A model generated the notes under the pieces. It had not been told where the DNA came from, did not search any database, and saw only the letters and a program-made list of their open reading frames with translations. A stretch of 64,000 bases of DNA from positions 868,001 to 932,000 of the forward strand of contig NZ_SNYO01000002.1 in the NCBI RefSeq assembly GCF_004363095.1. Direction: 5' to 3'. Positions within the stretch are counted from its first letter, which is position 1. Every line of letters starts with the position of its first letter. The DNA is from Actinomycetospora succinea. Its GTDB lineage: Bacteria > Actinomycetota > Actinomycetes > Mycobacteriales > Pseudonocardiaceae. Of the stretch, positions 1 to 64,000 are shown one piece after another. Position numbers and translations under genes: made by a program.

Positions 1-397
1 GTGCCGCGCCGCCGTCGGAGCCGTAGACGAGGTGCAGCAGCCCGCCCGGCCGTAGCGCGGTCGCGAGCACCGCGAGCTCGGCGCGCGCCGGGCCGGTCCA
101 GAACGCGTTGACGTTCACCGCGAGCGCGAGGTCGAACGCCCCCGGGTCGGGCTCGAACGCGGCCAGCGAGGTGGCGCACACGAGACCCCGCCCGGCCAGC
201 CGGGCCGCGGTCGCCGCGGTGGCCGTCGCGGAGCGGTCGATGCCGGTGTAGTGCCCGCGCGGCAGGCGGTCGACGAGCAGCGCTGCCGCCACCCCGCGCC
301 CGCACCCCACCTCGAGCACGCGCGCGTCCGGCTCCGGATCGACGAGATCGACGGCGGCGAGGAGCCGGGGCGGGACCGTCATGGCTCGATCCAACAT
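1..397 (-). CDS. class I SAM-dependent methyltransferase, 3' part cut by the window edge
   Basis: The minus strand reads from an ATG at 397 (a second in-frame ATG is at 382) without a stop to the window edge, giving about 132 N-terminal residues. Residues near 27-33 read VLEVGCGRG, the motif I glycine loop that binds S-adenosylmethionine, followed by GIDRS (acidic residue for the ribose) and later LRPGGLL, the usual post-motif III strand. This is a Rossmann-fold methyltransferase; the substrate cannot be told. It is divergent from the phosphotriesterase-like gene, with 66 bp between the starts. The fold is clear; the exact start and function are not. Confidence 0.8.
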   Translation of the reverse strand, partial: MLDRAMTVPPRLLAAVDLVDPEPDARVLEVGCGRGVAAALLVDRLPRGHYTGIDRSATATAATAARLAGRGLVCATSLAAFEPDPGAFDLALAVNVNAFWTGPARAELAVLATALRPGGLLHLVYGSDGGAA

Positions 398-463
398 CGA
401 CCGCACCGTCACCCCATAGAGTGGTCCGGGTCACAGACCAACCCGGAGGCGGAGGTGCGGGGC

Positions 464-1435
464 ATGCCCACGGTGGAGACGGTGCGGGGACCGGTGGACG
501 TCGGCGACCTGGGCACGACGCTGATGCACGAGCACGTCTTCGTGCTGAGCCCGGACGTCATGCAGAACTACGGCGACGAGTACTGGGACGAGGAGGTCCG
601 GGTCGCCGACGCGATCGACAAGCTGCGCCGGCTGCGCGAGCTCGGCGTCACGACGATCGTCGACCCCACCGTCGTCGGGCTCGGGCGCTACATCCCGCGC
701 GTGGCCCGGATCAACGCCGAGGTCGACCTCAACATCGTCGTCGCCACCGGGCTCTACACGTTCGACGAGATCCCGCACTTCCTGCACTACCGCGGACCCG
801 GCACCGTGCTCGGCGGCGACGAGCCGATGACCGAGATGTTCCTCAAGGACATCCGCGAGGGCATCGGTGGCACGGGCGTCAAGGCCGCGTTCCTCAAGGG
901 CGTCGTCGAGGAGCGCGGTCTCACCCCCGACCAGACCCGCATCCAGCACGCCATCGCCGCCACCCACGTCGAGACCGGTGTGCCGATCACCGTCCACACC
1001 AACGCCGCGGCCCAGACCGGGCGGCTCGCGCTCGACCTCTACGAGCAGGCGGGCGTCGACCTCACCAAGGTCGTCGTCGGGCACGCCGGCGACAGCAACG
1101 ACCTCGACTACCTGCGCGAGATCGCCGACCGTGGCGCCACGATCGGCGCCGACCGCTTCGGCATCGACGTCTTCAACCCGACCGACCAGCGGGTGGCCAC
1201 CATCGCCGCGCTGTGCGCCGAGGGCTACGCCGAGAAGATCGTGCTCGCCCACGACGCCTCCTGCTACATCGACTTCTTCTCCGGCGCGAGCCAGGCGACG
1301 AAGGAGCAGATGCTGCCGAACTGGCACTTCGAGCACATCCACCGCGACGTGCTGCCCATGCTGCGCGAGCAGGGCGTCACCGAGGACCAGCTCACGACGA
1401 TGCTGGTGGAGAACCCGCGGCGGTACTTCTCGTGA
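464..1435 (+). CDS. phosphotriesterase-family metal-dependent hydrolase (amidohydrolase superfamily)
   Basis: 323 residues, the usual size of the PTE family. The binuclear metal ligands can be followed: HEH (H22, H24) in LMHEHVF, the likely carbamylated lysine K145 in AAFLKG, H178 in TVHTN, H207 in VVGHAGD and the catalytic aspartate D264 in LAHDAS. Family members hydrolyse phosphotriesters, lactones or N-acyl-homoserine lactones; sequence alone does not separate these. ATG 464 is chosen over upstream codons because GGAGGCGGAGG lies just before it. The stop overlaps the GTG of the acyl-CoA synthetase by 4 nt, so the two are co-translated and the hydrolase may release an acid that the ligase then activates (inference). 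Confidence 0.9.
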   Translation: MPTVETVRGPVDVGDLGTTLMHEHVFVLSPDVMQNYGDEYWDEEVRVADAIDKLRRLRELGVTTIVDPTVVGLGRYIPRVARINAEVDLNIVVATGLYTFDEIPHFLHYRGPGTVLGGDEPMTEMFLKDIREGIGGTGVKAAFLKGVVEERGLTPDQTRIQHAIAATHVETGVPITVHTNAAAQTGRLALDLYEQAGVDLTKVVVGHAGDSNDLDYLREIADRGATIGADRFGIDVFNPTDQRVATIAALCAEGYAEKIVLAHDASCYIDFFSGASQATKEQMLPNWHFEHIHRDVLPMLREQGVTEDQLTTMLVENPRRYFS

Positions 1436-2952
1436 GCCCCACCCCGCTCGAGCGCGGGTCCGCCCCGTTCGACACCTCCGGCATCACCCGCGGCGCCGAC
1501 GGCGTCGCGCGCTACGACCACCTCGCGCCGTCGGTGGTCGCGATGGTGCGGGCGTCGGTGGAGCGCCACCCGGACGTCGAGGCCGTCGTCGAGATCGGTG
1601 GCGAGCGGGTCACCTACGCGCAGCTGTGGGACCGGGCGGCGCGGGTCGCCGGCGGCCTCGTCTCGCAGGGGGTCGGGCGCGGCGACCGGGTGGCCTCGCT
1701 GCTGCCCGCCGGCCTGGACTGGGTGGTCGGGTTCCTCGGCACCCTGCTGGCCGGGGCCGTCGCGGTGCCCGTGAACACGCGGTTCGCGCCGCCGGAGGTG
1801 TCCTACGTCCTCGAGGACAGCGCGGCAGCGGCCGTGCTGCGGCCCGGCGAGGCGCTCCCGGACGGCTACCCCGAGGCCCTCGACGACCTCGTCCCCGGCG
1901 ACCTCGCCGCGATCTTCTACACGAGCGGCACCACCGGGCGGCCCAAGGGCGCGCGGACCACCCACGGCAACTTCCTGTCCAACGTCGAGACCGCGATCCG
2001 CGTCGTCGGGATCGACCGCGCCTCCGGCCCGAGGCTGCGCAACCTCGTGTCGGTGCCGCTGTTCCACGTCACCGGCTGCAACTCCCAGCTGCTCGTCCAG
2101 CTCGGGCTGGGCGGCACCACGGTGGTGCTCCCGGTGTTCGACGGGGCGACGTTCGTGCGGACGATCGTCGACGAGCGCATCGACACGATCGTCAGCGTCC
2201 CGGCGATCTACGGGCTGACGCTGGCGCGCGACGACCTCGGCGTCGACCTGTCGCACGTGCAGCGGGTCTCGTACGGCGGCGCGCCGATCGCGCCCGCGCT
2301 GGTCCGGCGCCTGATGGAACGCCTGCCCCAGGCCCGGCTGGGCAACGGGTTCGGGCTCACCGAGACCTCGTCGATCGCCACGTTCCTGCCGCACGAGTGG
2401 GCGGCGGAGAACGCCGACTCGGTGGGGTTCGCGGCGCCGGTCGTCGACCTCGCGCTCACCGACGTCGACGACGCGGGGGTCGGCGAGCTCCTGATCCGCG
2501 GCCCGAACGTCGTCGACGGCTACTGGGCGGCGCCCGAGGCGACGGCGCGGACGTTCGTCGACGGCTGGCTGCACAGCGGCGACCTCGCGCGCGTCGACGA
2601 CGGCATCGTGCGCATCGTCGACCGCGCCAAGGACGTGATCAACCGGGGCGGGGAGAACGTCTACTCGGTCGAGGTCGAGAACGCGCTGGCCGGCGCGCCG
2701 GGGGTCGCCGACGCGGCGGTCGTCGGCGTCCCGGACGACGTCATGGGCGAGAAGGTCGGCGCGGTGCTGGTGGGGTCGGGGATCGACGTCGGCGCGGTGC
2801 TCAGCTACCTCGACACCCAGATCGCCGACTTCAAGGTCCCGCAGTACGTCGTCGTGTCCGCCGACCCGCTGCCCCGCAACCCGGGCGGCAAACTGCTCAA
2901 GCGGACCCTGCGCGACGGCACCGACTGGGGCGCGCCGGTCCGCGGCCGCTGA
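1432..2952 (+). CDS. class I adenylate-forming enzyme, fatty/aryl acyl-CoA synthetase
   Basis: 506 residues, full length for the family. It shows the P-loop-like YTSGTTGRPKG (A3), NGFGLTETSS (A5), HSGDLARVDDG (A7), INRGGENVYSVEVE (A8) and a C-terminal PRNPGGKLLKR with the catalytic lysine (A10). The enzyme makes an acyl-adenylate from a carboxylic acid and ATP and transfers it to CoA. Start GTG 1432 overlaps the upstream stop (GTGA), so it is coupled to the phosphotriesterase-like hydrolase. The carboxylic acid cannot be predicted. The gene ends directly at a 50-bp palindrome that separates it from the convergent lut operon. Confidence 0.93.
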   Translation: MSPTPLERGSAPFDTSGITRGADGVARYDHLAPSVVAMVRASVERHPDVEAVVEIGGERVTYAQLWDRAARVAGGLVSQGVGRGDRVASLLPAGLDWVVGFLGTLLAGAVAVPVNTRFAPPEVSYVLEDSAAAAVLRPGEALPDGYPEALDDLVPGDLAAIFYTSGTTGRPKGARTTHGNFLSNVETAIRVVGIDRASGPRLRNLVSVPLFHVTGCNSQLLVQLGLGGTTVVLPVFDGATFVRTIVDERIDTIVSVPAIYGLTLARDDLGVDLSHVQRVSYGGAPIAPALVRRLMERLPQARLGNGFGLTETSSIATFLPHEWAAENADSVGFAAPVVDLALTDVDDAGVGELLIRGPNVVDGYWAAPEATARTFVDGWLHSGDLARVDDGIVRIVDRAKDVINRGGENVYSVEVENALAGAPGVADAAVVGVPDDVMGEKVGAVLVGSGIDVGAVLSYLDTQIADFKVPQYVVVSADPLPRNPGGKLLKRTLRDGTDWGAPVRGR

Positions 2953-3002
2953 CCCACGTGCGTGATCTTCTGAGCCATGGCTCAGAAGATCACGCACGTG
3001 GG
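2953..3002. terminator. exact 50-bp palindrome, likely bidirectional terminator
   Basis: The 25 bases from 2953 are repeated exactly as reverse complement up to 3002, with the centre between 2977 and 2978 and no loop bases. It starts at the first base after the acyl-CoA synthetase stop and contains the stop codon of lutC (2990-2992), so it lies between convergent genes, where a terminator acting both ways is expected. No U-tract follows, as is common in high-GC actinobacteria. The arm carries CACGTGCGTGATCT, a core shared with the palindrome at 24462-24511. Confidence 0.75.
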
Positions 3003-3631
3003 GGGACGATGAGGACGACGTCGAGGCGGCGGGGGCCGTGGACGCCCTCGACGCGGTCGAGCTCGATGTCGCTGGTCGCCGAGGGGCCGGAGACGAAGGT
3101 CAGCGGGCCGTCCGGGGCCAGGCGCGCGAGGGCCTCGGGCACCGAGGACACGACGTCGGCGGCCCGGATCACGCACACGTGGTGGTCCGGCACGAGGCTG
3201 ATCGCCCGCCGGCCCTGGTCCGGCGCGAGCGCGTCGAGCACGAACGTGCCGGTGTCCGCGATCGCCACGGCGGCGCCGGTGACGACGGCGTCGAGGCGGT
3301 CGAGGTCGGCGACCGACAGCGGCGGGTCGTCGCGCCGGACCGTCGCCGTCACCTCGCCGAGCCACTCGCCCGGCAACCCCGGCGGGGCGACCACCGACGA
3401 GGACCCCGCGAGCACCGCGGCGATGGCCGCCGGGACACCGTCGAGGTCGCCGACCCGGTGCACCGTCGCCCGGTAGTCGGTCAGCGTCTCGGTCAGGCGC
3501 TCCACGGCCGCCGCCGACCCGGGCGCGTGGACCCCGGTCCGGTGGTAGTCGCGCGGCACGTCCGGCACCGTCGACCCGCCGACGTCTCGGGCGGCGCGCA
3601 GCCGGGCCAGCACCTCCTCACGAGCGCTCAC
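2990..3631 (-). CDS. lutC: LutC/YkgG family lactate utilization protein C
   Basis: 213 residues matching the LUD domain family: MSAREEVLARLRAA at the N-terminus, GAAVAIADTGTFVLD in the middle and a C-terminal LTFVSGPSATSDIE, the typical LutC signature. LutC is one of three subunits of the LutABC iron-sulfur L-lactate dehydrogenase complex that oxidises lactate to pyruvate in the cytoplasm. The ATG at 3631 lies within the end of lutB (14-nt overlap). The stop falls within the 50-bp palindrome, so the gene runs right into its own terminator. Confidence 0.92.
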   Translation of the reverse strand: MSAREEVLARLRAARDVGGSTVPDVPRDYHRTGVHAPGSAAAVERLTETLTDYRATVHRVGDLDGVPAAIAAVLAGSSSVVAPPGLPGEWLGEVTATVRRDDPPLSVADLDRLDAVVTGAAVAIADTGTFVLDALAPDQGRRAISLVPDHHVCVIRAADVVSSVPEALARLAPDGPLTFVSGPSATSDIELDRVEGVHGPRRLDVVLIVPPRA

Positions 3632-5087
3632 GGCGCCCCCACCACTCCCGGAACGTCTCGGCCGGCGGCTCCGGCATGTCGCGCGCGCCGAACCACGCCG
3701 CCGCCCCCGGGCCCGGCACCGACCGGATGCGCCCCGAGCGGCTCAGCAGCCGGCCGAGCTTCACCACGCGCTCGGTCAGCGAGAACCGCCCCGGCGACGC
3801 CATCGCGGCCGCCGCCGCGCGCATCGCGAGGTCCTGCGCCGTCGGCCGCCCGTGCGCCTCGACCGCCGCCGCGCGCTGCTGGACCAGCAGGTGCGGGATG
3901 TCGATGCGCACCGGGCACGCGTCGAAGCACGCCCCGCACAGCGACGACGCGTAGGGCAGCGACGCGTTGACGTCGTCGGGCCCGTCGATGCCCGTGAGCT
4001 GCGGCGACAGCACCGCGCCGATCGGGCCGGGGTAGATCGACCCGTACGCGTGCCCGCCCGTGCGCTCGTAGACCGGGCAGACGTTGAGGCACGCCGAGCA
4101 GCGGATGCAGTGGAGCGCCTGCCGCCCGTCGGGCGAGGCCAGGACGTTCGAGCGGCCGTTGTCGAGCAGCACGAGGTGGAACGTCTGCGGCCCGTCGCCG
4201 GGCGTGACCCCGCTCCACGACGACGTGTACGGGTTCATCCGCTCGCCGGTGGAGCTGCGCGGCAGCAGCTGCAGGAACACCTCGAGGTCCGACCACGTCG
4301 GCACGACCTTCTCGACGCCCATCACCGTGATCAGCGTGTCCGGCAGCGTCAGGCACATCCGCCCGTTGCCCTCGGACTCGACCACGGAGATCGTCCCGGT
4401 GTCGGCGACCGCGAAGTTGACCCCCGAGATGCCGACCCGCGCCGAGAGGAACTTGCGCCGCAGGTGCGCGCGGGCGGCCATCGCGAGGCGACGCGGCTCG
4501 TCGGTGAGGTCCGGGTCCACGTCCGGCATCTCGCGCAGGAAGATGTCGCGGATCTCCGAGCGGTTGCGGTGGATCGCGGGGACGAGGAAGTGCGACGGCT
4601 TGTCGTCGGAGAGCTGGACGATCAGCTCGGCGAGGTCGGTCTCGAGCGCCGCGATCCCCGCCGCCCCGAGCGCCTCGTTGAGCCCGGTCTCCTGCGTCGC
4701 CATCGACTTGACCTTGACGACCTCGTCGGATCCGGTCTCCCGCACCAGGCCGACGACGATCCGGTTGGCCTCCTCGGCGTCGCGCGCCCAGTGCACGACG
4801 CCGCCGCGCGCGGTCACCGACGCCTCGAGCTGCTCGAGCAGCTCCGGCAGCCGGGCCATCACGTCGGCCTTGACGCACTCGCCGGCGCGGCGCAGCTCCT
4901 CCCAGTCGTCGACCTCGCCGACGACGGCGGCGCGCTTGGCCCGGATCGTGCGGGTGGCGTGCCCGAGGTTCTGGCGCAGCTGGGTGTCGGCCAGCGCCCG
5001 GTGCGCGGCGACGGGGAACGGTTCGGTGCCGCGCAGGTGGCCGTGCGGGTCCGACGCGACGGTCGGCATGCCGAGGTCGGTGGTCAC
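3618..5087 (-). CDS. lutB: LutB family iron-sulfur lactate oxidation protein
   Basis: 489 residues from GTG 5087. The N-terminal two thirds is a LUD domain (VKSMATQETGLNEAL, GVNFAVADTGTISVVESEGN) and the C-terminal third holds two ferredoxin-type clusters, CIRCSACLNVCPVYE and CGACFDACPVRID. This is the iron-sulfur electron-transfer subunit of LutABC. GTG 5087 gives a GTGA overlap with the lutA stop; ATG 5069 six codons on is the alternative. The order lutA-lutB-lutC with overlaps of 4 and 14 nt is the standard operon. Confidence 0.93.
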   Translation of the reverse strand: MTTDLGMPTVASDPHGHLRGTEPFPVAAHRALADTQLRQNLGHATRTIRAKRAAVVGEVDDWEELRRAGECVKADVMARLPELLEQLEASVTARGGVVHWARDAEEANRIVVGLVRETGSDEVVKVKSMATQETGLNEALGAAGIAALETDLAELIVQLSDDKPSHFLVPAIHRNRSEIRDIFLREMPDVDPDLTDEPRRLAMAARAHLRRKFLSARVGISGVNFAVADTGTISVVESEGNGRMCLTLPDTLITVMGVEKVVPTWSDLEVFLQLLPRSSTGERMNPYTSSWSGVTPGDGPQTFHLVLLDNGRSNVLASPDGRQALHCIRCSACLNVCPVYERTGGHAYGSIYPGPIGAVLSPQLTGIDGPDDVNASLPYASSLCGACFDACPVRIDIPHLLVQQRAAAVEAHGRPTAQDLAMRAAAAAMASPGRFSLTERVVKLGRLLSRSGRIRSVPGPGAAAWFGARDMPEPPAETFREWWGRRERS

Positions 5088-5830
5088 GCCGGTGCTCCCT
5101 CGGTGGTGGACGCCAGGATCTCCGCCAGGTGCACCGTGCGGACGCCCGAGCGCAGGCGCGAGAGGCCGCCGCCGATGTGCATGAGGCACGACGTGTCCCC
5201 CGCCGTGCACACCTCGGCGTGCGTCGAGAGCACGTTCGCCATCTTGTCCGCGAGCATCGCCGTCGAGGTCTCGGCGTTCTTCACCGCGAACGTCCCGCCG
5301 AAGCCGCAGCACACCTCGGCGTCGGGCAGCTCGGTCAGCGTCAGGCCGCGGACCTCGCGCAGCAGGCGCAGCGGCTTGTCGCCGACGCGCAGCATGCGCA
5401 GCGAGTGGCACGTCGGGTGGTACGTGACGCGGTGCGGGTAGTACGCGCCGACGTCGGTGACGCCGAGGACGTCGACGAGCAGCTCGGAGAGCTCGTAGGT
5501 GCGCCCGGCGAGGTCCTCCGCGGCCTGCGCGAGCTTCTCGTCGCCCCCGCGGCGGGCGACCATCGCGTGCTGGTGGCGCACGCAGCCCACGCACGACCCG
5601 GACGGTGCGACGACGACGTCCGCGGCCCCGGAGAACACGTCGACGTGGTGGCGCACCAGCGGCAGCGCGAGGTCGAGGTAGCCGGTGTTGACGTGCATCT
5701 GGCCGCAGCACGTCTGGTCGGCGGGGAACACGACCTCGTGCCCGAGGCGCTCGAGCAGCAGGACCGTGGCCCGCGGCGCCTGCGGGAACATCGCGTCGCC
5801 CAGGCAGGTGGCGACGAGGGCGATCCTCAA
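5084..5830 (-). CDS. lutA: LutA family (Fe-S)-binding protein with two CCG domains
   Basis: 248 residues. Two cysteine-rich CCG domains are visible, one with CCGQMHVNTG and the other with CCGFGGTFAVKN, each paired with an upstream cysteine (CLGDAMFP; YHPTCHSLR). These bind iron-sulfur clusters in LutA, GlpC and heterodisulfide reductase relatives. The start is TTG at 5830, placed by GAGGAG 5 nt upstream; the reading frame begins MRIALVATCLGD, the usual N-terminus. First gene of lutABC; no LldR/LutR regulator or lactate permease lies next to it, which is a small departure from many lut loci. Confidence 0.93.
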   Translation of the reverse strand: MRIALVATCLGDAMFPQAPRATVLLLERLGHEVVFPADQTCCGQMHVNTGYLDLALPLVRHHVDVFSGAADVVVAPSGSCVGCVRHQHAMVARRGGDEKLAQAAEDLAGRTYELSELLVDVLGVTDVGAYYPHRVTYHPTCHSLRMLRVGDKPLRLLREVRGLTLTELPDAEVCCGFGGTFAVKNAETSTAMLADKMANVLSTHAEVCTAGDTSCLMHIGGGLSRLRSGVRTVHLAEILASTTEGAPA

Positions 5831-5896
5831 GGGACTCCTCGGATCGTGGTGGTGGTGGCCCCCGAGTGTCCCCCGCGCCGTCGGGGCGCCGCTCGG

Positions 5897-8080
5897 TCAG
5901 CGGGCCGGGAAGTCCAGGACCCAGAACTCCGAGCGGCTGGTCACGTAGGCCCGCGAGCCGTCGCGGGAGCCGGCGACGCCGAACGGCTGCTGGCCGACCG
6001 GCACGGTGCCGATGACGTCGTCGCGGCTGTTGATCACCGACACCGTCGTCCCCGGCGCCGCCTCGCTGCCGTAGTTGGTGACGAGCACGTTGCGGCCGTC
6101 GCCGGTCACCGCGACGCCGATGGGCCCGCCGAGCCCCTCGGTGATCGTGGCCGTGACGGTGTCGGTGGCCGTGTCGATGACGCTGACCGACCCCTGCGGG
6201 GCCTGCGCCGTCCCCTGGCTCGCGACGTAGGCGTACCGGCCGTCGGGGCGGAAGGCCACGCTGCGCGGGGTGTCGCCGACCGGAATCGTGCCGGTCACGG
6301 CGTTGGTGGCGGTGTCGACGACGGAGACGGTGTTGCCCACCCCGGTGAGCACGCCCTCGTTCGCGACGTAGAGCTTGCGGCCGTCGGGGGACAGCGCGAG
6401 ACCGCTGGGCCCCTGCCCGACCGGCACGGTCGCCGTGACGCGCGCCCCGGTCAGGTCGACCACCGAGACGGTGCTGCCGGGCGCGGCGTTGGTGCCCTCG
6501 TTCGCGACGTAGGCGATGCGCCCGTCGGGGCTCAGCGCGACACCCGACGGTGCGGGCCCGATCTCGATCTGCGACGTCACCCTGTTCACCGTCGTGTCGA
6601 TGACCGCGAGCGCGGTCCCCGGTGCGGCGTCGGTGCCCCGTTCGCTGACGTAGACCCGCGTCCCGTCGCCGCTGGACACCACGTCGCCGGGGAACGTGCC
6701 GACCGGGACCGAGCCGGTGACCTGGTCGGTCGCGGCGTCGACGACGGCGACCGAGGGCGTCGGCGGGCTGCCGGTGAGGCCGCTGACGAACACCCGCCGC
6801 CCGTCGGGGCTGACCTCGACCCACCGCGGGCTCTGCGCCGGCGGGGCGACGGCCCGGGCCGTCGGCACCGCGCCCGGCGACCAGAGGTCGAACACCGCGT
6901 CGGCCCCGATCGCGCCGCCGGCGACGACGACCAGCGCGGCGAGCCCGACGGCGACCCACCGCCACGGACGGCGCCCGCCCGACGGGGCCTCCAGTGGGGG
7001 CGGGGCCGGGCGGCCGGGGGTCGGCGCCCCGACGCGCGTCGACCCCGGCGGACCCGACCCCGGCGGACCCGACCCCGGCGGACCCGACCCCGGAGGACCC
7101 GACCCGGGTGCCACCGGTCCGGTCCCGTCCGCGGCGGTCCACGCCGTGCTCGGCGGCCCGGACCGGGGCGGCGCGACACCCGGGCCGCCCGCTCCCGCGC
7201 CCAGCACCGAGGTCGCGGCACCCACCGGGGCGGGCCCCGTGCGGGGCCCGCCGAGCGCCGCGACCGTCGCGTCGGCCAGCGCCCCGGGCGTGGGGAACCG
7301 CTGCGACGGGTCCTTGGCCATGCCGGTGGCGACGACGCGGTCGAACACCGCCAGGTCCGGCCGTGACCACGAGGGGGCGGGCACGGGCTGGTGCACGTGC
7401 TGGCCCATGTGCGCGACCGGGTCCGGGCCGGGATAGGGCCGCCCGCCGGTGAGCAGCTCGTAGAGCAGGCACGCCAGCGCGTAGACGTCGCTGCGGAAGG
7501 TCGCCTGGTCCCCGGAGAACAGCTCCGGGGCCATGTACGCCGTGGTGCCCAGCACCGTCCCGGTGCTCGTCAGCTGCGACGCGCCGGGGTTCGCGAGGCG
7601 GGCGATGCCGAAGTCGACCAGGAAGCAGAAGTCGCCGCCGCGCTGCCCGGTCAGCAGCACGTTCGACGGCTTGACGTCGCGGTGCACGAGACCGGCGGCG
7701 TGGGCCGAGTCGAGGGCCTCGGCGATCTGGCTGACGACATCCGCGGCGCGAGCCGGCGGCAGCCCGCCCGGGTGGGCGCGGACGGCGGCCGCGAGGTCGC
7801 CGCCGTCGACCAGACGCATGTCGACGAAGAGACGGCCGTCGATCTCCCCGAAGTCGTGGATCGGGATGACGTGCAGCGAGGACAGCCGCGCGGTCAGCCG
7901 CGCCTCCTGCTGGAACCGCGCCCGGGACTCCGGGTCCGCCGCCACCGCGGCGCCGAGCAGCTTCAGCGCGACGGACCGCTCACGCCGCGTGTCGAAGGCT
8001 TCCCAGACCTCCCCCATCGCACCGCGGCCGAGCAGACGCCGCAGCTCGTACGGGCCGAACACCTCGCCCTCGGCGGCCAC
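5897..8080 (-). CDS. membrane Ser/Thr protein kinase with C-terminal YVTN beta-propeller
   Basis: 727 residues from GTG 8080. Kinase domain at about 10-275: glycine loop LGRGAMGEVW, K40, HRDVKPSN (133-140), DFG (156-158) and GTTAYMAPE. Then a Pro/Gly linker with a GSGPP repeat (about 325-347), one membrane helix (about 374-397) and an outside part of seven YVTN-type blades (SPDGR..YVANEG..VSVVDTAT). The plan is that of a receptor kinase: cytoplasmic kinase, sensor outside, like mycobacterial PknD, which however has an NHL propeller. It is divergent from the LuxR-type regulator. A GTG at 8080 is favoured because the upstream frame is of random composition; no strong ribosome site marks it. Confidence 0.9.
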   Translation of the reverse strand: MAAEGEVFGPYELRRLLGRGAMGEVWEAFDTRRERSVALKLLGAAVAADPESRARFQQEARLTARLSSLHVIPIHDFGEIDGRLFVDMRLVDGGDLAAAVRAHPGGLPPARAADVVSQIAEALDSAHAAGLVHRDVKPSNVLLTGQRGGDFCFLVDFGIARLANPGASQLTSTGTVLGTTAYMAPELFSGDQATFRSDVYALACLLYELLTGGRPYPGPDPVAHMGQHVHQPVPAPSWSRPDLAVFDRVVATGMAKDPSQRFPTPGALADATVAALGGPRTGPAPVGAATSVLGAGAGGPGVAPPRSGPPSTAWTAADGTGPVAPGSGPPGSGPPGSGPPGSGPPGSTRVGAPTPGRPAPPPLEAPSGGRRPWRWVAVGLAALVVVAGGAIGADAVFDLWSPGAVPTARAVAPPAQSPRWVEVSPDGRRVFVSGLTGSPPTPSVAVVDAATDQVTGSVPVGTFPGDVVSSGDGTRVYVSERGTDAAPGTALAVIDTTVNRVTSQIEIGPAPSGVALSPDGRIAYVANEGTNAAPGSTVSVVDLTGARVTATVPVGQGPSGLALSPDGRKLYVANEGVLTGVGNTVSVVDTATNAVTGTIPVGDTPRSVAFRPDGRYAYVASQGTAQAPQGSVSVIDTATDTVTATITEGLGGPIGVAVTGDGRNVLVTNYGSEAAPGTTVSVINSRDDVIGTVPVGQQPFGVAGSRDGSRAYVTSRSEFWVLDFPAR

Positions 8081-8421
8081 CTGATCACACCCCTGTCCGG
8101 TCCGGCGCCCCCCGGGCGATCCGCGCCGAAGGTTAACGCCGTCCCCGGGGCCACGGATCCGTCCCGCGCCGAGCGGAGCCCCGGTCCGCCGCGCCGCCGT
8201 CCGGCCGTGACGGCGCGAGCGGGTCGCACGCCCCACTGGACACTCAGCGCATCGAGGCGAACCCCGTCCGTCACGATCCTCGCTGGTCACGGGCCCGCGC
8301 CACTATCCACTCACGGGCGCCCCGGCCGACCGTGATCCTTGTGGTCCGCGTACCGTCCGTGAACCATACGGAGAACACACGGGCCCGGATGGGCGCCCGG
8401 TTCGAGGAGGGGTACGGCATC
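8081..8421. other. 341-bp divergent intergenic region between kinase and LuxR-type regulator
   Basis: Holds no convincing gene. It must carry the promoters of the kinase (minus) and of the regulator (plus). An imperfect inverted repeat, TCCGTGAACCATACGGA, lies about 8354-8370, upstream of the regulator start, and GAGGAGGGG at 8404-8412 is the regulator's ribosome site. I see no copy of the GTCATGAG..CTACTC repeat found further along the block. Confidence 0.5.
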
Positions 8422-11076
8422 ATGCCGGAGCTCTGGCCGCTGGTCGGACGCTCCGAGACGCTGTCCTCGATCGTCCATCTCGCCCAGACCCGGCAGTGCG
8501 CCGGCGTCATGCTCGTTGGTCCACCCGGCGTCGGTCGCACCCGCCTGGCGCGCGCGACCCTGGCCGCGGTGGTCACCACGGAAAGTGCCCGTTGGTCGCC
8601 CGTCTGGGTGATGGCGAGCCGCTCCACCCAGGACATCCCGCTCGGCGCGATGAGCCATCTCCTGCCCCGCATGGACGCCCCGCCGGACGGCGAGACGGGC
8701 CTGACCGGTCATCTGCTGCACGCCGCGCGGCTCGCCCTGCGCCCGGAGCCCGGCGCGGGCCAGCTCATCCTCGCCGTGGACGACGCGCACGTCCTCGACA
8801 CGACCTCGGCGGTGCTGCTCCACCAGCTCGCCGTCTCCGGCGACGCCTTCCTCGTCATCACCGCCCCGGCCGGGCTCACCCTCCCGGACCCGATCTTCGC
8901 CCTCTGGAAGGAGGGGCTGATCGACCGCCTCGACATCCAGGAGTTCGACCGCGTCCAGAGCGACCAGCTGGTCGCCCGGGCCCTCGGCGGGCACGTGGAC
9001 GGGGCGGCCCTCCTGCGGCTGTGGCGGTACTCGCTGGGCAACGCGCTCTTCCTGCGCGAGATCGTCGACGGCGCGCGGGAGGACGGCACGCTGCGCCAGA
9101 CCGGGGCGGTGTGGCGGTGGGAGGGCGAGTTCACGCCCTCCGCGCGCCTGGTGGAGATGGTCGAGGCGCGGATGGGCTCGCTGGCGGCGCCCGAGCGCGA
9201 CCTGCTGGGTCTGCTCGCGTTCGGCCAGCCGCTGGGCAGCGAGGTGGCGGCCGAGCTCGTCTCGCCCTCGGTGCTCGCGACGCTGGAGCGCCGGGAGCTC
9301 GTCGAGTCGGTCCGCGAGGGGCGCCGGGTCAACGTCCGCCTCCGGCACCCCCTCTACGCCGAGATCCTGCGCCAGCAGGCCACCCCGCTGCAGGAGCGCC
9401 AGGCGTACCACCGCCTCACCCGCGCGATGGAGGCCCACGGCACCCGGCGCGGCGAGGACCGCAGCCGGCTGCTCGGGTTCCGCATCGGCCAGGGCGAGGA
9501 GGCCGACGCCCACGAGCTGCTCGCCGCCGCCCGGGACGCGGCCGCCGCCGACGCCGGGCTCGCCGACCAGCTGCTGCGCGCCGCCGCGGACTCCGGCGGG
9601 ACCGTCGACGTGCGCCACCAGCTGGCCCGCGCCCTGGTCGCGGCGGACCGCTTCGACGAGGCCGAGGCGGTGCTGGCCGAGGTCGCCACGCGGCCGGAGA
9701 TGGCCTCGGCCCCGCCCGCCCAGCTCGTGGCCTCGGCGCTCATCCGCGTGCCGAACGCCTACTGGGGCCTGCACGACGTCGTCGGCACCCGCGACGTCCT
9801 GCACGCGCTCGAGCGCACGATCCCCGGCGGCTCCGCCCCGGCCGGCGAGGCCTGGCTGCGGGCCGTGGTGTCACTGCTCGACGGCCGGCCCCGCGCGGCC
9901 CTCGAGCGCCTCGAGCCGCTGATCGCCGACGACAGCGGGGATCCCGGGATCCACGTCGCCGCCCTGTCGGTCGCCGCGTTCGCGAGCGCCCGGGCCGGCG
10001 CCCTGGGGCGCGCCCGCGACCTCGTCGCGCGGGGCCTGCCGATGATCGAGCGCGACGGCGACCCGAGCGGCGGCTGGCTGCGCTTCCAGTTCCTCACGGC
10101 GTCGTGGTCCGCGGACCTGCAGGCCGGCGAGCTGGACCGGGCCGAGAAGCTCGCCCGCGACTGCTACGCGGAGGCGCTGGCCCAGGGCCTGCGCACGCCG
10201 ATGGCCATCTACGCCACGTGGCAGGGGATCGTGGCGGCACGCCGGGGACGGGTCCAGTCCGCCGCGCGCTGGCTGCGGGAGGCGGCGGCGGCCGTGTCCG
10301 CGTCGCGCTTCTGCTTCGCCGTCCCGCTGGCCGCCGAGCTGTCGACGGTGCTGGCCACGTCCGGGGAGCTCGCCGAGGCGCGCACGGTGCTGGCCGCCGC
10401 CGACGACGTCCCCGGCGGGGGCCTGTTCGCGGGGTGGCAGACCGCCGCCCACGTGTGGCTCCTCGGCGTCGAGGGCCGGGTGTCGGCCGCGACGGAGACG
10501 GCGGTCGCCGCGGTCGCCGCCACCGAGGACCCGGGGCACCTGCTGCAGACCCTGCACACGGTGGTCCGCGTGCGCGCCATCGGTGTGGTGGCCGACGAGC
10601 TCGAGGTCCTGGCCGCCGACCTCGACGGTGCGTGGCCGGCCCTCGTCGTCGACCACGCCCGGGGTCTCAGCACGCGCGACGGCGCCGCCCTGGACGAGGT
10701 CGCCGCCCGCTTCGAGCAGCTCGGGTCCCTGCTGCTGGCCGCCGAGGTCGCGGCCCAGGCCTCCGCGGTGCACCGGTCGGACGGCAGCACCGCGGCCGCG
10801 CGGGCGTCCGCGGCGCGGGCGCGGGCCTGGGCCGGGGAGTGCGAGGAGGCGCGGACCCCGGCGCTCGGGCTCCTCGAGGCGTCGACCGAGCTGACGCGCC
10901 GCGAGCTGGAGATCGCCTCGCTGGCCGCCACCGGCCTGACGAGCAAGGCGATCGCCGAGCAGCTGGTCGTCTCGGTCCGCACCGTGGACAACGTGCTCCG
11001 CGCGGTCTACGCGAAGCTCGGCGTGTCCGGGCGCGGGGAGCTCTCGCAGGTGGCGGGCCTGCACGTCGCCCGCTGA
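8422..11076 (+). CDS. LuxR-family (LAL/MalT-like) ATPase transcriptional regulator, IniR-like
   Basis: 884 residues. An N-terminal P-loop ATPase: Walker A GPPGVGRT at 33-40, where the usual lysine is arginine, and Walker B LILAVDDAH around 115-122; a long helical TPR-like middle; and a C-terminal LuxR helix-turn-helix at about 824-884 (LTRRELEIASLAATG..SVRTVDNVLRAVYAKLGV). Such proteins turn on operons after binding a ligand and ATP. Start ATG 8422 has GAGGAGGGG 9 nt upstream. Its place beside the dynamin operon matches mycobacterial IniR beside iniBAC (Rv0339c beside Rv0341-Rv0343), so I take it as the likely regulator of the block; this is inference from context. It runs convergent with the Hsp70-like gene, 13 bp apart. 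Confidence 0.9.
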   Translation: MPELWPLVGRSETLSSIVHLAQTRQCAGVMLVGPPGVGRTRLARATLAAVVTTESARWSPVWVMASRSTQDIPLGAMSHLLPRMDAPPDGETGLTGHLLHAARLALRPEPGAGQLILAVDDAHVLDTTSAVLLHQLAVSGDAFLVITAPAGLTLPDPIFALWKEGLIDRLDIQEFDRVQSDQLVARALGGHVDGAALLRLWRYSLGNALFLREIVDGAREDGTLRQTGAVWRWEGEFTPSARLVEMVEARMGSLAAPERDLLGLLAFGQPLGSEVAAELVSPSVLATLERRELVESVREGRRVNVRLRHPLYAEILRQQATPLQERQAYHRLTRAMEAHGTRRGEDRSRLLGFRIGQGEEADAHELLAAARDAAAADAGLADQLLRAAADSGGTVDVRHQLARALVAADRFDEAEAVLAEVATRPEMASAPPAQLVASALIRVPNAYWGLHDVVGTRDVLHALERTIPGGSAPAGEAWLRAVVSLLDGRPRAALERLEPLIADDSGDPGIHVAALSVAAFASARAGALGRARDLVARGLPMIERDGDPSGGWLRFQFLTASWSADLQAGELDRAEKLARDCYAEALAQGLRTPMAIYATWQGIVAARRGRVQSAARWLREAAAAVSASRFCFAVPLAAELSTVLATSGELAEARTVLAAADDVPGGGLFAGWQTAAHVWLLGVEGRVSAATETAVAAVAATEDPGHLLQTLHTVVRVRAIGVVADELEVLAADLDGAWPALVVDHARGLSTRDGAALDEVAARFEQLGSLLLAAEVAAQASAVHRSDGSTAAARASAARARAWAGECEEARTPALGLLEASTELTRRELEIASLAATGLTSKAIAEQLVVSVRTVDNVLRAVYAKLGVSGRGELSQVAGLHVAR

Positions 11077-11089
11077 GCACCCGCGGGCG

Positions 11090-12901
11090 TCAGGAGCCGC
11101 TCGCCGAGCCGCCGTCGGTCCCGCCCGAACCGCTCCCGCCGTCGGTGCCGCTGCCCGACGCGCAGCAGTCGGGGGGCGGCGTCGTGTGGGGCGCGCTGGT
11201 GTGCTCCGACGTGCGGCCGTTGTTCCACCCGCCGCCACCGTTGCCACCGCCGGAGCCCCCGGAGCCGCCGGAGTTGCTGGGTGCGCGGCGGGCCTGGCTG
11301 CCCTGCTGGGAGCCGCCCGACGACCCGGCGGGATCCTCGGCGACCGGCGCGGCGGGCGCGACGACCACGGGCGGCGGCGCCACCGACGCCGGGGCCGGCG
11401 CGATCTCCGTGGCGCCGGCCGGCGTGGGCGTGGCGTCGGCCGACGCGACCCGGTAGGCGTAGGTCCCGCCGCCGGCGAGCACCGCCAGCAGTAGCGCCGC
11501 CCCGATGGCCATGGGCACGCGCCGGCGGGGCTTCTTCTCGGGCTCGGAGGACTGCAGCGCGGGTGCCGGCATCCCGGCCGCCGGGGTCCCCACCGGCATC
11601 GACCCGCGGGGCGCACCCGGGCGCGGCCCGTTCTGCAGCATCGCCGTGGTGCCCGCCCCGGCGGCCGCCGGGATCGCCCCGGAGGGCGGGCCGTTCCGCC
11701 GCGGCGGCGGCAGGTGGGTGGGCCGCTGGAACGTGCCCGACGACGGGCCGGTCATGGGGCCGACCATGGTGGTGGCGGCCGCGGCGGTCCGCCGCACCTG
11801 CGGGCCGGTCGACCCGCCGTGGGGGCCGCCGCCGTGGACGTACTCGGTGTGCGCCATGCCGGCCGCCCCGAGGACGATCGCGTGCTTCGGGTGGGCATCG
11901 ACCGCGGTCGGTCGCCCCAGCTCCGCGGACACCATCTGGCTCACGAGCGGGATGCGCGACGAGCCCCCGACGAGCAGGACGGTGGTCAGCTGCTCGGGCT
12001 GCACGCGCGCCGAGTCGAGCGCGCGGCGCAGCGACGCGATCGTCGCCGCGATGGACGGGCGGACCATGTCCTCGAACTCGCCGCGGGTCAGGCGCACCTC
12101 GGTCTGCAGCGAGGGCAGCATCACCGGGATCGTCGTCTCGGTGTCGGCGGAGAGCGCCTCCTTGGCGAGCACGCAGTCCTGGCGCAGGCGGATCACCGCG
12201 CTCGTCGCGCGCGGGTCCGACGGGTCGAGCTCGGACACGGGCCCGCCGAGCACGCGGTCGACGTGGGTGAACACGGCCTCGTCGAAGTCGATGCCACCGA
12301 GGCCCTCGATGCCCTCCGGCGTCCCGAGCAGCTCGAAGCCGTTGCCCGACGTCCGCAGCAGCGTCGCGTCGAAGGTGCCGCCGCCGAGGTCGTAGACGGC
12401 GACGGTCGCGCCGTCCTCCAGGCGCTCGTTGGTGGCGTAGTGGGCCGCGGCCGCCTCCGGCTCGGTGATCATCCGGACGTTGCGGAGACCGGCCTGGCGC
12501 GGGATCTGGTCGAACAGCTCGCGCTTGTACGGGCCCCAGTTCGCGGGGTGGGTCAGGGTCACGACGTCGGGCATCCCGCCCTCGCGCTCGCTCACCGCCC
12601 GGACGACGTCGCCCAGCTGGCGGGCCATGAGGTCGCCGGCCGCGTACGGCGACCCGCCGAGGATCAGCGGCATCGGGTCGCCGAAGCGCCGCTTCACCTC
12701 GCGGGCGACGCGGTCGGGCTCCGAGGCGGCCCGGCGCTCCGCGGCGTCGCCGGTGAGCACGGCGCCGTCCTCGCGGATGAGGATCACCGAGGGCACGGCC
12801 GCGGCGCGGTCCCCGAGGCTGGCCATCTCGACACGGCCGTCCCGGTCGACCGCGGCGGCGGTGAAGGTGGTTCCTAGATCCACGCCGAGTCCGTAGCCCA
12901 C
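11090..12901 (-). CDS. membrane-anchored Hsp70-like protein lacking the substrate-binding domain
   Basis: 603 residues from GTG 12901 (AAGGAG 6 nt upstream). Residues 1-355 form an Hsp70/actin-fold nucleotide-binding domain: GVDLGTTFTAAAV (phosphate 1), VYDLGGGTFDATLL (170-182), TEPEAAAAHYA and LLVGGSSRIPLV (309-320). Instead of a peptide-binding domain there is a Pro-rich linker, a single membrane helix (about 462-484) and a Ser/Gly/Asn-rich outside tail ending in a CC pair. Such proteins are known in actinobacteria, function unclear; an ATP-driven sensor or scaffold in the membrane is plausible. It follows the 321-residue protein by 59 nt and is probably in its operon, behind the shared operator. 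Confidence 0.88.
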   Translation of the reverse strand: MGYGLGVDLGTTFTAAAVDRDGRVEMASLGDRAAAVPSVILIREDGAVLTGDAAERRAASEPDRVAREVKRRFGDPMPLILGGSPYAAGDLMARQLGDVVRAVSEREGGMPDVVTLTHPANWGPYKRELFDQIPRQAGLRNVRMITEPEAAAAHYATNERLEDGATVAVYDLGGGTFDATLLRTSGNGFELLGTPEGIEGLGGIDFDEAVFTHVDRVLGGPVSELDPSDPRATSAVIRLRQDCVLAKEALSADTETTIPVMLPSLQTEVRLTRGEFEDMVRPSIAATIASLRRALDSARVQPEQLTTVLLVGGSSRIPLVSQMVSAELGRPTAVDAHPKHAIVLGAAGMAHTEYVHGGGPHGGSTGPQVRRTAAAATTMVGPMTGPSSGTFQRPTHLPPPRRNGPPSGAIPAAAGAGTTAMLQNGPRPGAPRGSMPVGTPAAGMPAPALQSSEPEKKPRRRVPMAIGAALLLAVLAGGGTYAYRVASADATPTPAGATEIAPAPASVAPPPVVVAPAAPVAEDPAGSSGGSQQGSQARRAPSNSGGSGGSGGGNGGGGWNNGRTSEHTSAPHTTPPPDCCASGSGTDGGSGSGGTDGGSASGS

Positions 12902-12960
12902 CGGAATCTCCTTTCTCTCTCACGCATCGTCGTCTCGGGGTGTCGGCCGGGAACCGCGGT

Positions 12961-13926
12961 CTATACGGCGAGTTCGCTCGCGTCGGGCGGGTCGTTACCG
13001 GCGTCGTCGTGGGTGTCGTGGGTGTCGTGGCCGCCGACGTGCGCATCCGGCGCACCCGTGGTGTCCCCGTGCTCGCCGGGGACGTCGCCGTCGGCGTGCG
13101 GGTCGGGGGCGTCGAGCACGTCGTGGATCGGCTCCGGAGCCTGCGCGGTCGTCGGCACGTCGACCGACGGTGCCGGGACCGGCGCCGGCCCGACAGGGGG
13201 CCTCCACCCGTGATCGTCGGAGGTGTCGTCGGGTGGGGTATCGGGCGGGGCCTCGTCGCCGAGCCCGCTCTCGGGAGCCGGCTCGCTGAGCCCGTTGACG
13301 CTGCGGTCGTAGCTCACGGTGTCGACGGAGAAGCTGCCGTCCGAATTCTCGACGACGTGTACCTGGCCCCGCTCGTGGATGAGCAGGTCGGTCTCGCTCG
13401 CCGGGGGCTCGGGCACCGCGGCGTGGTGGTGCTCCTTGAAGACGTAGTTACGGCCGTCGTCGTCGGAGATGACGAGGTACTGGAAGGCGTCGACGTTGTA
13501 GAGGGCGTCGGCGCCCTCGTTGACCACGACGTCCTGGTACATCTCGACGGTCAGCCACCCGTCGCCGACGCCGTGCGGGTCGAGCACGCGGAACGACTCG
13601 GCGAGGGACGGCGCGTCGCCGGCGGGCGGGACGTCCGGGGTGGTGTGGGCGACGGTCGCCACCGTGGCGCCGTCGACCACCGGGGCACCGCCGGTCTCCG
13701 AGGCCGCGGCCTCGACCGAGGTGCCGACGGCGATGGCCATCCCCAGGCCGGCGCCGGCCTTCGCCGCACGTCGGGCGACCTCGCGGATGTGCGCCGGGGC
13801 GTCGGCCCCGTTCTCCTGCGCGCTGCGCAGCCAGTCCGGGATCACGCCCCGGACGTCGCGCTTCGCCGCCTCCCAGAGATGCGCCGGCATCCCGGGCGGC
13901 ACGGCGCTGGGTGCCCGCGGGGTCAT
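12961..13926 (-). CDS. Asp/His/Pro-rich protein of unknown function in the dynamin block
   Basis: 321 residues from ATG 13926. I recognise no family. Residues 1-70 look helical and basic (HLWEAAKRDVRGVIPDWL, HIREVARRAAKAGAG) with a small-residue stretch GAGLGMAIAVG that could touch a membrane. The middle (about 125-215) looks like a folded domain (DPHGVGDGWLTVEMYQDV, FQYLVISDDDGRNYVFKE). The rest is disordered and rich in D, H, P and G (HDTHDTHDDAGND). The start is preceded by the 20-nt operator at 13957-13976, only 30 nt away. It probably heads a two-gene unit with the Hsp70-like gene. The acidic, His-rich tail recalls the neighbouring Cys/His-rich protein. Confidence 0.75.
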   Translation of the reverse strand: MTPRAPSAVPPGMPAHLWEAAKRDVRGVIPDWLRSAQENGADAPAHIREVARRAAKAGAGLGMAIAVGTSVEAAASETGGAPVVDGATVATVAHTTPDVPPAGDAPSLAESFRVLDPHGVGDGWLTVEMYQDVVVNEGADALYNVDAFQYLVISDDDGRNYVFKEHHHAAVPEPPASETDLLIHERGQVHVVENSDGSFSVDTVSYDRSVNGLSEPAPESGLGDEAPPDTPPDDTSDDHGWRPPVGPAPVPAPSVDVPTTAQAPEPIHDVLDAPDPHADGDVPGEHGDTTGAPDAHVGGHDTHDTHDDAGNDPPDASELAV

Positions 13927-13956
13927 GTCACGAGTCTCGGTCGGGCCGGGCGCGGG

Positions 13957-13976
13957 GTCATGAGCAACCACTACTC
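13957..13976 (-). promoter_or_regulatory. shared inverted repeat operator, copy 1
   Basis: Plus strand reads GTCATGAGCAACCACTACTC. It matches the sites at 17648 and 19514 and lies 30 nt before the ATG of the 321-residue protein. The outer parts GAG..CTC are inverted repeats. Probably the binding site of the block's regulator. Confidence 0.65.
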
Positions 13977-14019
13977 GGTTTCCGGTGCGGCCCGGTGGCG
14001 TCCTGCTCATGGCGGTGGG

Positions 14020-15696
14020 TCACCAGGACCCCAGGGCGCCCACGAGCAGGCCCTCGCAGGTGCGCACCAGGACCCGCGCGGCCTGGCGGACGTCGCGCGC
14101 GGACGCCGGGTGCTCGGCGCGGCGCTGCCACTGGGCGAGCGCCGCGCGCGCCACCCGCTGCATCTCGTTCGGCGAGGTGTGGGGCTCGATCCCGAGGCGC
14201 TGCCAGATCTCGACCCCGCTGCCGCCCAGCAGGCGCTCGGCGGACTCCCGCTCGGCGTCGGTGAGCATGAGGGACCCGACGCGGATGCCGTCGAGGAGGC
14301 GGACCTCGGCGAACTCGTGCGCCCCGGAGGTGACGATCTCGAGGTCGTGCAGCAGGTGCTGCGCGGCGGGCACCGGGTAGCGCTTGATGGTGGCCTCGAC
14401 GGCGAGCAGCGCGGACCGGGCCTTGAGCACCTCGGCGCGCCCGGCGAAGCGGCTGAGCAGCGCCTCGCGCAGCGGCTGCAGGCCGCTGCGGGTGAGCAGC
14501 TCGCGGGACAGCGCGCCCGCCGTGCCCGCGACGCCGGTGTAGCGCAGGCGCACCGAGAGCCGGATGCCGAAGAGCCCGAAGCGGTCGAGGAGCGCGGCGC
14601 GGCGGGCCGGTGACAGGTCGAGGTCGGGCATCTCGCGGTTCGCGAAGCGGTCGGCGGTGAGCAGCATCTGCTCGACGTCGTCCTCGGGCGCCTCGGCCAG
14701 CAGCTCGATGGCCCGGAACTCGTCCTCGCGCAGGGTCGCGGCGGTCGACGCGAGCAGGCCCGCCACCGGCACGACGGTCTGGCACAGCGCCTGCACGCGG
14801 GGGTCGACGCGGTAGCGCTCGGCGACGCGGGCGGCGCTCTCGAGGGCCTCGGGGCGTCCGTGCCCGACCTCGTCCGCGCGGGCCAGCACGCCGAGGGTGT
14901 TGATCGGCCGGCGCTCGGTCGGGTCGTCCCGGAAGGTCTCGAGGAACCGGACGTCGGACGTGTGGATGTGGCGCATCAGGTAGACGACCGCGTCCGCCGT
15001 GCTGGGACCGCCGCCCTGCTCGTTCAGCGCGGACTCGGTGCGCCGGGAGAGCTCGGTGGTCAGCGAGTCCATGCCCGGGGTGTCGATCAGGGTCATCGTC
15101 TTCAGCGAGGGCGAGGGCCAGTCGACGACGAGGCGCTCCACGTCCTGCGCGCGCATCCCGCCCAGGTCGCTGTCGAGCAGCCGCCCCGACGGTCCGGGCG
15201 GCAGCTGGCGCGGCGGACCCTGGCGCGGGTGGGCCGTCACCCGGTAGGTGTGGCCGTCGCGGTACCAGGTCACCACCCGCGTGCACTCGCCCGCGTCGGT
15301 GGCCGCGAGCTCCTGCCCGACCAGCGCGTTGAGCAGCGTCGACTTCCCCGACTTGATCCGGCCGGCGATGGCCACCCGCAGCGGCTCCTCGAGCCGGGCG
15401 GCGGCCGCCTGCAGAGCGGGCTGCGCCGGGCCGCCCGCGTAGATCTCCATGGCCTGCTGGACGAGGCCCCGCACGCGGGTCAGCAACGACGCCGGCGGTG
15501 GCGGGCCCGGTGGGGCGGCCGGCGGGAAGGGAGCCGACGGCGGGAACCCGCGCGCCGGGCCGCCGGGACCGGGCGGCCGGGGTCCGGGGCCTCCGGGCGG
15601 CCCGGGCCCGCGCAGGCCGCCGGGCCCCGGCGGACGTCCGGGTCCCTGGGGCGGGGGTCCGTACGGGCCCGGGCGGGGCCGGTCGCCGCGGTTCAC
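14020..15696 (-). CDS. dynamin-like GTPase, IniC-type
   Basis: 558 residues from GTG 15696, which overlaps the stop of the IniA-like gene (GTGA). Residues 1-70 are almost only Pro, Gly and Arg. The GTPase domain follows: G1 GRIKSGKS (112-119) in AGRIKSGKSTLLNALVG and G3 DTPG (205-208) in LIDTPGMDSL; the G4 motif is ARAD in LGVLARADEVG. The C-terminal half is helical as in dynamins. In mycobacteria iniA and iniC encode paired membrane-remodelling dynamin-like proteins induced by cell-wall drugs; gene order and coupling here are the same. Identity as the IniC partner is from context; the GTPase call is firm. Confidence 0.88.
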   Translation of the reverse strand: MNRGDRPRPGPYGPPPQGPGRPPGPGGLRGPGPPGGPGPRPPGPGGPARGFPPSAPFPPAAPPGPPPPASLLTRVRGLVQQAMEIYAGGPAQPALQAAAARLEEPLRVAIAGRIKSGKSTLLNALVGQELAATDAGECTRVVTWYRDGHTYRVTAHPRQGPPRQLPPGPSGRLLDSDLGGMRAQDVERLVVDWPSPSLKTMTLIDTPGMDSLTTELSRRTESALNEQGGGPSTADAVVYLMRHIHTSDVRFLETFRDDPTERRPINTLGVLARADEVGHGRPEALESAARVAERYRVDPRVQALCQTVVPVAGLLASTAATLREDEFRAIELLAEAPEDDVEQMLLTADRFANREMPDLDLSPARRAALLDRFGLFGIRLSVRLRYTGVAGTAGALSRELLTRSGLQPLREALLSRFAGRAEVLKARSALLAVEATIKRYPVPAAQHLLHDLEIVTSGAHEFAEVRLLDGIRVGSLMLTDAERESAERLLGGSGVEIWQRLGIEPHTSPNEMQRVARAALAQWQRRAEHPASARDVRQAARVLVRTCEGLLVGALGSW

Positions 15697-17597
15697 GTCA
15701 CGGCCTTCACGGGTGCGGCGGCGGCCGGCGCGGGGCCGCCCGACAGCCCGCCCGCGCGGGTGCGCTCGAGGTGCGCGGAGAGGTCCTCCACGCGCGCCAT
15801 GAGGCTGGCCAGGGACTGGAGGTCGGTCTCGGCGCGCGACCGGGCACCGACGTCGGACTCGCTGCTCTTGGCGGCCTCCTGGGCCGCGGCGAGCGCCTCG
15901 GTCGACGAGCGCTGGAGCTCGGACACCCGCTGCGACCAGGCGTTGCGGAGCTCGCGCTGCACGTGGCGGATCGCGTCGCGCGAGTCCTTGCCGAAGTGCA
16001 TGTTGAACTCGTCCACGAACCGGCGCACCGCGGTCTTCGCCTCGGAGCGGCGCTTCTCGAGGGCCCGCTTCTGCTCCTCCTTCCACCCCATCCGGCCGAG
16101 CAGCAGGCCCGGGATGACGCCCAGGCCCAACGGCACCGGCAGCCCGGTCAGGCTCATCAGCATGTTGAACATGAGGAAGCCGCTGTAGGACTTCTGGAAC
16201 GCGGCCATCCCGGCGCCCTTCGCCTTCTTCTCGGCGAAGGTGGCGTCGGCCTTGAGGCCGTCGAGCAGCTCGACGGGCGCCGCCACCTCGCGGGCGCGCA
16301 CCACCTGCGACTCGGCGATGTCGAAGTGCTGGCCGACCGCGATGGCGACCTCCTTAGCCCGGTTCACGAACATGGCGTAGTTCTCCAGCGCCTCCCCGGC
16401 CAGCCGCTGCCGGAGCCACGCCTCGAACTCCTCCCAGTTCTTCCCGGGGTCGCCGTTGTCGATCGACTGCTCGGCCTCGTGGACCACGATCCGCGTGCGC
16501 TGGCGGAGGTCGAAGTCGATGTCGGACGAGATGTCGGCGAACCCGTCCTGGAGCACCGACTGCCACTTGGACGAGCGCTCGCGCAGCGCGTCGGCCTGCT
16601 CCTTGGCGCGCGTGAGCTCACCGACGAGCGCCGCGGACCGCTTCGGGTCGGCCAGGGCGGCCAGCCGGGCGCGCGCCACGACCTCCATCTGCTCGACGGC
16701 GGAGCGCACGTGCGTGATCGCCGCGTCGAGGGCGAGCTTCTCGCCGCCGGCGACGATCTCGTTGATGTTCGAGATCAGCGCGGGGAAGCCGGACTCGTTG
16801 TTGAGGTCCTTGCTCATCGTGCTGGCCGCCAGCGAGCGGATCTCCGACGACACCGCGAGCGACTCGATCTCGATCCCCGCCCGCTGCAGGTGCTGCCGGT
16901 CGCGCTCGAGCATGCGGTCCGAGTGCGGGTACAGGTCGGTCTTGGTCAGCACGAACAGGACGGTCGGGCACAGCTCCTTCACGGTCCGCAGGAACGACAT
17001 CTCGCTGTCGGTCAGCTCCTGGGAGCAGTCGCTGACGAAGAGCACGGCGTGGGACCGGGGCAGCGAGCTGATCGTCGACGCGTTCGACCCGGACCCGATG
17101 CCGCCCACGCCGGGCGTGTCCACCAGGACGAGGCCGTTGGAGAGGATCGGGCGGTCGAGCCCGACGGTGACGCGGCGCAGGTTGCGGCTGTTGCCGGGGT
17201 TGCCGAACTCGGAGGCGTACTGGGGGACGTCCGACGGCGCGATCGTCTCGTTCCAGCCGGCGCCCGAGGCGCCCGAGGCGGGTTCGAAGACCGCGCTCGC
17301 GGACAGGCTCTTGGCGTAGCGCACCTCGGTGAGGACCGCGGTCGCCACGTCGTCGTCCACCGGGCAGATGGGCGCGCTCAGCATGGCGTTGATCAGGGAG
17401 CTCTTGCCCTGCTTGAACTCGCCGACGACGTGCACCGTGATCGAGGCGTCGCTCAGGATCTGCTTGGCGCCTTTGAGCCGCGCGACCAGGTCGTCGCGCT
17501 CGTAGGCCTGCGCGCCCTTGATCGCCATGTCGATCGTCTCGGTGGCGTGGCGCGCAGCGGCGCTCTGCTTCTGCTGTTGCTGCTGCTGGACCGCCAT
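15693..17597 (-). CDS. dynamin-like GTPase, IniA-type
   Basis: 634 residues, near the length of mycobacterial IniA (640). After a Gln-rich start come G1 GEFKQGKSS (59-67), G3 DTPGVGG (160-166) and G4 TKTD (218-221), then long helical bundle segments, a hydrophobic stretch near 470-505 (MFNMLMSLTGLPVPLGLG) fit for the membrane-binding paddle, and a C-terminal coiled segment. Bacterial dynamins of this type tether and fuse or repair membranes. GGGGAGAGGAG precedes ATG 17597. The operator at 17648-17667 lies 50 nt upstream, so this gene heads the GTPase operon. No IniB-type Gly/Ala-rich gene is in the operon itself; the repeat protein at 17775-19427 has that position. Confidence 0.9.
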   Translation of the reverse strand: MAVQQQQQQKQSAAARHATETIDMAIKGAQAYERDDLVARLKGAKQILSDASITVHVVGEFKQGKSSLINAMLSAPICPVDDDVATAVLTEVRYAKSLSASAVFEPASGASGAGWNETIAPSDVPQYASEFGNPGNSRNLRRVTVGLDRPILSNGLVLVDTPGVGGIGSGSNASTISSLPRSHAVLFVSDCSQELTDSEMSFLRTVKELCPTVLFVLTKTDLYPHSDRMLERDRQHLQRAGIEIESLAVSSEIRSLAASTMSKDLNNESGFPALISNINEIVAGGEKLALDAAITHVRSAVEQMEVVARARLAALADPKRSAALVGELTRAKEQADALRERSSKWQSVLQDGFADISSDIDFDLRQRTRIVVHEAEQSIDNGDPGKNWEEFEAWLRQRLAGEALENYAMFVNRAKEVAIAVGQHFDIAESQVVRAREVAAPVELLDGLKADATFAEKKAKGAGMAAFQKSYSGFLMFNMLMSLTGLPVPLGLGVIPGLLLGRMGWKEEQKRALEKRRSEAKTAVRRFVDEFNMHFGKDSRDAIRHVQRELRNAWSQRVSELQRSSTEALAAAQEAAKSSESDVGARSRAETDLQSLASLMARVEDLSAHLERTRAGGLSGGPAPAAAAPVKAVT

Positions 17598-17647
17598 GCC
17601 CTCTCCTCTCCCCGTCGGGCACCAGCCTCCGCCGCCCGGGCGTGATC

Positions 17648-17667
17648 GTCATGAGTAGCGACTACTC
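17648..17667 (-). promoter_or_regulatory. shared inverted repeat operator, copy 2
   Basis: GTCATGAGTAGCGACTACTC on the plus strand. This is the most symmetrical copy: CATGAGTAG and CTACTCATG are perfect 9-bp arms around CGA (17650-17670). It lies between the repeat-protein stop and the IniA-like start, so it acts on the dynamin operon. Confidence 0.75.
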
Positions 17668-17774
17668 ATGTCTGTCGATGGTTCCTGCCGGCGCACCGGG
17701 CCCCGGGCGCACGACGGTCCGGCACGGTCGCGAGGACCGTGCCGGACCGTTCGTGCCGGGCGCCCCGGCGTGGG

Positions 17775-19427
17775 TCAGCCGTCGGCCGAGTCCGACCCGC
17801 CGCCGCCGTCCGAGCCGCCGCCGTCGTGACCGCCGCCGCTCGAGCCGCCGTCGTGACCGCCGCCGCTCGACTCGAAGCCGCCGCCGCCGTGCTCGAACCC
17901 ACCGTCGTCGGAGCCGCCCGAGTGGCTGCTGCCGCCGGAGCCCACCGACTCGAGGACGGGCTCCTCCTGCTGCTGCTCCTCGAAGCCACCCGACGACGGC
18001 GAGTCGTCGATCGGCTCCGGGGTCGACGTGCCGGTGTCGCCACCGTTGCCGCTGCCGTGGAAGACCAGGCCGCCGTCCTCGTTCGACTCGGACTCGGGCG
18101 CCTGGTCGACGCCGCCCGCTCCGCCAAAGGGGTCGTCGTCGGGGAACGGGCTGGTCTGCACCGGCTCGTCGATGCCGCCCGTCGGGTCGGGCTCGTCGAT
18201 CCCGCCCGTGGGGTCGGGCTGGGGCTCGTCGATGCCACCCGTCGGGTCGGGCTCGTCGATGCCGCCCGTGGGGTCGGGCTGGGGCTCGTCGATCCCGCCC
18301 GTCGGGTCGGGCTGCGGCTCGTCGATGCCACCCGTGGGGTCGGTCGGCGTCGTCTCCCCGGTGTCGGGCGGGGTCGTCTCGCCCGTGTCGGGCGGGGTCG
18401 TCTCCCCGGTGTCGGGCGGGGTCGTCTCGCCCGTGTCGGGCGGGGTCGTCTCGCCCGTGTCGGGCGGGGTCGTCTCGCCCGTGTCCGGCGGGGTCGTCTC
18501 GCCCGTGTCGGGCGGGGTCGTCTCGCCCGTGTCCGGCGGGGTCGTCTCGCCCGTGTCCGGCGGGGTCGTCTCGCCCGTGTCCGGCGGGGTCGTCTCGCCC
18601 GTGTCCGGCGGGGTCGTCTCACCCGTGTCCGGCGGGGTCGTCTCGCCACCGGTGCCCGGCCACGGCTCGGGCTCGGGCGCGCCCGGCGTGGGCGTGGGCA
18701 TGCCCTCGTCGTCGATCGGCGGCATCGGCGGGACGTGCGGCGGCGGGGTCGGGTGCGGGTGGGTCTGGTACCAGTCGTCCGGGTCCGGGCACCCCTCCGG
18801 CCGCGGCGCGTCCGGGCAGTAGTCCGGGTTGTAGCCCTCGGGGCAGTGCACCGGGTGGTAGCACTCCGGGTTGTAGTGCGGGTGCCAGCAGTACGGGTTG
18901 TGGATCGGGTGGAAGCCCCACTGGTTGTGGACCTCGTGGTAGCAGTGCGGGTTCCACACCGGGTCGTACTCGTACGGGTCGCAGTAGTGACCCGAGGGCT
19001 CGAGGTTGTCGTACAGGTACCCGCAGTCGGGCGGGCAGTACGTCGCGTGCATCGGGCAGTTGTAGTCACGGGGCAGGCAGCCCTGCTCGACGTACGTGGC
19101 GCAGCTGTCGTAGGGCGGGCACTCGGGCTTGATGTCGCCCTCGCCCGACGGGTACGGGTAGGTGGGCCACCCGGGGTCGGTGTCGTCCGGGTCCGTGCTG
19201 TCGTCCGGAGGGGTCGTGCCGTCGTCCGGCGGGGTCGTCCCGTCGTCCGGAGGGGTCGTCCCGTCGTCCGGAGGGGTGGTGCCGTCGTCCGGAGGGGTCG
19301 TCCCGTCGTCCGGAGGGATCGGGGCGGGCGTGTCGCCGCCGGCCGGGGGCACGGTGGGGTCGACGTCGCTCGCGGGGTCGCCGGCCGGCTGGGTCGGGAG
19401 GTTCGCGGGGCTCACGGGGATGGTCAT
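17775..19427 (-). CDS. Cys/His/Tyr-rich tandem-repeat protein of unknown function (IniB position)
   Basis: 550 residues from ATG 19427. No family recognised. In order: a Pro/Asp segment with six PPDDGTT units (about 38-79); a striking core at about 103-213 with 13 cysteines and many His, Tyr and Pro (CYHEVHNQWGFHPIHNPYC); a Pro linker; twelve ETTPPDTG units; several GGIDEPQPDPT units; and a Gly/Ser/Asp-rich tail. No signal peptide or membrane helix is evident. The core could bind metal or be cross-linked by disulfides or tyrosines, and the repeats look like wall-spanning spacers; both are inference. It has its own copy of the shared operator 86 nt upstream and precedes the dynamin operon, the place iniB has in mycobacteria. 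Confidence 0.8.
   Translation of the reverse strand: MTIPVSPANLPTQPAGDPASDVDPTVPPAGGDTPAPIPPDDGTTPPDDGTTPPDDGTTPPDDGTTPPDDGTTPPDDSTDPDDTDPGWPTYPYPSGEGDIKPECPPYDSCATYVEQGCLPRDYNCPMHATYCPPDCGYLYDNLEPSGHYCDPYEYDPVWNPHCYHEVHNQWGFHPIHNPYCWHPHYNPECYHPVHCPEGYNPDYCPDAPRPEGCPDPDDWYQTHPHPTPPPHVPPMPPIDDEGMPTPTPGAPEPEPWPGTGGETTPPDTGETTPPDTGETTPPDTGETTPPDTGETTPPDTGETTPPDTGETTPPDTGETTPPDTGETTPPDTGETTPPDTGETTPPDTGETTPPDTGETTPTDPTGGIDEPQPDPTGGIDEPQPDPTGGIDEPDPTGGIDEPQPDPTGGIDEPDPTGGIDEPVQTSPFPDDDPFGGAGGVDQAPESESNEDGGLVFHGSGNGGDTGTSTPEPIDDSPSSGGFEEQQQEEPVLESVGSGGSSHSGGSDDGGFEHGGGGFESSGGGHDGGSSGGGHDGGGSDGGGGSDSADG
18361..18648. repeat. 24-bp coding tandem repeat, 12 copies
   Basis: Twelve head-to-tail copies of a 24-nt unit beginning gtgtcSggcggggtcgtc on the plus strand, differing mostly at one C/G position and one C/G wobble. 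On the coding (minus) strand each encodes ETTPPDTG. The near identity at synonymous sites points to recent expansion by slippage or unequal crossing-over. Confidence 0.95.
19200..19325. repeat. 21-bp coding tandem repeat, 6 copies
   Basis: Six copies of a 21-nt unit (gtcgtccggaggggtcgtSCC on the plus strand), the sixth diverged at its end. It encodes PPDDGTT in the N-terminal part of the repeat protein. Confidence 0.92.
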
Positions 19428-19513
19428 GACGGTCTCGTTCCGTTCCGGGGAGGACCGGTGTGCCGGCCCGCTGTCTCGGTCTGGGCACAAGACTGCGGGC
19501 GCCGGGACCCCCC

Positions 19514-19534
19514 GTCATGAGCAGCGCACTACTC
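19514..19534 (-). promoter_or_regulatory. shared inverted repeat operator, copy 3
   Basis: Plus strand GTCATGAGCAGCG then CACTACTC, one base longer in the middle than the other two copies. GATGAC follows, so GTCAT and ATGAC frame the site symmetrically (19514-19540). It lies 86 nt before the start of the Cys/His-rich repeat protein. Confidence 0.68.
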
Positions 19535-19604
19535 GATGACCACCGCGGTTGCTCGGGGATTACTCGGTCCCGGGCGACGAACGCCCGGCGACCCGGTCCG
19601 GGGA

Positions 19605-19644
19605 CGTGAGTAGCGGGCGGGAACGGCCGCGATCGCTACTCACG
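19605..19644. terminator. hairpin with GAGTAG/CTACTC arms downstream of the flippase-like gene
   Basis: Perfect 11-bp arms CGTGAGTAGCG (19605-19615) and CGCTACTCACG (19634-19644) around 18 bases. It sits 14 bp beyond the stop of the minus-strand gene ending at 19659, so it can serve as its terminator. The arms also carry the GAGTAG/CTACTC half-sites of the nearby operators, so a regulatory role is possible. Confidence 0.5.
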
Positions 19645-19658
19645 ACGGGCCCGGGAAG

Positions 19659-20804
19659 TCAGCCCGGGCCGCGGCGCAGGCGGCCGGCGGAGGCGTCCTG
19701 CTCGCCGCGCGTCGGCGCGACGTCGTCCGACGCGACGTCGGCCTCGGGCTCGTCGTCGGCGATCGCCGACGGCGTCTCCTTCGCGTGGATGACGAACCAG
19801 GCGATCCAGCCCGCGATCGCGACGCCGACGAAGCTGACGAGGCGGTAGAGCAGCACCGCCGCGAGGGCGGGCCGCGACGGGACGCCGCCCGCGACCAGCG
19901 CGGCCAGCAGCGCGCCGTCGACGAGCCCGAGGCCGCCCGGCAGGAACGCCGCGCTCGAGGCGGCGGTGGCGGCGGCGTAGGCGACGAGCACCAGCGCGAG
20001 CGTCATGCCCCGCGCGCCGACGGCGGCACAGCAGGCCGCGAGGCAGGCGATGTCGAGGATCCAGTTGGCGAGCGCGGAGGTGCCGACGACGAGGCGGCCG
20101 CGTCCCTTGAGCTCGATGAGCTGGAGCGCGGCGATCTGCTCGGCGAGCTCGGGGACACCGCTCTCGCGGGGCTTGCGGCGCACGCGATTGACCGCGCGCA
20201 GCCCCCACGACCCCGCCGTGACGAGCAGGCCGGGCCGCTTGGCGACGACGATGACGCCGGCACCCAGCGCGGCGACGCCGACGATCTGCAGGATCAGCCA
20301 GGGCAGCGAGGTCGGGCGGCCGCCGACCACGAGCGCGGACCCCAGGGCGATCGCGGCGAGGGCCAGGCTGGCCGCGACGCCGCCGGCGACCATCGTCCAG
20401 GTGGTGGCGGGTCCCGTGGCGCCCCAGGCCCGGCGCCGCTTGTAGGTGTAGGCCGTCGACAGCGCGGCGCCGCCGGGCACGGTGAGGTGCAGCGCGTTGG
20501 CGGCGAGCGTGGCCATCGTGACCGCGCCCAGCGACACCCGGACCGCGGCCGCGACGAGCAGGCGGTGGTGCAGGATCGAGAAGGCGATCAGCGCGCCGGC
20601 CTCGCAGGCGACGGCGACCGCGACCCACATCGGGTCGGCACCGACCAGGGCCGCTCCCGCGTCCTTCACGGTGGGCCACACGATGACGATGCCGGTCGTG
20701 ATGGCCGCCGCCACCACGATCCCGGTGGCGATCCGCAGCAGCCTCCGGGTGCGCGGGGAGGCGCCCGACAGTCCCGCCGACGCGGTGGTCACGGTCGCAC
20801 TCAC
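19659..20804 (-). CDS. LPG synthase TM-region / YbhN (UPF0104) family integral membrane protein
   Basis: About 381 residues from GTG 20804; a GTG at 20825 is the alternative, but AGGAGG (20817-20822) would then be inside the gene. Around eight hydrophobic helices, with the family's marks LTVPGGAALSTAYTY and FLPGGLGLVDGALLAAL. The family is the membrane half of lysyl-phosphatidylglycerol synthases (flippase-like); here no aminoacyl-transferase domain is attached, so lipid transport rather than lysinylation is likely. Substrate unknown. It is alone on its strand next to the envelope block, but lacks an operator of the shared type at its start. Confidence 0.85.
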   Translation of the reverse strand: MSATVTTASAGLSGASPRTRRLLRIATGIVVAAAITTGIVIVWPTVKDAGAALVGADPMWVAVAVACEAGALIAFSILHHRLLVAAAVRVSLGAVTMATLAANALHLTVPGGAALSTAYTYKRRRAWGATGPATTWTMVAGGVAASLALAAIALGSALVVGGRPTSLPWLILQIVGVAALGAGVIVVAKRPGLLVTAGSWGLRAVNRVRRKPRESGVPELAEQIAALQLIELKGRGRLVVGTSALANWILDIACLAACCAAVGARGMTLALVLVAYAAATAASSAAFLPGGLGLVDGALLAALVAGGVPSRPALAAVLLYRLVSFVGVAIAGWIAWFVIHAKETPSAIADDEPEADVASDDVAPTRGEQDASAGRLRRGPG

Positions 20805-20999
20805 CCCTCCAGTGTCCTCCTGCACGGACGTTCACCGATGGGTGACCGATCACGTCCGGCCACACGCGTGATGTCCCCCGGAGATCACCCGACCGGTGAT
20901 CGGCCGGCGACGAGCGGTCCCGCGGGTGCAGCGGTGACATGCTGCCCGATGACCTCGGCGCACCCACCGCGCCCCCGTCGGAGTCGAGGAGGAGCCGCC

Positions 21000-22061
21000 A
21001 TGAGCCGCCGCGTGGACAGCGACCTGTTGCTGGTCGGGAGCCTGCCGGTCGACTCGACCGACGAGGGGTTCCGCCGGGGCGCGGAGCTGTTCGGCGACCG
21101 CGTCGCCGCCCTGCCCGACGGGGAGTCCGGTCCGCGCGGCGCCTGGGTCGGGTACGACCGCACGACGCTGCTCGAGCCGCACCCCGACATCACCGTGCTC
21201 GCCCCGACCGGCTCGCCGACGGGCCGCGCCCGGCACGCCTACGACACCGCGCGGCTGACCGTCCGCGACGGCGTCGAGCAGCTGCGCTTCGACGCCTGGC
21301 CGCGCGTCGCCGAGACCCTCGCGTCCTACGAGCGCTTCGCCGCCCTGCGCGCCGAGGGCGTGATCCCGTCCCACCTGCGCTTCCAGGTGGGCCTGCCGTT
21401 CCCGTCGAGCGTGTTCACCGGGGCGTTCAAGGACGCCTACGCCCGGGACTGGGCCCTCGTCGGGCCGGCGCTCGAGGACCTCTGGGCGCGCGCGATCCGC
21501 GAGCTGCTCGCGGTGATCCCGCCCGCCGACCTCGCGCTGCAGTGGGACCTCGCCTACGAGGTGATCGACATCGAGGGCGTCGTCGGGTGGACCGAGGGGG
21601 ACGCGTGGGAGCGCTTCGCCGGTCCCTGGTCGCGCCTGGCCCCGCAGGTGCCCGAGGAGGTCCTCCTGGGCCTGCACCTCTGCTACGGCACGTTCCCCGA
21701 GTGGCCGATGTTCGAGGCCCGCGACATGGGCCTGATCGTGCGGATGGCCAACCACGCCGTCGCGCACGCCGGGCGCCCGGTCGACTGGGTGCACCTCGCG
21801 GGCCCGCGCTACCTGCGCAGCGAGGACGACCGCTTCTTCGCCCCGCTCGCCGACCTCGACACCCCGGACTCGCGGATCTTCCTCGGGATCGTGCTGCCGA
21901 TCGACGGCGAGGACGGGCTGCGCCGGCGCCAGACCACGGCCTCGCGGCACCTCGGCGACTTCGGCGTCGCGCAGTACTGCGGGATGGGTCGTCAGCGTGG
22001 CGAGGATCCCGCCGCGACGCTGCGCGAGCACGCCGCGGTGGTGGCCGCCGTCCGCGGGTGA
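21000..22061 (+). CDS. UROD/MetE-like superfamily protein, function unknown
   Basis: 353 residues from ATG 21000, with GAGGAGGAG upstream. The sequence has the look of a stand-alone catalytic half of cobalamin-independent methionine synthase: LLVGSLPVDSTDEGFR at the start, LQWDLAYEVIDIEG, GLHLCYGTFPEWP and the C-terminal AQYCGMGRQRGE, whose cysteines and histidine sit where MetE-type enzymes hold zinc. It is only half MetE length, as in many MetE-like proteins of degradation loci. It is 17 nt before the HMG-CoA-lyase-like gene and in the same operon, hinting at a methyl or alkyl transfer or C-C bond step in catabolism. The superfamily call is moderate. Confidence 0.65.
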   Translation: MSRRVDSDLLLVGSLPVDSTDEGFRRGAELFGDRVAALPDGESGPRGAWVGYDRTTLLEPHPDITVLAPTGSPTGRARHAYDTARLTVRDGVEQLRFDAWPRVAETLASYERFAALRAEGVIPSHLRFQVGLPFPSSVFTGAFKDAYARDWALVGPALEDLWARAIRELLAVIPPADLALQWDLAYEVIDIEGVVGWTEGDAWERFAGPWSRLAPQVPEEVLLGLHLCYGTFPEWPMFEARDMGLIVRMANHAVAHAGRPVDWVHLAGPRYLRSEDDRFFAPLADLDTPDSRIFLGIVLPIDGEDGLRRRQTTASRHLGDFGVAQYCGMGRQRGEDPAATLREHAAVVAAVRG

Positions 22062-22078
22062 GGGGCAGGATCGGGCCC

Positions 22079-22966
22079 GTGGTCGGCATCGTGGAGGTGA
22101 GCCCGCGCGACGGGCTCCAGAACGAACGGGCGCTGCTGGAGACGGGCGCGAAGATCGAGCTGATCGAGCGGGCCACGGCGGCCGGCGCGCGGCGCATCGA
22201 GGCGGTGTCGTTCGTGCACCCGAAGCTGGTGCCGGCGATGGCCGACGCCGAGGCGGTGATGGAGGGCCTGCACCGGGCCGAGGGCGTCTCGTACATCGGG
22301 CTGGTGCTCAACCGGCGCGGCTGGGACCGGGCGGTGCAGGCCGGCGTCGACGAGGTCAACGTCGTCGTGCCGGCCTCCGACGGGTTCGCCAAGGCCAACC
22401 AGAACTCGACGACAGACGCGCTCACCGAGGTCGCCGAGGAGGTGCTCGCCGAGGCGGCCGGGCGCGACCTGTTCGCGTCGCTGACGATCGCGACGTCGTT
22501 CGGGTGCCCGTTCGACGGCGAGGTCGACCCGGACCGTGTGGTCGAGGTGGCCCGCCGCGGCGCCGCGGCCGGGGCGAAGGAGATCGCCATCGCCGACACC
22601 ATCGGCGTCGGCGTCCCCACCCACGTCCGCACCCTGCTCGACGGGGTGCGGGCGGTCGCCCCGGACGCGCTCATGCGCGCGCACTTCCACAACACCCGCA
22701 ACACCGGCTTCGCCAACGCCGTCGCCGCGCTCGAGTGGGGCGTCGACTGGCTCGACTCGTCCAACGGCGGCATCGGCGGCTGCCCGTTCGCCCCGGCGGC
22801 CACCGGCAACATCGCCACCGAGGACCTCGTCTACCTCCTCGACCGGATGGGCCACCCGACCGGTCTCGACCTCGACGCGCTGCTGCCGATCGCGGGCTTC
22901 CTGTCCGACCAGCTCGGCTACACCGTCCCCGCCCTGCTGCCGCGCGCCGGCACGTTCCCCGGCTGA
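22079..22966 (+). CDS. hydroxymethylglutaryl-CoA lyase family protein
   Basis: 295 residues. The N-terminus VEVSPRDGLQNE is the family's metal-binding loop; FGCPFDGEV, ADTIGVGVPTHV, HFHNTRNTGFAN (HxH metal ligands) and GIGGCPFAPAATGN with the catalytic cysteine are all present. The enzyme cleaves 3-hydroxy-3-methylglutaryl-CoA to acetyl-CoA and acetoacetate, or a related 3-hydroxyacyl-CoA. GTG 22079 is chosen for the AGGGGCAGGA before it; GTG 22058, overlapping the previous stop as GTGA, is possible and would add seven residues. Followed after 17 nt by an aldehyde dehydrogenase. Confidence 0.9.
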   Translation: MVGIVEVSPRDGLQNERALLETGAKIELIERATAAGARRIEAVSFVHPKLVPAMADAEAVMEGLHRAEGVSYIGLVLNRRGWDRAVQAGVDEVNVVVPASDGFAKANQNSTTDALTEVAEEVLAEAAGRDLFASLTIATSFGCPFDGEVDPDRVVEVARRGAAAGAKEIAIADTIGVGVPTHVRTLLDGVRAVAPDALMRAHFHNTRNTGFANAVAALEWGVDWLDSSNGGIGGCPFAPAATGNIATEDLVYLLDRMGHPTGLDLDALLPIAGFLSDQLGYTVPALLPRAGTFPG

Positions 22967-22983
22967 CACCCCAAGGAGCATTC

Positions 22984-24456
22984 GTGAGCGAGCTCGAGCA
23001 GCTGTCCATGCTGATCGGCGGGAAGCCGACCGGTGCGATCTCGGGGAGGACGTTCACCTCCGAGAACCCCTACACCGGTCAGCCGTGGGCCGACATCCCC
23101 GACGGCGGCACGGAGGACGTCGACGCCGCCGTGGGCGCCGCCCGCGCCGCGCTGGACGGCGAGTGGGGCCGGATGACGGGCTTCGCCCGCGCGGCGCGGC
23201 TGCGCAGGCTGGCGGAGCTGATCGGCGAGAACGCCGAGCGGCTCGCGCGCCTCGAGGTCAACGACTCCGGCAAGCTCTACCGCGAGATGCTCGGGCAGCT
23301 CCAGGGCCTGGGCGGCTGGTACCACTACTACGCGGGGCTCGCGGACAAGATCGAGGGCGCGCAGATCCCCTCGCCGAACCCGAACTACCTCGTCTACACG
23401 CGCCGCGAGCCGGTCGGGGTCGTCGCGGCGATCACGCCCTGGAACTCGCCGCTGCTGCTGATGAGCTGGAAGGTCGCGCCGGCCCTGGCCGCCGGCTGCA
23501 CCGTGGTCATCAAGCCCTCGGAGCACGCGCCCGGCTCGACGCTCGGGTTCGCCGAGCTGATCAAGGAAGCCGGCATCCCCGACGGCGTGGTCAACGTCGT
23601 GACGTCCTCCACCGGTGCCGCCGGCGCTCACCTCGCCGCGCACGAGGGTGTCGACAAGGTCGCGTTCACCGGCTCGACGGCGACCGGGCGCAAGGTGGCC
23701 GCGGCGGCCGCCGAGAAGCTGCACCCCGCCACGCTCGAGCTCGGCGGGAAGTCGCCGCAGGTCGTGTTCCCGGACGCCGACCTGCAGGCGGCGGCGAACG
23801 GGCTCGTGGCCGGCGTGTTCGCCGCGACCGGGCAGACGTGCATGGCGGGCTCGCGGCTGGTGGTGCACGAGGACGTCCACGACGAGCTCGTGCGGCTGGT
23901 GGCCGAGCGCGCCTCGCAGATCAAGCTCGGCGACCCGTTCGGCGCGGACACCGAGATGGGCCCGGTCGCCAACAAGATGCAGTACGAGAAGGTCGTCGGC
24001 TACCTGTCCACCGCGCGCGACGAGGGCGCGACCGTGGCGTACGGCGGGGTCGCCGACGAGGGCCTCGGGGGCTACTTCGTCCAGCCGACCGTGCTCTCGG
24101 TGAAGCCGACCGACACGGTGTTCCGCGAGGAGGTCTTCGGGCCCGTGCTCGCCGCGGTGACGTTCACCGACGAGGACGACGCGGTCAAGCTCGCCAACGA
24201 CACCCCGTACGGCCTCGCGGGTGCGGTGTGGACGAAGGACGTGCACCGCGCGCACCGCGTGGCGGCGAAGATCAAGGCGGGGTCGGTGTGGATCAACGCC
24301 TACCGCGTCGTCGCGCCGAGCGTGCCGTTCGGCGGCTTCGGCGACTCGGGCATCGGCCGCGAGAACGGCGTCCACGGCATCGACGCCTACCTCGAGACCA
24401 AGGCCGTCTGGGTGGAGCTCACCGGCGGCACCCGCGACCCGTTCACGCTGGGCTGA
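22984..24456 (+). CDS. NAD(P)-dependent aldehyde dehydrogenase
   Basis: 490 residues from GTG 22984, with AAGGAG 5 nt upstream. ALDH signatures: ITPWNSPLLL, FTGSTATGRKV (cofactor loop), catalytic base in LELGGKSPQ and nucleophilic cysteine in GQTCMAGSR, then EEVFGPVL and PFGGFGDSGIGRE. It oxidises an aldehyde to the acid; with the lyase-like and MetE-like genes it forms a three-gene catabolic unit whose substrate is unknown. The unit ends at the 50-bp palindrome starting 5 bp after the stop. Confidence 0.93.
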   Translation: MSELEQLSMLIGGKPTGAISGRTFTSENPYTGQPWADIPDGGTEDVDAAVGAARAALDGEWGRMTGFARAARLRRLAELIGENAERLARLEVNDSGKLYREMLGQLQGLGGWYHYYAGLADKIEGAQIPSPNPNYLVYTRREPVGVVAAITPWNSPLLLMSWKVAPALAAGCTVVIKPSEHAPGSTLGFAELIKEAGIPDGVVNVVTSSTGAAGAHLAAHEGVDKVAFTGSTATGRKVAAAAAEKLHPATLELGGKSPQVVFPDADLQAAANGLVAGVFAATGQTCMAGSRLVVHEDVHDELVRLVAERASQIKLGDPFGADTEMGPVANKMQYEKVVGYLSTARDEGATVAYGGVADEGLGGYFVQPTVLSVKPTDTVFREEVFGPVLAAVTFTDEDDAVKLANDTPYGLAGAVWTKDVHRAHRVAAKIKAGSVWINAYRVVAPSVPFGGFGDSGIGRENGVHGIDAYLETKAVWVELTGGTRDPFTLG

Positions 24457-24461
24457 TGCTT

Positions 24462-24511
24462 CGCACGTGAGTGATCTGGGTCGTCATGACGACCCAGATC
24501 ACTCACGTGCG
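24462..24511. terminator. second exact 50-bp palindrome, likely bidirectional terminator
   Basis: Perfect palindrome centred between 24486 and 24487, with all 25 base pairs matching. Like the one at 2953-3002 it lies between convergent genes (aldehyde dehydrogenase and Lrp regulator) and runs into the 3' end of the minus-strand gene. The arm has CACGTGAGTGATCT, the same core with one base changed, while the inner bases (GGGTCGTCA) are unrelated. Confidence 0.75.
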
Positions 24512-24976
24512 CGCAGCGCATCGCTCCAGCAGCGGGTCGAGGCGGAACGGGACGAGCTGGCGCATGACGAGCGCGGTGGACGTCCGCTCCACGCCCGGGA
24601 CGGCGAGCAGGCTCCCGGCGATCGTGTACAGCGCGTCGGCGTTCTGGGCGACGACCTGGACGAGCAGGTCGTCGTCGCCGGCGAGCCCCACGACCTCGAC
24701 CACCTCGGGGATGCGGGCGAGCGCCTCGGTCACCTCGGCGAGGCGACGCTGGTCGACGCGCGTGGTGACGTAGGCGCGCAGCGGGTGCCCGAGCGCGGCG
24801 GGGTCGATGCGCCGGGCGAAGTCGCCGAGCACGCCCCGGCTCTCCAGGCGGGTCAGACGCGCCTGCACGGTGTTGCGCGCGAGCCCGAGGCGTTCGGCGA
24901 GCGCGACGACCGTGGCGCGCGGTTCCTCGCCGAGGGCCTGCAGCAGGCGTGCGTCGACGGCGTCGACGGGTTCCAT
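24503..24976 (-). CDS. Lrp/AsnC family transcriptional regulator
   Basis: 157 residues from ATG 24976 (GGGGAG 9 nt upstream; a GTG at 24985 has no room for a ribosome site). The N-terminal helix-turn-helix is VDARLLQALGEEPRATVVAL..RNTVQARLTRLESRGVL, followed by the ligand-binding RAM domain with VVEVVGLAGDDDLLVQV. Such regulators sense amino or 2-oxo acids. It is divergent from the AceE-type gene with 127 bp between starts, the usual place for a pathway-specific Lrp. Confidence 0.93.
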   Translation of the reverse strand: MEPVDAVDARLLQALGEEPRATVVALAERLGLARNTVQARLTRLESRGVLGDFARRIDPAALGHPLRAYVTTRVDQRRLAEVTEALARIPEVVEVVGLAGDDDLLVQVVAQNADALYTIAGSLLAVPGVERTSTALVMRQLVPFRLDPLLERCAART

Positions 24977-25103
24977 CCTGCTCACTCCCCACGGCCGACG
25001 GCACCGACGCGCTGACCATAGTGCTCATGTCCGCCCGCCCCGCTTGCGCACTTCCACCCCATGACGAACGCTTTCGGCACCGTTCTGGACCCGGAGGCCA
25101 TCG

Positions 25104-27440
25104 ATGACATCCACCCGTCCCGCACCGGCACCGCTCACCGGCGAGGAGCCGGAACGGGAGGCGCTGCGCGCGGTCGAGGACCGGGTGCTCTGGCTCGCCA
25201 CCGCGATCGTCGACCACGCCAACCGCGTCCGGCCCAACCCGAGCGGGCTCAAGGTCGGCGGCCACCAGGCGTCGTCGTCGTCGATCGTCTCGATCATGAC
25301 CGCGCTGTGGTTCCACACGCTGCGCCCCGAGGACCGGGTGTCGGTCAAGCCGCACGCCTCGCCGGTGCTGCACGCGATCAACCACCTGCTCGGCGAGCTC
25401 GACGCGTCGTACCTGACGACCTTGCGCGCCGCGGGCGGCCTGCAGTCCTACCCCTCGCGCTCGAAGGACCCCGACCCCGTCGACTACTCGACCGGCTCGG
25501 TCGGCATCGGCGCGACCGCCCCGATCTGGGGCACGATCGCGCGGCGCTACGCCGACGGCCTGGGTGGTGCCGCGGGTTCGGGGCGGCAGTTCTCGCTGGT
25601 CGGCGACGCGGAGCTCGACGAGGGCGCGGTCTGGGAGGCCGTGCTCGACCCGATGGTGCGCGAGCTCGGCGAGGTCTGCTGGATCGTCGACTTCAACCGC
25701 CAGAGCCTCGACCGCGTCGTCCCCGACATCTCCGCCACCCGCCTGCACGGGCTGTTCAGCGCCGCCGGGTGGCAGGTCATCACCGTCAAGTACGGGCGCC
25801 TGCTCGCCGAGCTCTACGCCCGCCCCGGCGGCGACGCGCTGCGCCGGCGCATCGACGAGATGACCAACCCCGAGTACCAGCGGCTGCTGCGCTGCACCCC
25901 CCTGCAGCTGCGCGAGCGCCTGCCCGGCGACGGGCCCGAGGGCGAGGCGGTCGCGGCGCTGCTCAAGGACGTCGACGACGGCGCGGTGCACGCCGCGATC
26001 CGCAACCTCGGCGGCCACGACCTCGGCGCGCTGGCCGACGCCTACGACGCCATCGACGACAGCCGCCCCACGGTGATCTTCGCCTACACCGTGAAGGGCT
26101 ACGGCCTCGCGACCCAGGGCCACCCGCAGAACCACTCCAGCCTGCTCACCGAGACCCAGATGCGCGCGCTCGCCACGGGCCTGGGCACCGACCTCGACGA
26201 CCCCTGGGCGCCGCTGCCCGCCGGCCCCGCGGCCGACCTGTGCCGGAGCGTCGCCCAGCGCCTGCACCGCGCCCCCGTCACGCCGACCGCGCCGCCGGCG
26301 GTCCCCGACGACCTCGAGCGCACCCCCACGGGCACCGGCCACACCCAGCAGGCGCTCGGGCGCGCGCTGCTCGACCTGACGCGCACGGCGCCGGAGGCCG
26401 CGCGCCGCGTCGTCACGGTCAGCCCGGACGTGACGTCGTCGACCAACCTCGGCGGCTGGCTGAACAAGGTCGGGTCGTGGTCGGCGCACGAGCGCCGCGA
26501 CTGGTTCGCCGACGACGCCGAGACGATCCTGCACTGGCACGAGCTGCCCAGCGGCCAGCACATCGAGCTCGGGATCGCCGAGACGAACCTCGTCGGGCTG
26601 CTCGGCGAGCTCGGCGCCACCTGGTCGCGCTGGGGCGAGCCGCTGCTGCCCATCGGGGTGCTCTACGACCCGTTCGTCTCGCGCGCGCTCGAGCCGTGGG
26701 CGTTCGGCATGTACGCGGGCGGCCAGTCGATCCTCGTCGGCACGCCGTCGGGGGTGTCGCTGGCGCCGGAGGGCGGCGCCCACCAGTCGATCACCACGCC
26801 CTCGATCGGCCTGGAGCAGCCCGGCTGCGTCGCGTTCGAGCCGGCGTTCGGCGTCGAGGTCGGCTGGTGCCTGCTCGACGGGCTCGGCCGGCTCGGCCGC
26901 CCCGGCGGCTCGTCGACCTACCTGCGCCTGTCGACCGTGCCCGTCGACCAGAGCCTCGCCGCCGTCCCGTCCGACCCCGCCGCCCGGGCCCAGCGGCGCC
27001 GCGAGGTCGTCGCCGGCGCCTACCTGCTGCGCCGCGCCCCGGGCACCCCGCAGGTGACGATCGCGGTGATGGGCCCGCTGGTCGGCCAGGCCCTCGCGGC
27101 CGCCGAGCGGCTCGGCGAGCAGGGCGTCGGCGCCGACGTCGTCGTGGTGACCAGCCCCGACCGGCTCTTCCGTGCGCTCCGGGCCCGCACCGCGGCGACC
27201 GGGGCCCACACCGAGGCGCCGACCTGGATCCTCGACGCCGCCTTCCCCGCCGACCGCGCGGCGAAGCTCGTGACCGTGCTCGACGGCCACCCGCACACGC
27301 TCGCGTTCCTGGCGTCGGTCCACGGGTCGCGCGCGGCGCACCTGGGCGTCACCGACTTCGGCCGGTCCTCCGACCTCGCCGACTCGTGGGCGCTGCACCA
27401 CCTCGACACCGACGCGATCGTGGCTGCCGCCCTCGCCTGA
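25104..27440 (+). CDS. AceE/MdeB-type thiamin-diphosphate 2-oxoacid dehydrogenase E1 component
   Basis: 778 residues; GGAGG is 6 nt before ATG 25104. It follows homodimeric pyruvate dehydrogenase E1: SSSSIVSIMTALWFHT, HASPVLHAINHLLG, the ThDP-Mg motif VGDAELDEGAVWEA with DFNRQSLD, IELGIAETNLVGLLGELG and PEGGAHQSITTPSIG. It is about 100 residues shorter than housekeeping AceE. In Pseudomonas an AceE-like protein, MdeB, acts on 2-oxobutyrate and is encoded near an Lrp-type regulator; the same pairing here suggests a specialised 2-oxoacid, though no methionine gamma-lyase is next to it. A housekeeping role is less likely without E2 and E3 genes nearby. Confidence 0.85.
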   Translation: MTSTRPAPAPLTGEEPEREALRAVEDRVLWLATAIVDHANRVRPNPSGLKVGGHQASSSSIVSIMTALWFHTLRPEDRVSVKPHASPVLHAINHLLGELDASYLTTLRAAGGLQSYPSRSKDPDPVDYSTGSVGIGATAPIWGTIARRYADGLGGAAGSGRQFSLVGDAELDEGAVWEAVLDPMVRELGEVCWIVDFNRQSLDRVVPDISATRLHGLFSAAGWQVITVKYGRLLAELYARPGGDALRRRIDEMTNPEYQRLLRCTPLQLRERLPGDGPEGEAVAALLKDVDDGAVHAAIRNLGGHDLGALADAYDAIDDSRPTVIFAYTVKGYGLATQGHPQNHSSLLTETQMRALATGLGTDLDDPWAPLPAGPAADLCRSVAQRLHRAPVTPTAPPAVPDDLERTPTGTGHTQQALGRALLDLTRTAPEAARRVVTVSPDVTSSTNLGGWLNKVGSWSAHERRDWFADDAETILHWHELPSGQHIELGIAETNLVGLLGELGATWSRWGEPLLPIGVLYDPFVSRALEPWAFGMYAGGQSILVGTPSGVSLAPEGGAHQSITTPSIGLEQPGCVAFEPAFGVEVGWCLLDGLGRLGRPGGSSTYLRLSTVPVDQSLAAVPSDPAARAQRRREVVAGAYLLRRAPGTPQVTIAVMGPLVGQALAAAERLGEQGVGADVVVVTSPDRLFRALRARTAATGAHTEAPTWILDAAFPADRAAKLVTVLDGHPHTLAFLASVHGSRAAHLGVTDFGRSSDLADSWALHHLDTDAIVAAALA

Positions 27441-27456
27441 GGGGTACCCCGCCGCG

Positions 27457-28896
27457 ATGCTCGACTGGCTCGCGGCGCCCGACGGCGCGACCGCCCGCTG
27501 GGTGGTCCAGCACCTCGTCGCGCTGGTGTACGTCATCGCGTTCACGGTCGCGCTCGCCCAGTTCCGCCCGCTGATCGGCGAGCGCGGCCTGACGCCGATC
27601 CCCCGCTTCCTCGCGCGCACCACGTTCCGGCGCCATCCCAGCCTGTTCCACCTGCGCTACTCCGACACGCTCTTCCGCGTCGTCGCCGGCACCGGGCTCG
27701 TCCTCGCGCTGGCCGCCCTCGCCGGCGCCACCGACGTCCTGCCGCTCGGCGCCGGCATCGCGCTGTGGGGCCTGCTCTGGGTGCTCTACCTGTCGATCGT
27801 CACCGTGGGCCAGGTCTGGTACGGGTTCGGCTGGGAGTCGCTGCTGCTCGAGGCCGGGTTCCTCGTGACGTTCCTCGGGCCCGCCGACGTCGCCCCGCCC
27901 GCGCCGATCCTCCTGCTGCTGGTCTGGCTGCTCTTCCGCGTCGAGTTCGGCGCCGGCCTGATCAAGATGCGCGGCGACCCCTGCTGGCGCGACCTCACCT
28001 GCCTCGAGTACCACCACGAGACCCAGCCGCTGCCCGGGCCGACGAGCCGCCTGTTCCACCACCTGCCGCGCCCGCTGCACCGCGTCGAGGTCCTCGCCAA
28101 CCACGTCACGCAGCTCGCCGTCCCGTTCCTGCTGTTCCTGCCCCAGCCGGTCGCGTCGATCGCCGCCGCGGTCGTCGTCGTCACCCAGGGCTGGCTGGTG
28201 AGCAGCGGCAACTTCGCCTGGCTGAACCTCCTGACGATCGCGCTGGCCTTCGCCGCCGTCAGCGACCGGTTCCTGGGCTGGCTGCCCGTGTCCCTGCCCG
28301 CGCCCGGAGCGATCCCGACCTGGTTCGCCGTCCTCGTCCTCGCCGTCACCGCCCTGATGATCGGGCTGTCGGTGTGGCCGGTCCTCAACATGGCCAGCGG
28401 CCGCCAGCTGATGAACGCCGGGATCACGCCCGTGCACCTGGGCAACAGCTACGGCGCGTTCGGGTCGGTGACCCGCGAGCGCGAGGAGGTCGTCCTCGAG
28501 GGCACCGACGACCCCGACGGCGCCGACACCGCCGTCTGGCGCGAGTACGACTTCCGCTCCAAGCCCGGCGACCCCTACCGCCGCCCGCCCCAGACCGCGC
28601 CGTACCACCGGAGGCTGGACTGGCTGATGTGGTTCGCGCCGATCGCGCCGCGGATGGCGCGCAGCTGGCTGCCGGCGCTGCTCGACCGCCTGCTCGAGGC
28701 CGACGCGCCGACCCTGCGCCTGCTGCGCCGCGACCCGTTCGACGGCGAGCGCCCGGCCTGGGTCCGCGCGCGGCTCTACCGCTACCGCTTCACCACCCGC
28801 GACGAGCGCCGCGCGACCGGCGCGTGGTGGCACCGCGAGCTGATCGGCGACTACCTGCCGGCGCGGACGCTGCCCCGGTCGTCGGCGGCCCCGTAG
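27457..28896 (+). CDS. lipase maturation factor family membrane protein
   Basis: 479 residues, starting 16 nt after the E1 gene. Several hydrophobic helices with family-type segments: RYSDTLFRVV, YGFGWESLLLEAGFL, FRVEFGAGLIKMRGDPCWRDLTCLEYHHETQ (the most conserved stretch of LMF proteins, shown here in pieces: FGAGLIKMRGDPCWR and CLEYHHETQPLPGP) and EYDFRSKPGDPYRRPP. In vertebrates LMF1 folds lipases in the ER; bacterial members have no proven role. Its last 46 nt overlap the oppositely oriented oxidoreductase gene. Confidence 0.87.
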   Translation: MLDWLAAPDGATARWVVQHLVALVYVIAFTVALAQFRPLIGERGLTPIPRFLARTTFRRHPSLFHLRYSDTLFRVVAGTGLVLALAALAGATDVLPLGAGIALWGLLWVLYLSIVTVGQVWYGFGWESLLLEAGFLVTFLGPADVAPPAPILLLLVWLLFRVEFGAGLIKMRGDPCWRDLTCLEYHHETQPLPGPTSRLFHHLPRPLHRVEVLANHVTQLAVPFLLFLPQPVASIAAAVVVVTQGWLVSSGNFAWLNLLTIALAFAAVSDRFLGWLPVSLPAPGAIPTWFAVLVLAVTALMIGLSVWPVLNMASGRQLMNAGITPVHLGNSYGAFGSVTREREEVVLEGTDDPDGADTAVWREYDFRSKPGDPYRRPPQTAPYHRRLDWLMWFAPIAPRMARSWLPALLDRLLEADAPTLRLLRRDPFDGERPAWVRARLYRYRFTTRDERRATGAWWHRELIGDYLPARTLPRSSAAP

Positions 28897-30509
28897 ACCA
28901 GACGCTGCGCCGCCCGGATCCCCGTGCGGTACGCCGGGCCGAGACGCCCACCGCGGGCGAGCGCCGCCCGCGCCGCGTTCGCCCCCGGCGCGCCGTGCAC
29001 CGCCCCGGCCGGGTGCGCGGTGGCGCCGGCGAGGAAGAGCCCGTCGACGGGGGTGTCGGGGCGCCCGAGCCCGGGCGTCGGGCGGAACACCAGCATCTGG
29101 TGCACCTGGGCCGTGCCGGCCATGAGCGCGCCGCGCACGAGCGACGGGTTGCGGGCCTCGAGGTCGCCGGGCCGCGAGACGACGCGCGCGACGACCCGCT
29201 CGGAGAACCCCGGCGCGTGCCGCTCGATCACCGCGGTCATGCGCCGCACCTGCTCGTCGAGCTCGGCCTCGGTGAGCGACCGGGCGTGCGGCAGGTGCGT
29301 GTACGCCCAGACCGACTCGGTGCCCGGCGGCGAGCGCAGGGGGTCGGACAGGGTCATCTGCCCGAGCAGCATGAACGGGTCGCGGGGCACGCGACCGGCG
29401 GCGAGGTCGGCCCCGAAGTCGATCAGGCCCGCGGTGTCGCCGCCGAGGTGCACCGTGCCGGCCTCGCGGGGCTCCGGCGCGGTCCACGGGATCGGCGAGG
29501 ACAGCGCCCAGTCGACCTTGAGGATCGCGTCGTCGAACTGGAAGCGCGCGAGGTCGTCGACCAGCCGCGCGGGCAGGTGCTCGTGCCCGACGAGGTCGGA
29601 GAACAGCACCGGCGCCGGCACGTCGGCGAGCACCGCCCGCCGCGCCCGCACCAGCCCGCCGGCCGCGTCGACCACCCCCACCGCGCGCCCGCCCTCGACG
29701 AGCACGCGGGCGACGGGGCGGTGGCAGTCGACGGCCCCGCCGCCGTCGGCGAGGCGCGCCACCAGCGCGTCGGTGATCGACCGCGCCCCGCCCGACGGCA
29801 CCGGGAACCCGACGTCCTGGGCGAGCATCGAGAGCAGCCAGCCGAACGCCGTGCTCGCGGTCTGGGTGACGGCGAGGTCGGTGTGCAGGGCGTTGCCGGC
29901 GACGAGCACGCGCGCGCCCTCGCCGCGGAACTCCTCCTCGCCGAACCGCGTCGCGGGCAGCAGCATCCGCCGCGCGAGCCGCAGCGTGTCCGGGCCGCCG
30001 AGGGTCCGGATCACCTTCGTCGCGTCGCGCACCGGCGGGAACGGCCCGAGGAACGCGGCCATCAGCGGGTCGCGCAGCCGCCGCCACTCCTCGGCGAGCC
30101 GGCGCCAGGCGTCGCCGTCACCCGGGGCGAAGCGGTCGAGCGAGGCGGCCGTGACGTCGATGTCGCGGGAGATCAGGACGCCGCGGTCGTCGGGCAGCAC
30201 GTGGGCGAGCGCGGCCGGGGCGTGGCGCCACGCGAGGCCGTACGCGTCGAGCCCGAGGCCCTGCAGCACCGGGGACACGAAGCCCATCGGGTGGAACGCG
30301 CTGCCGAGGTCGCTGCGGAAGCCCGGCGCGGTGATCTCCTCGGTGCGCACGGCCCCGCCCGGCGCGTCGGACGCCTCGAGCACACGGACCGACCAGCCGC
30401 GGTCGGCGAGCAGGTTCGCCGCCACGAGCCCGTTGTGCCCGGCGCCGACGACGACGGCGTCGACGGTCTCGGCGTCGGTGGTCAGGCGATCGGCTCCGGT
30501 CACACGCAC
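28851..30509 (-). CDS. phytoene-desaturase-like FAD-dependent oxidoreductase
   Basis: 552 residues. A dinucleotide-binding fold lies at the start: VVVGAGHNGLVAANLLADRG, then EASDAPGGAVRTEE. The C-terminus has DGLFLAGATAHPAGAVHGAPG, the FAD-binding end seen in NAD(P)/FAD oxidoreductases of the carotenoid desaturase/retinol saturase group. No carotenoid synthesis gene is near, so the substrate is open. The start is GTG 30509; GTG 30503 is as good, as neither has a clear ribosome site. The C-terminal 15 codons overlap the lipase maturation factor gene end to end. Confidence 0.87.
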   Translation of the reverse strand: MRVTGADRLTTDAETVDAVVVGAGHNGLVAANLLADRGWSVRVLEASDAPGGAVRTEEITAPGFRSDLGSAFHPMGFVSPVLQGLGLDAYGLAWRHAPAALAHVLPDDRGVLISRDIDVTAASLDRFAPGDGDAWRRLAEEWRRLRDPLMAAFLGPFPPVRDATKVIRTLGGPDTLRLARRMLLPATRFGEEEFRGEGARVLVAGNALHTDLAVTQTASTAFGWLLSMLAQDVGFPVPSGGARSITDALVARLADGGGAVDCHRPVARVLVEGGRAVGVVDAAGGLVRARRAVLADVPAPVLFSDLVGHEHLPARLVDDLARFQFDDAILKVDWALSSPIPWTAPEPREAGTVHLGGDTAGLIDFGADLAAGRVPRDPFMLLGQMTLSDPLRSPPGTESVWAYTHLPHARSLTEAELDEQVRRMTAVIERHAPGFSERVVARVVSRPGDLEARNPSLVRGALMAGTAQVHQMLVFRPTPGLGRPDTPVDGLFLAGATAHPAGAVHGAPGANAARAALARGGRLGPAYRTGIRAAQRLVYGAADDRGSVRAGR

Positions 30510-30534
30510 AGGGTGCCCGGTCAGCGCCGACCCC

Positions 30535-31212
30535 TCAGGGCGGGCCCAGCAGGTTCGTGCGGACGTCGACGAGGTGGGCGCGCATGTGCCCGCGGGCGGC
30601 GTCGGGGTCGCGCTCGAGCAGTGCGGCGACGATCTCGCCGTGGGAGCACTCGTAGCCGCGGCGGCGCTCCGGTGACGCCGAGCGGCGCTTGATGCTGCCC
30701 CACACCGGGAGGTCGCGCGCCGCGTTCATGGTGTCGAACAGCCGCAGGAGCAGCCCGTTGTGCGCCGCGGCGGCGATCGCCCGGTGCAGCGCGGAGTCCC
30801 AGGCCTCGAACTCCTCGTAGGTCGTCGTGGCGTTGCCGCGGCGCAGGCAGTGCTCCACGTGCTCGACGTCGCCCTGGGTGGCGTGGCGGGCGGCCAGCGC
30901 GGCGATCTCGGGCTCGAGCACGAGGCGTGTCGCCATGATCTCGGCCGGGCTCGTCTGCAGCGGGGTGCGCGCGACGTCGGGCAGGTGCGCCTCGCCCTCG
31001 AGCTCGGCGAGGAACGTGCCGCGCCCGACGTGCCGGGTGATCCGGCCCTCGCGCTCGAGCTCGGCGAGCGCGCCGCGGACCGCCGTGCGGGAGGCCTGCA
31101 GGGTGTCGCAGAGCGCGCGCTCGGTCGGGATCTTCGAGCCGGTGCCGAGCGTGCCGTCGGCGACGCCGTCGTCGAGCAGGCCGCGCAGCTGCCTCACCAC
31201 CGGCGTCTCCAT
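30535..31212 (-). CDS. GntR/FadR-family regulator with FCD domain
   Basis: 225 residues. Winged helix at the start (LGTGSKIPTERALCDTLQASRTAVRGALAELEREG) seen as SKIPTERALCDTL and TAVRGALAEL, then an FCD ligand domain with candidate metal ligands in WDSALHRAI, CSHGEIVAALLERD and GHMRAHL. Such proteins repress catabolic operons until the substrate binds. A TAGTAT box (31225-31220) ends 7-8 nt before the ATG, so the mRNA may be leaderless. Direct repeats ATTGGTC cover this box and occur again before the divergent FAH-type gene, so it probably controls both. Confidence 0.92.
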   Translation of the reverse strand: METPVVRQLRGLLDDGVADGTLGTGSKIPTERALCDTLQASRTAVRGALAELEREGRITRHVGRGTFLAELEGEAHLPDVARTPLQTSPAEIMATRLVLEPEIAALAARHATQGDVEHVEHCLRRGNATTTYEEFEAWDSALHRAIAAAAHNGLLLRLFDTMNAARDLPVWGSIKRRSASPERRRGYECSHGEIVAALLERDPDAARGHMRAHLVDVRTNLLGPP

Positions 31213-31214
31213 CC

Positions 31215-31232
31215 GACCAATACTAGACCAAT
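31215..31232 (-). promoter_or_regulatory. GntR operator candidate, ATTGGTC direct repeat (regulator side)
   Basis: GACCAAT at 31215-31221 and 31226-31232 on the plus strand, i.e. two ATTGGTC reading toward the regulator gene, 11 bp apart. They overlap the likely -10 box TAGTAT, a position that would block transcription (autorepression). Confidence 0.6.
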
Positions 31233-31302
31233 TCTTGCCTTGGCTCGGCGTTCACCCCGTTCTAGCGTCGAAGACGACCGAGGTGGTCCACCACACACCT
31301 TG

Positions 31303-31319
31303 ATTGGTCGGGATTGGTC
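31303..31319 (+). promoter_or_regulatory. GntR operator candidate, ATTGGTC direct repeat (operon side)
   Basis: ATTGGTC at 31303-31309 and 31313-31319, 10 bp apart, ending 2 nt before the ATG of the FAH-family gene. Mirror arrangement of the pair at 31215-31232. No ribosome site fits in this short space. Confidence 0.6.
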
Positions 31320-31321
31320 TC

Positions 31322-32194
31322 ATGAAGTTGGTGACGTTCGTCGACGACGGCCGCGAGGCGGTCGGTCGGCTCGACGGGGACGACACGACGGTGCGCGACC
31401 TGACGCCCGTCGTGGGCACGGTCCCGCTCCTCGCGGTCATCGAGGACTGGCACCGCGTCGGGCCCGCGATCGCCGCGGCCGGCGACCTGCCGGTCGTCGA
31501 CGCCCCGCGCCTGCGCGCCCCGATTCCCGCCCCGCGGCGCGACCTGTTCGCCGTCGGCAAGAACTACCGCGAGCACGTCGCCGAGTTCGGCCGCTCGGGC
31601 TACGACACCCCGGGCCGCTCGGAGGACCTGCCCGACAAGCCGATCGTCTTCTCCAAGGCGACCACGGCCGTGACCGGCCCGTTCGACGACGTCGAGGCGC
31701 ACCCGGCGGTCACCGCGGAGCTCGACTACGAGGCCGAGCTCGCCGTGATCATCGGCCCGGGCGGGCGCGGCATCTCCCGCGAGGACGCCTTCGACCACGT
31801 CTGGGGCTACACGATCGTCAACGACGTCACGGCCCGCGACGTGCAGCGCGACCACAAGCAGTGGCTGCTGGGCAAGTCGCTCGACACCCACGCCCCGATG
31901 GGGCCGTGGGCGGTCACCGCCGACGAGGTGCCCGACGTCCGCGCGCTCGAGGTCTCGTCGACCGTCAACGGCGAGCCCCGGCAGAAGGCGCCGGTCGCCG
32001 ACCTGATCTTCGACGTGCCCGAGCTCATCCGCGTGATCTCCGCGGGGATCACTTTGCTGCCCGGCGACGTCATCGCCACGGGCACGCCCGTCGGGGTCGG
32101 CATCGGCTTCGACCCGCCCCGCTTCCTGCGCCCCGGCGACGTCGTCGAGTGCGCGGTCACGGGGCTCGGCGCGCTCCGCAACACCATCCGATGA
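31322..32194 (+). CDS. fumarylacetoacetate hydrolase (FAH) family protein
   Basis: 290 residues. FAH fold signatures: VGKNYREHVAEFGR, DYEAELAVIIG with the acidic metal ligands, GYTIVNDVTARDVQ, GKSLDTHAPMGPW and GDVIATGTPVGVG. Members hydrolyse, decarboxylate or isomerise acyl-pyruvates and ring-cleavage products of aromatic acids. ATG 31322 follows the ATTGGTC repeat at once, so translation likely starts without a leader or with a very short one. First gene of a three-gene operon; the stop overlaps the next ATG (ATGA). Confidence 0.92.
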   Translation: MKLVTFVDDGREAVGRLDGDDTTVRDLTPVVGTVPLLAVIEDWHRVGPAIAAAGDLPVVDAPRLRAPIPAPRRDLFAVGKNYREHVAEFGRSGYDTPGRSEDLPDKPIVFSKATTAVTGPFDDVEAHPAVTAELDYEAELAVIIGPGGRGISREDAFDHVWGYTIVNDVTARDVQRDHKQWLLGKSLDTHAPMGPWAVTADEVPDVRALEVSSTVNGEPRQKAPVADLIFDVPELIRVISAGITLLPGDVIATGTPVGVGIGFDPPRFLRPGDVVECAVTGLGALRNTIR

Positions 32195-32970
32195 AAGGTG
32201 ATCCCTTGCAGGTCAACGGCAAGGAACTGGCCGTCGAGGTCGACGGCGAGGGACCGGCGGTCCTGCTCGTGCACGGGCTCGGCGGGACGTCGAACTTCTT
32301 CCAGCCCCAGGTCGCGGCGCTCGCCGAGCGCTTCCGCGTGGTCCGGCCCGACATGGAGGGCTCCGGGCGCTCGGCCGTCGCCGGCACGTTGTCGATCGAG
32401 GGCTTCGCCAACGACCTCGCCGCCCTGATCGAGGGTCTCGACGCCGGCCCGGTCCGGGTCGTCGGGCACTCGATGGCGACGATCACCGCGCGCAGCCTGG
32501 CGGCGCGCCGTCCGGAGCTCGTCAGCCACCTCGCGCTCCTCGGCGCCGTGCCCGCACCGCTGCCCGAGGCCGGGCAGCAGGGCCAGCACGACCGCGCGGC
32601 GAAGGTCCGCGCCGAGGGCATGGCCGGCGTCGCCGACGCGGTGATGACCAACGCGACCGCCGAGGCCACCCGCCGCGACCACCCGGCGACCGCGGCCTGC
32701 GTCCGCGAGCTCGTCCTGCGCCAGGACCCCGAGGGCTACGCCCGGTCCTGCGAGGCCCTCGCCGGGGCCTCCGACCCGGGGCCGATCGACCCGGCCCTCC
32801 CGCTGCTGCTGCTCACCGGCGCCGACGACGGCGTCGGCGCCCCGGCCGTCACCCACGCGCTCGCCGACGCGCACGGCTCGGCCGTCGTGGAGGTCTTCGA
32901 CGACTGCGGCCACTGGACCGCGCTCGAGAAGCCCCACGAGGTCACCGACCACCTCCTGAAGTTCTTCTGA
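32191..32970 (+). CDS. alpha/beta-fold hydrolase
   Basis: 259 residues. Oxyanion-loop LLVHGLGGTSNFF, nucleophile elbow VVGHSMATI, acid in LLTGADDG and histidine in DDCGHWTAL, so the catalytic triad is complete. It resembles C-C bond hydrolases and lactonases of aromatic catabolism (3-oxoadipate enol-lactonase type), which fits the FAH-family neighbour. ATG 32191 overlaps the previous stop; TTG 32206, with AAAGGTG upstream, is an alternative start five codons in. Confidence 0.9.
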   Translation: MKGDPLQVNGKELAVEVDGEGPAVLLVHGLGGTSNFFQPQVAALAERFRVVRPDMEGSGRSAVAGTLSIEGFANDLAALIEGLDAGPVRVVGHSMATITARSLAARRPELVSHLALLGAVPAPLPEAGQQGQHDRAAKVRAEGMAGVADAVMTNATAEATRRDHPATAACVRELVLRQDPEGYARSCEALAGASDPGPIDPALPLLLLTGADDGVGAPAVTHALADAHGSAVVEVFDDCGHWTALEKPHEVTDHLLKFF

Positions 32971-32992
32971 CCCTCGACGACGAGGAGCCGTC

Positions 32993-34216
32993 ATGGCCAA
33001 GACCCTGTTCCGGAACGTCTCGATCCTCGACTCCACGGGCGCCGACCCGTACCCGGGCGACGTGCTCGTCGAGGACGACCGGATCGCCGCCGTCGGCACC
33101 GTCGAGGAGGCCCGCACGCTGAACGCGCGGGTCGTCGAGGGGCGCGGCCGCACGCTGATGTCGGGTCTCTGCGACGCGCACACCCACTTCAGCTGGAACA
33201 ACTCCGCCGACCTCGACGGCCTCGGCACCATGCCCGTCGAGGAGCACCTGCTCTTCTCGATGGAGTCGGCGAAGACCTACATCGACTCCGGCTACACGAT
33301 GTGCCTCGGCGCCGCGTCGGCGAAGGAGCGCCTCGACGTGGTGTGCCGCGACGCGATCAACGCCGGGCGCATCCCCGGCCCGCGCTACCTCGCCAACGGC
33401 CCCGAGATCGCGGTGACGGGCGGCGCACTGATCAAGTCGATCACGAAGTTCGCCGACGGGCCGGAGGGCATGCGCCTCGCGGTGCGCCAGCTGATCGACC
33501 TGGGCGTCGACCAGATCAAGCTGTCGATGACCGGCGAGGAGATCACCGGCACCCAGCGCGCGGAGGACACGTACTTCTCCGACGAGGAGGTCGCGGCCGC
33601 GGTCACCGAGGCCCACCGCCGCGGCAAGCGCGTCTGCGCCCACGCCCGCTCCGCCGAGAGCGTCAAGATGTGCGTGCGGAACAAGGTCGACATCGTCTAC
33701 CACGCCTCGTTCACCGACGCCGAGGGCATGGACATGCTCGAGACCAACAAGGACTGGGTGTTCGTCGCGCCCGGCATCAACTGGCTCGTCGCGACCCTGT
33801 ACGAGGCCGAGGCCTTCGGGTTCCCGCAGGAGGCCGCCGAGGCCGTCGGCTACAAGAAGGAACTGGAGATGGCCACCGACGGCCTGCGCGAGATGCACCG
33901 GCGCGGCATCAAGCTCCTGCCCGGCGGCGACTACGGCTTCGCCTGGACCCCGCACGGCACCTACGCCCGCGACCTCGAGCACTTCGTGGAGCGGCTGGGG
34001 TTCACGCCGATGGAGGCGATCATCTCGGCGACCGCCTGGGGCGGCGAGATCATGCTGCGCCCCGACGAGCTGGGGAAGGTCCAGCCCGGCTACCTCGCCG
34101 ACCTGATCCTCGTCGACGGCGACCCGCTCGCCGACATCACCGTGCTCCAGGACCACGGCAAGCTCAACGCGATCATGAAGGACGGCCGGTTCCACAAGGA
34201 GGACACGGCGGTCTGA
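32993..34216 (+). CDS. amidohydrolase family (imidazolonepropionase/prolidase-like) protein
   Basis: 407 residues with GAGGAG before ATG 32993. Metal site: HxH in CDAHTHFSW, lysine in DQIKLSMTGEE, histidines in VCAHARS and VYHASFTD, aspartate in PGGDYGFAW. The C-terminal GYLADLILVDGDPLADI closes the composite beta-sandwich. Such enzymes hydrolyse C-N bonds in cyclic or acyl amides. Third gene of the GntR-controlled operon, so the pathway probably handles an N-acyl or ring amide compound. Its stop codon is inside the palindrome that serves the toxin-antitoxin pair. Confidence 0.9.
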   Translation: MAKTLFRNVSILDSTGADPYPGDVLVEDDRIAAVGTVEEARTLNARVVEGRGRTLMSGLCDAHTHFSWNNSADLDGLGTMPVEEHLLFSMESAKTYIDSGYTMCLGAASAKERLDVVCRDAINAGRIPGPRYLANGPEIAVTGGALIKSITKFADGPEGMRLAVRQLIDLGVDQIKLSMTGEEITGTQRAEDTYFSDEEVAAAVTEAHRRGKRVCAHARSAESVKMCVRNKVDIVYHASFTDAEGMDMLETNKDWVFVAPGINWLVATLYEAEAFGFPQEAAEAVGYKKELEMATDGLREMHRRGIKLLPGGDYGFAWTPHGTYARDLEHFVERLGFTPMEAIISATAWGGEIMLRPDELGKVQPGYLADLILVDGDPLADITVLQDHGKLNAIMKDGRFHKEDTAV

Positions 34217-34233
34217 TACCGCCGGCGGTATCA
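34214..34233. promoter_or_regulatory. 20-bp palindromic operator of the toxin-antitoxin pair
   Basis: TGATACCGCCGGCGGTATCA is a perfect palindrome. It ends 8 nt before the antitoxin start and begins with the stop codon of the amidohydrolase. Ribbon-helix-helix antitoxins bind such sites to repress their own operon. Confidence 0.75.
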
Positions 34234-34241
34234 TCGACGTC

Positions 34242-34448
34242 GTGGCGATGACCCTGCGGCTCAGCGATGACGAGGCGGAGTCCCTGCGCCGGCGTGCCGA
34301 GACCGAGCAGCGATCGATGCAGGAGGTCGCGCGAGCAGCCGTGCGGGAGTACGTCGAGCGACACGAGCACGACGACGACGTCGACCGCGCGGCGGCCTGG
34401 GTGGCGGCGAACTTCCGGGAGGCGCTCGACCGGCTCGGGCGAGCGTGA
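34242..34448 (+). CDS. ribbon-helix-helix antitoxin of a Fic/Doc module
   Basis: 68 residues from GTG 34242. MTLRLSDDEAESLRRRAE is the beta-strand and first helix of a ribbon-helix-helix DNA-binding domain; the C-terminal VAANFREALDRLG would wrap the toxin. It neutralises the Doc toxin and represses the operon through the palindrome just upstream. ATG 34248 is a possible start two codons on. The stop overlaps the GTG of the toxin (GTGA). Codon use is less GC-rich than around it, a weak sign of transfer. Confidence 0.85.
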   Translation: MAMTLRLSDDEAESLRRRAETEQRSMQEVARAAVREYVERHEHDDDVDRAAAWVAANFREALDRLGRA

Positions 34449-34816
34449 CCCGCTATCTCACCCTCGAGGACGTCCTGCGCTTCCTCGAGAGCGCGCTGGG
34501 CGAGGAGCCGCAGGTCCGGGACTTCGGGCTGCTCGAAGCGGCTCTGTCGCGTCCGGCGACGACGGTCATGGGCGAGGACGCCTACCCGACGGTCCCGGTG
34601 AAGGCCGCCGCAATGCTCCACAGCCTGTGCCGGAATCACCCTCTGGTCGATGGGAACAAGCGCCTGGCCTGGGCCGCGACAGCCGTCTTCCTGGTGCTCA
34701 ACCACCGGCCGCCGCGTCTCGACCAGGACGCCGTGTTCCACCTCGTCATGGACGTTGCGAGCGGCGCCGTCGACGATGTGGGCGAGATCGCCTCGAGGAT
34801 CGAGGCCCTGCTCTGA
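34445..34816 (+). CDS. Fic/Doc family toxin
   Basis: 123 residues. The Doc signature HPLVDGNKRLAW matches HxFx(D/N)(A/G)NKR with leucine in the third place; Doc toxins phosphorylate elongation factor Tu and stop translation, whereas longer Fic proteins AMPylate. The size and the small antitoxin upstream favour Doc. GTG 34445 is coupled to the antitoxin by 4 nt. The module is followed by a long hairpin and is independent of the flanking metabolic operons. Confidence 0.92.
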   Translation: MTRYLTLEDVLRFLESALGEEPQVRDFGLLEAALSRPATTVMGEDAYPTVPVKAAAMLHSLCRNHPLVDGNKRLAWAATAVFLVLNHRPPRLDQDAVFHLVMDVASGAVDDVGEIASRIEALL

Positions 34817-34830
34817 CGGGCGGCGCACCT

Positions 34831-34897
34831 CATGATCGCTCCAGGTGCTCCTCCGACCCCGTGTCAGGTGGTCGGAGGAGCACCTGGGCCGATCATG
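34831..34897. terminator. long hairpin after the toxin gene
   Basis: Arms CATGATCG/CGATCATG (34831-34838, 34890-34897), a 2-nt mismatch on each side, then an 18-bp perfect inner stem from 34841 (ccaggtgctcctccgacc) closing around about 13 bases. It lies 14 bp after the toxin stop and ends transcription of the module before the aminotransferase gene. Confidence 0.7.
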
Positions 34898-34944
34898 TCG
34901 TTCAGGGGTGCCGTCGAGAACCCAGAACCCGGAGAATCCGACCT

Positions 34945-36231
34945 ATGAGCACCCGCCTGTGGCATCCGTTCTCCGACATGGCGGCCGTGGACGGCCACGA
35001 GTTCGTCGTCGACCGGGGCGAGGGTCCCTGGATCTACGACGAGGCCGGCCAGCGCTATCTCGACGGCTGCGCGAGCCTCTGGTACTGCAACGTCGGCCAC
35101 GGCCGGCGTGAGATCGCCGAGGCCGCGACGGCCCAGATGGTGAAGCTCGAGTCGTACTCGTGCTTCGCCGACATCGCGAACCGCCCTGCCCTGGAGCTGG
35201 CCGACCGCCTCGCCGCCCTGGCGCCCGTGGACGACGCGAAGGTCTTCTTCGGGTCCGGCGGCGCCGACGGCATCGACACCGCCGTGAAGCTCGCCCGCAG
35301 CTACTGGCAGGCGCGCGGCGAGACCCAGCGCGTGCACGTCGTCTCCCGCGAGACCGGCTACCACGGCACCCACGGCTACGGGACCTCGATCACCGGCATC
35401 CCGCCGAACCGCGAGAACTGGGGCGTGCTCGCCGGCGAGAACACGGTGGCGCCGCTGCACGACCTCGACGGCGTCGAGAAGGTCTTCGCCGAGGTCGGGC
35501 CGGAGCGGATCGCGGCGTTCGTCATCGAGCCCGTCACGGGCGCCGGCGGCGTGCACCTGCCGGTCGACGGCTACATCGAGGGCGTCGCCGAGCTGTGCCG
35601 GCGCCACGGGGTGCTGCTCATCATCGACGCGGTGATCTGCGCGTTCGGCCGCCTCGGCACCTGGTTCGGCATCGAGCGCTTCGGCGACATCCGCCCCGAC
35701 ATGATCACCTTCGCCAAGGGCGTGACCAGCGGCTACCTGCCGCTCGGCGGCGTGATCGTCTCGGGCGACGTCGCCGCGCCGTGGTGGACGACGCCGGGCG
35801 AGCGCACGCTGCGCCACGGCCCGACCTACTCCGGCCACCCGACGGCCTGCGCCGCCGGCCTCGCGACGCTCGACATCTACGAGCGCGAGAACCTCATCGC
35901 GCGCGGCGGCGAGCTGGAGATGCCGCTGTTCGAGGCGCTCGCCCCGCTCACCGCGCACCCCTACGTCCACGAGGTCCGCGCCGGGTTCGGCTTCCTCGCC
36001 GCGGTGGAGCTCGAGCAGGACGTCCTCGACGGCGTCCCCGACGCCCCGAACGTCCTGCTGCGCGCCGCGCGGAAGGCGGGCGTCCTGGTCCGCGGCCTCG
36101 GCAAGGGCGTCGCCGTGTCGCCGCCGCTGACCGTCGGGCAGGAGGAGATCGACTTCCTCGCCCAGGCGATCCACGCGGGGCTCGACGACCTGCCCGTCGA
36201 GAAGCCGGTGCCCGCGGCGCCCGGGGCGTGA
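34945..36231 (+). CDS. class III (omega) aminotransferase
   Basis: 428 residues from ATG 34945. Fold type I PLP enzyme: LWHPFSDM and YLDGCASLWYCNVGH at the start, FFGSGGADGIDTAVKLAR, ETGYHGTHGYG, LIIDAVICAFGR with the PLP aspartate, and the Schiff-base lysine in TFAKGVTSGYLPLGG. It moves an amino group from an omega-amino acid or amine to pyruvate or 2-oxoglutarate; the donor is unknown. One odd point is IDAVICAFGR where most relatives have DEV. The stop overlaps the GTG of the HxlR gene, so the two are co-expressed. Confidence 0.93.
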   Translation: MSTRLWHPFSDMAAVDGHEFVVDRGEGPWIYDEAGQRYLDGCASLWYCNVGHGRREIAEAATAQMVKLESYSCFADIANRPALELADRLAALAPVDDAKVFFGSGGADGIDTAVKLARSYWQARGETQRVHVVSRETGYHGTHGYGTSITGIPPNRENWGVLAGENTVAPLHDLDGVEKVFAEVGPERIAAFVIEPVTGAGGVHLPVDGYIEGVAELCRRHGVLLIIDAVICAFGRLGTWFGIERFGDIRPDMITFAKGVTSGYLPLGGVIVSGDVAAPWWTTPGERTLRHGPTYSGHPTACAAGLATLDIYERENLIARGGELEMPLFEALAPLTAHPYVHEVRAGFGFLAAVELEQDVLDGVPDAPNVLLRAARKAGVLVRGLGKGVAVSPPLTVGQEEIDFLAQAIHAGLDDLPVEKPVPAAPGA

Positions 36232-36551
36232 CCGGACCGGCGCTCGACGTCTTCCTCGCCGACTGCCCGGCGCGGACCGCACTCGACCTGATCGCCGACA
36301 CGTGGTCGGTGGTCGTCGTCGTGGGGCTCGCCCACGGCCCGCGGCGGTACTCCGCGCTGCTCGAGCGGGCGGGGGGCATCAGCAAGAAGATGCTGACCCA
36401 GACGTTGCGGCGCCTCGCCGGCGCCGGGCTCGTCGAGAGGCCCGCGACGCGCGGCGGCGAGTACCGGCTCACCGATCTCGGCGTCTCGCTGCTCGGCCCG
36501 CTCACCGCCCTGACGGCGTGGGCCGAGGAGCACGCCGACGAGCTGGCCTGA
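36228..36551 (+). CDS. HxlR-family winged-helix regulator
   Basis: 107 residues. DCPARTALDLIADTWSVVVVVGL and GGISKKMLTQTLRRLAGAGLVER (given here by the cores LIADTWSVVVVVGL and KKMLTQTLRRLAGAGL) are the HxlR winged helix. The usual cysteine near the N-terminus is present (DCPART), a redox-sensing residue in several relatives. GTG 36228 is coupled to the aminotransferase. A 20-bp palindrome begins at its last base and precedes the NmrA-like reductase, its likely target. Confidence 0.92.
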   Translation: MTGPALDVFLADCPARTALDLIADTWSVVVVVGLAHGPRRYSALLERAGGISKKMLTQTLRRLAGAGLVERPATRGGEYRLTDLGVSLLGPLTALTAWAEEHADELA

Positions 36552-36570
36552 GGGAACCCCGGGGTTCCCT
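36551..36570. promoter_or_regulatory. 20-bp palindrome, candidate HxlR operator
   Basis: AGGGAACCCCGGGGTTCCCT is a perfect palindrome, starting at the last base of the HxlR stop and 22 bp before the start of the reductase. HxlR-type repressors act on palindromes next to a target oxidoreductase; a terminator hairpin is the other reading. Confidence 0.55.
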
Positions 36571-36592
36571 CGCGACGTCCACCCTCGCTGCC

Positions 36593-37366
36593 ATGGGCAT
36601 CGAGACCGTGCTGGTGGCCGGGGCGACGGGGAACGTGGGGGCCGAGGTGGTGCGCGCGCTGCGCGGGGTCGAGGTCCGCGCGCTCTCGCGGCGGGGCACG
36701 GCGGTCGGGGACGCGGTCCCCGTGGCGGGGGACCTCGGCGACCCGAGGTCGGTCGCGCACGCCTGGCGCGGCGTCGACGCCCTCTTCCTGCCCGCCGGAC
36801 ACCCCGTCGAGCTCTTCGCCGACATGCGCGACGCCGGGGTGCGCCAGGTCGTGCTGCTCTCCACTGGCGCGGTCGTCGGCGACTCCGGACCGGCGTGGAC
36901 GGTGCTGCGGCCCAGCGGGTTCATGTCGAACGCGCTGCAGTGGACGCCACTGCCCGACGTCGTCCGCGAGCCGTTCGCCGACGTGCCGGTCGCCGTGGTC
37001 GACCCCGCCGACATCGGCGCGGTGGCCGCCCGCGCGCTGACCGACGACGGGCTCGCCGGGCACAACCTGCGCCTCACCGGCCCCGCGGCGACGCTCCCGG
37101 CCGACCGGCTCGCCGTGCTCGCGGAGCTGCTCGGCCGCGACCTGCGCCTCGAGCCGGAGCCCGACGACGAGGCGCGGGCCCGGATGGGCGCGGCGACGCC
37201 GGCCGCGTACGTCGACGCGTTCTTCCGCTTCTTCCGCGGCGGCGAGTACGACGACGGCCGGGTCACCACCGTCGTCCCGGATCTCCTCGGCCGCCCCGCC
37301 CGGACATTTCGGGAGTGGGCAGAGGTTCACCTCGACGCGTTCCGGGCGGAGACTGTCGGGTCATGA
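36593..37366 (+). CDS. NmrA-like NAD(P)-binding reductase/sensor
   Basis: 257 residues from ATG 36593. TVLVAGATGNVGAEVVRAL is the dinucleotide loop; VVLLSTGAVV, WTVLRPSGFMSNAL and VDPADIGAVAARALTD are standard for atypical short-chain dehydrogenases of the NmrA/QOR2 type. QOR2-like enzymes reduce quinones and are often regulated by HxlR proteins (QorR). The neighbour and palindrome support this. The stop overlaps the ATG of pxpA (ATGA). Confidence 0.88.
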   Translation: MGIETVLVAGATGNVGAEVVRALRGVEVRALSRRGTAVGDAVPVAGDLGDPRSVAHAWRGVDALFLPAGHPVELFADMRDAGVRQVVLLSTGAVVGDSGPAWTVLRPSGFMSNALQWTPLPDVVREPFADVPVAVVDPADIGAVAARALTDDGLAGHNLRLTGPAATLPADRLAVLAELLGRDLRLEPEPDDEARARMGAATPAAYVDAFFRFFRGGEYDDGRVTTVVPDLLGRPARTFREWAEVHLDAFRAETVGS

Positions 37367-38127
37367 AGACCCGTGTCGACCTCAACGCCGACGCCGGCGA
37401 GAGCCTCGGACGCTGGAAGCTCGGGCACGACAGCGAGCTGATGGCCCACGTGACCTCGGTGAACGTCGCCTGCGGCTACCACGCCAGCGATCCGGTGACG
37501 ATGCGCGACTCCGTGCGCACCGCCGTCGCGACCGGCACCGCGATCGGCGCCCACCCCGGCCTGCCCGACCTCGTCGGCTTCGGGCGCCGGCGGATGGCGC
37601 TGCGCCCCGACGAGGCCGCCCAGCTCGTGCTGTACCAGACCGGGGCGCTGCAGGCGACGGCGCGCGCGGAGGGCGCCGAGGTCGTGCACGTCAAGCCGCA
37701 CGGCGCGCTCTACGGGATGGCGCTCACCGACCCGGACATCACCAGCGCGATCACCGAGGCGGTGCTGCGCCTCGACCCCGACCTGATGATCTTCTGGCTC
37801 GCCGGGCCGACCGCGGAGCTCGCCCGCTCGCTGGGCGCCACCGTCGCCCGCGAGGGCTTCGCCGATCTCGAGTACAACGACGAGGGCCACATCATCGTCG
37901 AGCCCGAACCGAAGGCGAAGGACCCCGACGCCGTCGCGCAGCAGGCCGTCGACCTGCTCGAGGGGCACGTGACGTCGACGACCGGGAAGCGCCTCGACGT
38001 CGAGGTCGACACGATCTGCCTGCACGGCGACCGGCCCAACGCCGTCGAGATCGGCGAGGCCCTGGTGCGGCGGCTCGACGGGCTCGGCGTCGAACGGGTC
38101 CCGGCCGGGAGCCTGCTGCGGGGCTGA
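37363..38127 (+). CDS. pxpA: 5-oxoprolinase subunit A (LamB/YcsF family)
   Basis: 254 residues, standard length. Signatures: DLNADAGESLGRW, NVACGYHASDP, GAHPGLPDLVGFGRR, VKPHGALYGMAL and ICLHGDRPNAVE at the C-terminus. PxpA works with PxpB and PxpC to open 5-oxoproline (pyroglutamate) to glutamate using ATP. Here pxpA is separated from pxpBC (42478-44351) by 4.4 kb and faces them, so co-function is likely but not co-transcription. Some YcsF members act in other lactam or amide pathways. Confidence 0.9.
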   Translation: MKTRVDLNADAGESLGRWKLGHDSELMAHVTSVNVACGYHASDPVTMRDSVRTAVATGTAIGAHPGLPDLVGFGRRRMALRPDEAAQLVLYQTGALQATARAEGAEVVHVKPHGALYGMALTDPDITSAITEAVLRLDPDLMIFWLAGPTAELARSLGATVAREGFADLEYNDEGHIIVEPEPKAKDPDAVAQQAVDLLEGHVTSTTGKRLDVEVDTICLHGDRPNAVEIGEALVRRLDGLGVERVPAGSLLRG

Positions 38128-38133
38128 GGGCGG

Positions 38134-38559
38134 CTAGAGCCCGATCAGGTGCCACATGATCAGGCCGTGGACGTCCTGGGCCTCCTCGGGCGAGACGCAG
38201 CTGACCTCGAACATGTTCCGCCCGACCTTGATCCCCACGACGGTCGCCTCGGTGACCGGCTGATCGACCGTCGTGATGTACGAGCAGCTGACGATCTGCT
38301 TCAGCGGCACGGACGTCAGGGCGACGCGGCCGTCGTCGTACGCCGCGTCCATGAACAGCACGCGGCGGTTGGTGACGCCGATCAGCGCGGTGGGGCCGTG
38401 CCGGTCGCCGAAGATCCCGTAGATCTGCTCGCCCTCGAGGATGTCGCGGCGGATCGCCTGCACACCCGGGCCGTGGTGGGAGACGGAACCGGCGCGGTGC
38501 TCGGGCCTCATCGGCCCCGCGAGCTGCCCGGACTCGGCGATTCGACCTTGGAGCGACAT
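38134..38559 (-). CDS. small PH-like domain protein of unknown function
   Basis: 141 residues from ATG 38559 with GAGGAGAG upstream. The segment EGEQIYGIFGDRHGPTALIGVTNRRVLFMD and KQIVSCSYITTV (cores GEQIYGIFGD, LIGVTNRRVLFMD) resembles bacterial pleckstrin-like domains (bPH/GRAM type), which bind membranes or partners. No signal or helix. A GAGTAGTCG sequence, equal to the left half of the dynamin-operon operator, lies 28 nt before its start, so it may be a further member of that regulon. It is convergent with pxpA, 6 bp apart. Confidence 0.75.
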   Translation of the reverse strand: MSLQGRIAESGQLAGPMRPEHRAGSVSHHGPGVQAIRRDILEGEQIYGIFGDRHGPTALIGVTNRRVLFMDAAYDDGRVALTSVPLKQIVSCSYITTVDQPVTEATVVGIKVGRNMFEVSCVSPEEAQDVHGLIMWHLIGL

Positions 38560-38580
38560 CGGTCTCTCCTCGTGGCGCGC

Positions 38581-38594
38581 GGTCACGACTACTC
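38581..38594 (-). promoter_or_regulatory. operator half-site before the PH-like gene
   Basis: On the gene strand GAGTAGTCGTGACC. GAGTAGTCG is identical to the dynamin-operon site and TGAC to its end, but the second arm is missing. Weak on its own; of interest because of the shared 9-mer at a promoter position. Confidence 0.3.
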
Positions 38595-38677
38595 ACCGCA
38601 GTGTGCGGGTCACGGTGCGCGAAACTCCAGACCGCGGGGTGATTCGCTGAGCAGATAGGTCCCTCGGCGCTAGTCCA

Positions 38678-39655
38678 CTACTCCGGTCGGAGCGCGTCGA
38701 GGATGTGGTCGAGCTCCTCGACGGGGCGCCCCGGCGGCAGCACGATCGCGGGTCGCTCGGCGCCGGCGGCCCGCCAGCGCTCGAGCGCGGCGCGCGCCTG
38801 CTCGGTGTCGCCGTGGATCGTCAGCTCGTCGAGCAGCACCTCCGCGCTCTCCGGGACGTCGGTGGTGCGCCCGGTCGGGTTGGCGGCGACGACCTCGTCG
38901 ACGGCGCCGCCGAGGCCGTGCGCACGCAGCGTCCGTGGGTACAGCGGGCCCATCGAGGTCAGGTAGAAGACGACCCACCAGGACGCCATGGCGCGGGCGA
39001 TCACGGGATCGTCGGCGACGGCGGTCGGGATGCCGGGACACACGACGGGGAGGTCGGCGCGGCCCGCGCGCGCGGCGCCCTCGCGCAGGTCCTCGCGGAT
39101 GCGCCCGAGCCCGGAGCGCGGGAGGAAGAAGGGATCCCAGCCGTCGGCCAGCTCACCGGCGAGGCGGACCGAGCGCGACCCGAGCGCGGCGAGGTGCAGG
39201 GGCACGCCGGTCCGCGGCGGGACACCCAGCCGCAGCCCTTTCGCACCGGTCGTGGGTTCCAGGCGCTCGCCGCGCAGCAACCGGCGGACCTGCACGGTCA
39301 CGGCCGCGAGGTGCTCGACCGGCCGCTCGAACGGGACGTCGTGGAGCCCCTCGGCCAGCGCCGGGCTGCCCGCACCGAGGCCGAGCCGGAAGCGTCCGCC
39401 GGAGACCTCGTCGAGGCTCGCGGCGAGCATCGCGATCGTGCCGGCGCTCCGGCCCCAGGTGTTGATCACCGAGACGCCGAGGGCGATGCGCCCGGTCGCG
39501 CCCGCCACCTCGGCGAGCAGGACGCCGGCGTCCCACCCCCACGCCTCGGCGACGGTGAACGTGTCGTAGCCCAGCTCCTCGGCGCGCCGGGCCAGGTGCA
39601 GGACGACGTCGTGGCGGGTCTCCATCGGCGTCAGGGCGACCCCGAGCCCGCTCAC
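38678..39655 (-). CDS. LLM-class flavin-dependent oxidoreductase (F420 or FMN)
   Basis: 325 residues from GTG 39655, which overlaps the stop of the upstream hydrolase. Luciferase-like fold: LARRAEELGYDTFTVAEAW, RIALGVSVINTWGRS, SGGRFRLGLGAGSP and RLAGELADGWDPFF. In actinobacteria most such proteins use coenzyme F420. Its substrate is unknown. With the hydrolase it forms a two-gene unit. Confidence 0.9.
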   Translation of the reverse strand: MSGLGVALTPMETRHDVVLHLARRAEELGYDTFTVAEAWGWDAGVLLAEVAGATGRIALGVSVINTWGRSAGTIAMLAASLDEVSGGRFRLGLGAGSPALAEGLHDVPFERPVEHLAAVTVQVRRLLRGERLEPTTGAKGLRLGVPPRTGVPLHLAALGSRSVRLAGELADGWDPFFLPRSGLGRIREDLREGAARAGRADLPVVCPGIPTAVADDPVIARAMASWWVVFYLTSMGPLYPRTLRAHGLGGAVDEVVAANPTGRTTDVPESAEVLLDELTIHGDTEQARAALERWRAAGAERPAIVLPPGRPVEELDHILDALRPE

Positions 39656-40443
39656 GGCGCCGCCAGGAACGACGCGACGACCGGGTTCACGAGGTCCGGG
39701 CGCACGAGCGGCGCCATGTGCCCGCCGCCCTCGAGGGCGTGGACGCGCCAGGCCGGGCGGAACTCGGCGAGCAGCGCCACGAGCTCGTGGATCGGGCGGC
39801 GGGTCGCCGGGTCGTGCACGAGGAGCGTCGGGACACCGGTCGGCGCGACGTCGTCCAGGGTCAGGTCGGGGTCCGTGACCGCGTCCCACTCGTGCCGGTT
39901 CGGCGGCAGCGCGGCCACGAACGCCGCCCGTCGGGACGCCGGCATCGCGGACCACGCGCCGTCGCCGAGCCAGTAGTCGGCGAAGCGCGGAGCGGCGGCG
40001 TCCCAGGTCCCGGCCGCGCCGTGGCCCTGGATGTGATCACGCAACGAGCACGCCTCGGCGAAGGCGTCGGCGCGGCCGTGGCGGGCGAGCAGCGCGACGG
40101 GGTTGGGCTCGAGCAGCACCAGCGCCGACACCCGCTCGCCGAGCTCGACGGCCGCCCGCATCGCGACCGCGCCGCCGAAGGAGTGGCCGACGAGGGCGAC
40201 CGGCTCGTCGGCATCCGGGAGCACCGCGTGCACCAGCGCCGCCTGGTCGGTCAGCCGCTGCGGGCGTTCCTCCGACCACGGCGGGGTGCCGCCGTACCCG
40301 AGCAGGTTGATCGCGAGGACCCGGTGGCGGTCTCGGAGATCGGCGACGAGGGCCTTCCACTGCCGGTTGCCGCTGACCGAGCTGTGCAGGAGGACGACGG
40401 GCGGGCCCGTGCCCGCGTCGAGGACGTCCACCACCGTGCCCAT
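39652..40443 (-). CDS. alpha/beta-fold hydrolase
   Basis: 263 residues from ATG 40443. Complete triad: VVLLHSSVSGN (oxyanion loop), LVGHSFGGAV (serine), LLVHDPATR (acid) and EGGGHMAPL (histidine). General esterase or C-C hydrolase type. Translationally coupled to the luciferase-like gene. There is no good ribosome site before the ATG, so the mRNA may have a short leader. Confidence 0.88.
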   Translation of the reverse strand: MGTVVDVLDAGTGPPVVLLHSSVSGNRQWKALVADLRDRHRVLAINLLGYGGTPPWSEERPQRLTDQAALVHAVLPDADEPVALVGHSFGGAVAMRAAVELGERVSALVLLEPNPVALLARHGRADAFAEACSLRDHIQGHGAAGTWDAAAPRFADYWLGDGAWSAMPASRRAAFVAALPPNRHEWDAVTDPDLTLDDVAPTGVPTLLVHDPATRRPIHELVALLAEFRPAWRVHALEGGGHMAPLVRPDLVNPVVASFLAAP

Positions 40444-40527
40444 CCCGACGACGCTAACGTGACCCAGGTCACCACGGAACGACCAGCGCGTACGCCTCCG
40501 CTCACGCTCCGGACCCGAGCCGCGCGA

Positions 40528-40875
40528 TCAGCGTCTTCGGGCCACCTGGCGGTAGGCGTCGGCGACGACCTCCCGCACCTCGTCCCACGCCGGCCCCTCG
40601 GCCCGCAGGTCCAGCCGCATCGCGATCCAGTCGCGCCCGCCGAAGGGCGGGCCGAAGAACTGCTCCGGGTCCGCGGCGACGAGCTCCTGACGGGCTCCCG
40701 GCGGTGCCGCGGCCCAGAGCGCGACGTGCGGCTCGTCGAACCGGTGGTCGGCCGGGTCGACGAACTTCGCGAACGACCGGCGCCGGACGAACCACGTGGG
40801 GGCGCCGTGGGTCGGCGCCTCCGTCACCTCGGGCAGGGCGAGGCAGGCCGCCCGCACCCCGTCCAGCAGGGTCAC
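40528..40875 (-). CDS. MmcQ/YjbR family protein
   Basis: 115 residues from GTG 40875, overlapping the biotin carboxylase stop. RAACLALPEVTEAPTHGAPTWFV at the start (core LALPEVTEAPTHG) and FGRDWIAMRLD-like FGGRDWIAMRLD are the family marks (DNA-binding-like CyaY-fold domain). Function unknown in general. Last gene of the hydroxylase-carboxylase operon, but such genes occur in many contexts, so a link is doubtful. Confidence 0.85.
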   Translation of the reverse strand: MTLLDGVRAACLALPEVTEAPTHGAPTWFVRRRSFAKFVDPADHRFDEPHVALWAAAPPGARQELVAADPEQFFGPPFGGRDWIAMRLDLRAEGPAWDEVREVVADAYRQVARRR

Positions 40876-42215
40876 CGCTGCGCCAGCCAGGTCTCCAGCG
40901 TCGTGATGTCGTAGGTGCCGTCGACGACCGCGCGCTCGTCGAGCAGGCGGCGGTGCAGGCCGATCGTCGTGGGCAGGCCGTCGACGCGGTACTCGGCGAG
41001 CGCGCGGCGCCCGCGCGCGAGGGCCTCGGCGCGGGTGGGCGCCCACACCGAGAGCTTGGCGACCAGCGAGTCGTAGAACGGCGGCACGACGTCACCGGCC
41101 ATGAGCGCGGTGTCGACGCGGACACCCGGCCCGCCCGGCAGCTCGAGCCCGGTGACCTCCCCCGGCGACGGCAGGAAGTCCTGGTCGGGGTCCTCCGCGT
41201 TGACGCGGAACTCGATCGACGCCCCGCGGCAGACGATGTCGTCCTGGCCCACCGACAGCTCGGCGCCGCCGGCGATGCGCAGCTGCTCGGCGACGAGGTC
41301 GAGGCCGGTGACCCACTCGGTGATCGGGTGCTCGACCTGGATGCGGGTGTTCATCTCGATGAAGAAGAACTCGTCGCCTTCCACGAGGAACTCCACCGTC
41401 CCCGCGCCCACGTAGCCCACCTCGCGCGAGAGCCGGACCGCCGCGTCACACAGGGACTCACGGATCGCCGGCGAGAGCCCCGGCGCCGGGGCCTCCTCGA
41501 GGATCTTCTGGCGGCGGCGCTGCAGCGAGCACTCCCGCTCGAAGCAGTGCACGACGTTGCCGTGGGTGTCGGCGAGGACCTGCACCTCGACGTGCTTGGG
41601 CCCCTGCAGGGCGCGCTCGACGTACACCGCGTCCGACCCGAACGCCGACGCCGCCTCCCGCTGCGCCTCGACCACCACGTCGCGCAGCTCGTCGGCGGTC
41701 GCGGCCGGCCGGATCCCGCGCCCTCCCCCGCCGGCCGAGGCCTTGACCAGCACCGGGTAGCCGACCTCCTCGGCCGCCGCGACGGCGTCGTCGACCGAGG
41801 CGACCTCGTCGGACCCCGGCACGACGGGCACCTCGGCCCGGCGCGCCACGGTCCGCGCCGCCGCCTTGTCGCCCATCGTCGAGATCACCGACGACGGCGG
41901 CCCCACGAACACCAGCCCCGCCTCCTCGACGGCCGCGGCGAACGCGGGGCGCTCTGAGAGGAACCCGTAGCCGGGGTGCACCGCGTCGACGCCCGCCGAG
42001 CGCGCGGCCTCGAGCACGGCGTCGGCGTTCAGGTAGCTCTTCGACGCCGCCGACTTCCCGAGGTGCGCGGCGTCGTCGGCCATCCGCACGTGCGCGGCCT
42101 CCGCGTCCGCGTCGGAGTAGACGGCGACCGCGCGGATCCCGAGCTCCCGGCACGCCCGCACGACGCGCAGCGCGATCTCGCCACGGTTGGCGACGAGGAC
42201 ACTCTGCAGGCTCAC
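40872..42215 (-). CDS. biotin carboxylase subunit
   Basis: 447 residues, the size of AccC. ANRGEIALRVVRACRELG, HPGYGFLSE, ATP-grasp lid KASAGGGGRGI, ECSLQRRRQKILEEAPAP and EMNTRIQVEHPITE are all present. It carboxylates biotin on the carrier protein using ATP and bicarbonate. It lies after a small BCCP and the AHS1/AHS2 proteins PxpB and PxpC, not next to acyl-CoA carboxyltransferase genes. In urea carboxylase the same four modules are one polypeptide, so this is probably part of an amide carboxylase and not of fatty-acid synthesis. GTG 42215 overlaps the BCCP stop. Confidence 0.93.
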   Translation of the reverse strand: MSLQSVLVANRGEIALRVVRACRELGIRAVAVYSDADAEAAHVRMADDAAHLGKSAASKSYLNADAVLEAARSAGVDAVHPGYGFLSERPAFAAAVEEAGLVFVGPPSSVISTMGDKAAARTVARRAEVPVVPGSDEVASVDDAVAAAEEVGYPVLVKASAGGGGRGIRPAATADELRDVVVEAQREAASAFGSDAVYVERALQGPKHVEVQVLADTHGNVVHCFERECSLQRRRQKILEEAPAPGLSPAIRESLCDAAVRLSREVGYVGAGTVEFLVEGDEFFFIEMNTRIQVEHPITEWVTGLDLVAEQLRIAGGAELSVGQDDIVCRGASIEFRVNAEDPDQDFLPSPGEVTGLELPGGPGVRVDTALMAGDVVPPFYDSLVAKLSVWAPTRAEALARGRRALAEYRVDGLPTTIGLHRRLLDERAVVDGTYDITTLETWLAQR

Positions 42216-42454
42216 GTCTCCAGCTCGACCAGGTCCTGGCCGATCGTCACCTCGTCCTCGTTCTCGACGAGGAACGCCGACACCGTGCCCGCCGCGTCCG
42301 CCTTGACCTCGTGGAACGTCTTCATGACCTCGACCAGGCCCACCGTGTCGCCCTCGGCGACGGACGCGCCGGTCGTCACGTACGGGTCGGCGTCGGGCGA
42401 GGGCCGGTGGTAGAAGACGCCGGGCGTGCGGGACGTGATCTTGTGACTGCCCAC
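42212..42454 (-). CDS. small biotin carboxyl carrier protein
   Basis: 80 residues, essentially only the biotinyl domain, against about 150 for fatty-acid AccB. The biotin-attachment motif is EVMKTF (usual EAMK/EVMK) within VGLVEVMKTFHEVKA, followed by GTVSAFLVENEDEV. GTG 42454 is chosen because GGGGG lies 8 nt upstream and the earlier frame overlaps pxpC. It carries CO2 from the carboxylase to the carboxyltransferase part, here presumed to be PxpB/PxpC. Confidence 0.88.
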   Translation of the reverse strand: MGSHKITSRTPGVFYHRPSPDADPYVTTGASVAEGDTVGLVEVMKTFHEVKADAAGTVSAFLVENEDEVTIGQDLVELET

Positions 42455-42477
42455 GAGCGGAACCCCCAGTGGTCGGA

Positions 42478-43449
42478 TCAGGAGAGCGCGGAACGGATGC
42501 GGTCGAGCGCGGCGTGACGGTCGCGGCGGACCTCCAGCGCGCCGTCGAGGTCGACGGGCACGAAGCGCGTCTTGTCGCCGGTCTTGGTCTGGGCCAGACG
42601 GTCGCGGTCGACGGACACGACGGTGCCGAGCGTCGCGTAGCCCCCGCCCGTAACGGCGTCCTGCAGCAGCACGATCGGCTCGACGCCGCCGGGCACCTGC
42701 ACCGACCCGACGGGGTAGCCGCAGTCGGTGACGTTGGCGGGGTCGCTGCCGGCGCCGAAGGGCTGCTCGCGGGGCACGAACTCCAGCTCGGCGCCGCGGA
42801 AGCGGTAGCCGACGCGGTTGGCGTCCGGGGTCACCTTCCACTCGGTGTCGGTGAACCGCGCGAGGCTGTCCTCGGTCAGCCGGTAGCTGTGCAGGCCGAC
42901 CAGCAGGTGCACCTCGGCGGTCGACGGGTGCACCGGCACGTCCGACGGGTTGAGCCTGCGGCCGGCCTTCGGGTCCCGCGCGTCGGAGCCGATCGCGAGC
43001 TCGTCGCCCGCCCGCAGCGCGCGGCCCTGGAAGCCGCCGATGCCGACGAGCGTGTAGGTCGAGCGGCTGCCGTAGTACAGCGGGACGTCGATGCCACCGG
43101 CGACCGCGACGTACGGGCGGGCGCCGGCGCGCAGCTGCCCGAACGACAGCACCGAGCCCGCGGACACGGCGACCGACTCCCAGAGCGGGATCTCCTCGCC
43201 GTCGACGAAGGCCGGGATGTCCGCGCCCGTCACGGCGATCACCGTGTCCTGCGTGAACTCCAGCGTCGGCCCGAGATAGACCGCCTCGAGCGCCGCGGCG
43301 CCGGGCTCGTTGCCGACCAGCGCGTTGCCCACGTGGTAGGCGAACGAGTCGAGCGCGCCGGAGGGCGGGAAGCCGATGCTGTAGTAGCCGAGCCGCCCGG
43401 TGTCCTGGACGGTGGTCTCCAGGCCGGGGTCCTGCACCCTGATCGTCAC
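42478..43449 (-). CDS. pxpC: 5-oxoprolinase subunit C (KipA/AHS2 family)
   Basis: 323 residues from GTG 43449, coupled to pxpB by GTGA. VQDPGLETTVQDTGRLGYYSIGFPPSGALD (cores TTVQDTGRLGYYSIG and PPSGALDSFAYHVGNALVGN) and TDCGYPVGSVQVPGG, LLQDAVTGGGYATLG are the AHS2 signatures. With PxpB it forms the PxpBC part of 5-oxoprolinase; the same domains form the carboxyltransferase region of urea carboxylase. Confidence 0.93.
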   Translation of the reverse strand: MTIRVQDPGLETTVQDTGRLGYYSIGFPPSGALDSFAYHVGNALVGNEPGAAALEAVYLGPTLEFTQDTVIAVTGADIPAFVDGEEIPLWESVAVSAGSVLSFGQLRAGARPYVAVAGGIDVPLYYGSRSTYTLVGIGGFQGRALRAGDELAIGSDARDPKAGRRLNPSDVPVHPSTAEVHLLVGLHSYRLTEDSLARFTDTEWKVTPDANRVGYRFRGAELEFVPREQPFGAGSDPANVTDCGYPVGSVQVPGGVEPIVLLQDAVTGGGYATLGTVVSVDRDRLAQTKTGDKTRFVPVDLDGALEVRRDRHAALDRIRSALS

Positions 43450-44351
43450 CCGTACAGCACCTCCTTCATCGCGGCGTTGGTGCCGTCCGGGTCGGCCAGG
43501 AACCGGCTCGGCGAGAACTCCAGGTCCTTGTACGAGTACCGCCACGTGCCGGCGTCGACCTGCGCGCGCACGTCGTCGTACTCGGCCTGGTCGACGCGCC
43601 GGTAGTTGATCACGTCGCCGTGCTTGAAGAACACCACCGAGTCGTTCTCGGCGAAGTCCGGCAGGCGCTGCTCGCCGTCGAAGATCGGGGCGGGCGCGGA
43701 CCCGAAGAGCTGGTAGCCGCCGGCGCCCTTCACCGGGTAGATCACCGCGAACGCGCCGCCGAACCCGAAGGCGCGCTCCGGGGTCTCGGTGCGCGGGCGG
43801 ACGTACTTGGGCACCTCGACCTGACGCTCCCGCGGCACCAGCTGGAAGCACCACGGCAGGCCCGGGACGAAGCCCATCATCGTCACGAGGTACGGCGACG
43901 CGGCGAGCGCGTCGATGAAGTCCTCGGTCGACGAGTAGCCGTTGATCCGGGCGCCGTAGTCGAGATCGGTACCCGTCGGGTCCTGGTGGCGGTCGCGGAA
44001 CTTCATGAGGACCTCGTGGGTCCACGGGTCGTTCAGCATGATCGGCACGTCGATGATCCGCGACGCGATCGTCAGGTCGTCGGACAGCGACCCGACCTCG
44101 CCCTCGATGCGCTGCAGCTCGCGGACGAGGTCGCGCGGATGCAGCCGGTCGGGGTCGACGCGGACCATGTACGACGCGTTCGACGGGGCGATCTCCTCGA
44201 CGCCCGGGATGGCCTCCTCGGCCAGGCGCCGGGTGATCGCCAGCGACGTGAAGTGCACCGGCAGGCTCATCGCCGGGGAGAGCTCGACGTAGACGAACTC
44301 GTCGCCGCCGAAGTCGTACCGCGTCTCGGTGTCGGTGTCGGTGGCGGTCAT
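43446..44351 (-). CDS. pxpB: 5-oxoprolinase subunit B (KipI/AHS1 family)
   Basis: 301 residues, somewhat longer than KipI (about 240), with extra residues at both ends. DVPIMLNDPWTHEV, MMGFVPGLPWCFQLV, FGFGGAFAVIYPVKGAGGYQLFG (cores GAFAVIYPVKGAGGYQL) are the AHS1 core. ATG 44351 overlaps the stop of the CoxL-type gene (ATGA). Together with pxpC, BCCP and biotin carboxylase it gives the set of domains found in urea carboxylase. The extended N-terminus (first 25 residues rich in T and D) has no known role. Confidence 0.9.
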   Translation of the reverse strand: MTATDTDTETRYDFGGDEFVYVELSPAMSLPVHFTSLAITRRLAEEAIPGVEEIAPSNASYMVRVDPDRLHPRDLVRELQRIEGEVGSLSDDLTIASRIIDVPIMLNDPWTHEVLMKFRDRHQDPTGTDLDYGARINGYSSTEDFIDALAASPYLVTMMGFVPGLPWCFQLVPRERQVEVPKYVRPRTETPERAFGFGGAFAVIYPVKGAGGYQLFGSAPAPIFDGEQRLPDFAENDSVVFFKHGDVINYRRVDQAEYDDVRAQVDAGTWRYSYKDLEFSPSRFLADPDGTNAAMKEVLYG

Positions 44352-46726
44352 GGGATCACCTTGGCCGCGTCCGCCACGGCACGCCAGACCCGCTGCGGCG
44401 TGAGCGGCATGTCGAGGTGGGTGACCCCGCGGGCGGCCAGCGCGTCGATCGCCGCGTTGACCACCGCGGGCGACGACCCGATCGCCCCGGACTCCCCGAT
44501 CCCCTTCGCCCCGAGCGGGTTGGTCGGCGAGAGCGTCACGGTCTGGTCGAGGTCGAAGCCCGGCAGGTCGCTCGCCGCGGGCACCGCGTAGTCGGCGAGC
44601 GTCGCCGCGGTCGGCTGCCCGGCCTCGTCGAACGTGGCCTCCTCGTAGAGGGCCTGGGAGATGCCCTGCGCGATGCCGCCGTGGAGCTGCCCGTCGACGA
44701 TCTGCGGGTTGACGATGCGCCCGCAGTCGTCGACGGCGACGAAGCGCCGCACGGTCGTCCGGCCGGTCTCGGTGTCGACCTCGACGACCGCGATGTGCGT
44801 GCCGAACGGCCAGGTGAAGTTCGGCGGGTCGAAGTGGTGGTCGGCGGTGAGGTTGGGCTCCATGCCCTCGGGCAGGTCCGCGGCCAGCGACGCCGCGCCC
44901 GCGACCTCCTGGATGGTGACCTTCGGCCCCGACGTTCCCGCGACCGAGAACTCGCCGCCGGTGAACTGCAGGTCGTCCTCGGACGCCTCGAGCAGGTGGG
45001 CGGCGATCTTCCGGGCCTTCGCGGCGACCTTCTCCGCCGCCCCGTACACCGCCGACCCGCCGACGGCGAGGCTGCGCGAACCGTAGGTGTCCCGGCCGAA
45101 CGGGGCGATCATGGTGTCGCCGTGGAAGACCTCCACGTCGGCGGGCGCGATGCCGAGGCTGTCGGCGACGATCTGCGCCCACGCCGTCTCGTGGCCCTGT
45201 CCGTGGGGGCTCGTGCCCGTGACGACCTCGGCGCGCCCGGCCGTGGTCATCCGGACCGTCGCGGCCTCCCAGCCCCCGCTCTGCAGCCGGACGCCGGCCG
45301 CGACCTTGGACGGGGAGAGTCCGCCGGACTCGGTGAAGTTGCCGATGCCGATGCCGATCTCGACGGGCTCGCCGGCGGCCCGCCGGCGACGCTGCTCCTC
45401 CCGCAGTCCGTCGTAGTCGACGAGCTCCATGGCCCGGCGCATGCAGGGCTCGTAGTCGCCGGAGTCGTACTGCACGCCGGACGGGACGGTCCGCGGCTCG
45501 TCGAAGGGCGGGTGCAGGTTGCGCAGCCGCAGCTCGGCGGGGTCCATCTCGAGGGCGCGGGCGAGGTCGTCGAGGATCCGCTCGTGCGCGTAGGCGGCCT
45601 CCGAGCGCCCCGCGCCGCGGTAGGCGTCGGTGGGCGTGAGGTTGGTGAACACCCCCTGGCACGAGAAGTCGTAGGCGCCGAAGTCGTAGAGCCCGCAGTA
45701 GGTGAACGCCCCGAACACCGCGATGCCGGGGGTGAGCAGCTGCAGGTAGGCGCCCATGTCCGCGACGAGGCGGACCTTCATGCCGAGGATCTTCCCGTCG
45801 CGCGTCGCGCCGACGGTCATGTACTGGACCTGCCCACGGCCGTGGGTGGTCGCGATGTGGTGCTCGGAGCGGGTCTCGGTCCACTTCACGGGACGCCGCA
45901 GCCGCCGGGCCAGGACGAGCGCGAGCGCCTCCTCGGCGTAGACGTTGAGCTTCGCCCCGAAGCCGCCGCCGACGTCCGGCGCGACCACGCGCAGCTTCGT
46001 GTCGGAGATGCCGCAGATCGCCGCGAGGATGTCGCGCACGAAGTGCGGCACCTGGGTCGACGTGTGGATCGTGAACCCGCCGCCCACGGCGTCGGGGGTG
46101 ACGACGACGGCGCGCGGCTCCATCGGCGAGGCCATCACGCGCTGCTGGAGGTAGCGGCCCTCGACCACGACGTCGGCCTCGGCGAGCGCGGCGTCGACGT
46201 CGCCGACCGCGAGCGGCCAGGTGTAGCAGTGGTTGGTGCCGAACTCCTCGTGCACCAGCGGGGCGTCGGGGGCCAGGGCCGCCTCGACGTCGAACACCCC
46301 GGGCAGCTCGTCGTAGTCGACGACCACGAGCTCGGCCGCGTCCCGGGCCGCCGCCGCACCGGTGGCCACGACGACCGCGACGGCGTCGCCGACGTGGTTG
46401 ACCTCCTCGAGCGCCAGCGGCTGGTGGTCGGGGACGAGGATGTCCTCGGTGACGGGCCAGCCGCAGGGGATGCCCGCGACGAACTCGCCGGCGAGGTCGG
46501 CCCCGGTGAGCACGGCGACCACGCCGGCGTGCTCCCGCGCCGCCGTCGTGTCGATCGCGGAGATGCGGGCGTGCGCCACCGGGCTGCGCACGAGCGCGAG
46601 GTGCACGGTGCCGAGCGGGGCGATGTCGTCGGTCCACGTGCCGCGGCCCGTGAGGAGGGCTTCGTCCTCGCGGCGCGGCAGGCTCGTTCCGATGTGGGTG
46701 GTCGGTCTCGGCACGGTCTCGGTCAC
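44348..46726 (-). CDS. xanthine dehydrogenase/CoxL-family molybdopterin hydroxylase large subunit
   Basis: 792 residues. IGTSLPRREDEALLTGRGTW at the start, APDVGGGFGAKLNVYAEE, DAYRGAGRSEAAY, GTSPHGQGHETAWAQI and GAKGIGESGAIG with the Mo-site glutamate. The active-site loop is DAYRGAGR and not the AYRCSFR of true (form I) CO dehydrogenase, so it hydroxylates some other carbon, probably in an N-heterocycle or aldehyde. The FeS and FAD subunit genes are not next to it in this window. GTG 46726 has GGAG upstream. First gene of the operon leading into pxpB, pxpC, BCCP and biotin carboxylase. Confidence 0.92.
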   Translation of the reverse strand: MTETVPRPTTHIGTSLPRREDEALLTGRGTWTDDIAPLGTVHLALVRSPVAHARISAIDTTAAREHAGVVAVLTGADLAGEFVAGIPCGWPVTEDILVPDHQPLALEEVNHVGDAVAVVVATGAAAARDAAELVVVDYDELPGVFDVEAALAPDAPLVHEEFGTNHCYTWPLAVGDVDAALAEADVVVEGRYLQQRVMASPMEPRAVVVTPDAVGGGFTIHTSTQVPHFVRDILAAICGISDTKLRVVAPDVGGGFGAKLNVYAEEALALVLARRLRRPVKWTETRSEHHIATTHGRGQVQYMTVGATRDGKILGMKVRLVADMGAYLQLLTPGIAVFGAFTYCGLYDFGAYDFSCQGVFTNLTPTDAYRGAGRSEAAYAHERILDDLARALEMDPAELRLRNLHPPFDEPRTVPSGVQYDSGDYEPCMRRAMELVDYDGLREEQRRRRAAGEPVEIGIGIGNFTESGGLSPSKVAAGVRLQSGGWEAATVRMTTAGRAEVVTGTSPHGQGHETAWAQIVADSLGIAPADVEVFHGDTMIAPFGRDTYGSRSLAVGGSAVYGAAEKVAAKARKIAAHLLEASEDDLQFTGGEFSVAGTSGPKVTIQEVAGAASLAADLPEGMEPNLTADHHFDPPNFTWPFGTHIAVVEVDTETGRTTVRRFVAVDDCGRIVNPQIVDGQLHGGIAQGISQALYEEATFDEAGQPTAATLADYAVPAASDLPGFDLDQTVTLSPTNPLGAKGIGESGAIGSSPAVVNAAIDALAARGVTHLDMPLTPQRVWRAVADAAKVIP

Positions 46727-47012
46727 CGGGGGCGCTCCCCTCGACGGCGGCGGTGGTGTGGGTCACCGTGGACCGTTTGATCCGTTCTGGGAAGTCCCCG
46801 TGATCTCTCGGCGCACTGAGGACAGGACATCCTTGGTTCGACAGGCCCAGACGGGTGCCGTGATCTGTGACCGTCGTCACATTACGACTTGTTTGCCGCG
46901 GGTGTCGCTGCCATCATCCCTGGTCGCCACCGGCCGCGGGGGGCGTTCACCCTGCTCAGGGCAGCCTTCACTGCCTGGCGAGGGGTCCGCTCGGCCCGCC
47001 ACGATCCACGCC
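46727..47012. other. 286-bp divergent promoter region
   Basis: Separates the CoxL-type operon (minus) from the DUF1540 gene (plus). No gene seen. GTGACCGTCGTCAC (46867-46880), an imperfect inverted repeat with GTGAC/GTCAC arms, is a possible operator. CCGTGATCT occurs twice (46799 and 46859 areas). Confidence 0.45.
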
Positions 47013-47303
47013 ATGACCTCGACCCAGAGCCTGCCCGCGGTCCAGAAGTGCTCGGCGTCCTCCTGTGCCTACAACCAGGACTCCGCCTGCCACGCGGCCG
47101 CCATCACCATCGCCGGCGACAACGCCGCCTGCGGCACCTTCGTGGAGATCTCGTTCCGTGGCGGCGTGGACGCCAACGGCGTCGTGGGCGCCTGCCACCG
47201 CTCGGAGTGCAAGTTCAACGACAAGCTCGAGTGCACGGCCTCGTCGGTGAACATCGGCGCCGGCAAGGACGTCGCCGACTGCCTGACCTACGAGGCGCGG
47301 TAG
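47013..47303 (+). CDS. DUF1540 domain protein
   Basis: 96 residues from ATG 47013. Two CxxxxCxxN-type halves are visible: KCSASSCAYNQDSACHAAAITI and CHRSECKFNDKLECTASSVNIG (cores CSASSCAYNQDSACHA, CHRSECKFNDKLECTA), each with three or four cysteines, a pattern fitting metal binding. DUF1540 proteins are small and uncharacterised. It overlaps the next gene, on the other strand, by 16 nt. Confidence 0.9.
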   Translation: MTSTQSLPAVQKCSASSCAYNQDSACHAAAITIAGDNAACGTFVEISFRGGVDANGVVGACHRSECKFNDKLECTASSVNIGAGKDVADCLTYEAR

Positions 47304-47710
47304 AGCTCCTCGAGCGGCGCGACCGACCCCTCTCGATCCGCCAGGGCCTCCACCACGAGCCCGCGGACGGGGTCGGCGCGCAGCGTCCCGTCGGCGACGG
47401 CGAGAGCGGCCACGCTGTCGTCGTCGTCGACCAGGACCGTCGCCCCGCGGGCGGCCAGCCCGGCGAGCGCCCCGAGCACGGCGCGCCGTCCGGTGTGGTC
47501 GAGGCCCTCGGTGACCCGGTCCACCAGCACGACCGCGGCGTCGCCCGCCTCCTCGAGGCAGCGGCGCCGCTCCGACACCCCCGCCGCCGGGTCCATCGTG
47601 ACGCGGCGGATCGCCGACGACGAGTCGTCGAACATCGCCATCAGACGCCGACGCACGATCGGCTCGCCGAGCAGCACGGTCACCTCGGCCGTGGGCAGTC
47701 GCAGCGTCAC
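47288..47710 (-). CDS. degenerate ABC-ATPase-like protein without Walker A
   Basis: 140 residues from GTG 47710. The layout is that of an ABC ATPase domain shortened to two thirds: EVTVLLGEPIVRRRLMAMF stands where the Walker A loop (LLGxxGxGKTTL) would be but has no GKT; GVSERRRCLEEAGDAAVVLVDRV stands for signature and Walker B (core AAVVLVDRVTEGLD), where the catalytic glutamate is lost; and TGRRAVLGALAGLAARGATVLV matches the D-loop/H-loop region. It should not hydrolyse ATP. It may be a binding or regulatory remnant. The codon pattern is normal and the frame open, so it is not an obvious pseudogene. Confidence 0.7.
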   Translation of the reverse strand: MTLRLPTAEVTVLLGEPIVRRRLMAMFDDSSSAIRRVTMDPAAGVSERRRCLEEAGDAAVVLVDRVTEGLDHTGRRAVLGALAGLAARGATVLVDDDDSVAALAVADGTLRADPVRGLVVEALADREGSVAPLEELYRAS

Positions 47711-47856
47711 AGAGAACCGGCCTCCTCAGTCGTCGGCCTCCGGCGCGGCAGCTCCGCTGCGCTCCGTGCCGCCTCAGTGAGGGGAGGCTAACCTCGCCTG
47801 GCGGCCGACGTCGAGACCGCGCGCGTCACTCGCGCGGAACTCGCCCGGATGTCCGA

Positions 47857-48600
47857 TCAGAGCCGGAACGCGCGCCACACCGCCGTCGCGAACGGCACCC
47901 GCACGGGATCGGTGCCGACCCGCCGCGCGATGACCTCCCGCGCCTGCTCCTGCACCGCCGCGCGCTCGTCCGCGGACAGCGTGAGCACGGTCGAGTAGGT
48001 CCCCAGCATCGCCGCGACGTCGTCCGCGGCCATCCACGTGCGGCGCCGGAAGACCTCCGAGGAGCCGGAACCGAACGGCGCGCCGTCGGGCAGGTCGATC
48101 GTGAACCCGGCGCGCACCCCCGACGTCGAGTCCTTGTCGTCGGCGCGCTGGATGTGCCGCAGCTCGGCGACCCAGTCGGTGGTCGGGTCGGCGAAGCTCC
48201 ACATCAGGCCGAGCACCCCGCCCGGCCGCAGCACCCGTGCGATCTCCGGGGTCGCCCGCTCCGGGTCGAACCAGTGCCACGCCGACGAGGCGAGGACGGC
48301 GTCGACGGACGCGTCGGGCAGCGGGATGTCCTCGGCGGTGCCGGCCAGCACGCGGGCGCCCGGGCTGCGCCCGGCGAGCACCGCGCGCATGGCGTCGTCG
48401 GGCTCCACGGCGACGACGTCGGCGACCCCCGTGGCGGCCAGCGATCGGGACACGAGCCCCGTGCCGGCGCCGAGGTCCAGCACCGTCACGTCGGTCGAGG
48501 GCAGCAGCCAGCGCAGCGCGGCGGGCACCGGGGCCGGGCGCAGGCGGTCGTAGTCGTCCGCGGCGGCGCCGAACGAGCGGGCCCGCTCCGGACGGGTCAC
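47857..48600 (-). CDS. class I SAM-dependent methyltransferase (UbiE/Methyltransf_11 type)
   Basis: 247 residues from GTG 48600, overlapping the corA stop (GTGA). ARSFGAAADDYDRLRP is the usual N-terminus of this group; VLDLGAGTGLVSRSL is motif I, VEPDDAMRAVL motif II and IARVLRPGGVLGLMWSF motif III. The substrate is unknown. Last in a four-gene overlapping series on the minus strand. Confidence 0.92.
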   Translation of the reverse strand: MTRPERARSFGAAADDYDRLRPAPVPAALRWLLPSTDVTVLDLGAGTGLVSRSLAATGVADVVAVEPDDAMRAVLAGRSPGARVLAGTAEDIPLPDASVDAVLASSAWHWFDPERATPEIARVLRPGGVLGLMWSFADPTTDWVAELRHIQRADDKDSTSGVRAGFTIDLPDGAPFGSGSSEVFRRRTWMAADDVAAMLGTYSTVLTLSADERAAVQEQAREVIARRVGTDPVRVPFATAVWRAFRL

Positions 48601-49634
48601 AACCAGCCGCGCTTGCGGAAGACCAGGTAGAGCGTCAGCGAGACCAGGACCATGAGGCCGAGCGCGAACGGATAGCCGAGGTGCCAGCCGAGCTCGGGCA
48701 TGTTCTCGAAGTTCATCCCGTAGATCGCGCCGATCAGCGACGGGGTGAACAGGATCGCGGCCCAGGACGAGATCTTCTTGACCTCCTCGCCCTGCGCCAG
48801 GCTGGTCTCGGAGAGCCGGCGCATCTCCTCGTTCTGCCGCTGGCCGACCAGGGCCGCGTTGACCTGCAGGATGTTGCCGAGCAGCTGGCGGAAGTTGTCG
48901 GCCGACTCGCTGACCTGGGCGGTGTGGTCCGCGACGTCGCGCAGGCCCCGGTGCAGCTCGATGCGCTCCGGGTCGTCGGCGTACTCCGCGAGCAGGCCGT
49001 CGAGGACCTCGCGCAGGGGGTCGACGGCCCGCTGGAGCTCGATCACCTCGCGGGAGAGCTGGTAGATGCGCCGCGAGACGCTCGGGTCGCCGCCGAAGAC
49101 CTGGGTCTCGATCTGGTCGATGTCGTCGCGCAGCCCGAGCACGACGGGCCGGTAGTCGTCGACGACGCGGTCGAGCACGGCGTAGAGCACCGCGCGCGGC
49201 CCCTGGGCGAGCAGCTCGGGGTCGGCCTCCAGGCGGGAGCGCACCGACGACAGCTCGGGGGTCTCGGCGTGCCGGACGGTGACGACGAAGTCGTGGCCCA
49301 GGAACAGGTGGATCTCACCGACCTGGACGTCCTCCTCCTCGTCGACGTACCAGGCGGGCCGCAGCACGACGAACTCGACGTCGTCGTAGCGCTCGAGCTT
49401 CGGGCGCTGGTGGGCGAGCACCGCGTCCTCGACGGCGAGAGAGGGCAGCGAGAGCTCGCGGGACAGCCGGTCGAGCTCGTCGGCGTCGGGGCGCAGCAGG
49501 CCGATCCAGGCGAAGCCCTCGTCGTCCTGCGGGGTGCCCTCGCGGTCGTGCAGGAGCGCCAGCGTGCGGTCGAGGGAGTCGGGCTCGCTCTCCCGCGCGC
49601 CGCGCACGTACACGGCGTTGTCGACGACGGTCAT
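48597..49634 (-). CDS. corA: CorA-family magnesium/cobalt transporter
   Basis: 345 residues from ATG 49634 (GGGAG upstream). Long N-terminal cytoplasmic domain, then two C-terminal membrane helices with the pore signature YGMNFENMP between them and the basic end FRKRGWL. It lets Mg2+ (or Co2+/Ni2+) enter down the membrane potential. Transport activity is well supported; ion choice is not. Starts 26 nt after the CPBP gene. Confidence 0.94.
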   Translation of the reverse strand: MTVVDNAVYVRGARESEPDSLDRTLALLHDREGTPQDDEGFAWIGLLRPDADELDRLSRELSLPSLAVEDAVLAHQRPKLERYDDVEFVVLRPAWYVDEEEDVQVGEIHLFLGHDFVVTVRHAETPELSSVRSRLEADPELLAQGPRAVLYAVLDRVVDDYRPVVLGLRDDIDQIETQVFGGDPSVSRRIYQLSREVIELQRAVDPLREVLDGLLAEYADDPERIELHRGLRDVADHTAQVSESADNFRQLLGNILQVNAALVGQRQNEEMRRLSETSLAQGEEVKKISSWAAILFTPSLIGAIYGMNFENMPELGWHLGYPFALGLMVLVSLTLYLVFRKRGWL

Positions 49635-49660
49635 CCGGAGAGTCTCCCGTGTGCGCAGCG

Positions 49661-50413
49661 CTAGTGCGCGAGGGCGACGCCCGCCGCGACGAGACCGACC
49701 GCGTTCGTGCCCAGGTGCAACCCGATCGGGGCGAGCACCGAGCCCGTCCGGTGGCGCAGCCAGCCCAGGGCCAGGCCGCCGAGCACGGTGACGCCGATGA
49801 CGGCGAGCGCCGAGGTCCACTGCAGGGTCGGCGGGAGCGGCACCGCGGAGGGGCCCATCGCGACGGTGAGGTGCCAGAGGCCGAACGCCACGGCGGTGAC
49901 GCTGAGCGCCACGCGGGCGGAGAGCGAGCGCACCGAGTGGCCCTGCAGCACGCCGCGGAACGCCAGCTCCTCGGCCAGCACGGTGCCCAGCGGGATGAGG
50001 ACGAGGCCGCGCAGCAGCAGCGCGCCCGGTGAGGCGCCGGCGAGCTGGGGGTTCTCGAGCAGATGGGGGGCGACGACGAGCACGGCGCCGTAGCCGAGGA
50101 TCGCGACGCCGATCGCCGCGCCGCCCCAGCGCAGCCCGGCGCCCCAGGTGCCGCGCCCGATGCCGAGGTCGTGCCAGGTCAGCCCGAGCAGGCGCGCCAC
50201 GGTGACCATCGCCGCGACGCCGCCGACGTTGAAGACGGCCTTGAGCACGGGGTCGGCGGGCAGGGCGGGGAGCGCGAGGTTGCTCCACACGAGCAGCAGG
50301 ACCGCGATCACCGCGGGCGGCGCGAGGCGTCGCCAGTGGGCGGGCTTCTCGGGTTCGTCGACACCGTCGGCCGTCGGGGAGCCGGACGTGGCCGTGGCCT
50401 GGGGAGCGGTCAC
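49661..50413 (-). CDS. CPBP family intramembrane glutamic endopeptidase
   Basis: 250 residues from GTG 50413, overlapping the upstream stop. About seven hydrophobic helices; the three CPBP motifs are AEELAFRGVLQG (EExxxR), FGLWHLTVA and HLGTNAVGL. Relatives include the eukaryotic CAAX protease Rce1 and bacteriocin immunity proteins. The substrate is unknown. Confidence 0.92.
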   Translation of the reverse strand: MTAPQATATSGSPTADGVDEPEKPAHWRRLAPPAVIAVLLLVWSNLALPALPADPVLKAVFNVGGVAAMVTVARLLGLTWHDLGIGRGTWGAGLRWGGAAIGVAILGYGAVLVVAPHLLENPQLAGASPGALLLRGLVLIPLGTVLAEELAFRGVLQGHSVRSLSARVALSVTAVAFGLWHLTVAMGPSAVPLPPTLQWTSALAVIGVTVLGGLALGWLRHRTGSVLAPIGLHLGTNAVGLVAAGVALAH

Positions 50414-52254
50414 AGCCCCAGCATGCCTGCCACTCTCTGCGTGTCCGCATCGGTCCACCCCGGGGGCGTACCCACGGAGAGCCAGCCGCCCACCATGACC
50501 TCCCGGTACTGGTGTCCGTGCCCGTCGGGCACCGACAGCGAGTTGGTCAGGTCGATGGTGACCTGCCAGAACGTCACCACGGGGTACCAGTCGACGGCCT
50601 CGGACACGTCCCGACCTCGGGGTTCGTCGAGCCAGTCCGGTCGGTGCCACAACAGGCTCGGCGTCCACCAGACGATCGGGTCGGAGGCGTGCTGCAGGTA
50701 GACCACGTGTGGTGGAGACCACACTCCCGGTGGGCGTGTCAGGTCCACCGCGGTCGACCCGAAGCGCACCTCGCGGCCCCCGTCGACCACGGGGAGGACG
50801 GCCGGCGACCCGGGGTCGCGGCGCGCGGTGAGCGCCGCGTGCAGGCGGTTGGAGTTCGGCGGGCCCACCCACAGCACGCCGTCGGCCTGGGCGCGGGCGT
50901 CGTCGATGCTCGAGAACGCGGCCTCCGAGCCCAGGGACCCGAGGCTCTCGCCGAACACGAGCAGCCGCGGGCGCCGGTCGGGCGGCAGCTGCTCGACCCG
51001 GGCGTGCACCGCGTCGAACAGGGCGCGGCCCTCGGCCTCGGCGCGCGAGCGGTCGACGACGAACGACAGCCAGCTCGGCAGGTAGGAGTACTGGGTGGCG
51101 ACGATCGCGGTGTTCCCGCCCCAGATCATCTCCAGGGAGTCGGCCACCGGGTCGTCGATCCAGCCGGTGCCGGTGGTGGTCACCAGCGCGAGCACCTGGC
51201 GCTGGAACGCCCCGGTGCGCTCGAGCTCGGCGACGGCGAGCGCCGCGCGCTCCTCGGGGCCGGGCGCGGACATCAGCCCGACGTAGGCGCGGATCGGCGG
51301 CGTCGGCGCCCGGCCGGAGGCTTCGCCGAGGTCGGCCAGGGGGCGTCCGCCGGCGACGAAGTCCTGCCCCTCGCGGCCCAGGGTGTCCCACCGGACGAGC
51401 GAGGCGGGCGAGCCCGAGCGCAGCGGCGAGATCGGCGCGACCACGCCGGGGTAGGTCTGCGTGTTGGTCGCGCTGAACGCGGCGTCCGCGGCCCGCAGGC
51501 CGGTGCGCAGGACCAGGGCGTCGATCACGGTGGCGACGAGGACGACCACGAGCACCGTCCCGACGACGGTCGCGACCTGCGCGGGCAGGTGGGCCCGGCG
51601 CCGCAACAGGTCGGCGGCCCGCCCGGCGAGCCATCGCACGCCACGACCGAACCCGACGATCAGCCCGGCGACCACGAGCGCCACCGGCCCGGCGCGCAGC
51701 CACCCGTCGGTGGTCGGCTGGGCGATGCCCATGAGGGCGGCGACCTGGCGTTGCCACGCGGCGCCCGCGAGCAGCATCCAGAGCAGCGCGACCACGGCCG
51801 TCACCACGAGGACGACCCAGGTGCCCGGCGTGAACCACTCGGGCGTTCCCCGCTGCACCTTGCCGGTGAGGCGGGTCCACCGCGCGGTGCGCCCGAGCAG
51901 CCACGCGACGGCGACGCCGAGGCCGTAGCCCAGCCCGCCGGAGATGCCGGTGGCGAGGCCCTGGAAGAGGTAGTCGCGGGGGATCAGCGACGGCGTCAGC
52001 GAGATGAGGGCGAACGCGGTCCCGAGGACGAAGCCCGCCGGGTGCGCGCGCGGGACGTAGCGCACCAGCGGCGCCAGACGGGGCGGGAGCAGCGGGGAGT
52101 CGCCGCCGAAGTGGTGGCGGGCGCCCTCGCGGTGCCAGAGGTGGTGGTGCTCGAGCTCCTCCTCGAACTCCCGCTGGAACTCGGTGTCGAGCTCCGTGTC
52201 GGCGTCCGGGTACGCCGAGCCCGGAGCCGTCGCCCGGGTCTCACCGTCCGCCAC
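50410..52254 (-). CDS. Abhydrolase_9 family membrane-anchored alpha/beta hydrolase
   Basis: 614 residues. N-terminal part with about five membrane helices (FVLGTAFALISLTPSLIPR, WVVLVVTAVVALLWMLLAG) is the Abhydrolase_9_N region; the C-terminal part has the nucleophile elbow VFGESLGSLGSEAAF and the histidine end near VVYLQHASDP. The family is common in actinobacteria and may act on envelope lipids; no member is well known. GTG 52254 is the preferred start; an upstream GTG at 52290 lacks any ribosome site. Heads the overlapping set with CPBP protease, CorA and methyltransferase. Confidence 0.9.
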   Translation of the reverse strand: MADGETRATAPGSAYPDADTELDTEFQREFEEELEHHHLWHREGARHHFGGDSPLLPPRLAPLVRYVPRAHPAGFVLGTAFALISLTPSLIPRDYLFQGLATGISGGLGYGLGVAVAWLLGRTARWTRLTGKVQRGTPEWFTPGTWVVLVVTAVVALLWMLLAGAAWQRQVAALMGIAQPTTDGWLRAGPVALVVAGLIVGFGRGVRWLAGRAADLLRRRAHLPAQVATVVGTVLVVVLVATVIDALVLRTGLRAADAAFSATNTQTYPGVVAPISPLRSGSPASLVRWDTLGREGQDFVAGGRPLADLGEASGRAPTPPIRAYVGLMSAPGPEERAALAVAELERTGAFQRQVLALVTTTGTGWIDDPVADSLEMIWGGNTAIVATQYSYLPSWLSFVVDRSRAEAEGRALFDAVHARVEQLPPDRRPRLLVFGESLGSLGSEAAFSSIDDARAQADGVLWVGPPNSNRLHAALTARRDPGSPAVLPVVDGGREVRFGSTAVDLTRPPGVWSPPHVVYLQHASDPIVWWTPSLLWHRPDWLDEPRGRDVSEAVDWYPVVTFWQVTIDLTNSLSVPDGHGHQYREVMVGGWLSVGTPPGWTDADTQRVAGMLGL

Positions 52255-52639
52255 GGTGCCCAGCTTCCCGCGCCGCGCAAGCCGGTACACGTCCGGTACC
52301 GATCATCGCGGCGTGATCTTCCGTGCTGTGGCCGGGACGACGGCGCGGCGCTGTCCCTCGTGGGCCTCGGACACGCTCCGTCCCGTCTCGTCGGAGCAGC
52401 GTGGCCGATGCACCTGTCCGGCCCACGCCACCTCCGGGCGGTTGGTTCCGCTGCGTGATGGACGCCGCGACCGGAACGGCTCACCGTGGTGACCTCGTCG
52501 GGGTCGAGCGCTCCGGGCAGCACGGGCCCGCACTCGGACACGGCAACGCCGGTGGGCGGCGACCGGACCTCGCGACGGGCGTTCAGGACCACGCCCGCCC
52601 TGCACGGCCCCGGGGAGCCAGGCGAGGGAAGGAACCGTG
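52255..52639. other. 385-bp divergent intergenic region
   Basis: No convincing gene; open frames here have arginine/proline-rich random composition. CGGTAC occurs twice near 52284-52299 (ccggtacacgtccggtacc) and TGATCTTCCGTG at 52314-52325 is repeated exactly at 63103-63114. It must hold promoters for both flanking genes; GGGAAGGAACC before 52640 is the ribosome site of the plus-strand gene. Confidence 0.45.
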
Positions 52640-53254
52640 ATGTACGCACGCCACACGTTCGCCACCGGGGATCCGGCCATGCTCGACGACGCGGTGACCG
52701 CCACCCGGGTCCAGGGCCACGAACTGCTGAGCGGGCAGCCCGGCTTCGCCGGGATGTCCGTCTTCGTCGACGCCGCGCTGGGCAAGTTGCTCATCGGCTC
52801 GTTCTGGGACACCGAGGAGTCCTGCCGGGCCAGCGACGAGACGGTCCGCGAGCAGCGGGCGAAGCTGCTGCTCCCGTTCGCCGCCACGCTCGGGAGAGAG
52901 ATCTTCGAGGTGGCGCTGGCGCACCAGATCCGCGAGCCCGGCCCCGGCTCGGCGATGCGGCGCCTGGTCATCGAGTTCGACCCCGCCGAGACCGACGCCC
53001 GGATCGAGGCCTTCCGCGCGGTCATCCCGTCGCTCGACGCCATCCCGGGGTTCTGCCGCAGCACCCTGTTCATCGACCGGGCGCGTGGCCGAGCGGTCGT
53101 CGGCTCGATCTACACCGACCGCGCGGCCATGGAGGCGGCCCGTGCCGCCACGGCCGGGGTGCGCGAGCGGGCCGGACAGCACGCCGGGCACGCCATGGCG
53201 GTGCGCAGCCTCGAGGAGTTCGACACCGTGTTCTACGGCGCCCCCTCCGCCTAG
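52640..53254 (+). CDS. two-domain ferredoxin-like fold (ABM-like) protein
   Basis: 204 residues from ATG 52640 (GGAAGGA upstream; GTG 52637 also possible). Two similar halves of about 100 residues: QPGFAGMSVFVDAALGKLLIGSFWDTEESCR and IPGFCRSTLFIDRARGRAVVGSIYTDRAAME (cores PGFAGMSVFVD and PGFCRSTLFID) show an internal duplication typical of dimeric alpha-beta barrel proteins such as antibiotic-biosynthesis monooxygenases. No catalytic residue can be named. Its stop TAG and that of the facing amidase share bases in CTAG (53251-53254). Confidence 0.75.
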   Translation: MYARHTFATGDPAMLDDAVTATRVQGHELLSGQPGFAGMSVFVDAALGKLLIGSFWDTEESCRASDETVREQRAKLLLPFAATLGREIFEVALAHQIREPGPGSAMRRLVIEFDPAETDARIEAFRAVIPSLDAIPGFCRSTLFIDRARGRAVVGSIYTDRAAMEAARAATAGVRERAGQHAGHAMAVRSLEEFDTVFYGAPSA

Positions 53255-54438
53255 ACCCGGGCCTCGAGCCACCGACCCGCCGAGAGCAGCGCGTCCTCGC
53301 GGTCGGGGTGACCGATCAGCGCGAGACCCAGCGGGAGGCCGGCCTCGTCGCGCGCGCCGGGGACGGCGAGCGCCGGCAGCCCGAGCAGGTGCCAGGGCCG
53401 GGACATCACGGGGTCGCCGGTGCCGTCGGTGGCGAGCGGGGCGACGCCCAGGGCGCCGGGGACGAGCACGGCGTCGGCGGTCTCCAGGCGCGCGAGTGCG
53501 GCCGTCCGGGTCGCCGCGGCGCGCGAACGGGCGCCGGCGAGGACGTCCGGGGACACCGCCCGGCCCTCGTCCAGCATCGCCGTGAGCCGCTCGCCCAGTC
53601 GCGGGTCCGACGGCACGACCTCCGACGCCTCCGCGGCCATCACCGTGTGGTGGTCGGCGGCCGCGGCACGCAGGTCGACGTCCCACGCCCCGACGTCGGC
53701 GCCGGCCGCGCGGGCCCGTTCGACGGCGTCGGCGTGCGCCGCCCGCATCGCCGGCGACACGTCGGCGATCTCGGTGCCGTCCCAGGCGAGCAGGCGCGGC
53801 ACCGTGGCCCCGGCGGGCTCCCGGCCGGTCAGCGCGGCCCGGGCGAGGGCGAGGTCCTCGACGGTCGCGGCGAAGAGGCCGAGCGTGTCCAGGCTCGGCG
53901 CGAGCGGGTTCACGCCGTCGGTCGGGAGCGCCCCGCGCGCCACGGCGAGCCCCGCGACCCCGCAGAACGAGGAGGGGCGGACGACGGAGCCCGCGGTCTG
54001 CGACCCGAGCGCGAGCGGCACCATGCCGGCCGCGACGGCCGCCGCCGACCCGCTGGAGGAGCCGCCGGGCGTGCGGGCGAGGTCGTGCGGGTTGCGCGTC
54101 GGCCCCGGGTCGAAGCAGGCGAACTCGGTGGTCACGGTCTTGCCGACCACCACCGCGCCGGCCTCGCGCAGCAGGCGCACGATCGCGGCGTCGGCCGCCG
54201 CGGGCGGTGTGTCGGCGCGGACGGGCGAGCCACAGCGCGTCGGCACCCCGGCGACGTCGATGATGTCCTTGACGCCGACCGGGACGCCCGCGAGCGGGCC
54301 GGTGCCGGGCTCGTCCGCGTCCAGGAGCGTCACCCACGCCCGCACCCGGTCGTCGATCGCCGCGATGCGCCGTCGTGCCGCCTCGGCACCGCGCGTGTCG
54401 GCGAGCCGCCAGGGGTCGACCAGCTCCGGGGAGTCCAC
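53251..54438 (-). CDS. amidase signature family hydrolase
   Basis: 395 residues from GTG 54438. Ser-cisSer-Lys triad: lysine in VGVKDIIDVAG, cis-serine in TPGGSSSGSAAAVAAG and nucleophile in GSQTAGSVVRPSSFCG. It is short compared with GatA (about 480), so it is a stand-alone amidase and not the tRNA amidotransferase subunit. Substrate unknown. No operon partner: both neighbours are separated or face it. Confidence 0.92.
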   Translation of the reverse strand: MDSPELVDPWRLADTRGAEAARRRIAAIDDRVRAWVTLLDADEPGTGPLAGVPVGVKDIIDVAGVPTRCGSPVRADTPPAAADAAIVRLLREAGAVVVGKTVTTEFACFDPGPTRNPHDLARTPGGSSSGSAAAVAAGMVPLALGSQTAGSVVRPSSFCGVAGLAVARGALPTDGVNPLAPSLDTLGLFAATVEDLALARAALTGREPAGATVPRLLAWDGTEIADVSPAMRAAHADAVERARAAGADVGAWDVDLRAAAADHHTVMAAEASEVVPSDPRLGERLTAMLDEGRAVSPDVLAGARSRAAATRTAALARLETADAVLVPGALGVAPLATDGTGDPVMSRPWHLLGLPALAVPGARDEAGLPLGLALIGHPDREDALLSAGRWLEARV

Positions 54439-54455
54439 GGGGCGGAGTCTGGTCC

Positions 54456-54941
54456 CTAGGACATCGGGATGCGCAGGACCTTCGTCTCACCGAGAGCCGG
54501 CGGCTCGTCCTCCGGGTTGGCCTGCGGGGTGCGCTGGGCCGAGCTCGAGGAGCTCGACGAGCTGGCCTGCTGGTTCCCCGAGCCGGAGCTCGAGCTGTTG
54601 CTGGCGGAGTCGGAGGAGCTGCCGGAGTCGTCGCAGGTGCTCCGGCTGCTGCTGCTGCTGCCGCCGCCCAGGCCGAGGTCGCCGAGCAGGCCGCCGACGA
54701 GGCCGCCGTCGCCCGTGTCGCAGGACTCGTCGGAGCCGTGCGAGGAGCCGTGGCTCGAGGACCGGCTCGAGGAGTGGCTCGAGCCGCTGCCGTCGTCGCC
54801 GTGGTCGTGCCCCGGCGTGGCGAGGGCGAGGCCCGCTCCCGATCCGGCCAGGGCGAGGGCGGCGGAGGTGGCGACGGCTCCGCGGCCGAGGAAGCGACCG
54901 ACGCCGGTGGTCGGCGCGTCGTCGATGCGGTGGACACCCAT
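54456..54941 (-). CDS. Ser/Gly-rich probable exported protein
   Basis: 161 residues from ATG 54941, with AGGAGG 8 nt upstream. The first 45 residues have a basic part and a hydrophobic stretch ending in alanines (GRGAVATSAALALAGSGAGLALATPG), shown by the core TSAALALAGSGAGLALA, which fits a signal peptide. Then a segment of HDHGDD and serine runs, GGLVGGLLGDLGLGGG in the middle and two cysteines (DESCDTGD, STCDDSG) that could form a disulfide. No family recognised. Low complexity makes homology searches unreliable. Confidence 0.75.
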   Translation of the reverse strand: MGVHRIDDAPTTGVGRFLGRGAVATSAALALAGSGAGLALATPGHDHGDDGSGSSHSSSRSSSHGSSHGSDESCDTGDGGLVGGLLGDLGLGGGSSSSSRSTCDDSGSSSDSASNSSSSGSGNQQASSSSSSSSAQRTPQANPEDEPPALGETKVLRIPMS

Positions 54942-55132
54942 GTGAGTTCCTCCTCCAGCGTGACCACCGTGGTCCGGTCGGCGCAACGGGTCTCGTTCCC
55001 GTCAGCCCTAGGTCTCGTTCAGGTCACGACGCAGCTCGGAGTGCCCCTCCTCGACGGGCCTCAATCCCCCGACCCGCACCGGATCTGTACGGGGAGTTCC
55101 GCCGCCGACCGCCGTGCTCCTACGCTGCGCCG

Positions 55133-55765
55133 ATGGCGGCGACGACGACGGCGCGCTGGGTCGAGGTGCACCCGCGCAACCCCCAGCGCCGCGCGATCCG
55201 CGCGACGGTGGACCTGCTGCGCGAGGGCGGGCTGATCGCCTACCCCACCGACTCCTGCTTCGCGCTCGGCGCGATGCTCGGCAACCGCGAGGGCCTCGAG
55301 CGGATCCGGACCATCCGCCGGCTCGACGCCCGGCACCACTTCACGCTCGTGTGCCGGGACTTCGCGCAGCTCGGGCAGTTCGTCCGCATCTCGACGCCGG
55401 TGTTCCGGGCGGTCAAGGCGGCGACGCCGGGCTGCTACACGTTCATCCTGCCGGCGACCAAGGAGGTGCCCCGCCGGCTCCTGCAGCCGCGCAAGCGCAC
55501 CGTCGGCGTGCGCATCCCGCAGCACCCGGTCGTCGACGCGCTCCTCGAGGAGCTGGACGAGCCGCTGCTGTCGTCGACCCTGATCCTGCCCGACACCGAG
55601 GAGCCGATGACCTCGGGCTGGGAGATCCACGAGCGCCTCGGGCACCAGCTCGACGCGATCCTCGACTCGGGCGAGTGCGGGACCGAGCCGACCACCGTCA
55701 TCGACCTGTCCGGCGACGAGCCAGAGCTCATCCGACAGGGCGCCGGCGAGGGCTTCGAGTGGTGA
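55133..55765 (+). CDS. YciO/Sua5/YrdC family protein
   Basis: 210 residues from ATG 55133. GGLIAYPTDSCFALGAMLGN, RIRTIRRLDARHHFTLVCRD, PGCYTFILPATKEVPRRLL and RIPQHPVV (KxR(S)x family core in RIRTIRRL) match the YrdC fold and most closely the YciO branch, which binds RNA or nucleotides but is not the main threonylcarbamoyl-AMP synthase TsaC. Single gene. Confidence 0.92.
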   Translation: MAATTTARWVEVHPRNPQRRAIRATVDLLREGGLIAYPTDSCFALGAMLGNREGLERIRTIRRLDARHHFTLVCRDFAQLGQFVRISTPVFRAVKAATPGCYTFILPATKEVPRRLLQPRKRTVGVRIPQHPVVDALLEELDEPLLSSTLILPDTEEPMTSGWEIHERLGHQLDAILDSGECGTEPTTVIDLSGDEPELIRQGAGEGFEW

Positions 55766-55796
55766 CGCCCGCGCGGAGCACGGCTGCCACGACTGC

Positions 55797-56129
55797 TCAG
55801 TGCGCCACGCGGGGCAACCGGTCCGCCGCCGCGCGCAGCGCCAGGTAGGCGTCCTCGAGCTCGCGCGCCGCGAGGTGGGCGCACGCGGTCCGGACCGCGA
55901 CGGCGACCTCGTCCATCGCGAGCCGGTGGCGGTCGCCGGGACCCCGCGTCGGGCGCGCGGCCTGCGCGGCGAGCGCCGCGCGCAGCATCTGGTCGAGCCG
56001 GCCGTCGAGGACCGCGGGGGGCGGCTGGGTGAGGTCGGCGAGGTGCTCGAGCGCCGCGCGGATCGCCGCGCTGAGGTCCGGCGGCTGGCCCGACGTGGAG
56101 TCGGCGCCGGGACGGGTCGCGACGGTCAC
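55797..56129 (-). CDS. small helical protein of unknown function
   Basis: 110 residues from GTG 56129, overlapping the stop of the STAS gene. Largely helical and rich in alanine; no motif seen. It has an ANTAR-free, HTH-free look (LAARELEDAYLALRAAADRL at the end). Co-translation with a STAS-domain anti-sigma antagonist suggests a part in the same signalling, but nothing in the sequence shows it. Confidence 0.65.
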   Translation of the reverse strand: MTVATRPGADSTSGQPPDLSAAIRAALEHLADLTQPPPAVLDGRLDQMLRAALAAQAARPTRGPGDRHRLAMDEVAVAVRTACAHLAARELEDAYLALRAAADRLPRVAH

Positions 56130-56602
56130 CGCGAGAACCTCCCGGGCGCAGCCACCCGACCGACCTCCGGATGGGCCGGCGTCACGGTCAGGCGGCGGTC
56201 GAGGGCGGTGAGGTGGAGCGGGCGCACCACCGTCCGGTGCGCCGCGACGAGCACCAGGTGCACGCCGCGCTCCACCGCGGTCTCGTGGACGGCGGCGAAC
56301 ACGTCGAGGCCGGAGGCCCCGAGGAACGTCACGCCCTCGAGGTCACAGATCACCGACGGGACCTCGCCCGGGGCCATCAGCTCGCCGTCGCGCTCGTCGG
56401 CGACGGCACCGATCGCGCCCTCGACGACGTCGCGCAGGTGCTGGACCGTGAGCATGTCGATCTCGCCGAGGACCCGGACGAGGACGACCCCTCGGCGGGG
56501 CTGGGTCGGGGCGACGGTCAGGCCCGGGCCGACGGCGTCGTCGCCGACCACCGGGAACCATCGTTCGGCGGCGTCACGACCGCCGGTGCGTGGTGCCATC
56601 AT
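56126..56602 (-). CDS. STAS-domain protein, anti-sigma-factor antagonist type
   Basis: 158 residues from ATG 56602 (or the next ATG, 56599). RVLGEIDMLTVQHLRDVV and VICDLEGVTFLGASGLDVF are the STAS core; the phospho-acceptor serine of SpoIIAA-type antagonists is GASGLD here. A 35-residue extension precedes the domain. Such proteins release a sigma factor by binding its anti-sigma kinase; no RsbW-type kinase or sigma factor gene is nearby. AGGAGAGG lies 12-13 nt upstream. Confidence 0.88.
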   Translation of the reverse strand: MMAPRTGGRDAAERWFPVVGDDAVGPGLTVAPTQPRRGVVLVRVLGEIDMLTVQHLRDVVEGAIGAVADERDGELMAPGEVPSVICDLEGVTFLGASGLDVFAAVHETAVERGVHLVLVAAHRTVVRPLHLTALDRRLTVTPAHPEVGRVAAPGRFSR

Positions 56603-56742
56603 CGCTGGAGCCACCTCTCCTGCAAGGCTTCGTCCGCGGGCCTCGAAGGTGTGAAGCGTGCGGTGGCTCTCGTCACTGTGCCCGGGTCGTCGGGACCTGT
56701 CCACCGCGAGCGACCGCATGATCACCCTTCGCGGTGACCCGT

Positions 56743-57471
56743 TCAGAGCACCGTCAGCCCCCGGACGACCGTCGCGACGGCCCCGACGAGGGCGAGCACG
56801 ATGACCGCCTTGCGCGCCGTCTCCGCCGACAGACGGCGGTGCACGACGTCGCCGAGCACCACGCCGACCGCGATCCCGGCGAGGCCCGTGAGCCACACCG
56901 CGCCGCCGAGCGACGGGGCGCCCTTGCTGACGAGCGCGACGAGATTGATGACCAGCAGGACCACCTGCGCGGTCGGGACGAAGACCTCGATGCTCCAGCG
57001 GCGCGCCAGCGCGAACGCCGACAGCGCCGGCCCGCCGACCCCGGCCGTCACGTTGACGAAGCCGGCGACCGCGCCCGCCGTCAGCGCGCCCGGTGTCCCG
57101 TCCAGCCACGCCCCCAGCCGCGGCACGAGCGAGAGCGCGACGGCGGCCAGCGCCAGCAGGCCCACCACGACGAGCAGCGGGCCCTCGGGCAGGGCGTCGA
57201 CGACGAGCGCGCCGAGCGGCACGGCGACCACGGCGCCCGCCAGCAGCAGACCGGCGGCACGCCCGTCGACCCCGCGGTGGGTGCGGACGAGGACGATCAC
57301 GCACAGCACGACCTGCAGGGCGTTGCCGAACGACACCCCGTCGCGCGGACCGAGGATCGCCACGAGGAACGGCCCGCCGACGAGCGCGAGCCCCAGCCCC
57401 GTCGTGCGCTGCGTGATCGCGCCGAGAAGGACCGGGCCCACGACGAGCGCCGCCGTCCCCGCCGCGCTCAC
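56743..57471 (-). CDS. TauE/SafE family sulfite exporter-like membrane protein (1)
   Basis: 242 residues, about eight hydrophobic helices. GAITQRTTGLGLALVGGPFL and GFVNVTAGVGGPALSAFAL are the two inverted TauE motifs. Family members move sulfite, sulfonates or organosulfur anions across the inner membrane. It is alone on its strand and has no leader peptide of the type seen before the second copy at 61976. Confidence 0.9.
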   Translation of the reverse strand: MSAAGTAALVVGPVLLGAITQRTTGLGLALVGGPFLVAILGPRDGVSFGNALQVVLCVIVLVRTHRGVDGRAAGLLLAGAVVAVPLGALVVDALPEGPLLVVVGLLALAAVALSLVPRLGAWLDGTPGALTAGAVAGFVNVTAGVGGPALSAFALARRWSIEVFVPTAQVVLLVINLVALVSKGAPSLGGAVWLTGLAGIAVGVVLGDVVHRRLSAETARKAVIVLALVGAVATVVRGLTVL

Positions 57472-57532
57472 GGGCGCGGTGGGGACGACGGCGTCATGCG
57501 GTCATGATGACCGCGGCGTCACTGCTCCGACA

Positions 57533-57970
57533 TCACTGCGGGGTGATGCTGAAGTTCACGGTGTCGCCCTCGACGCCGGTGACCTGCACCAGGAGCGTCG
57601 AGGTCTGGCCGGCGTCGGTCCCGGTGCACGTGATCGTCGCGCCGACCTCGCCCTCGAGCGACGACGGGCAGCTGACCTGGCTCGGCGCGACCCCGTACTG
57701 CTGGGCGATCTGCTGCTCGACCTGGTCGGCGGTCACCACGGGGTTGCCGAAGGCCATCACGAGGACGAAGAGCCCCACGACGACCGCGACGAACGCGCCG
57801 ACCACGATCCCGATGATCTTGGGTGCCTTGCTCTTGCGCACGGGCGGTGGCGGAGGGTAACCACCGTATCCCGGAACGGGGGGTGGGCCGCCGTAGGGCA
57901 GACCGGCCGGACCCTGCGGCATCGGGGGGTACGGGTAGCCGGCGGGAGGCGGCGGAGCCTGCTGCGACAT
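57533..57970 (-). CDS. DUF4333 domain membrane protein with Pro/Tyr-rich N-terminus
   Basis: 145 residues from ATG 57970 (GAGGAG upstream). Residues 1-45 are Pro, Gly and Tyr repeats (YPYPPMPQGP), then a basic patch, one membrane helix (IIGIVVGAFVAVVVGLFVLV) and an outside domain with two cysteines, VSCPSSLEGEVGATITCTG, the DUF4333 pattern of lipoprotein-like actinobacterial proteins. Role unknown. Confidence 0.87.
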   Translation of the reverse strand: MSQQAPPPPAGYPYPPMPQGPAGLPYGGPPPVPGYGGYPPPPPVRKSKAPKIIGIVVGAFVAVVVGLFVLVMAFGNPVVTADQVEQQIAQQYGVAPSQVSCPSSLEGEVGATITCTGTDAGQTSTLLVQVTGVEGDTVNFSITPQ

Positions 57971-58225
57971 GGGGAACTCCTCGGGATCGCGGGACACGGT
58001 GGGCGGCGGGGACCCCTCCGGAGCTCCGGCGGGTAAAGAGCAGCATAGAACACGGAGAGCGACGAGCAAGGGGGATCCCTACTCCGTCAGAGTTATCTCA
58101 GAGTCCCGCCACGATGCGACTTCCCACCTCGTGTCCTCACCCGGCTCACAGCCGGCGAACAGGATCGGCGCCGAACCTGGTCCCAGGACGCCGGACCGCC
58201 CGTCGCCCGCCGCGAGGAGGACGCC

Positions 58226-58948
58226 GTGCACGCCGCCGCCACCATCGAGGCCTCCTGTGTCGACGGCGGCGAGCCGTGGGCCTCCCGGCAGGGTCCGCGG
58301 CGCCACCAGGCGGACGCGGCCGCCGCCTACCGCCACGCCACCGGACGCCTCGCGGTCGCCGTCGCCGACGGCGTGGGCGACTCCGAGGCCGCCGGCTTCG
58401 CGGCCCGGCTCGTCGCCGACCACGCCGTGCGGGTCGCCGCGCTCGAGGGCCGCCCCGACACCGCCCTGCTCGCGGCGCACGACCTCCTCACCAGCACCCG
58501 CGATCTCGTGCCGGGCGACGCCGCGGCCGTCGTCGCCCTCGCGCCCGGCGCCGACGACCCGCGCTGGCGCCTCGCCTGGGTCGGCGACTGCCGGGCCCTG
58601 GCCTGGGACGGCCGCTCGCTGCGGACCCTGACCGCCGACCACACCGTCGCCGCGGCGCTGCGGGCCCGCGGTCTGCACGTGCACCCGCGCCTCGCGCACG
58701 TCCTGACGGTCAGCGCGCGCACCGCGAGCCCGCAGGAGGTCGGCATCGCCGTCGTCGACGACCCGGGCACGCTCCTGCTCGTCAGCGACGGGGTGCACCG
58801 CAGCGTCGCCGGGCCCGCGCTGGCCGCCGCGCTCGCCGAGGGCGGGAGCGACGCGGAGCGCGCCGAGCGGATCGTCGCGCTCGCCGCGGCGGCCGGCGCG
58901 ACCGACAACGCGACGGCGCTGGTCGTCACCTCGCCGCGGGGAGCGTGA
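58226..58948 (+). CDS. PP2C-family Ser/Thr phosphatase-like protein
   Basis: 240 residues from GTG 58226 (GAGGAGGAC upstream). Metal-site motifs: VAVADGVGDSEAAG, WVGDCRALAWDG, LLVSDGVHRSV and GATDNATALVV, all as in PPM phosphatases. The N-terminal RxxxxDA region (RRHQADAAAAY) replaces the usual RxxNQD, so one basic/metal residue differs. It could counter the Ser/Thr kinase at 5897-8080, but they are 50 kb apart. Last 23 nt overlap the facing histidine kinase gene. Confidence 0.9.
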   Translation: MHAAATIEASCVDGGEPWASRQGPRRHQADAAAAYRHATGRLAVAVADGVGDSEAAGFAARLVADHAVRVAALEGRPDTALLAAHDLLTSTRDLVPGDAAAVVALAPGADDPRWRLAWVGDCRALAWDGRSLRTLTADHTVAAALRARGLHVHPRLAHVLTVSARTASPQEVGIAVVDDPGTLLLVSDGVHRSVAGPALAAALAEGGSDAERAERIVALAAAAGATDNATALVVTSPRGA

Positions 58949-60314
58949 GGCGCAGGCGGGCGCCGGGCTCGTTCTCCACCACCCGGAGGTCCCCGCCGTG
59001 CGCCCGGGCGAGGGCGCGGGCGATCGGCAGGCCGAGCCCGGCGCCGCCGGCGTCGCGGGTGCGCGCGTCGTCGAGGCGCACGAGCCGGTCGAACACGCGT
59101 TCCCGGTCCGCCGCCGGGATGCCGGGCCCCTCGTCGACGACGTCGAGCACCGCCTGCGCGCCGTCGGTGCCGACCTCCAGGCGCACCGTCCCGTCGGCGG
59201 GACCGTGGCGACGGGCGTTCTCGAGGAGGTTGGCGAGGACCTGGGCGATCCGTGACGGGTCGCCCAGGACGCGGGTCGGCGGGCCCGCGACCAGCACCGT
59301 CAGCGCCGGCGCGAGCAGCCGGGTCCGCTCGGCCTCGGCGGCGGCGAGCTCGGCGAGGTCGACCTCGCGGCGGTCGAGCGGGGCGCCGTCCTCGATGCGG
59401 GCGAGCTCGAGCATGTCGGCGACGAGCGCCCCGGCCCGGCGGGTCTCGCGCACCAGGGTGGTGGCGATGCGCTCGCGCCGGGCGAGGTCGGCGTCGGGGT
59501 GGCGGACGAGCGACTCGGCGAGGGTCTGCACGCCGGTCACGGGGGTGCGCAGCTCGTGGGCGGCGTCGGAGAGGAAGCGCCGGGTGCGGGCCTCGGAGCT
59601 GCGGGCCTCGGCCGCCGCGTCCTCGGCGCGGAGCTGGGCGGTCTCGAGCGCGTCGAGCATCCCGTCGAAGGCGGCGGCGGTGCGGCCCAGCTCGGTGTCG
59701 GTGCGCTCGGGGTGCAGGCGACGGCCCCGGTCGCCGGCGGCGATGTCGTTGGCCAGCACCGTCATGTCGTCGAGGGGCCGCAGCGCCACGCGCACCACGG
59801 CGAGCAGCGCGACCGCGACGGCGCCGAGGCCGAGCGCCCCGACACCGATCATGACGACGCGCAGCCGGGCGAGGACCGCGACGTTCTCGCCGGGCTCCAC
59901 GGTGAGCACGAGCCGCGTGCCGTCCGGGACCCCGACGACGCGGGCCAGGTCGCGGGAGGCCCGGCCGGGCGGGCCGTGCCCGTCGCGCGGGGGCCGTCCG
60001 GGCAGGCCGGGGTCGTCGGTCGGCCCGACGACCCGCCGCCCCGAGGCGTCGAGCAAGACCGCCCGGATGCCCTGGCCGTCGACGGCGTCCACGAGCGACG
60101 CCCCGGTCGTCCCCGACGCGACGAGCAGGCCGGCGCGGGCCGCGCGGTCGTCGAGCCTGCTCTGCTGGTCGCGGCGCAGCTGGGCGTCGAGGGACAGGTC
60201 CACCGCGACGCCGATGACGACCAGCGCCAGCGCCACCACGAGCAGCACGAGCGCGGTGACCCGGAAGCGCAGCGAGCGCCCGGAGGTCCATCGCTCGCGC
60301 AGGGACGCGGTCAC
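58926..60314 (-). CDS. two-component sensor histidine kinase
   Basis: 462 residues. Two membrane helices (about 19-41 and 150-172) frame an outside loop of about 110 residues; HAMP linker; H-box DAAHELRTPVTGVQ; N-box LANLLENARRHGPADG; G1 DEGPGIP and G2 GGAGLGLPIARAL. OmpR-type partner (the regulator gene ends within its start, GTGA). The signal is not known. The outside loop has no recognised domain. Confidence 0.94.
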   Translation of the reverse strand: MTASLRERWTSGRSLRFRVTALVLLVVALALVVIGVAVDLSLDAQLRRDQQSRLDDRAARAGLLVASGTTGASLVDAVDGQGIRAVLLDASGRRVVGPTDDPGLPGRPPRDGHGPPGRASRDLARVVGVPDGTRLVLTVEPGENVAVLARLRVVMIGVGALGLGAVAVALLAVVRVALRPLDDMTVLANDIAAGDRGRRLHPERTDTELGRTAAAFDGMLDALETAQLRAEDAAAEARSSEARTRRFLSDAAHELRTPVTGVQTLAESLVRHPDADLARRERIATTLVRETRRAGALVADMLELARIEDGAPLDRREVDLAELAAAEAERTRLLAPALTVLVAGPPTRVLGDPSRIAQVLANLLENARRHGPADGTVRLEVGTDGAQAVLDVVDEGPGIPAADRERVFDRLVRLDDARTRDAGGAGLGLPIARALARAHGGDLRVVENEPGARLRLTLPAAR

Positions 60315-61003
60315 GCCCCCTCCCCCGGCCGCAGCGCGTACCCGAGGCCGCGGACGGTGTGCACGATCCGCGGCCCGTGCGCCTCGAGCTTGCGGCGCAG
60401 CGCGGACACGTGGACCTCGACGAGGTTCGGGTCGTAGGCGTCGTAGCCCCAGACCTGGGTGAGGATCTGGTTCTTCGTGACCGTCCGCCCGCGCTGCTCG
60501 ACGAGGTAGCGCAGCAGGCGCAGCTCGGTCGCGGTGAGGTCGAGGACGGCCCCGGCCCGGGTGGCCGTGCCCGCCTCGTCGTCGACCACGAGGTCGCCGA
60601 CCGTCATCGCCGTCGGCACCCGCCCCCGCCGGCGCAGCACCGCGCGCACCCGCGACACCAGCTCGGCGAGCAGGAACGGCTTAACGACGTAGTCGTCGGC
60701 GCCGCCGTCGAGGCCGTGCAGGCGGTCGGCGAGCGCGTCGCGGGCGGTGAGGAGCACGAGGCCGGCGTCGGTGCGGGCGCGCACGACCTCGAGCAGCGCG
60801 AAGCCGTCGCGGCCGGGCAGCATGACGTCGAGGACGACGAGGTCGGGCCGGAAGCCGTCGAGCAGCTCCTCGAGCCCCGTGCCGTCGCCGCGCCCGACCG
60901 CGCGGAAGCCCGCGTCGCCGAGCGCGTCGACCACCGACTCGCGGATCGCCGCCTCGTCCTCGACGACGACCACGCGGGCCGCCGTGCCCCAGGTACCGGT
61001 CAC
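60311..61003 (-). CDS. OmpR/PhoB-family response regulator
   Basis: 230 residues from GTG 61003 (AGGA 8 nt upstream). Receiver domain with acidic pair in VVVEDEAAI, phospho-acceptor D59 in LVVLDVMLPG and K108 in DYVVKPF; C-terminal winged helix with LLRYLVEQRGRTVTKNQIL and VEVHVSALRRKLE. Pairs with the downstream histidine kinase. It is divergent from the Pro/Gly-rich membrane protein (118 bp), a likely target. Confidence 0.95.
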   Translation of the reverse strand: MTGTWGTAARVVVVEDEAAIRESVVDALGDAGFRAVGRGDGTGLEELLDGFRPDLVVLDVMLPGRDGFALLEVVRARTDAGLVLLTARDALADRLHGLDGGADDYVVKPFLLAELVSRVRAVLRRRGRVPTAMTVGDLVVDDEAGTATRAGAVLDLTATELRLLRYLVEQRGRTVTKNQILTQVWGYDAYDPNLVEVHVSALRRKLEAHGPRIVHTVRGLGYALRPGEGA

Positions 61004-61121
61004 GCCCGAGATCCTGGCCCGTCGCTCCTGAACCGTCGCTGAAGACCCGGCCGGGTTCAGGTCGGGTTCAGGCCGCGTGCCCATCGTCGGTGGTCCCCGA
61101 GCAGGAAGTGGAGACACCACG

Positions 61122-61688
61122 ATGAGCGACACGACGCCGTCCGGCGCCACCGGCGAGGACCCGCCGACGCGTCCGACGAGCCCCGAGACGAGCACCGCGA
61201 GCCCCTCCGGTCCGCCGACCCGCTGGCAGCGCACGACCCGCCCGTCGGGCTGGACCCGGCGCACCGCCGTCGTCGTGTCCGGTGTCGTCGGCCTCGTGAT
61301 CGGCGTGCTGCTCACGGGCGCGGTGCTCGCGGCCACCGTCGGCGGCGGTGGGCACGGCCACGGGCCGCGCGGCGACGGGCCGCCGCGGGGCGGGCCGGGC
61401 ACGAGCGCCGAGGGGCGGGGTCCCGGCGGCGGGCCGGGCGGTCCGGGCGGTCCGGGGGGGCCCGGGCGGGGGTTCGAGCGCGGCGGCGCGTCCGGCCCGA
61501 TCGTCGTGCAGGTCCAGCCCGGCGCGACGGTGCAGGTGGCGCCGGGGGCGACGGTGCAGACCGTGCCCGGGGCGGCGCAGCCCGCGCAGCCCGCGCCCGC
61601 TCAGCCGACACAGCCGGCTCAGCCCGCTCAGCCCGCGCAGCCGGCGCCGGTCCAGCCCGCACCCGCCCAGCCCGGCGTCCCGGGCTGA
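61122..61688 (+). CDS. single-pass membrane protein with Gly/Pro/Gln-rich repeats
   Basis: 188 residues from ATG 61122. A disordered N-terminus, one membrane helix (TAVVVSGVVGLVIGVLLTGAV), then outside a GGPGGPGGPG run, a two-fold QPGATVQVAPGATVQ repeat and a tail of PAQPAQP units. No family. It is divergent from the response regulator. Such tails can span or bind the wall. Confidence 0.75.
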   Translation: MSDTTPSGATGEDPPTRPTSPETSTASPSGPPTRWQRTTRPSGWTRRTAVVVSGVVGLVIGVLLTGAVLAATVGGGGHGHGPRGDGPPRGGPGTSAEGRGPGGGPGGPGGPGGPGRGFERGGASGPIVVQVQPGATVQVAPGATVQTVPGAAQPAQPAPAQPTQPAQPAQPAQPAPVQPAPAQPGVPG

Positions 61689-61780
61689 CCCGTCCCGTCG
61701 AGCACGCTCGGTGTGGCAGCCGTCACTGCGGTGAGCACGATCGCTGTCGGTTGTCACGCCGGCGTGTGACGATGGCGAAC

Positions 61781-61870
61781 ATGTCCGACGCGGGTGTGGT
61801 CCTCGTGCGCCGCGCGCACGTGGATCTGCTCCGCGTCACCTCGGCCGGGTGTCGTCCACCCCGCCGCTGA
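61781..61870 (+). CDS. putative cysteine-attenuation leader peptide
   Basis: 29 residues from ATG 61781 (an in-frame ATG at 61772 would add MAN). The peptide has RRAHVDLLRVTSAGCRPPRR near its end; the pattern (R)HVDLxRxxSAxC is the one in short leader peptides found before sulfur-metabolism genes in many actinobacteria, where cysteine supply controls ribosome stalling. It lies 105 nt before a TauE/SafE sulfite-exporter-like gene, the right context. No ribosome site stands before it, so it may be leaderless. Recognition is by pattern and context. Confidence 0.78.
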   Translation: MSDAGVVLVRRAHVDLLRVTSAGCRPPRR

Positions 61871-61975
61871 CCGTCCCCTGTCGTCCGGTCGCGGGTCCAG
61901 CGCCCCGGCCGGGCCGCAACGTGCCCCGGTGTGCCGGTGCTCGGGCTCGCCCCTGCCCCACCACCGAGGAAACAC

Positions 61976-62890
61976 GTGCGCGCGTTCCTGCTCTTCGCCC
62001 TCGCCGGCCTCATCGCCCAGCTCGTCGACGGCTCCCTGGGCATGGCCTACGGCGTCACCTCGACGTCGGTCCTGCTCGCGGCGGGCACGGCGCCCGCCGT
62101 CGCCTCCGCCTCCGTCCACCTCGCCGAGGTCGGCACCACGCTCGCCTCCGGCGCGTCGCACTGGCGCTTCGGCAACGTCGACTGGCGCGTCGTCGGGATC
62201 CTCGCGATCCCCGGCGCGATCGGTGCGGTGCTCGGCGCCTACGTCCTGGTCAACATGACCGAGGACGCCGAGCCGTACATGGCCGGCATCCTGCTGCTGC
62301 TCGGCGTCTATGTGCTGCTGCGCTTCAGCTCGCGGGCCGTCGCCAAGCGCGTGGTCTCCGGCCCGCGGCCCGGCGGCAAGTTCCTCGGCCCGCTCGGCCT
62401 GGTCGCGGGCTTCCTCGACGCCTCCGGTGGCGGGGGCTGGGGCCCGGTGGCGACGTCCAGCCTGCTCGCGTCCGGGCGCCTCGAGCCGCGCAAGGTCGTC
62501 GGGTCGGTGGACACCTCGGAGTTCGTCGTCGCCCTCGCCGCGAGCATCGGCTTCCTGTTCACGCTCTCGCAGGAGGGCATCGACTACACGGTCGTGCTGG
62601 CCCTCATGGTCGGCGGCGTGATCGCGGCGCCGTTCGCGGCCTACATCGTGCGGCTGCTCGCGGCCCGCGTCCTGGGCACCGCGGCCGGCGGCCTGATCAT
62701 CCTGACGAACACGCGGACCCTGCTGAACGCGTTCGACGTGCCCACCGCCGTCGTCACCACGGTCCTCGTCGTGCTGGCGGTGCTCTGGGTCGCGGCGATC
62801 GTCGTCGCGGTGCGCAGCGCCCGCCGCGACCGCGCCGTCGCCGAGCCCAAGACCGTCGAGCAGGACGACGCCCCGGCCGCGCAGGCCTGA
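61976..62890 (+). CDS. TauE/SafE family sulfite exporter-like membrane protein (2)
   Basis: 304 residues from GTG 61976 (GAGGA 5 nt upstream). Eight or so helices with LIAQLVDGSLGMAYGVTSTS and LVAGFLDASGGGGWGPVATS, the TauE repeats of the branch often linked to sulfite or sulfur-compound export. The leader peptide upstream points to control by cysteine, i.e. sulfur status. It differs strongly from the copy at 56743. Confidence 0.92.
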   Translation: MRAFLLFALAGLIAQLVDGSLGMAYGVTSTSVLLAAGTAPAVASASVHLAEVGTTLASGASHWRFGNVDWRVVGILAIPGAIGAVLGAYVLVNMTEDAEPYMAGILLLLGVYVLLRFSSRAVAKRVVSGPRPGGKFLGPLGLVAGFLDASGGGGWGPVATSSLLASGRLEPRKVVGSVDTSEFVVALAASIGFLFTLSQEGIDYTVVLALMVGGVIAAPFAAYIVRLLAARVLGTAAGGLIILTNTRTLLNAFDVPTAVVTTVLVVLAVLWVAAIVVAVRSARRDRAVAEPKTVEQDDAPAAQA

Positions 62891-62920
62891 CGCGCTCAGC
62901 GTTCCGACGCGCCCGCGCCC

Positions 62921-62965
62921 GCCGTTCTGACGCGCCCGCCGTTCTGACGCGCCCGCCGTTCTGAG
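62921..62965. repeat. 17-bp tandem repeat, 2.6 copies
   Basis: GCCGTTCTGACGCGCCC at 62921-62937 and 62938-62954, and a partial copy to 62965; a diverged copy (GCGTTCCGACGCGCCC) lies at 62899-62914. Non-coding. Confidence 0.85.
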
Positions 62966-63014
62966 CGAAGGGCTCCTTCGGTCGATCTTGTCGAGCGAAG
63001 GAGCCCTTCGCTCA
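62962..63014. terminator. long perfect hairpin after the TauE/SafE gene
   Basis: 19-bp perfect stem: arms 62962-62980 (TGAGCGAAGGGCTCCTTCG) and 62996-63014, loop of 15. Each arm is itself partly self-complementary (CGAAGGgCTCCTTCG). Likely terminator. Confidence 0.7.
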
Positions 63015-63153
63015 CTCAACAGCGCTCTCGGGGTGGCGGGCGTGGAGATCACGGGCGACGTCACGCACCTCGCGGCGAGTCCGCGGTGCACCACGTCGCT
63101 CTTGATCTTCCGTGCCCACGACCCCGCGCGGCCCATACGCCCGGCGCGGTTCC

Positions 63154-63206
63154 GGCGAGGGGTTCCCCTCGCCTCTCTCTCCGAGCGAAGGTGCCCTTCG
63201 CTCGGA
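63154..63206. repeat. two adjacent short hairpins before the HAD gene
   Basis: GGCGAGGGGTTCCCCTCGCC (63154-63173) is a 9-bp stem with a TT loop. Then TCCGAGCGAAGG/CCTTCGCTCGGA arms with a TGC loop (63180-63206), 12 bp. The second shares GAGCGAAGG with the terminator at 62962-63014. Confidence 0.7.
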
Positions 63207-63236
63207 ACAGGACGCGCACTGAGCGATCATCGTGGC

Positions 63237-63965
63237 GTGCGCGCGCTGTTCGACCTCCCCGCCGCCTACCGCCCGTCCGTCGAGGACCGGGCGGCGCCGG
63301 TCCCGCCGATCGAGGCGGTGCTCTGCGACTTCAGCAACACGCTCTTCCGCATGGTCCCGACCGACGAGTGGCTGCGGCGGATCGCCGACGACACCGGCCG
63401 CTCGCTCGACGATCCCGAGGCCGTGCTCGCCGCCCTCGACGCGGCGGCCGCCGAGCCCGAGGTGATCGCCGCGCAGGAGGGCCGCGACCTCGACGCCGGC
63501 GCCCACCGCCGGGCGATGCTGGCGTGGTTCTCGCGCGTGGACTACCTGCGAGGCATCGAGGACGCCGCCCAGGCACGTGTGGTCGCCGAGGACTCCTGGG
63601 TGCCCTACCCCGACACCGGCCCCTTCCTGGCGACGCTCGCCGACCGCGGCGTCCCGGTCGGCGTGGTCAGCGACATCGGCTGGGACATCCGCGACCACGC
63701 CCGCGCGGCCGGGCTCGCCGACCTCGTCGGGACCTGGGTGCTCTCCTGCGAGGAGGGCTGCGAGAAGCCGGCGCCGGAGCTCTTCCGCACGGCGTGCGCT
63801 CGGCTGGACGTCGACCCGCGCCGCACGCTCATGGTCGGCGACAACCCGCGGCGCGACGGCGGGGCGACGGCCGCCGGCCTGCGGGCGTTCCTGCTCGCGG
63901 GCGAGCAGCGGGAGCGCGAGCGCGGCCTCGCCGACGTGCTCGCGCTGCTCAGCCCACCCGCGTGA
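63237..63965 (+). CDS. HAD-superfamily hydrolase
   Basis: 242 residues from GTG 63237. Motif I AVLCDFSNTLFR has the nucleophile aspartate but serine where most have the second aspartate (general acid); motif II VGVVSDIGW, motif III lysine in CEEGCEKPAPELF, motif IV MVGDNPRRDG. A phosphatase of subfamily I with helical cap (about 30-120). The D-to-S change also occurs in other bacterial HADs and may slow or change activity. Confidence 0.88.
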   Translation: MRALFDLPAAYRPSVEDRAAPVPPIEAVLCDFSNTLFRMVPTDEWLRRIADDTGRSLDDPEAVLAALDAAAAEPEVIAAQEGRDLDAGAHRRAMLAWFSRVDYLRGIEDAAQARVVAEDSWVPYPDTGPFLATLADRGVPVGVVSDIGWDIRDHARAAGLADLVGTWVLSCEEGCEKPAPELFRTACARLDVDPRRTLMVGDNPRRDGGATAAGLRAFLLAGEQRERERGLADVLALLSPPA

Positions 63966-64000
63966 CGCCCGGCGCGACGAGCTCGCGCGCGACCGGCGCC
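63949..64000 (-). CDS. possible C-terminal end of a minus-strand gene, cut by the window edge
   Basis: From the edge the minus strand reads APVARELVAPGVTRVG and stops at 63949-63951. The peptide has normal composition for the organism and would overlap the HAD gene end by 17 nt, like several convergent pairs here. Seventeen codons are too few to prove a gene or name it. Confidence 0.3.
   Translation of the reverse strand, partial: APVARELVAPGVTRVG

Follow-up and report, generated by a model that had tools for sequence, protein, structure and literature searches.

A dynamin and Hsp70 gene set in Actinomycetospora succinea: a putative side branch of iniBAC with its own palindrome

Results

Genes of the locus

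The window, which is the whole 64 kb stretch of DNA that was analysed from the soil bacterium Actinomycetospora succinea, carries a dynamin/Hsp70 gene set at positions 8332-19427, as determined by Pfam, NCBIfam and PDB searches and by reading of the frames. The set comprises a LuxR/ATPase regulator, an Hsp70-like protein, IniC-type and IniA-type dynamins, and two further proteins, OrfD and OrfP. The regulator gene (8332..11076, forward strand, with a start codon possibly further downstream) encodes, according to Pfam, an AAA_16/STAND ATPase at residues 36-168, a middle region and a C-terminal GerE/LuxR HTH at residues 853-907, in agreement with the LuxR-type ATPase regulator proposed in an earlier sequence-only reading of this DNA. 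A long protein that starts with an AAA/STAND ATPase and ends with a LuxR HTH has the architecture of the LAL (large ATP-binding LuxR) regulator family.

The two dynamin-like GTPases are encoded on the reverse strand, the IniA-type gene (15693..17597) before the IniC-type gene (14020..15696), which is the order of iniBAC, an operon induced by tuberculosis drugs. Dynamin_N was recognised in both proteins. The IniC-type reading frame begins with a GTG that overlaps the IniA-type stop by 4 bp, and the coupling of the pair described earlier holds. In the IniA-type protein the GxxxxGKS, DTPG and TKTD motifs were identified by eye, and the PDB search matched it to the solved IniA (6j72) at E 1.7e-103.

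The Hsp70-like protein (11090..12901, reverse strand) matches the Pfam Hsp70 profile only to position 372 of 599, whereas the genome's own DnaK reaches position 598; the match ends with the nucleotide-binding domain (NBD), and no substrate-binding domain was found with this profile. The NBD is followed by a Pro-rich linker, KKPRRR, one hydrophobic segment forming a predicted transmembrane (TM) helix, and a Ser/Gly/Thr-rich tail, and the Hsp70 domain with a membrane anchor was thus correctly recognised from the letters.

The two unusual proteins noted in the same reading are likewise present, both on the reverse strand and both without a Pfam match at E<=1; a Pfam 'Cornifin' match was dropped, as it arose from a wrong reading frame. 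OrfD (12961..13926, alternative start 14010, placed by frame reading) has a helical N-terminal part, a hydrophobic stretch, a predicted beta-rich core and an Asp/His-rich tail. Its 218-residue model has a pLDDT of 48.8, with strands between 125 and 210 near 60-72, and no PDB fold matched this model at E<=0.001. OrfP (17775..19427), a repeat protein that occupies the position of IniB, contains 114 Pro, 86 Gly, 73 Thr, 73 Asp, 19 His and 13 Cys among its 550 residues, arranged in PPDDGTT repeats, a CxxHxxxCxxxC module, 9-residue C/G-Y/W-H-P-x-x-N-P-x units, PPDTGETT and DPTGGIDEPQP repeats, and a Gly/Ser/Asp tail. The pLDDT of its model is 42.5, and OrfP is therefore read as probably mostly disordered; the models of OrfP and OrfD are both of poor quality. 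A His-rich tail, weak in the window, is found in L122 and L123 (on the repeat protein), L045, L263 and L267, and occurs on the repeat protein, on OrfD and on an off-locus gene with a dyad; the background is 9 of 117 proteins with at least 6 His in the last 60 residues. It is absent from L119 and L121 and therefore cannot be a defining trait.

On the reverse strand at 5897-~8128, domain searches identified a flanking Ser/Thr kinase with a YVTN beta-propeller. Its homologue was found in just one (L119) of 12 sister loci, two of which (L120, L128) are short contigs and might miss the kinase. A kinase module is therefore not supported, and the kinase was rejected as a member of the system.

Relation to the iniBAC loci

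In a quick tree with SH-aLRT support, the window IniA belongs to a 12-member clade, here called type II, with a support of 100. The regulators also fall into separate clusters, namely a 13-row type II cluster that includes the window member and a 110-row type I cluster, which contains the regulators of mycobacterial-type ini loci; these stood in for IniR. Outside the HTH, the type II regulator has no similarity to the 110-row cluster at E 1e-10, and on the type II regulator model no type I regulator scores above 41 bits. By this measure, the regulator beside the operon shares the architecture of IniR without being its recognisable homologue. Its closest paralogue in the own genome, C2:320195, is 42% identical and reaches 687 bits on the type II model. 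Moreover, an HMM built from 12 IniB N-terminal domains and run with --max gave no match at E 0.01 in the window, OrfP included, or in 12 other type II loci. Because the IniA clade is separate, the regulator is dissimilar outside the HTH and IniB is replaced by a repeat protein, the window set is, as judged from its sequences, a side branch (type II) of iniBAC and not iniBAC itself. The description of the locus as iniBAC-like holds in a qualified sense: the IniA/IniC-type dynamins fit it, whereas the missing IniB N-terminal domain and the dissimilar regulator do not.

Mycobacterium iniBAC-iniR (Boot et al. 2017, PMC5760070; Wang et al. 2019, PMC6715688) shares with the window set homologous IniA and IniC-type dynamins, a gene for a low-complexity protein directly before IniA and a nearby ATPase/LuxR regulator. 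Most of the mycobacterial-type (f8) loci sampled have an Hsp70-like gene as a neighbour as well. The type II set, however, has its own operator, and its Hsp70 gene lies downstream of IniC and retains its ATP-site residues, whereas the mycobacterial one is divergent from IniB and has degenerate ATP-site residues. The type I locus L039 of the own genome and those of Pseudonocardia spp. (e.g. L133, L140) have IniA, IniC, an Hsp70 NBD and a LuxR-HTH regulator in common with type II, but carry IniB, an Hsp70 gene divergent from IniB and a regulator of another family, and they have no GAGTA-N5/6-TACTC dyad.

These likenesses might also mean that the window holds simply the local iniBAC operon, with an IniR-type regulator, induction by trehalose or cell-wall drugs, and IniB as the repeat protein. 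The dynamins are the same, a repeat protein gene precedes IniA and the regulator layout (ATPase, middle part, LuxR) equals that described for IniR. However, besides the absence of the IniB domain from 13 type II loci and the dissimilar regulator, the own genome has an iniB-iniA locus with a divergent Hsp70 (L039), and genome G188 carries a type I locus (L046) as well as a type II locus (L045), which makes this explanation improbable.

A palindrome upstream of three units

A palindrome of the form CATGAGTAG-N3/4-CTACTCATG lies upstream of OrfP, IniA and OrfD, and marks the starts of three units, OrfP, IniA-IniC and OrfD-Hsp70. The copy at 17650..17670, which precedes the IniA start by about 50 bp, is a perfect dyad (CATGAGTAG-N3-CTACTCATG); the one at 19516..19537 (matrix score 16.1) lies about 90 bp upstream of OrfP, and a weak one at 13959..13979 (matrix score 13.4) about 30 bp before the OrfD ATG at 13926. 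A matrix scan of the window returned exactly these three matches, each upstream of a gene of the set, one of them having belonged to the training set. Further GAGTA/TACTC half-sites were noticed near 19561, 19608 and 19637, beyond the OrfP dyad.

The strict dyad occurs once in the 6.47 Mb of the own genome, where none stands beside the regulator paralogue C2:320195. Nine strict dyads were found in 9 of the 13 type II loci (258 kb), against a shuffle expectation of 0.00; the 166 other loci (3.10 Mb) contain none, and in L127 no dyad reaches the threshold. Among 390 genomes of the family, 31 of 36 dyad sites adjoin type II genes (L255 being counted from its locus data) and five lie elsewhere. 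Type II loci served to derive the motif, and at least 4 of the 36 sites (G000, G188, G500, G751) belong to such loci, so that some of the 31 lack independence. Two further genomes have the dyad 107 and 17 bp ahead of a more distant relative of the type II regulator, and the 17 kb read there contain no IniA. For type I, counting simple dyads over 82 Hsp70-IniB intergenic regions revealed no clear shared operator, the best dyad occurring in 6 of 82, against up to 4 after mononucleotide shuffling. The palindrome beside the type II genes appears to be a new element. Its common presence before OrfP, IniA and OrfD supports co-regulation, and in this respect the view of the dynamin, Hsp70 and repeat-protein genes as parts of one system is supported, apart from the kinase.

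Conservation of the gene set

In the order sample, 58 of 60 loci have a non-DnaK Hsp70 no more than 8 kb from IniA, IniC is adjacent to IniA in 59 and a LuxR-HTH ORF lies within 8 kb in 56. The corresponding values for loci of named genomes, picked by IniA similarity as the best 80 of 452 confirmed stretches (79 loci), are 52, 53 and 51 of 54. These counts omit IniA below 500 bits and loci in which the sequence flanking IniA is shorter than 6 kb on the upstream or 4.5 kb on the downstream side (short flanks excluded 6 of 66 in the order sample and 25 of 79 in named genomes), and the two sets overlap, L045 and L130 being one locus. Outside the order, 12 of the 13 loci whose IniA scores 500 bits or more had an Hsp70 in the stretch that was read; 19 of 21 same-class genomes with IniA were read (20 loci), and G293, G349 and two further G279 matches were left out. 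Hsp70 was found in none of the five loci L213-L217 (family f32, IniA 309-449 bits) and is absent from L107, L109, L148, L152 and L212. The co-occurrence suggested as a check was therefore largely borne out, and the idea of a larger system around the dynamin pair stands for the Hsp70-like protein, the LuxR-type regulator and the repeat protein, the kinase excepted. Chance neighbourhood, for which nothing speaks beyond the single window, is refuted by these counts and has a negligible probability: with DnaK counted, the 6.47 Mb genome has eight Hsp70-like loci, and by a hand estimate from this number about 2% of loci would have an Hsp70 within 8 kb, as against 58 of 60 observed.

Properties of the Hsp70-like proteins

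All seven ATP-site residues checked in the window Hsp70 are the same as in DnaK, and in this NBD it resembles the DnaK/Hsp70 chaperones, from which it differs by the missing substrate-binding domain and by the TM helix. Against the NBD of the own DnaK, true DnaK proteins score 690-708 bits and the other Hsp70-like rows at most 136. In the tree, the window protein groups with type II Hsp70s and two orphans of the own genome in a clade of 14 rows (support 99). None of the 22 mycobacterial-type rows, taken from hand-picked loci and with L079 of the same family put in the group 'other', retains all seven residues. The TM helix is absent in 33 of 139 non-DnaK Hsp70 rows, some of them cut by contig ends; these counts come from hydropathy alone, and a few TM calls (L159, L163) are Pro/Ala/Val-rich and doubtful. 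Taken together, the ATP-site loss and the rows without a TM helix mean that these Hsp70s cannot all act by hydrolysing ATP at the membrane.

The Hsp70 could also be a true chaperone for the export or folding of the repeat protein or OrfD, the dynamins being served only indirectly. The dyad and the neighbourhood common to Hsp70, OrfD and the repeat gene would fit such a role, which is nevertheless doubtful given the lack of a substrate-binding domain, the failure to recognise a signal peptide in OrfP by eye and the retention of Hsp70 beside IniA where OrfD is missing; L125-L129 have no room for an OrfD gene.

Discussion

Judged by sequence, the conserved set consists of IniA/IniC-type dynamins, a membrane-anchored Hsp70 NBD and a fast-changing repeat protein, beside a LuxR/ATPase regulator; some of the loci also have OrfD. 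Published work describes membrane fission by M. smegmatis IniA (Wang 2019, PMC6715688) and vesicle release by IniA/IniC (review PMC11077946). On balance, we consider it somewhat probable that the type II set is a stress-induced system of membrane fission or repair, switched by the LuxR-type regulator through the dyads and having the Hsp70 as an ATP-driven regulator. An envelope signal would be sensed by the ATPase or middle part of the regulator, whose LuxR domain would then occupy the dyads and turn on OrfP, IniA-IniC and OrfD-Hsp70 together. IniA and IniC may assemble on the inner side of the cell membrane, which they would cut or reseal with the help of GTP, and OrfP would substitute for IniB as a partner or scaffold that is largely disordered. 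On the same membrane, the Hsp70 would spend ATP to regulate or dismantle the dynamin/OrfP assembly, not to fold proteins. A bolder and rather unlikely extension is a coat cycle resembling the one in eukaryotic endocytosis, in which the dynamin pair would cut the membrane, IniB or OrfP would form the scaffold or coat and the membrane-tethered Hsp70 would strip or recycle it, all under one operator; the mycobacterial Hsp70 would have decayed to a nucleotide-binding sensor or been lost beside iniB.

A defence or conflict system has also to be weighed, in which dynamins, Hsp70 and a STAND regulator act against phage. Kaur et al. 2020 (PMC7159879) describe GTPase genes beside Hsp70 genes in actinobacteria and firmicutes, some with a second Hsp70 that has no peptide-binding domain, and the repeat proteins of the present loci change fast between species. 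The dynamins are also hit by the LeoBC/LeoA profiles of PADLOC, at a best E of 2.7e-16, but these profiles probably pick up dynamins in general, and PADLOC matched no full defence system, the Leo profiles matching dynamins only. Moreover, the published systems are GAP1-N2-type GTPase neighbourhoods with GrpE and DnaJ/FNIII proteins, where the word 'dynamin' is absent, and the gene set studied here is stable over many families. Defence is therefore still less probable than the explanations by a local iniBAC operon or a chaperone.

The statement that no description of this set exists was nearly right. Our literature search found no general statement of an ini-Hsp70 association, but a dnaK-like gene adjoining iniR in M. 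smegmatis has been published (Boot et al. 2017, PMC5760070).

Summarizing, no established partner of the IniA/IniC dynamins was found in the literature looked at, and an Hsp70 without a substrate-binding domain is a candidate for this role. As the operator occurs once per genome in most carriers, which include genera such as Actinomycetospora and Amycolatopsis, the regulator, its signal and the partner may be tested outside pathogens, and the decayed ATP site of the mycobacterial-type Hsp70 would offer a natural contrast for the role of Hsp70 in these loci.

Results

In the 6.47 Mb genome of Actinomycetospora succinea the window corresponds to C2:868001-932000, and within the locus (8332-19427) the LuxR-type regulator is the sole plus-strand gene, beside five minus-strand genes in the order OrfP (the repeat protein in the place of IniB), IniA, IniC, OrfD (an Asp/His-tailed protein) and Hsp70. 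The IniA and IniC genes overlap by 4 bp, and the regulator and Hsp70 genes are convergent, 13 bp apart. The closest named IniA among the matches listed is that of A. straminea (L119; 88% identity). A Ser/Thr kinase with a YVTN beta-propeller (5897 to about 8128, minus strand) is divergent from the regulator; the sequence-only reading had counted it as a module of the set, which is not supported, since a counterpart beside the regulator was found in only one of the 12 sister loci (L119). Directly upstream of OrfP lies an LPG_synthase_TM protein (PF03706; 19659-20825, minus strand), also found at the matching place in L119 and, by eye, in the sister loci L125, L127 and L129. Given this neighbour, a link of the system to membrane lipids is possible.

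The linkage of the dynamins with Hsp70 was determined in several samples. For the order sample, IniA was searched in 200 genomes, 101 of which matched at E 1e-10, and the strong and some weaker loci were fetched; a named collection was scanned with an IniA alignment, and 79 loci were kept from the best 80 of 452 confirmed stretches. Counting used profiles built from the loci and was restricted to loci with sufficient flank and an IniA score of 500 bits or more, with true DnaK excluded. Among the 60 order loci, IniC was present in 59, Hsp70 in 58, a LuxR-HTH ORF in 56 and an IniB domain in 56; the corresponding numbers for 54 named loci, drawn from those best 80 of 452 stretches, were 53, 52, 51 and 38. 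This bears out the earlier proposal that the dynamin pair belongs to a larger conserved set with Hsp70 and a LuxR-type regulator. Hsp70 was missing from L107, L109, L148 and L152. As the source genome holds eight Hsp70-like loci (DnaK included), about 2% of loci would be expected by chance to have one within 8 kb, according to a hand calculation. In the class sample (IniA in 40 of 296 genomes at E 1e-40; 20 loci of same-class genomes read), the presence of Hsp70 was compared with the IniA score. Where IniA reached 500 bits or more, the stretch read contained Hsp70 in 12 of 13 cases (exception L212); at 309-449 bits it did so in 0 of 5, and at 271-283 bits in 2 of 2, the latter two groups all belonging to family f32. 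The source genome also contains a third dynamin-Hsp70 cluster (L040; G000:C7:175-183 kb), in which all genes run in one direction and encode a sigma-70 family factor, an IniC-like dynamin, a Ser/Thr kinase, a small DTDGDG-repeat protein, an IniA-like dynamin and an Hsp70 nucleotide-binding domain (NBD) protein with no TM segment.

In most loci (type I), IniA is preceded by an IniB-domain gene, Hsp70 is divergent and a LuxR regulator lies nearby; these loci provided 82 intergenic regions between IniB and divergent Hsp70. In 85 of 145 IniA loci, DnaK not excluded, IniB was present and the nearest Hsp70 lay upstream on the opposite strand. In family f8, taken as mycobacterial from its iniB*-iniB pairs and nearby dnaK, Hsp70 is usually located between iniB* and the regulator. 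Type II comprises the window and L119-L130, from Actinomycetospora, Pseudonocardia and Amycolatopsis, with two copies in A. cinnamomea; 12 type II IniA proteins form a single clade in a quick tree (SH-aLRT support 100). Both types occur together in the source genome (type I, L039) and in G188 (L046 and the type II locus L045, identical to L130, of Pseudonocardia oroxyli). A domain search found no IniB domain in any of the 13 type II loci. Regulators without their HTH, joined by single linkage at E 1e-10, separated into a type I cluster of 110, a type II cluster of 13 and a further one of 4. Matches of the window regulator to those of type I are no better than E about 1e-6 and lie mostly in the HTH, and on the type II regulator model the type I proteins reach at most 41 bits, versus 698-1379 for full type II rows. 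At the sequence level, the type II dynamins and Hsp70 thus have homologues in the ini loci, whereas the missing IniB domain and the separate clusters and scores indicate that the regulator and IniB have been replaced. The description of the locus as iniBAC-like thus fits its dynamins and Hsp70, but not the other two components.

The repeat proteins in the IniB place are dissimilar even between close species. Those of Actinomycetospora carry Cys/His 9-residue units and a CxxHxxxCxxxC module, of which C124, H127, C131 and C135 are invariant among six, while FQNQQ/FNQQ-Gly repeats characterize A. cinnamomea and Amycolatopsis, and QVTGPVQVG repeats P. oroxyli; five of these proteins (window, L121, L122, L126, L129) had no Pfam match at E<=1. 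OrfD is clearly homologous in the window, L119, L120 and L121. The protein at its place in L122, L123 and L045 has a TDxxI...ENPDGS pattern with low, not significant similarity, and L125-L129 leave no room for the gene.

Aligned regions before OrfP from six species conserve the words GAGTA and CTCATGA, and a perfect palindrome lies inside the OrfP-IniA gap. Nine copies of the candidate operator, GAGTA-N5/6-TACTC, are spread over 9 of 13 type II loci, against none in 166 other loci (3.10 Mb); the expected number was 0.00 (40 shuffles per locus), and the whole source genome contains a single copy. With a matrix built from these 9 strict sites (17650 in the training set, 19516 and 13959 not), the only sites scoring at least 13 in the 64 kb window were 19516 (upstream of OrfP), 17650 (IniA) and 13959 (OrfD). 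At score 13, a site was present in 12 of 13 type II loci (not L127), with 18 sites there versus 9 in 3.10 Mb of others; at score 16, the numbers were 17 and 1. Across 390 genomes of the family, GAGTAGN3-4CTACTCAT yielded 36 distinct sites, that of the window among them, from 35 genomes, and its reversed control 7 matches; at least 4 of the 36 (G000, G188, G500, G751) are loci from which the motif was derived. A type II gene adjoins 31 of the 36, namely those of 27 of 30 loci read, L255 (the type II locus of G188), G751, G765 and G819:C52. In 8 of the 27, the regulator family was the only type II gene within the 3 kb read. Two of these 8, in genomes G532 and G665, with no IniA in the 17 kb read, have the dyad 107 and 17 bp before regulators that are more distant family members (559 and 577 bits on the type II model). 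In G490, a dyad precedes each of three genes: the regulator, a repeat gene and an OrfD-like gene. The five dyads away from type II genes are in G485, G719, G748, G804 (adjoining what looks like a polyketide synthase gene) and G819:C63 (close to the end of a contig). That of G719 (L267) is followed after 48 bp by the gene for a protein of 361 aa (8477-9610) whose tail is rich in His, Glu and Asp; this gene may be an additional member of the regulon. From this joint distribution of the dyad and the regulator genes, we infer dyad binding by the type II regulator; a regulator paralogue of the source genome (C2:320195; 687 bits) with no strict dyad counts against this pairing.

The family match of the window Hsp70 is confined to the NBD, and a basic stretch and one hydrophobic helix follow. 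As the basic stretch precedes this single helix, the ATPase part should face the cytoplasm under the positive-inside rule. Hydropathy placed a TM segment after the NBD in 106 of 139 non-DnaK rows, every type II row included; true DnaK was clearly set apart (690-708 bits against the DnaK of the source genome, versus at most 136 for other Hsp70 rows). Seven ATP-site residues are retained in every one of the 14 type II rows, which represent 13 genes since L045 and L130 are one, and the full set was found in 0 of 22 mycobacterial-type and 40 of 103 other rows; the f8 rows checked are degenerate at these residues. In mycobacterial-type f8 loci such as L065, L072 and L074, the regulator is flanked by two Hsp70 NBD proteins, one before it and the other directly after. 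The window Hsp70 belongs to a 14-row clade (support 99) including two orphan membrane Hsp70s of the source genome, L042 (G000:C1; 66% identity over 550 residues) and L041 (G000:C3; 56% over 410), for each of which the 20 kb read contains no IniA; L041 gives a weak match to the IniC profile.

Discussion

The set had been regarded as undescribed. This holds in so far as no wider statement of a dynamin-Hsp70 association was found in the literature searched, most subscription papers being outside its scope, but a dnaK-like Hsp70 gene beside iniR has already been stated for M. smegmatis (Boot 2017, PMC5760070). Hsp70 is also present in the GTPase systems described by Kaur 2020 (PMC7159879), a paper that does not mention dynamins. 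The dynamins are therefore known, and so is an Hsp70 neighbour in one species; as far as the literature searched shows, the linkage as a general feature, the branch of type II loci with its candidate operator, and the apparent replacement of regulator and IniB are new.

The window Hsp70 should not act as a classical chaperone, a role made unlikely by the absence of a peptide-binding domain. Because the ATP-site residues are kept in type II and in 0 of the 22 mycobacterial-type rows, different roles are favoured: the type II protein would use ATP to regulate or disassemble a dynamin/OrfP complex, and the mycobacterial one would be a nucleotide-binding sensor. IniA of M. smegmatis cuts membrane tubes in a GTP-dependent manner (Wang 2019, PMC6715688), loss of iniAC lowers vesicle release by M. 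tuberculosis (review PMC11077946), and IniR responds to trehalose by activating iniBAC (Boot 2017, PMC5760070). By homology, the dynamin pair of A. succinea should remodel the cell membrane, and plausibly does so under envelope stress.
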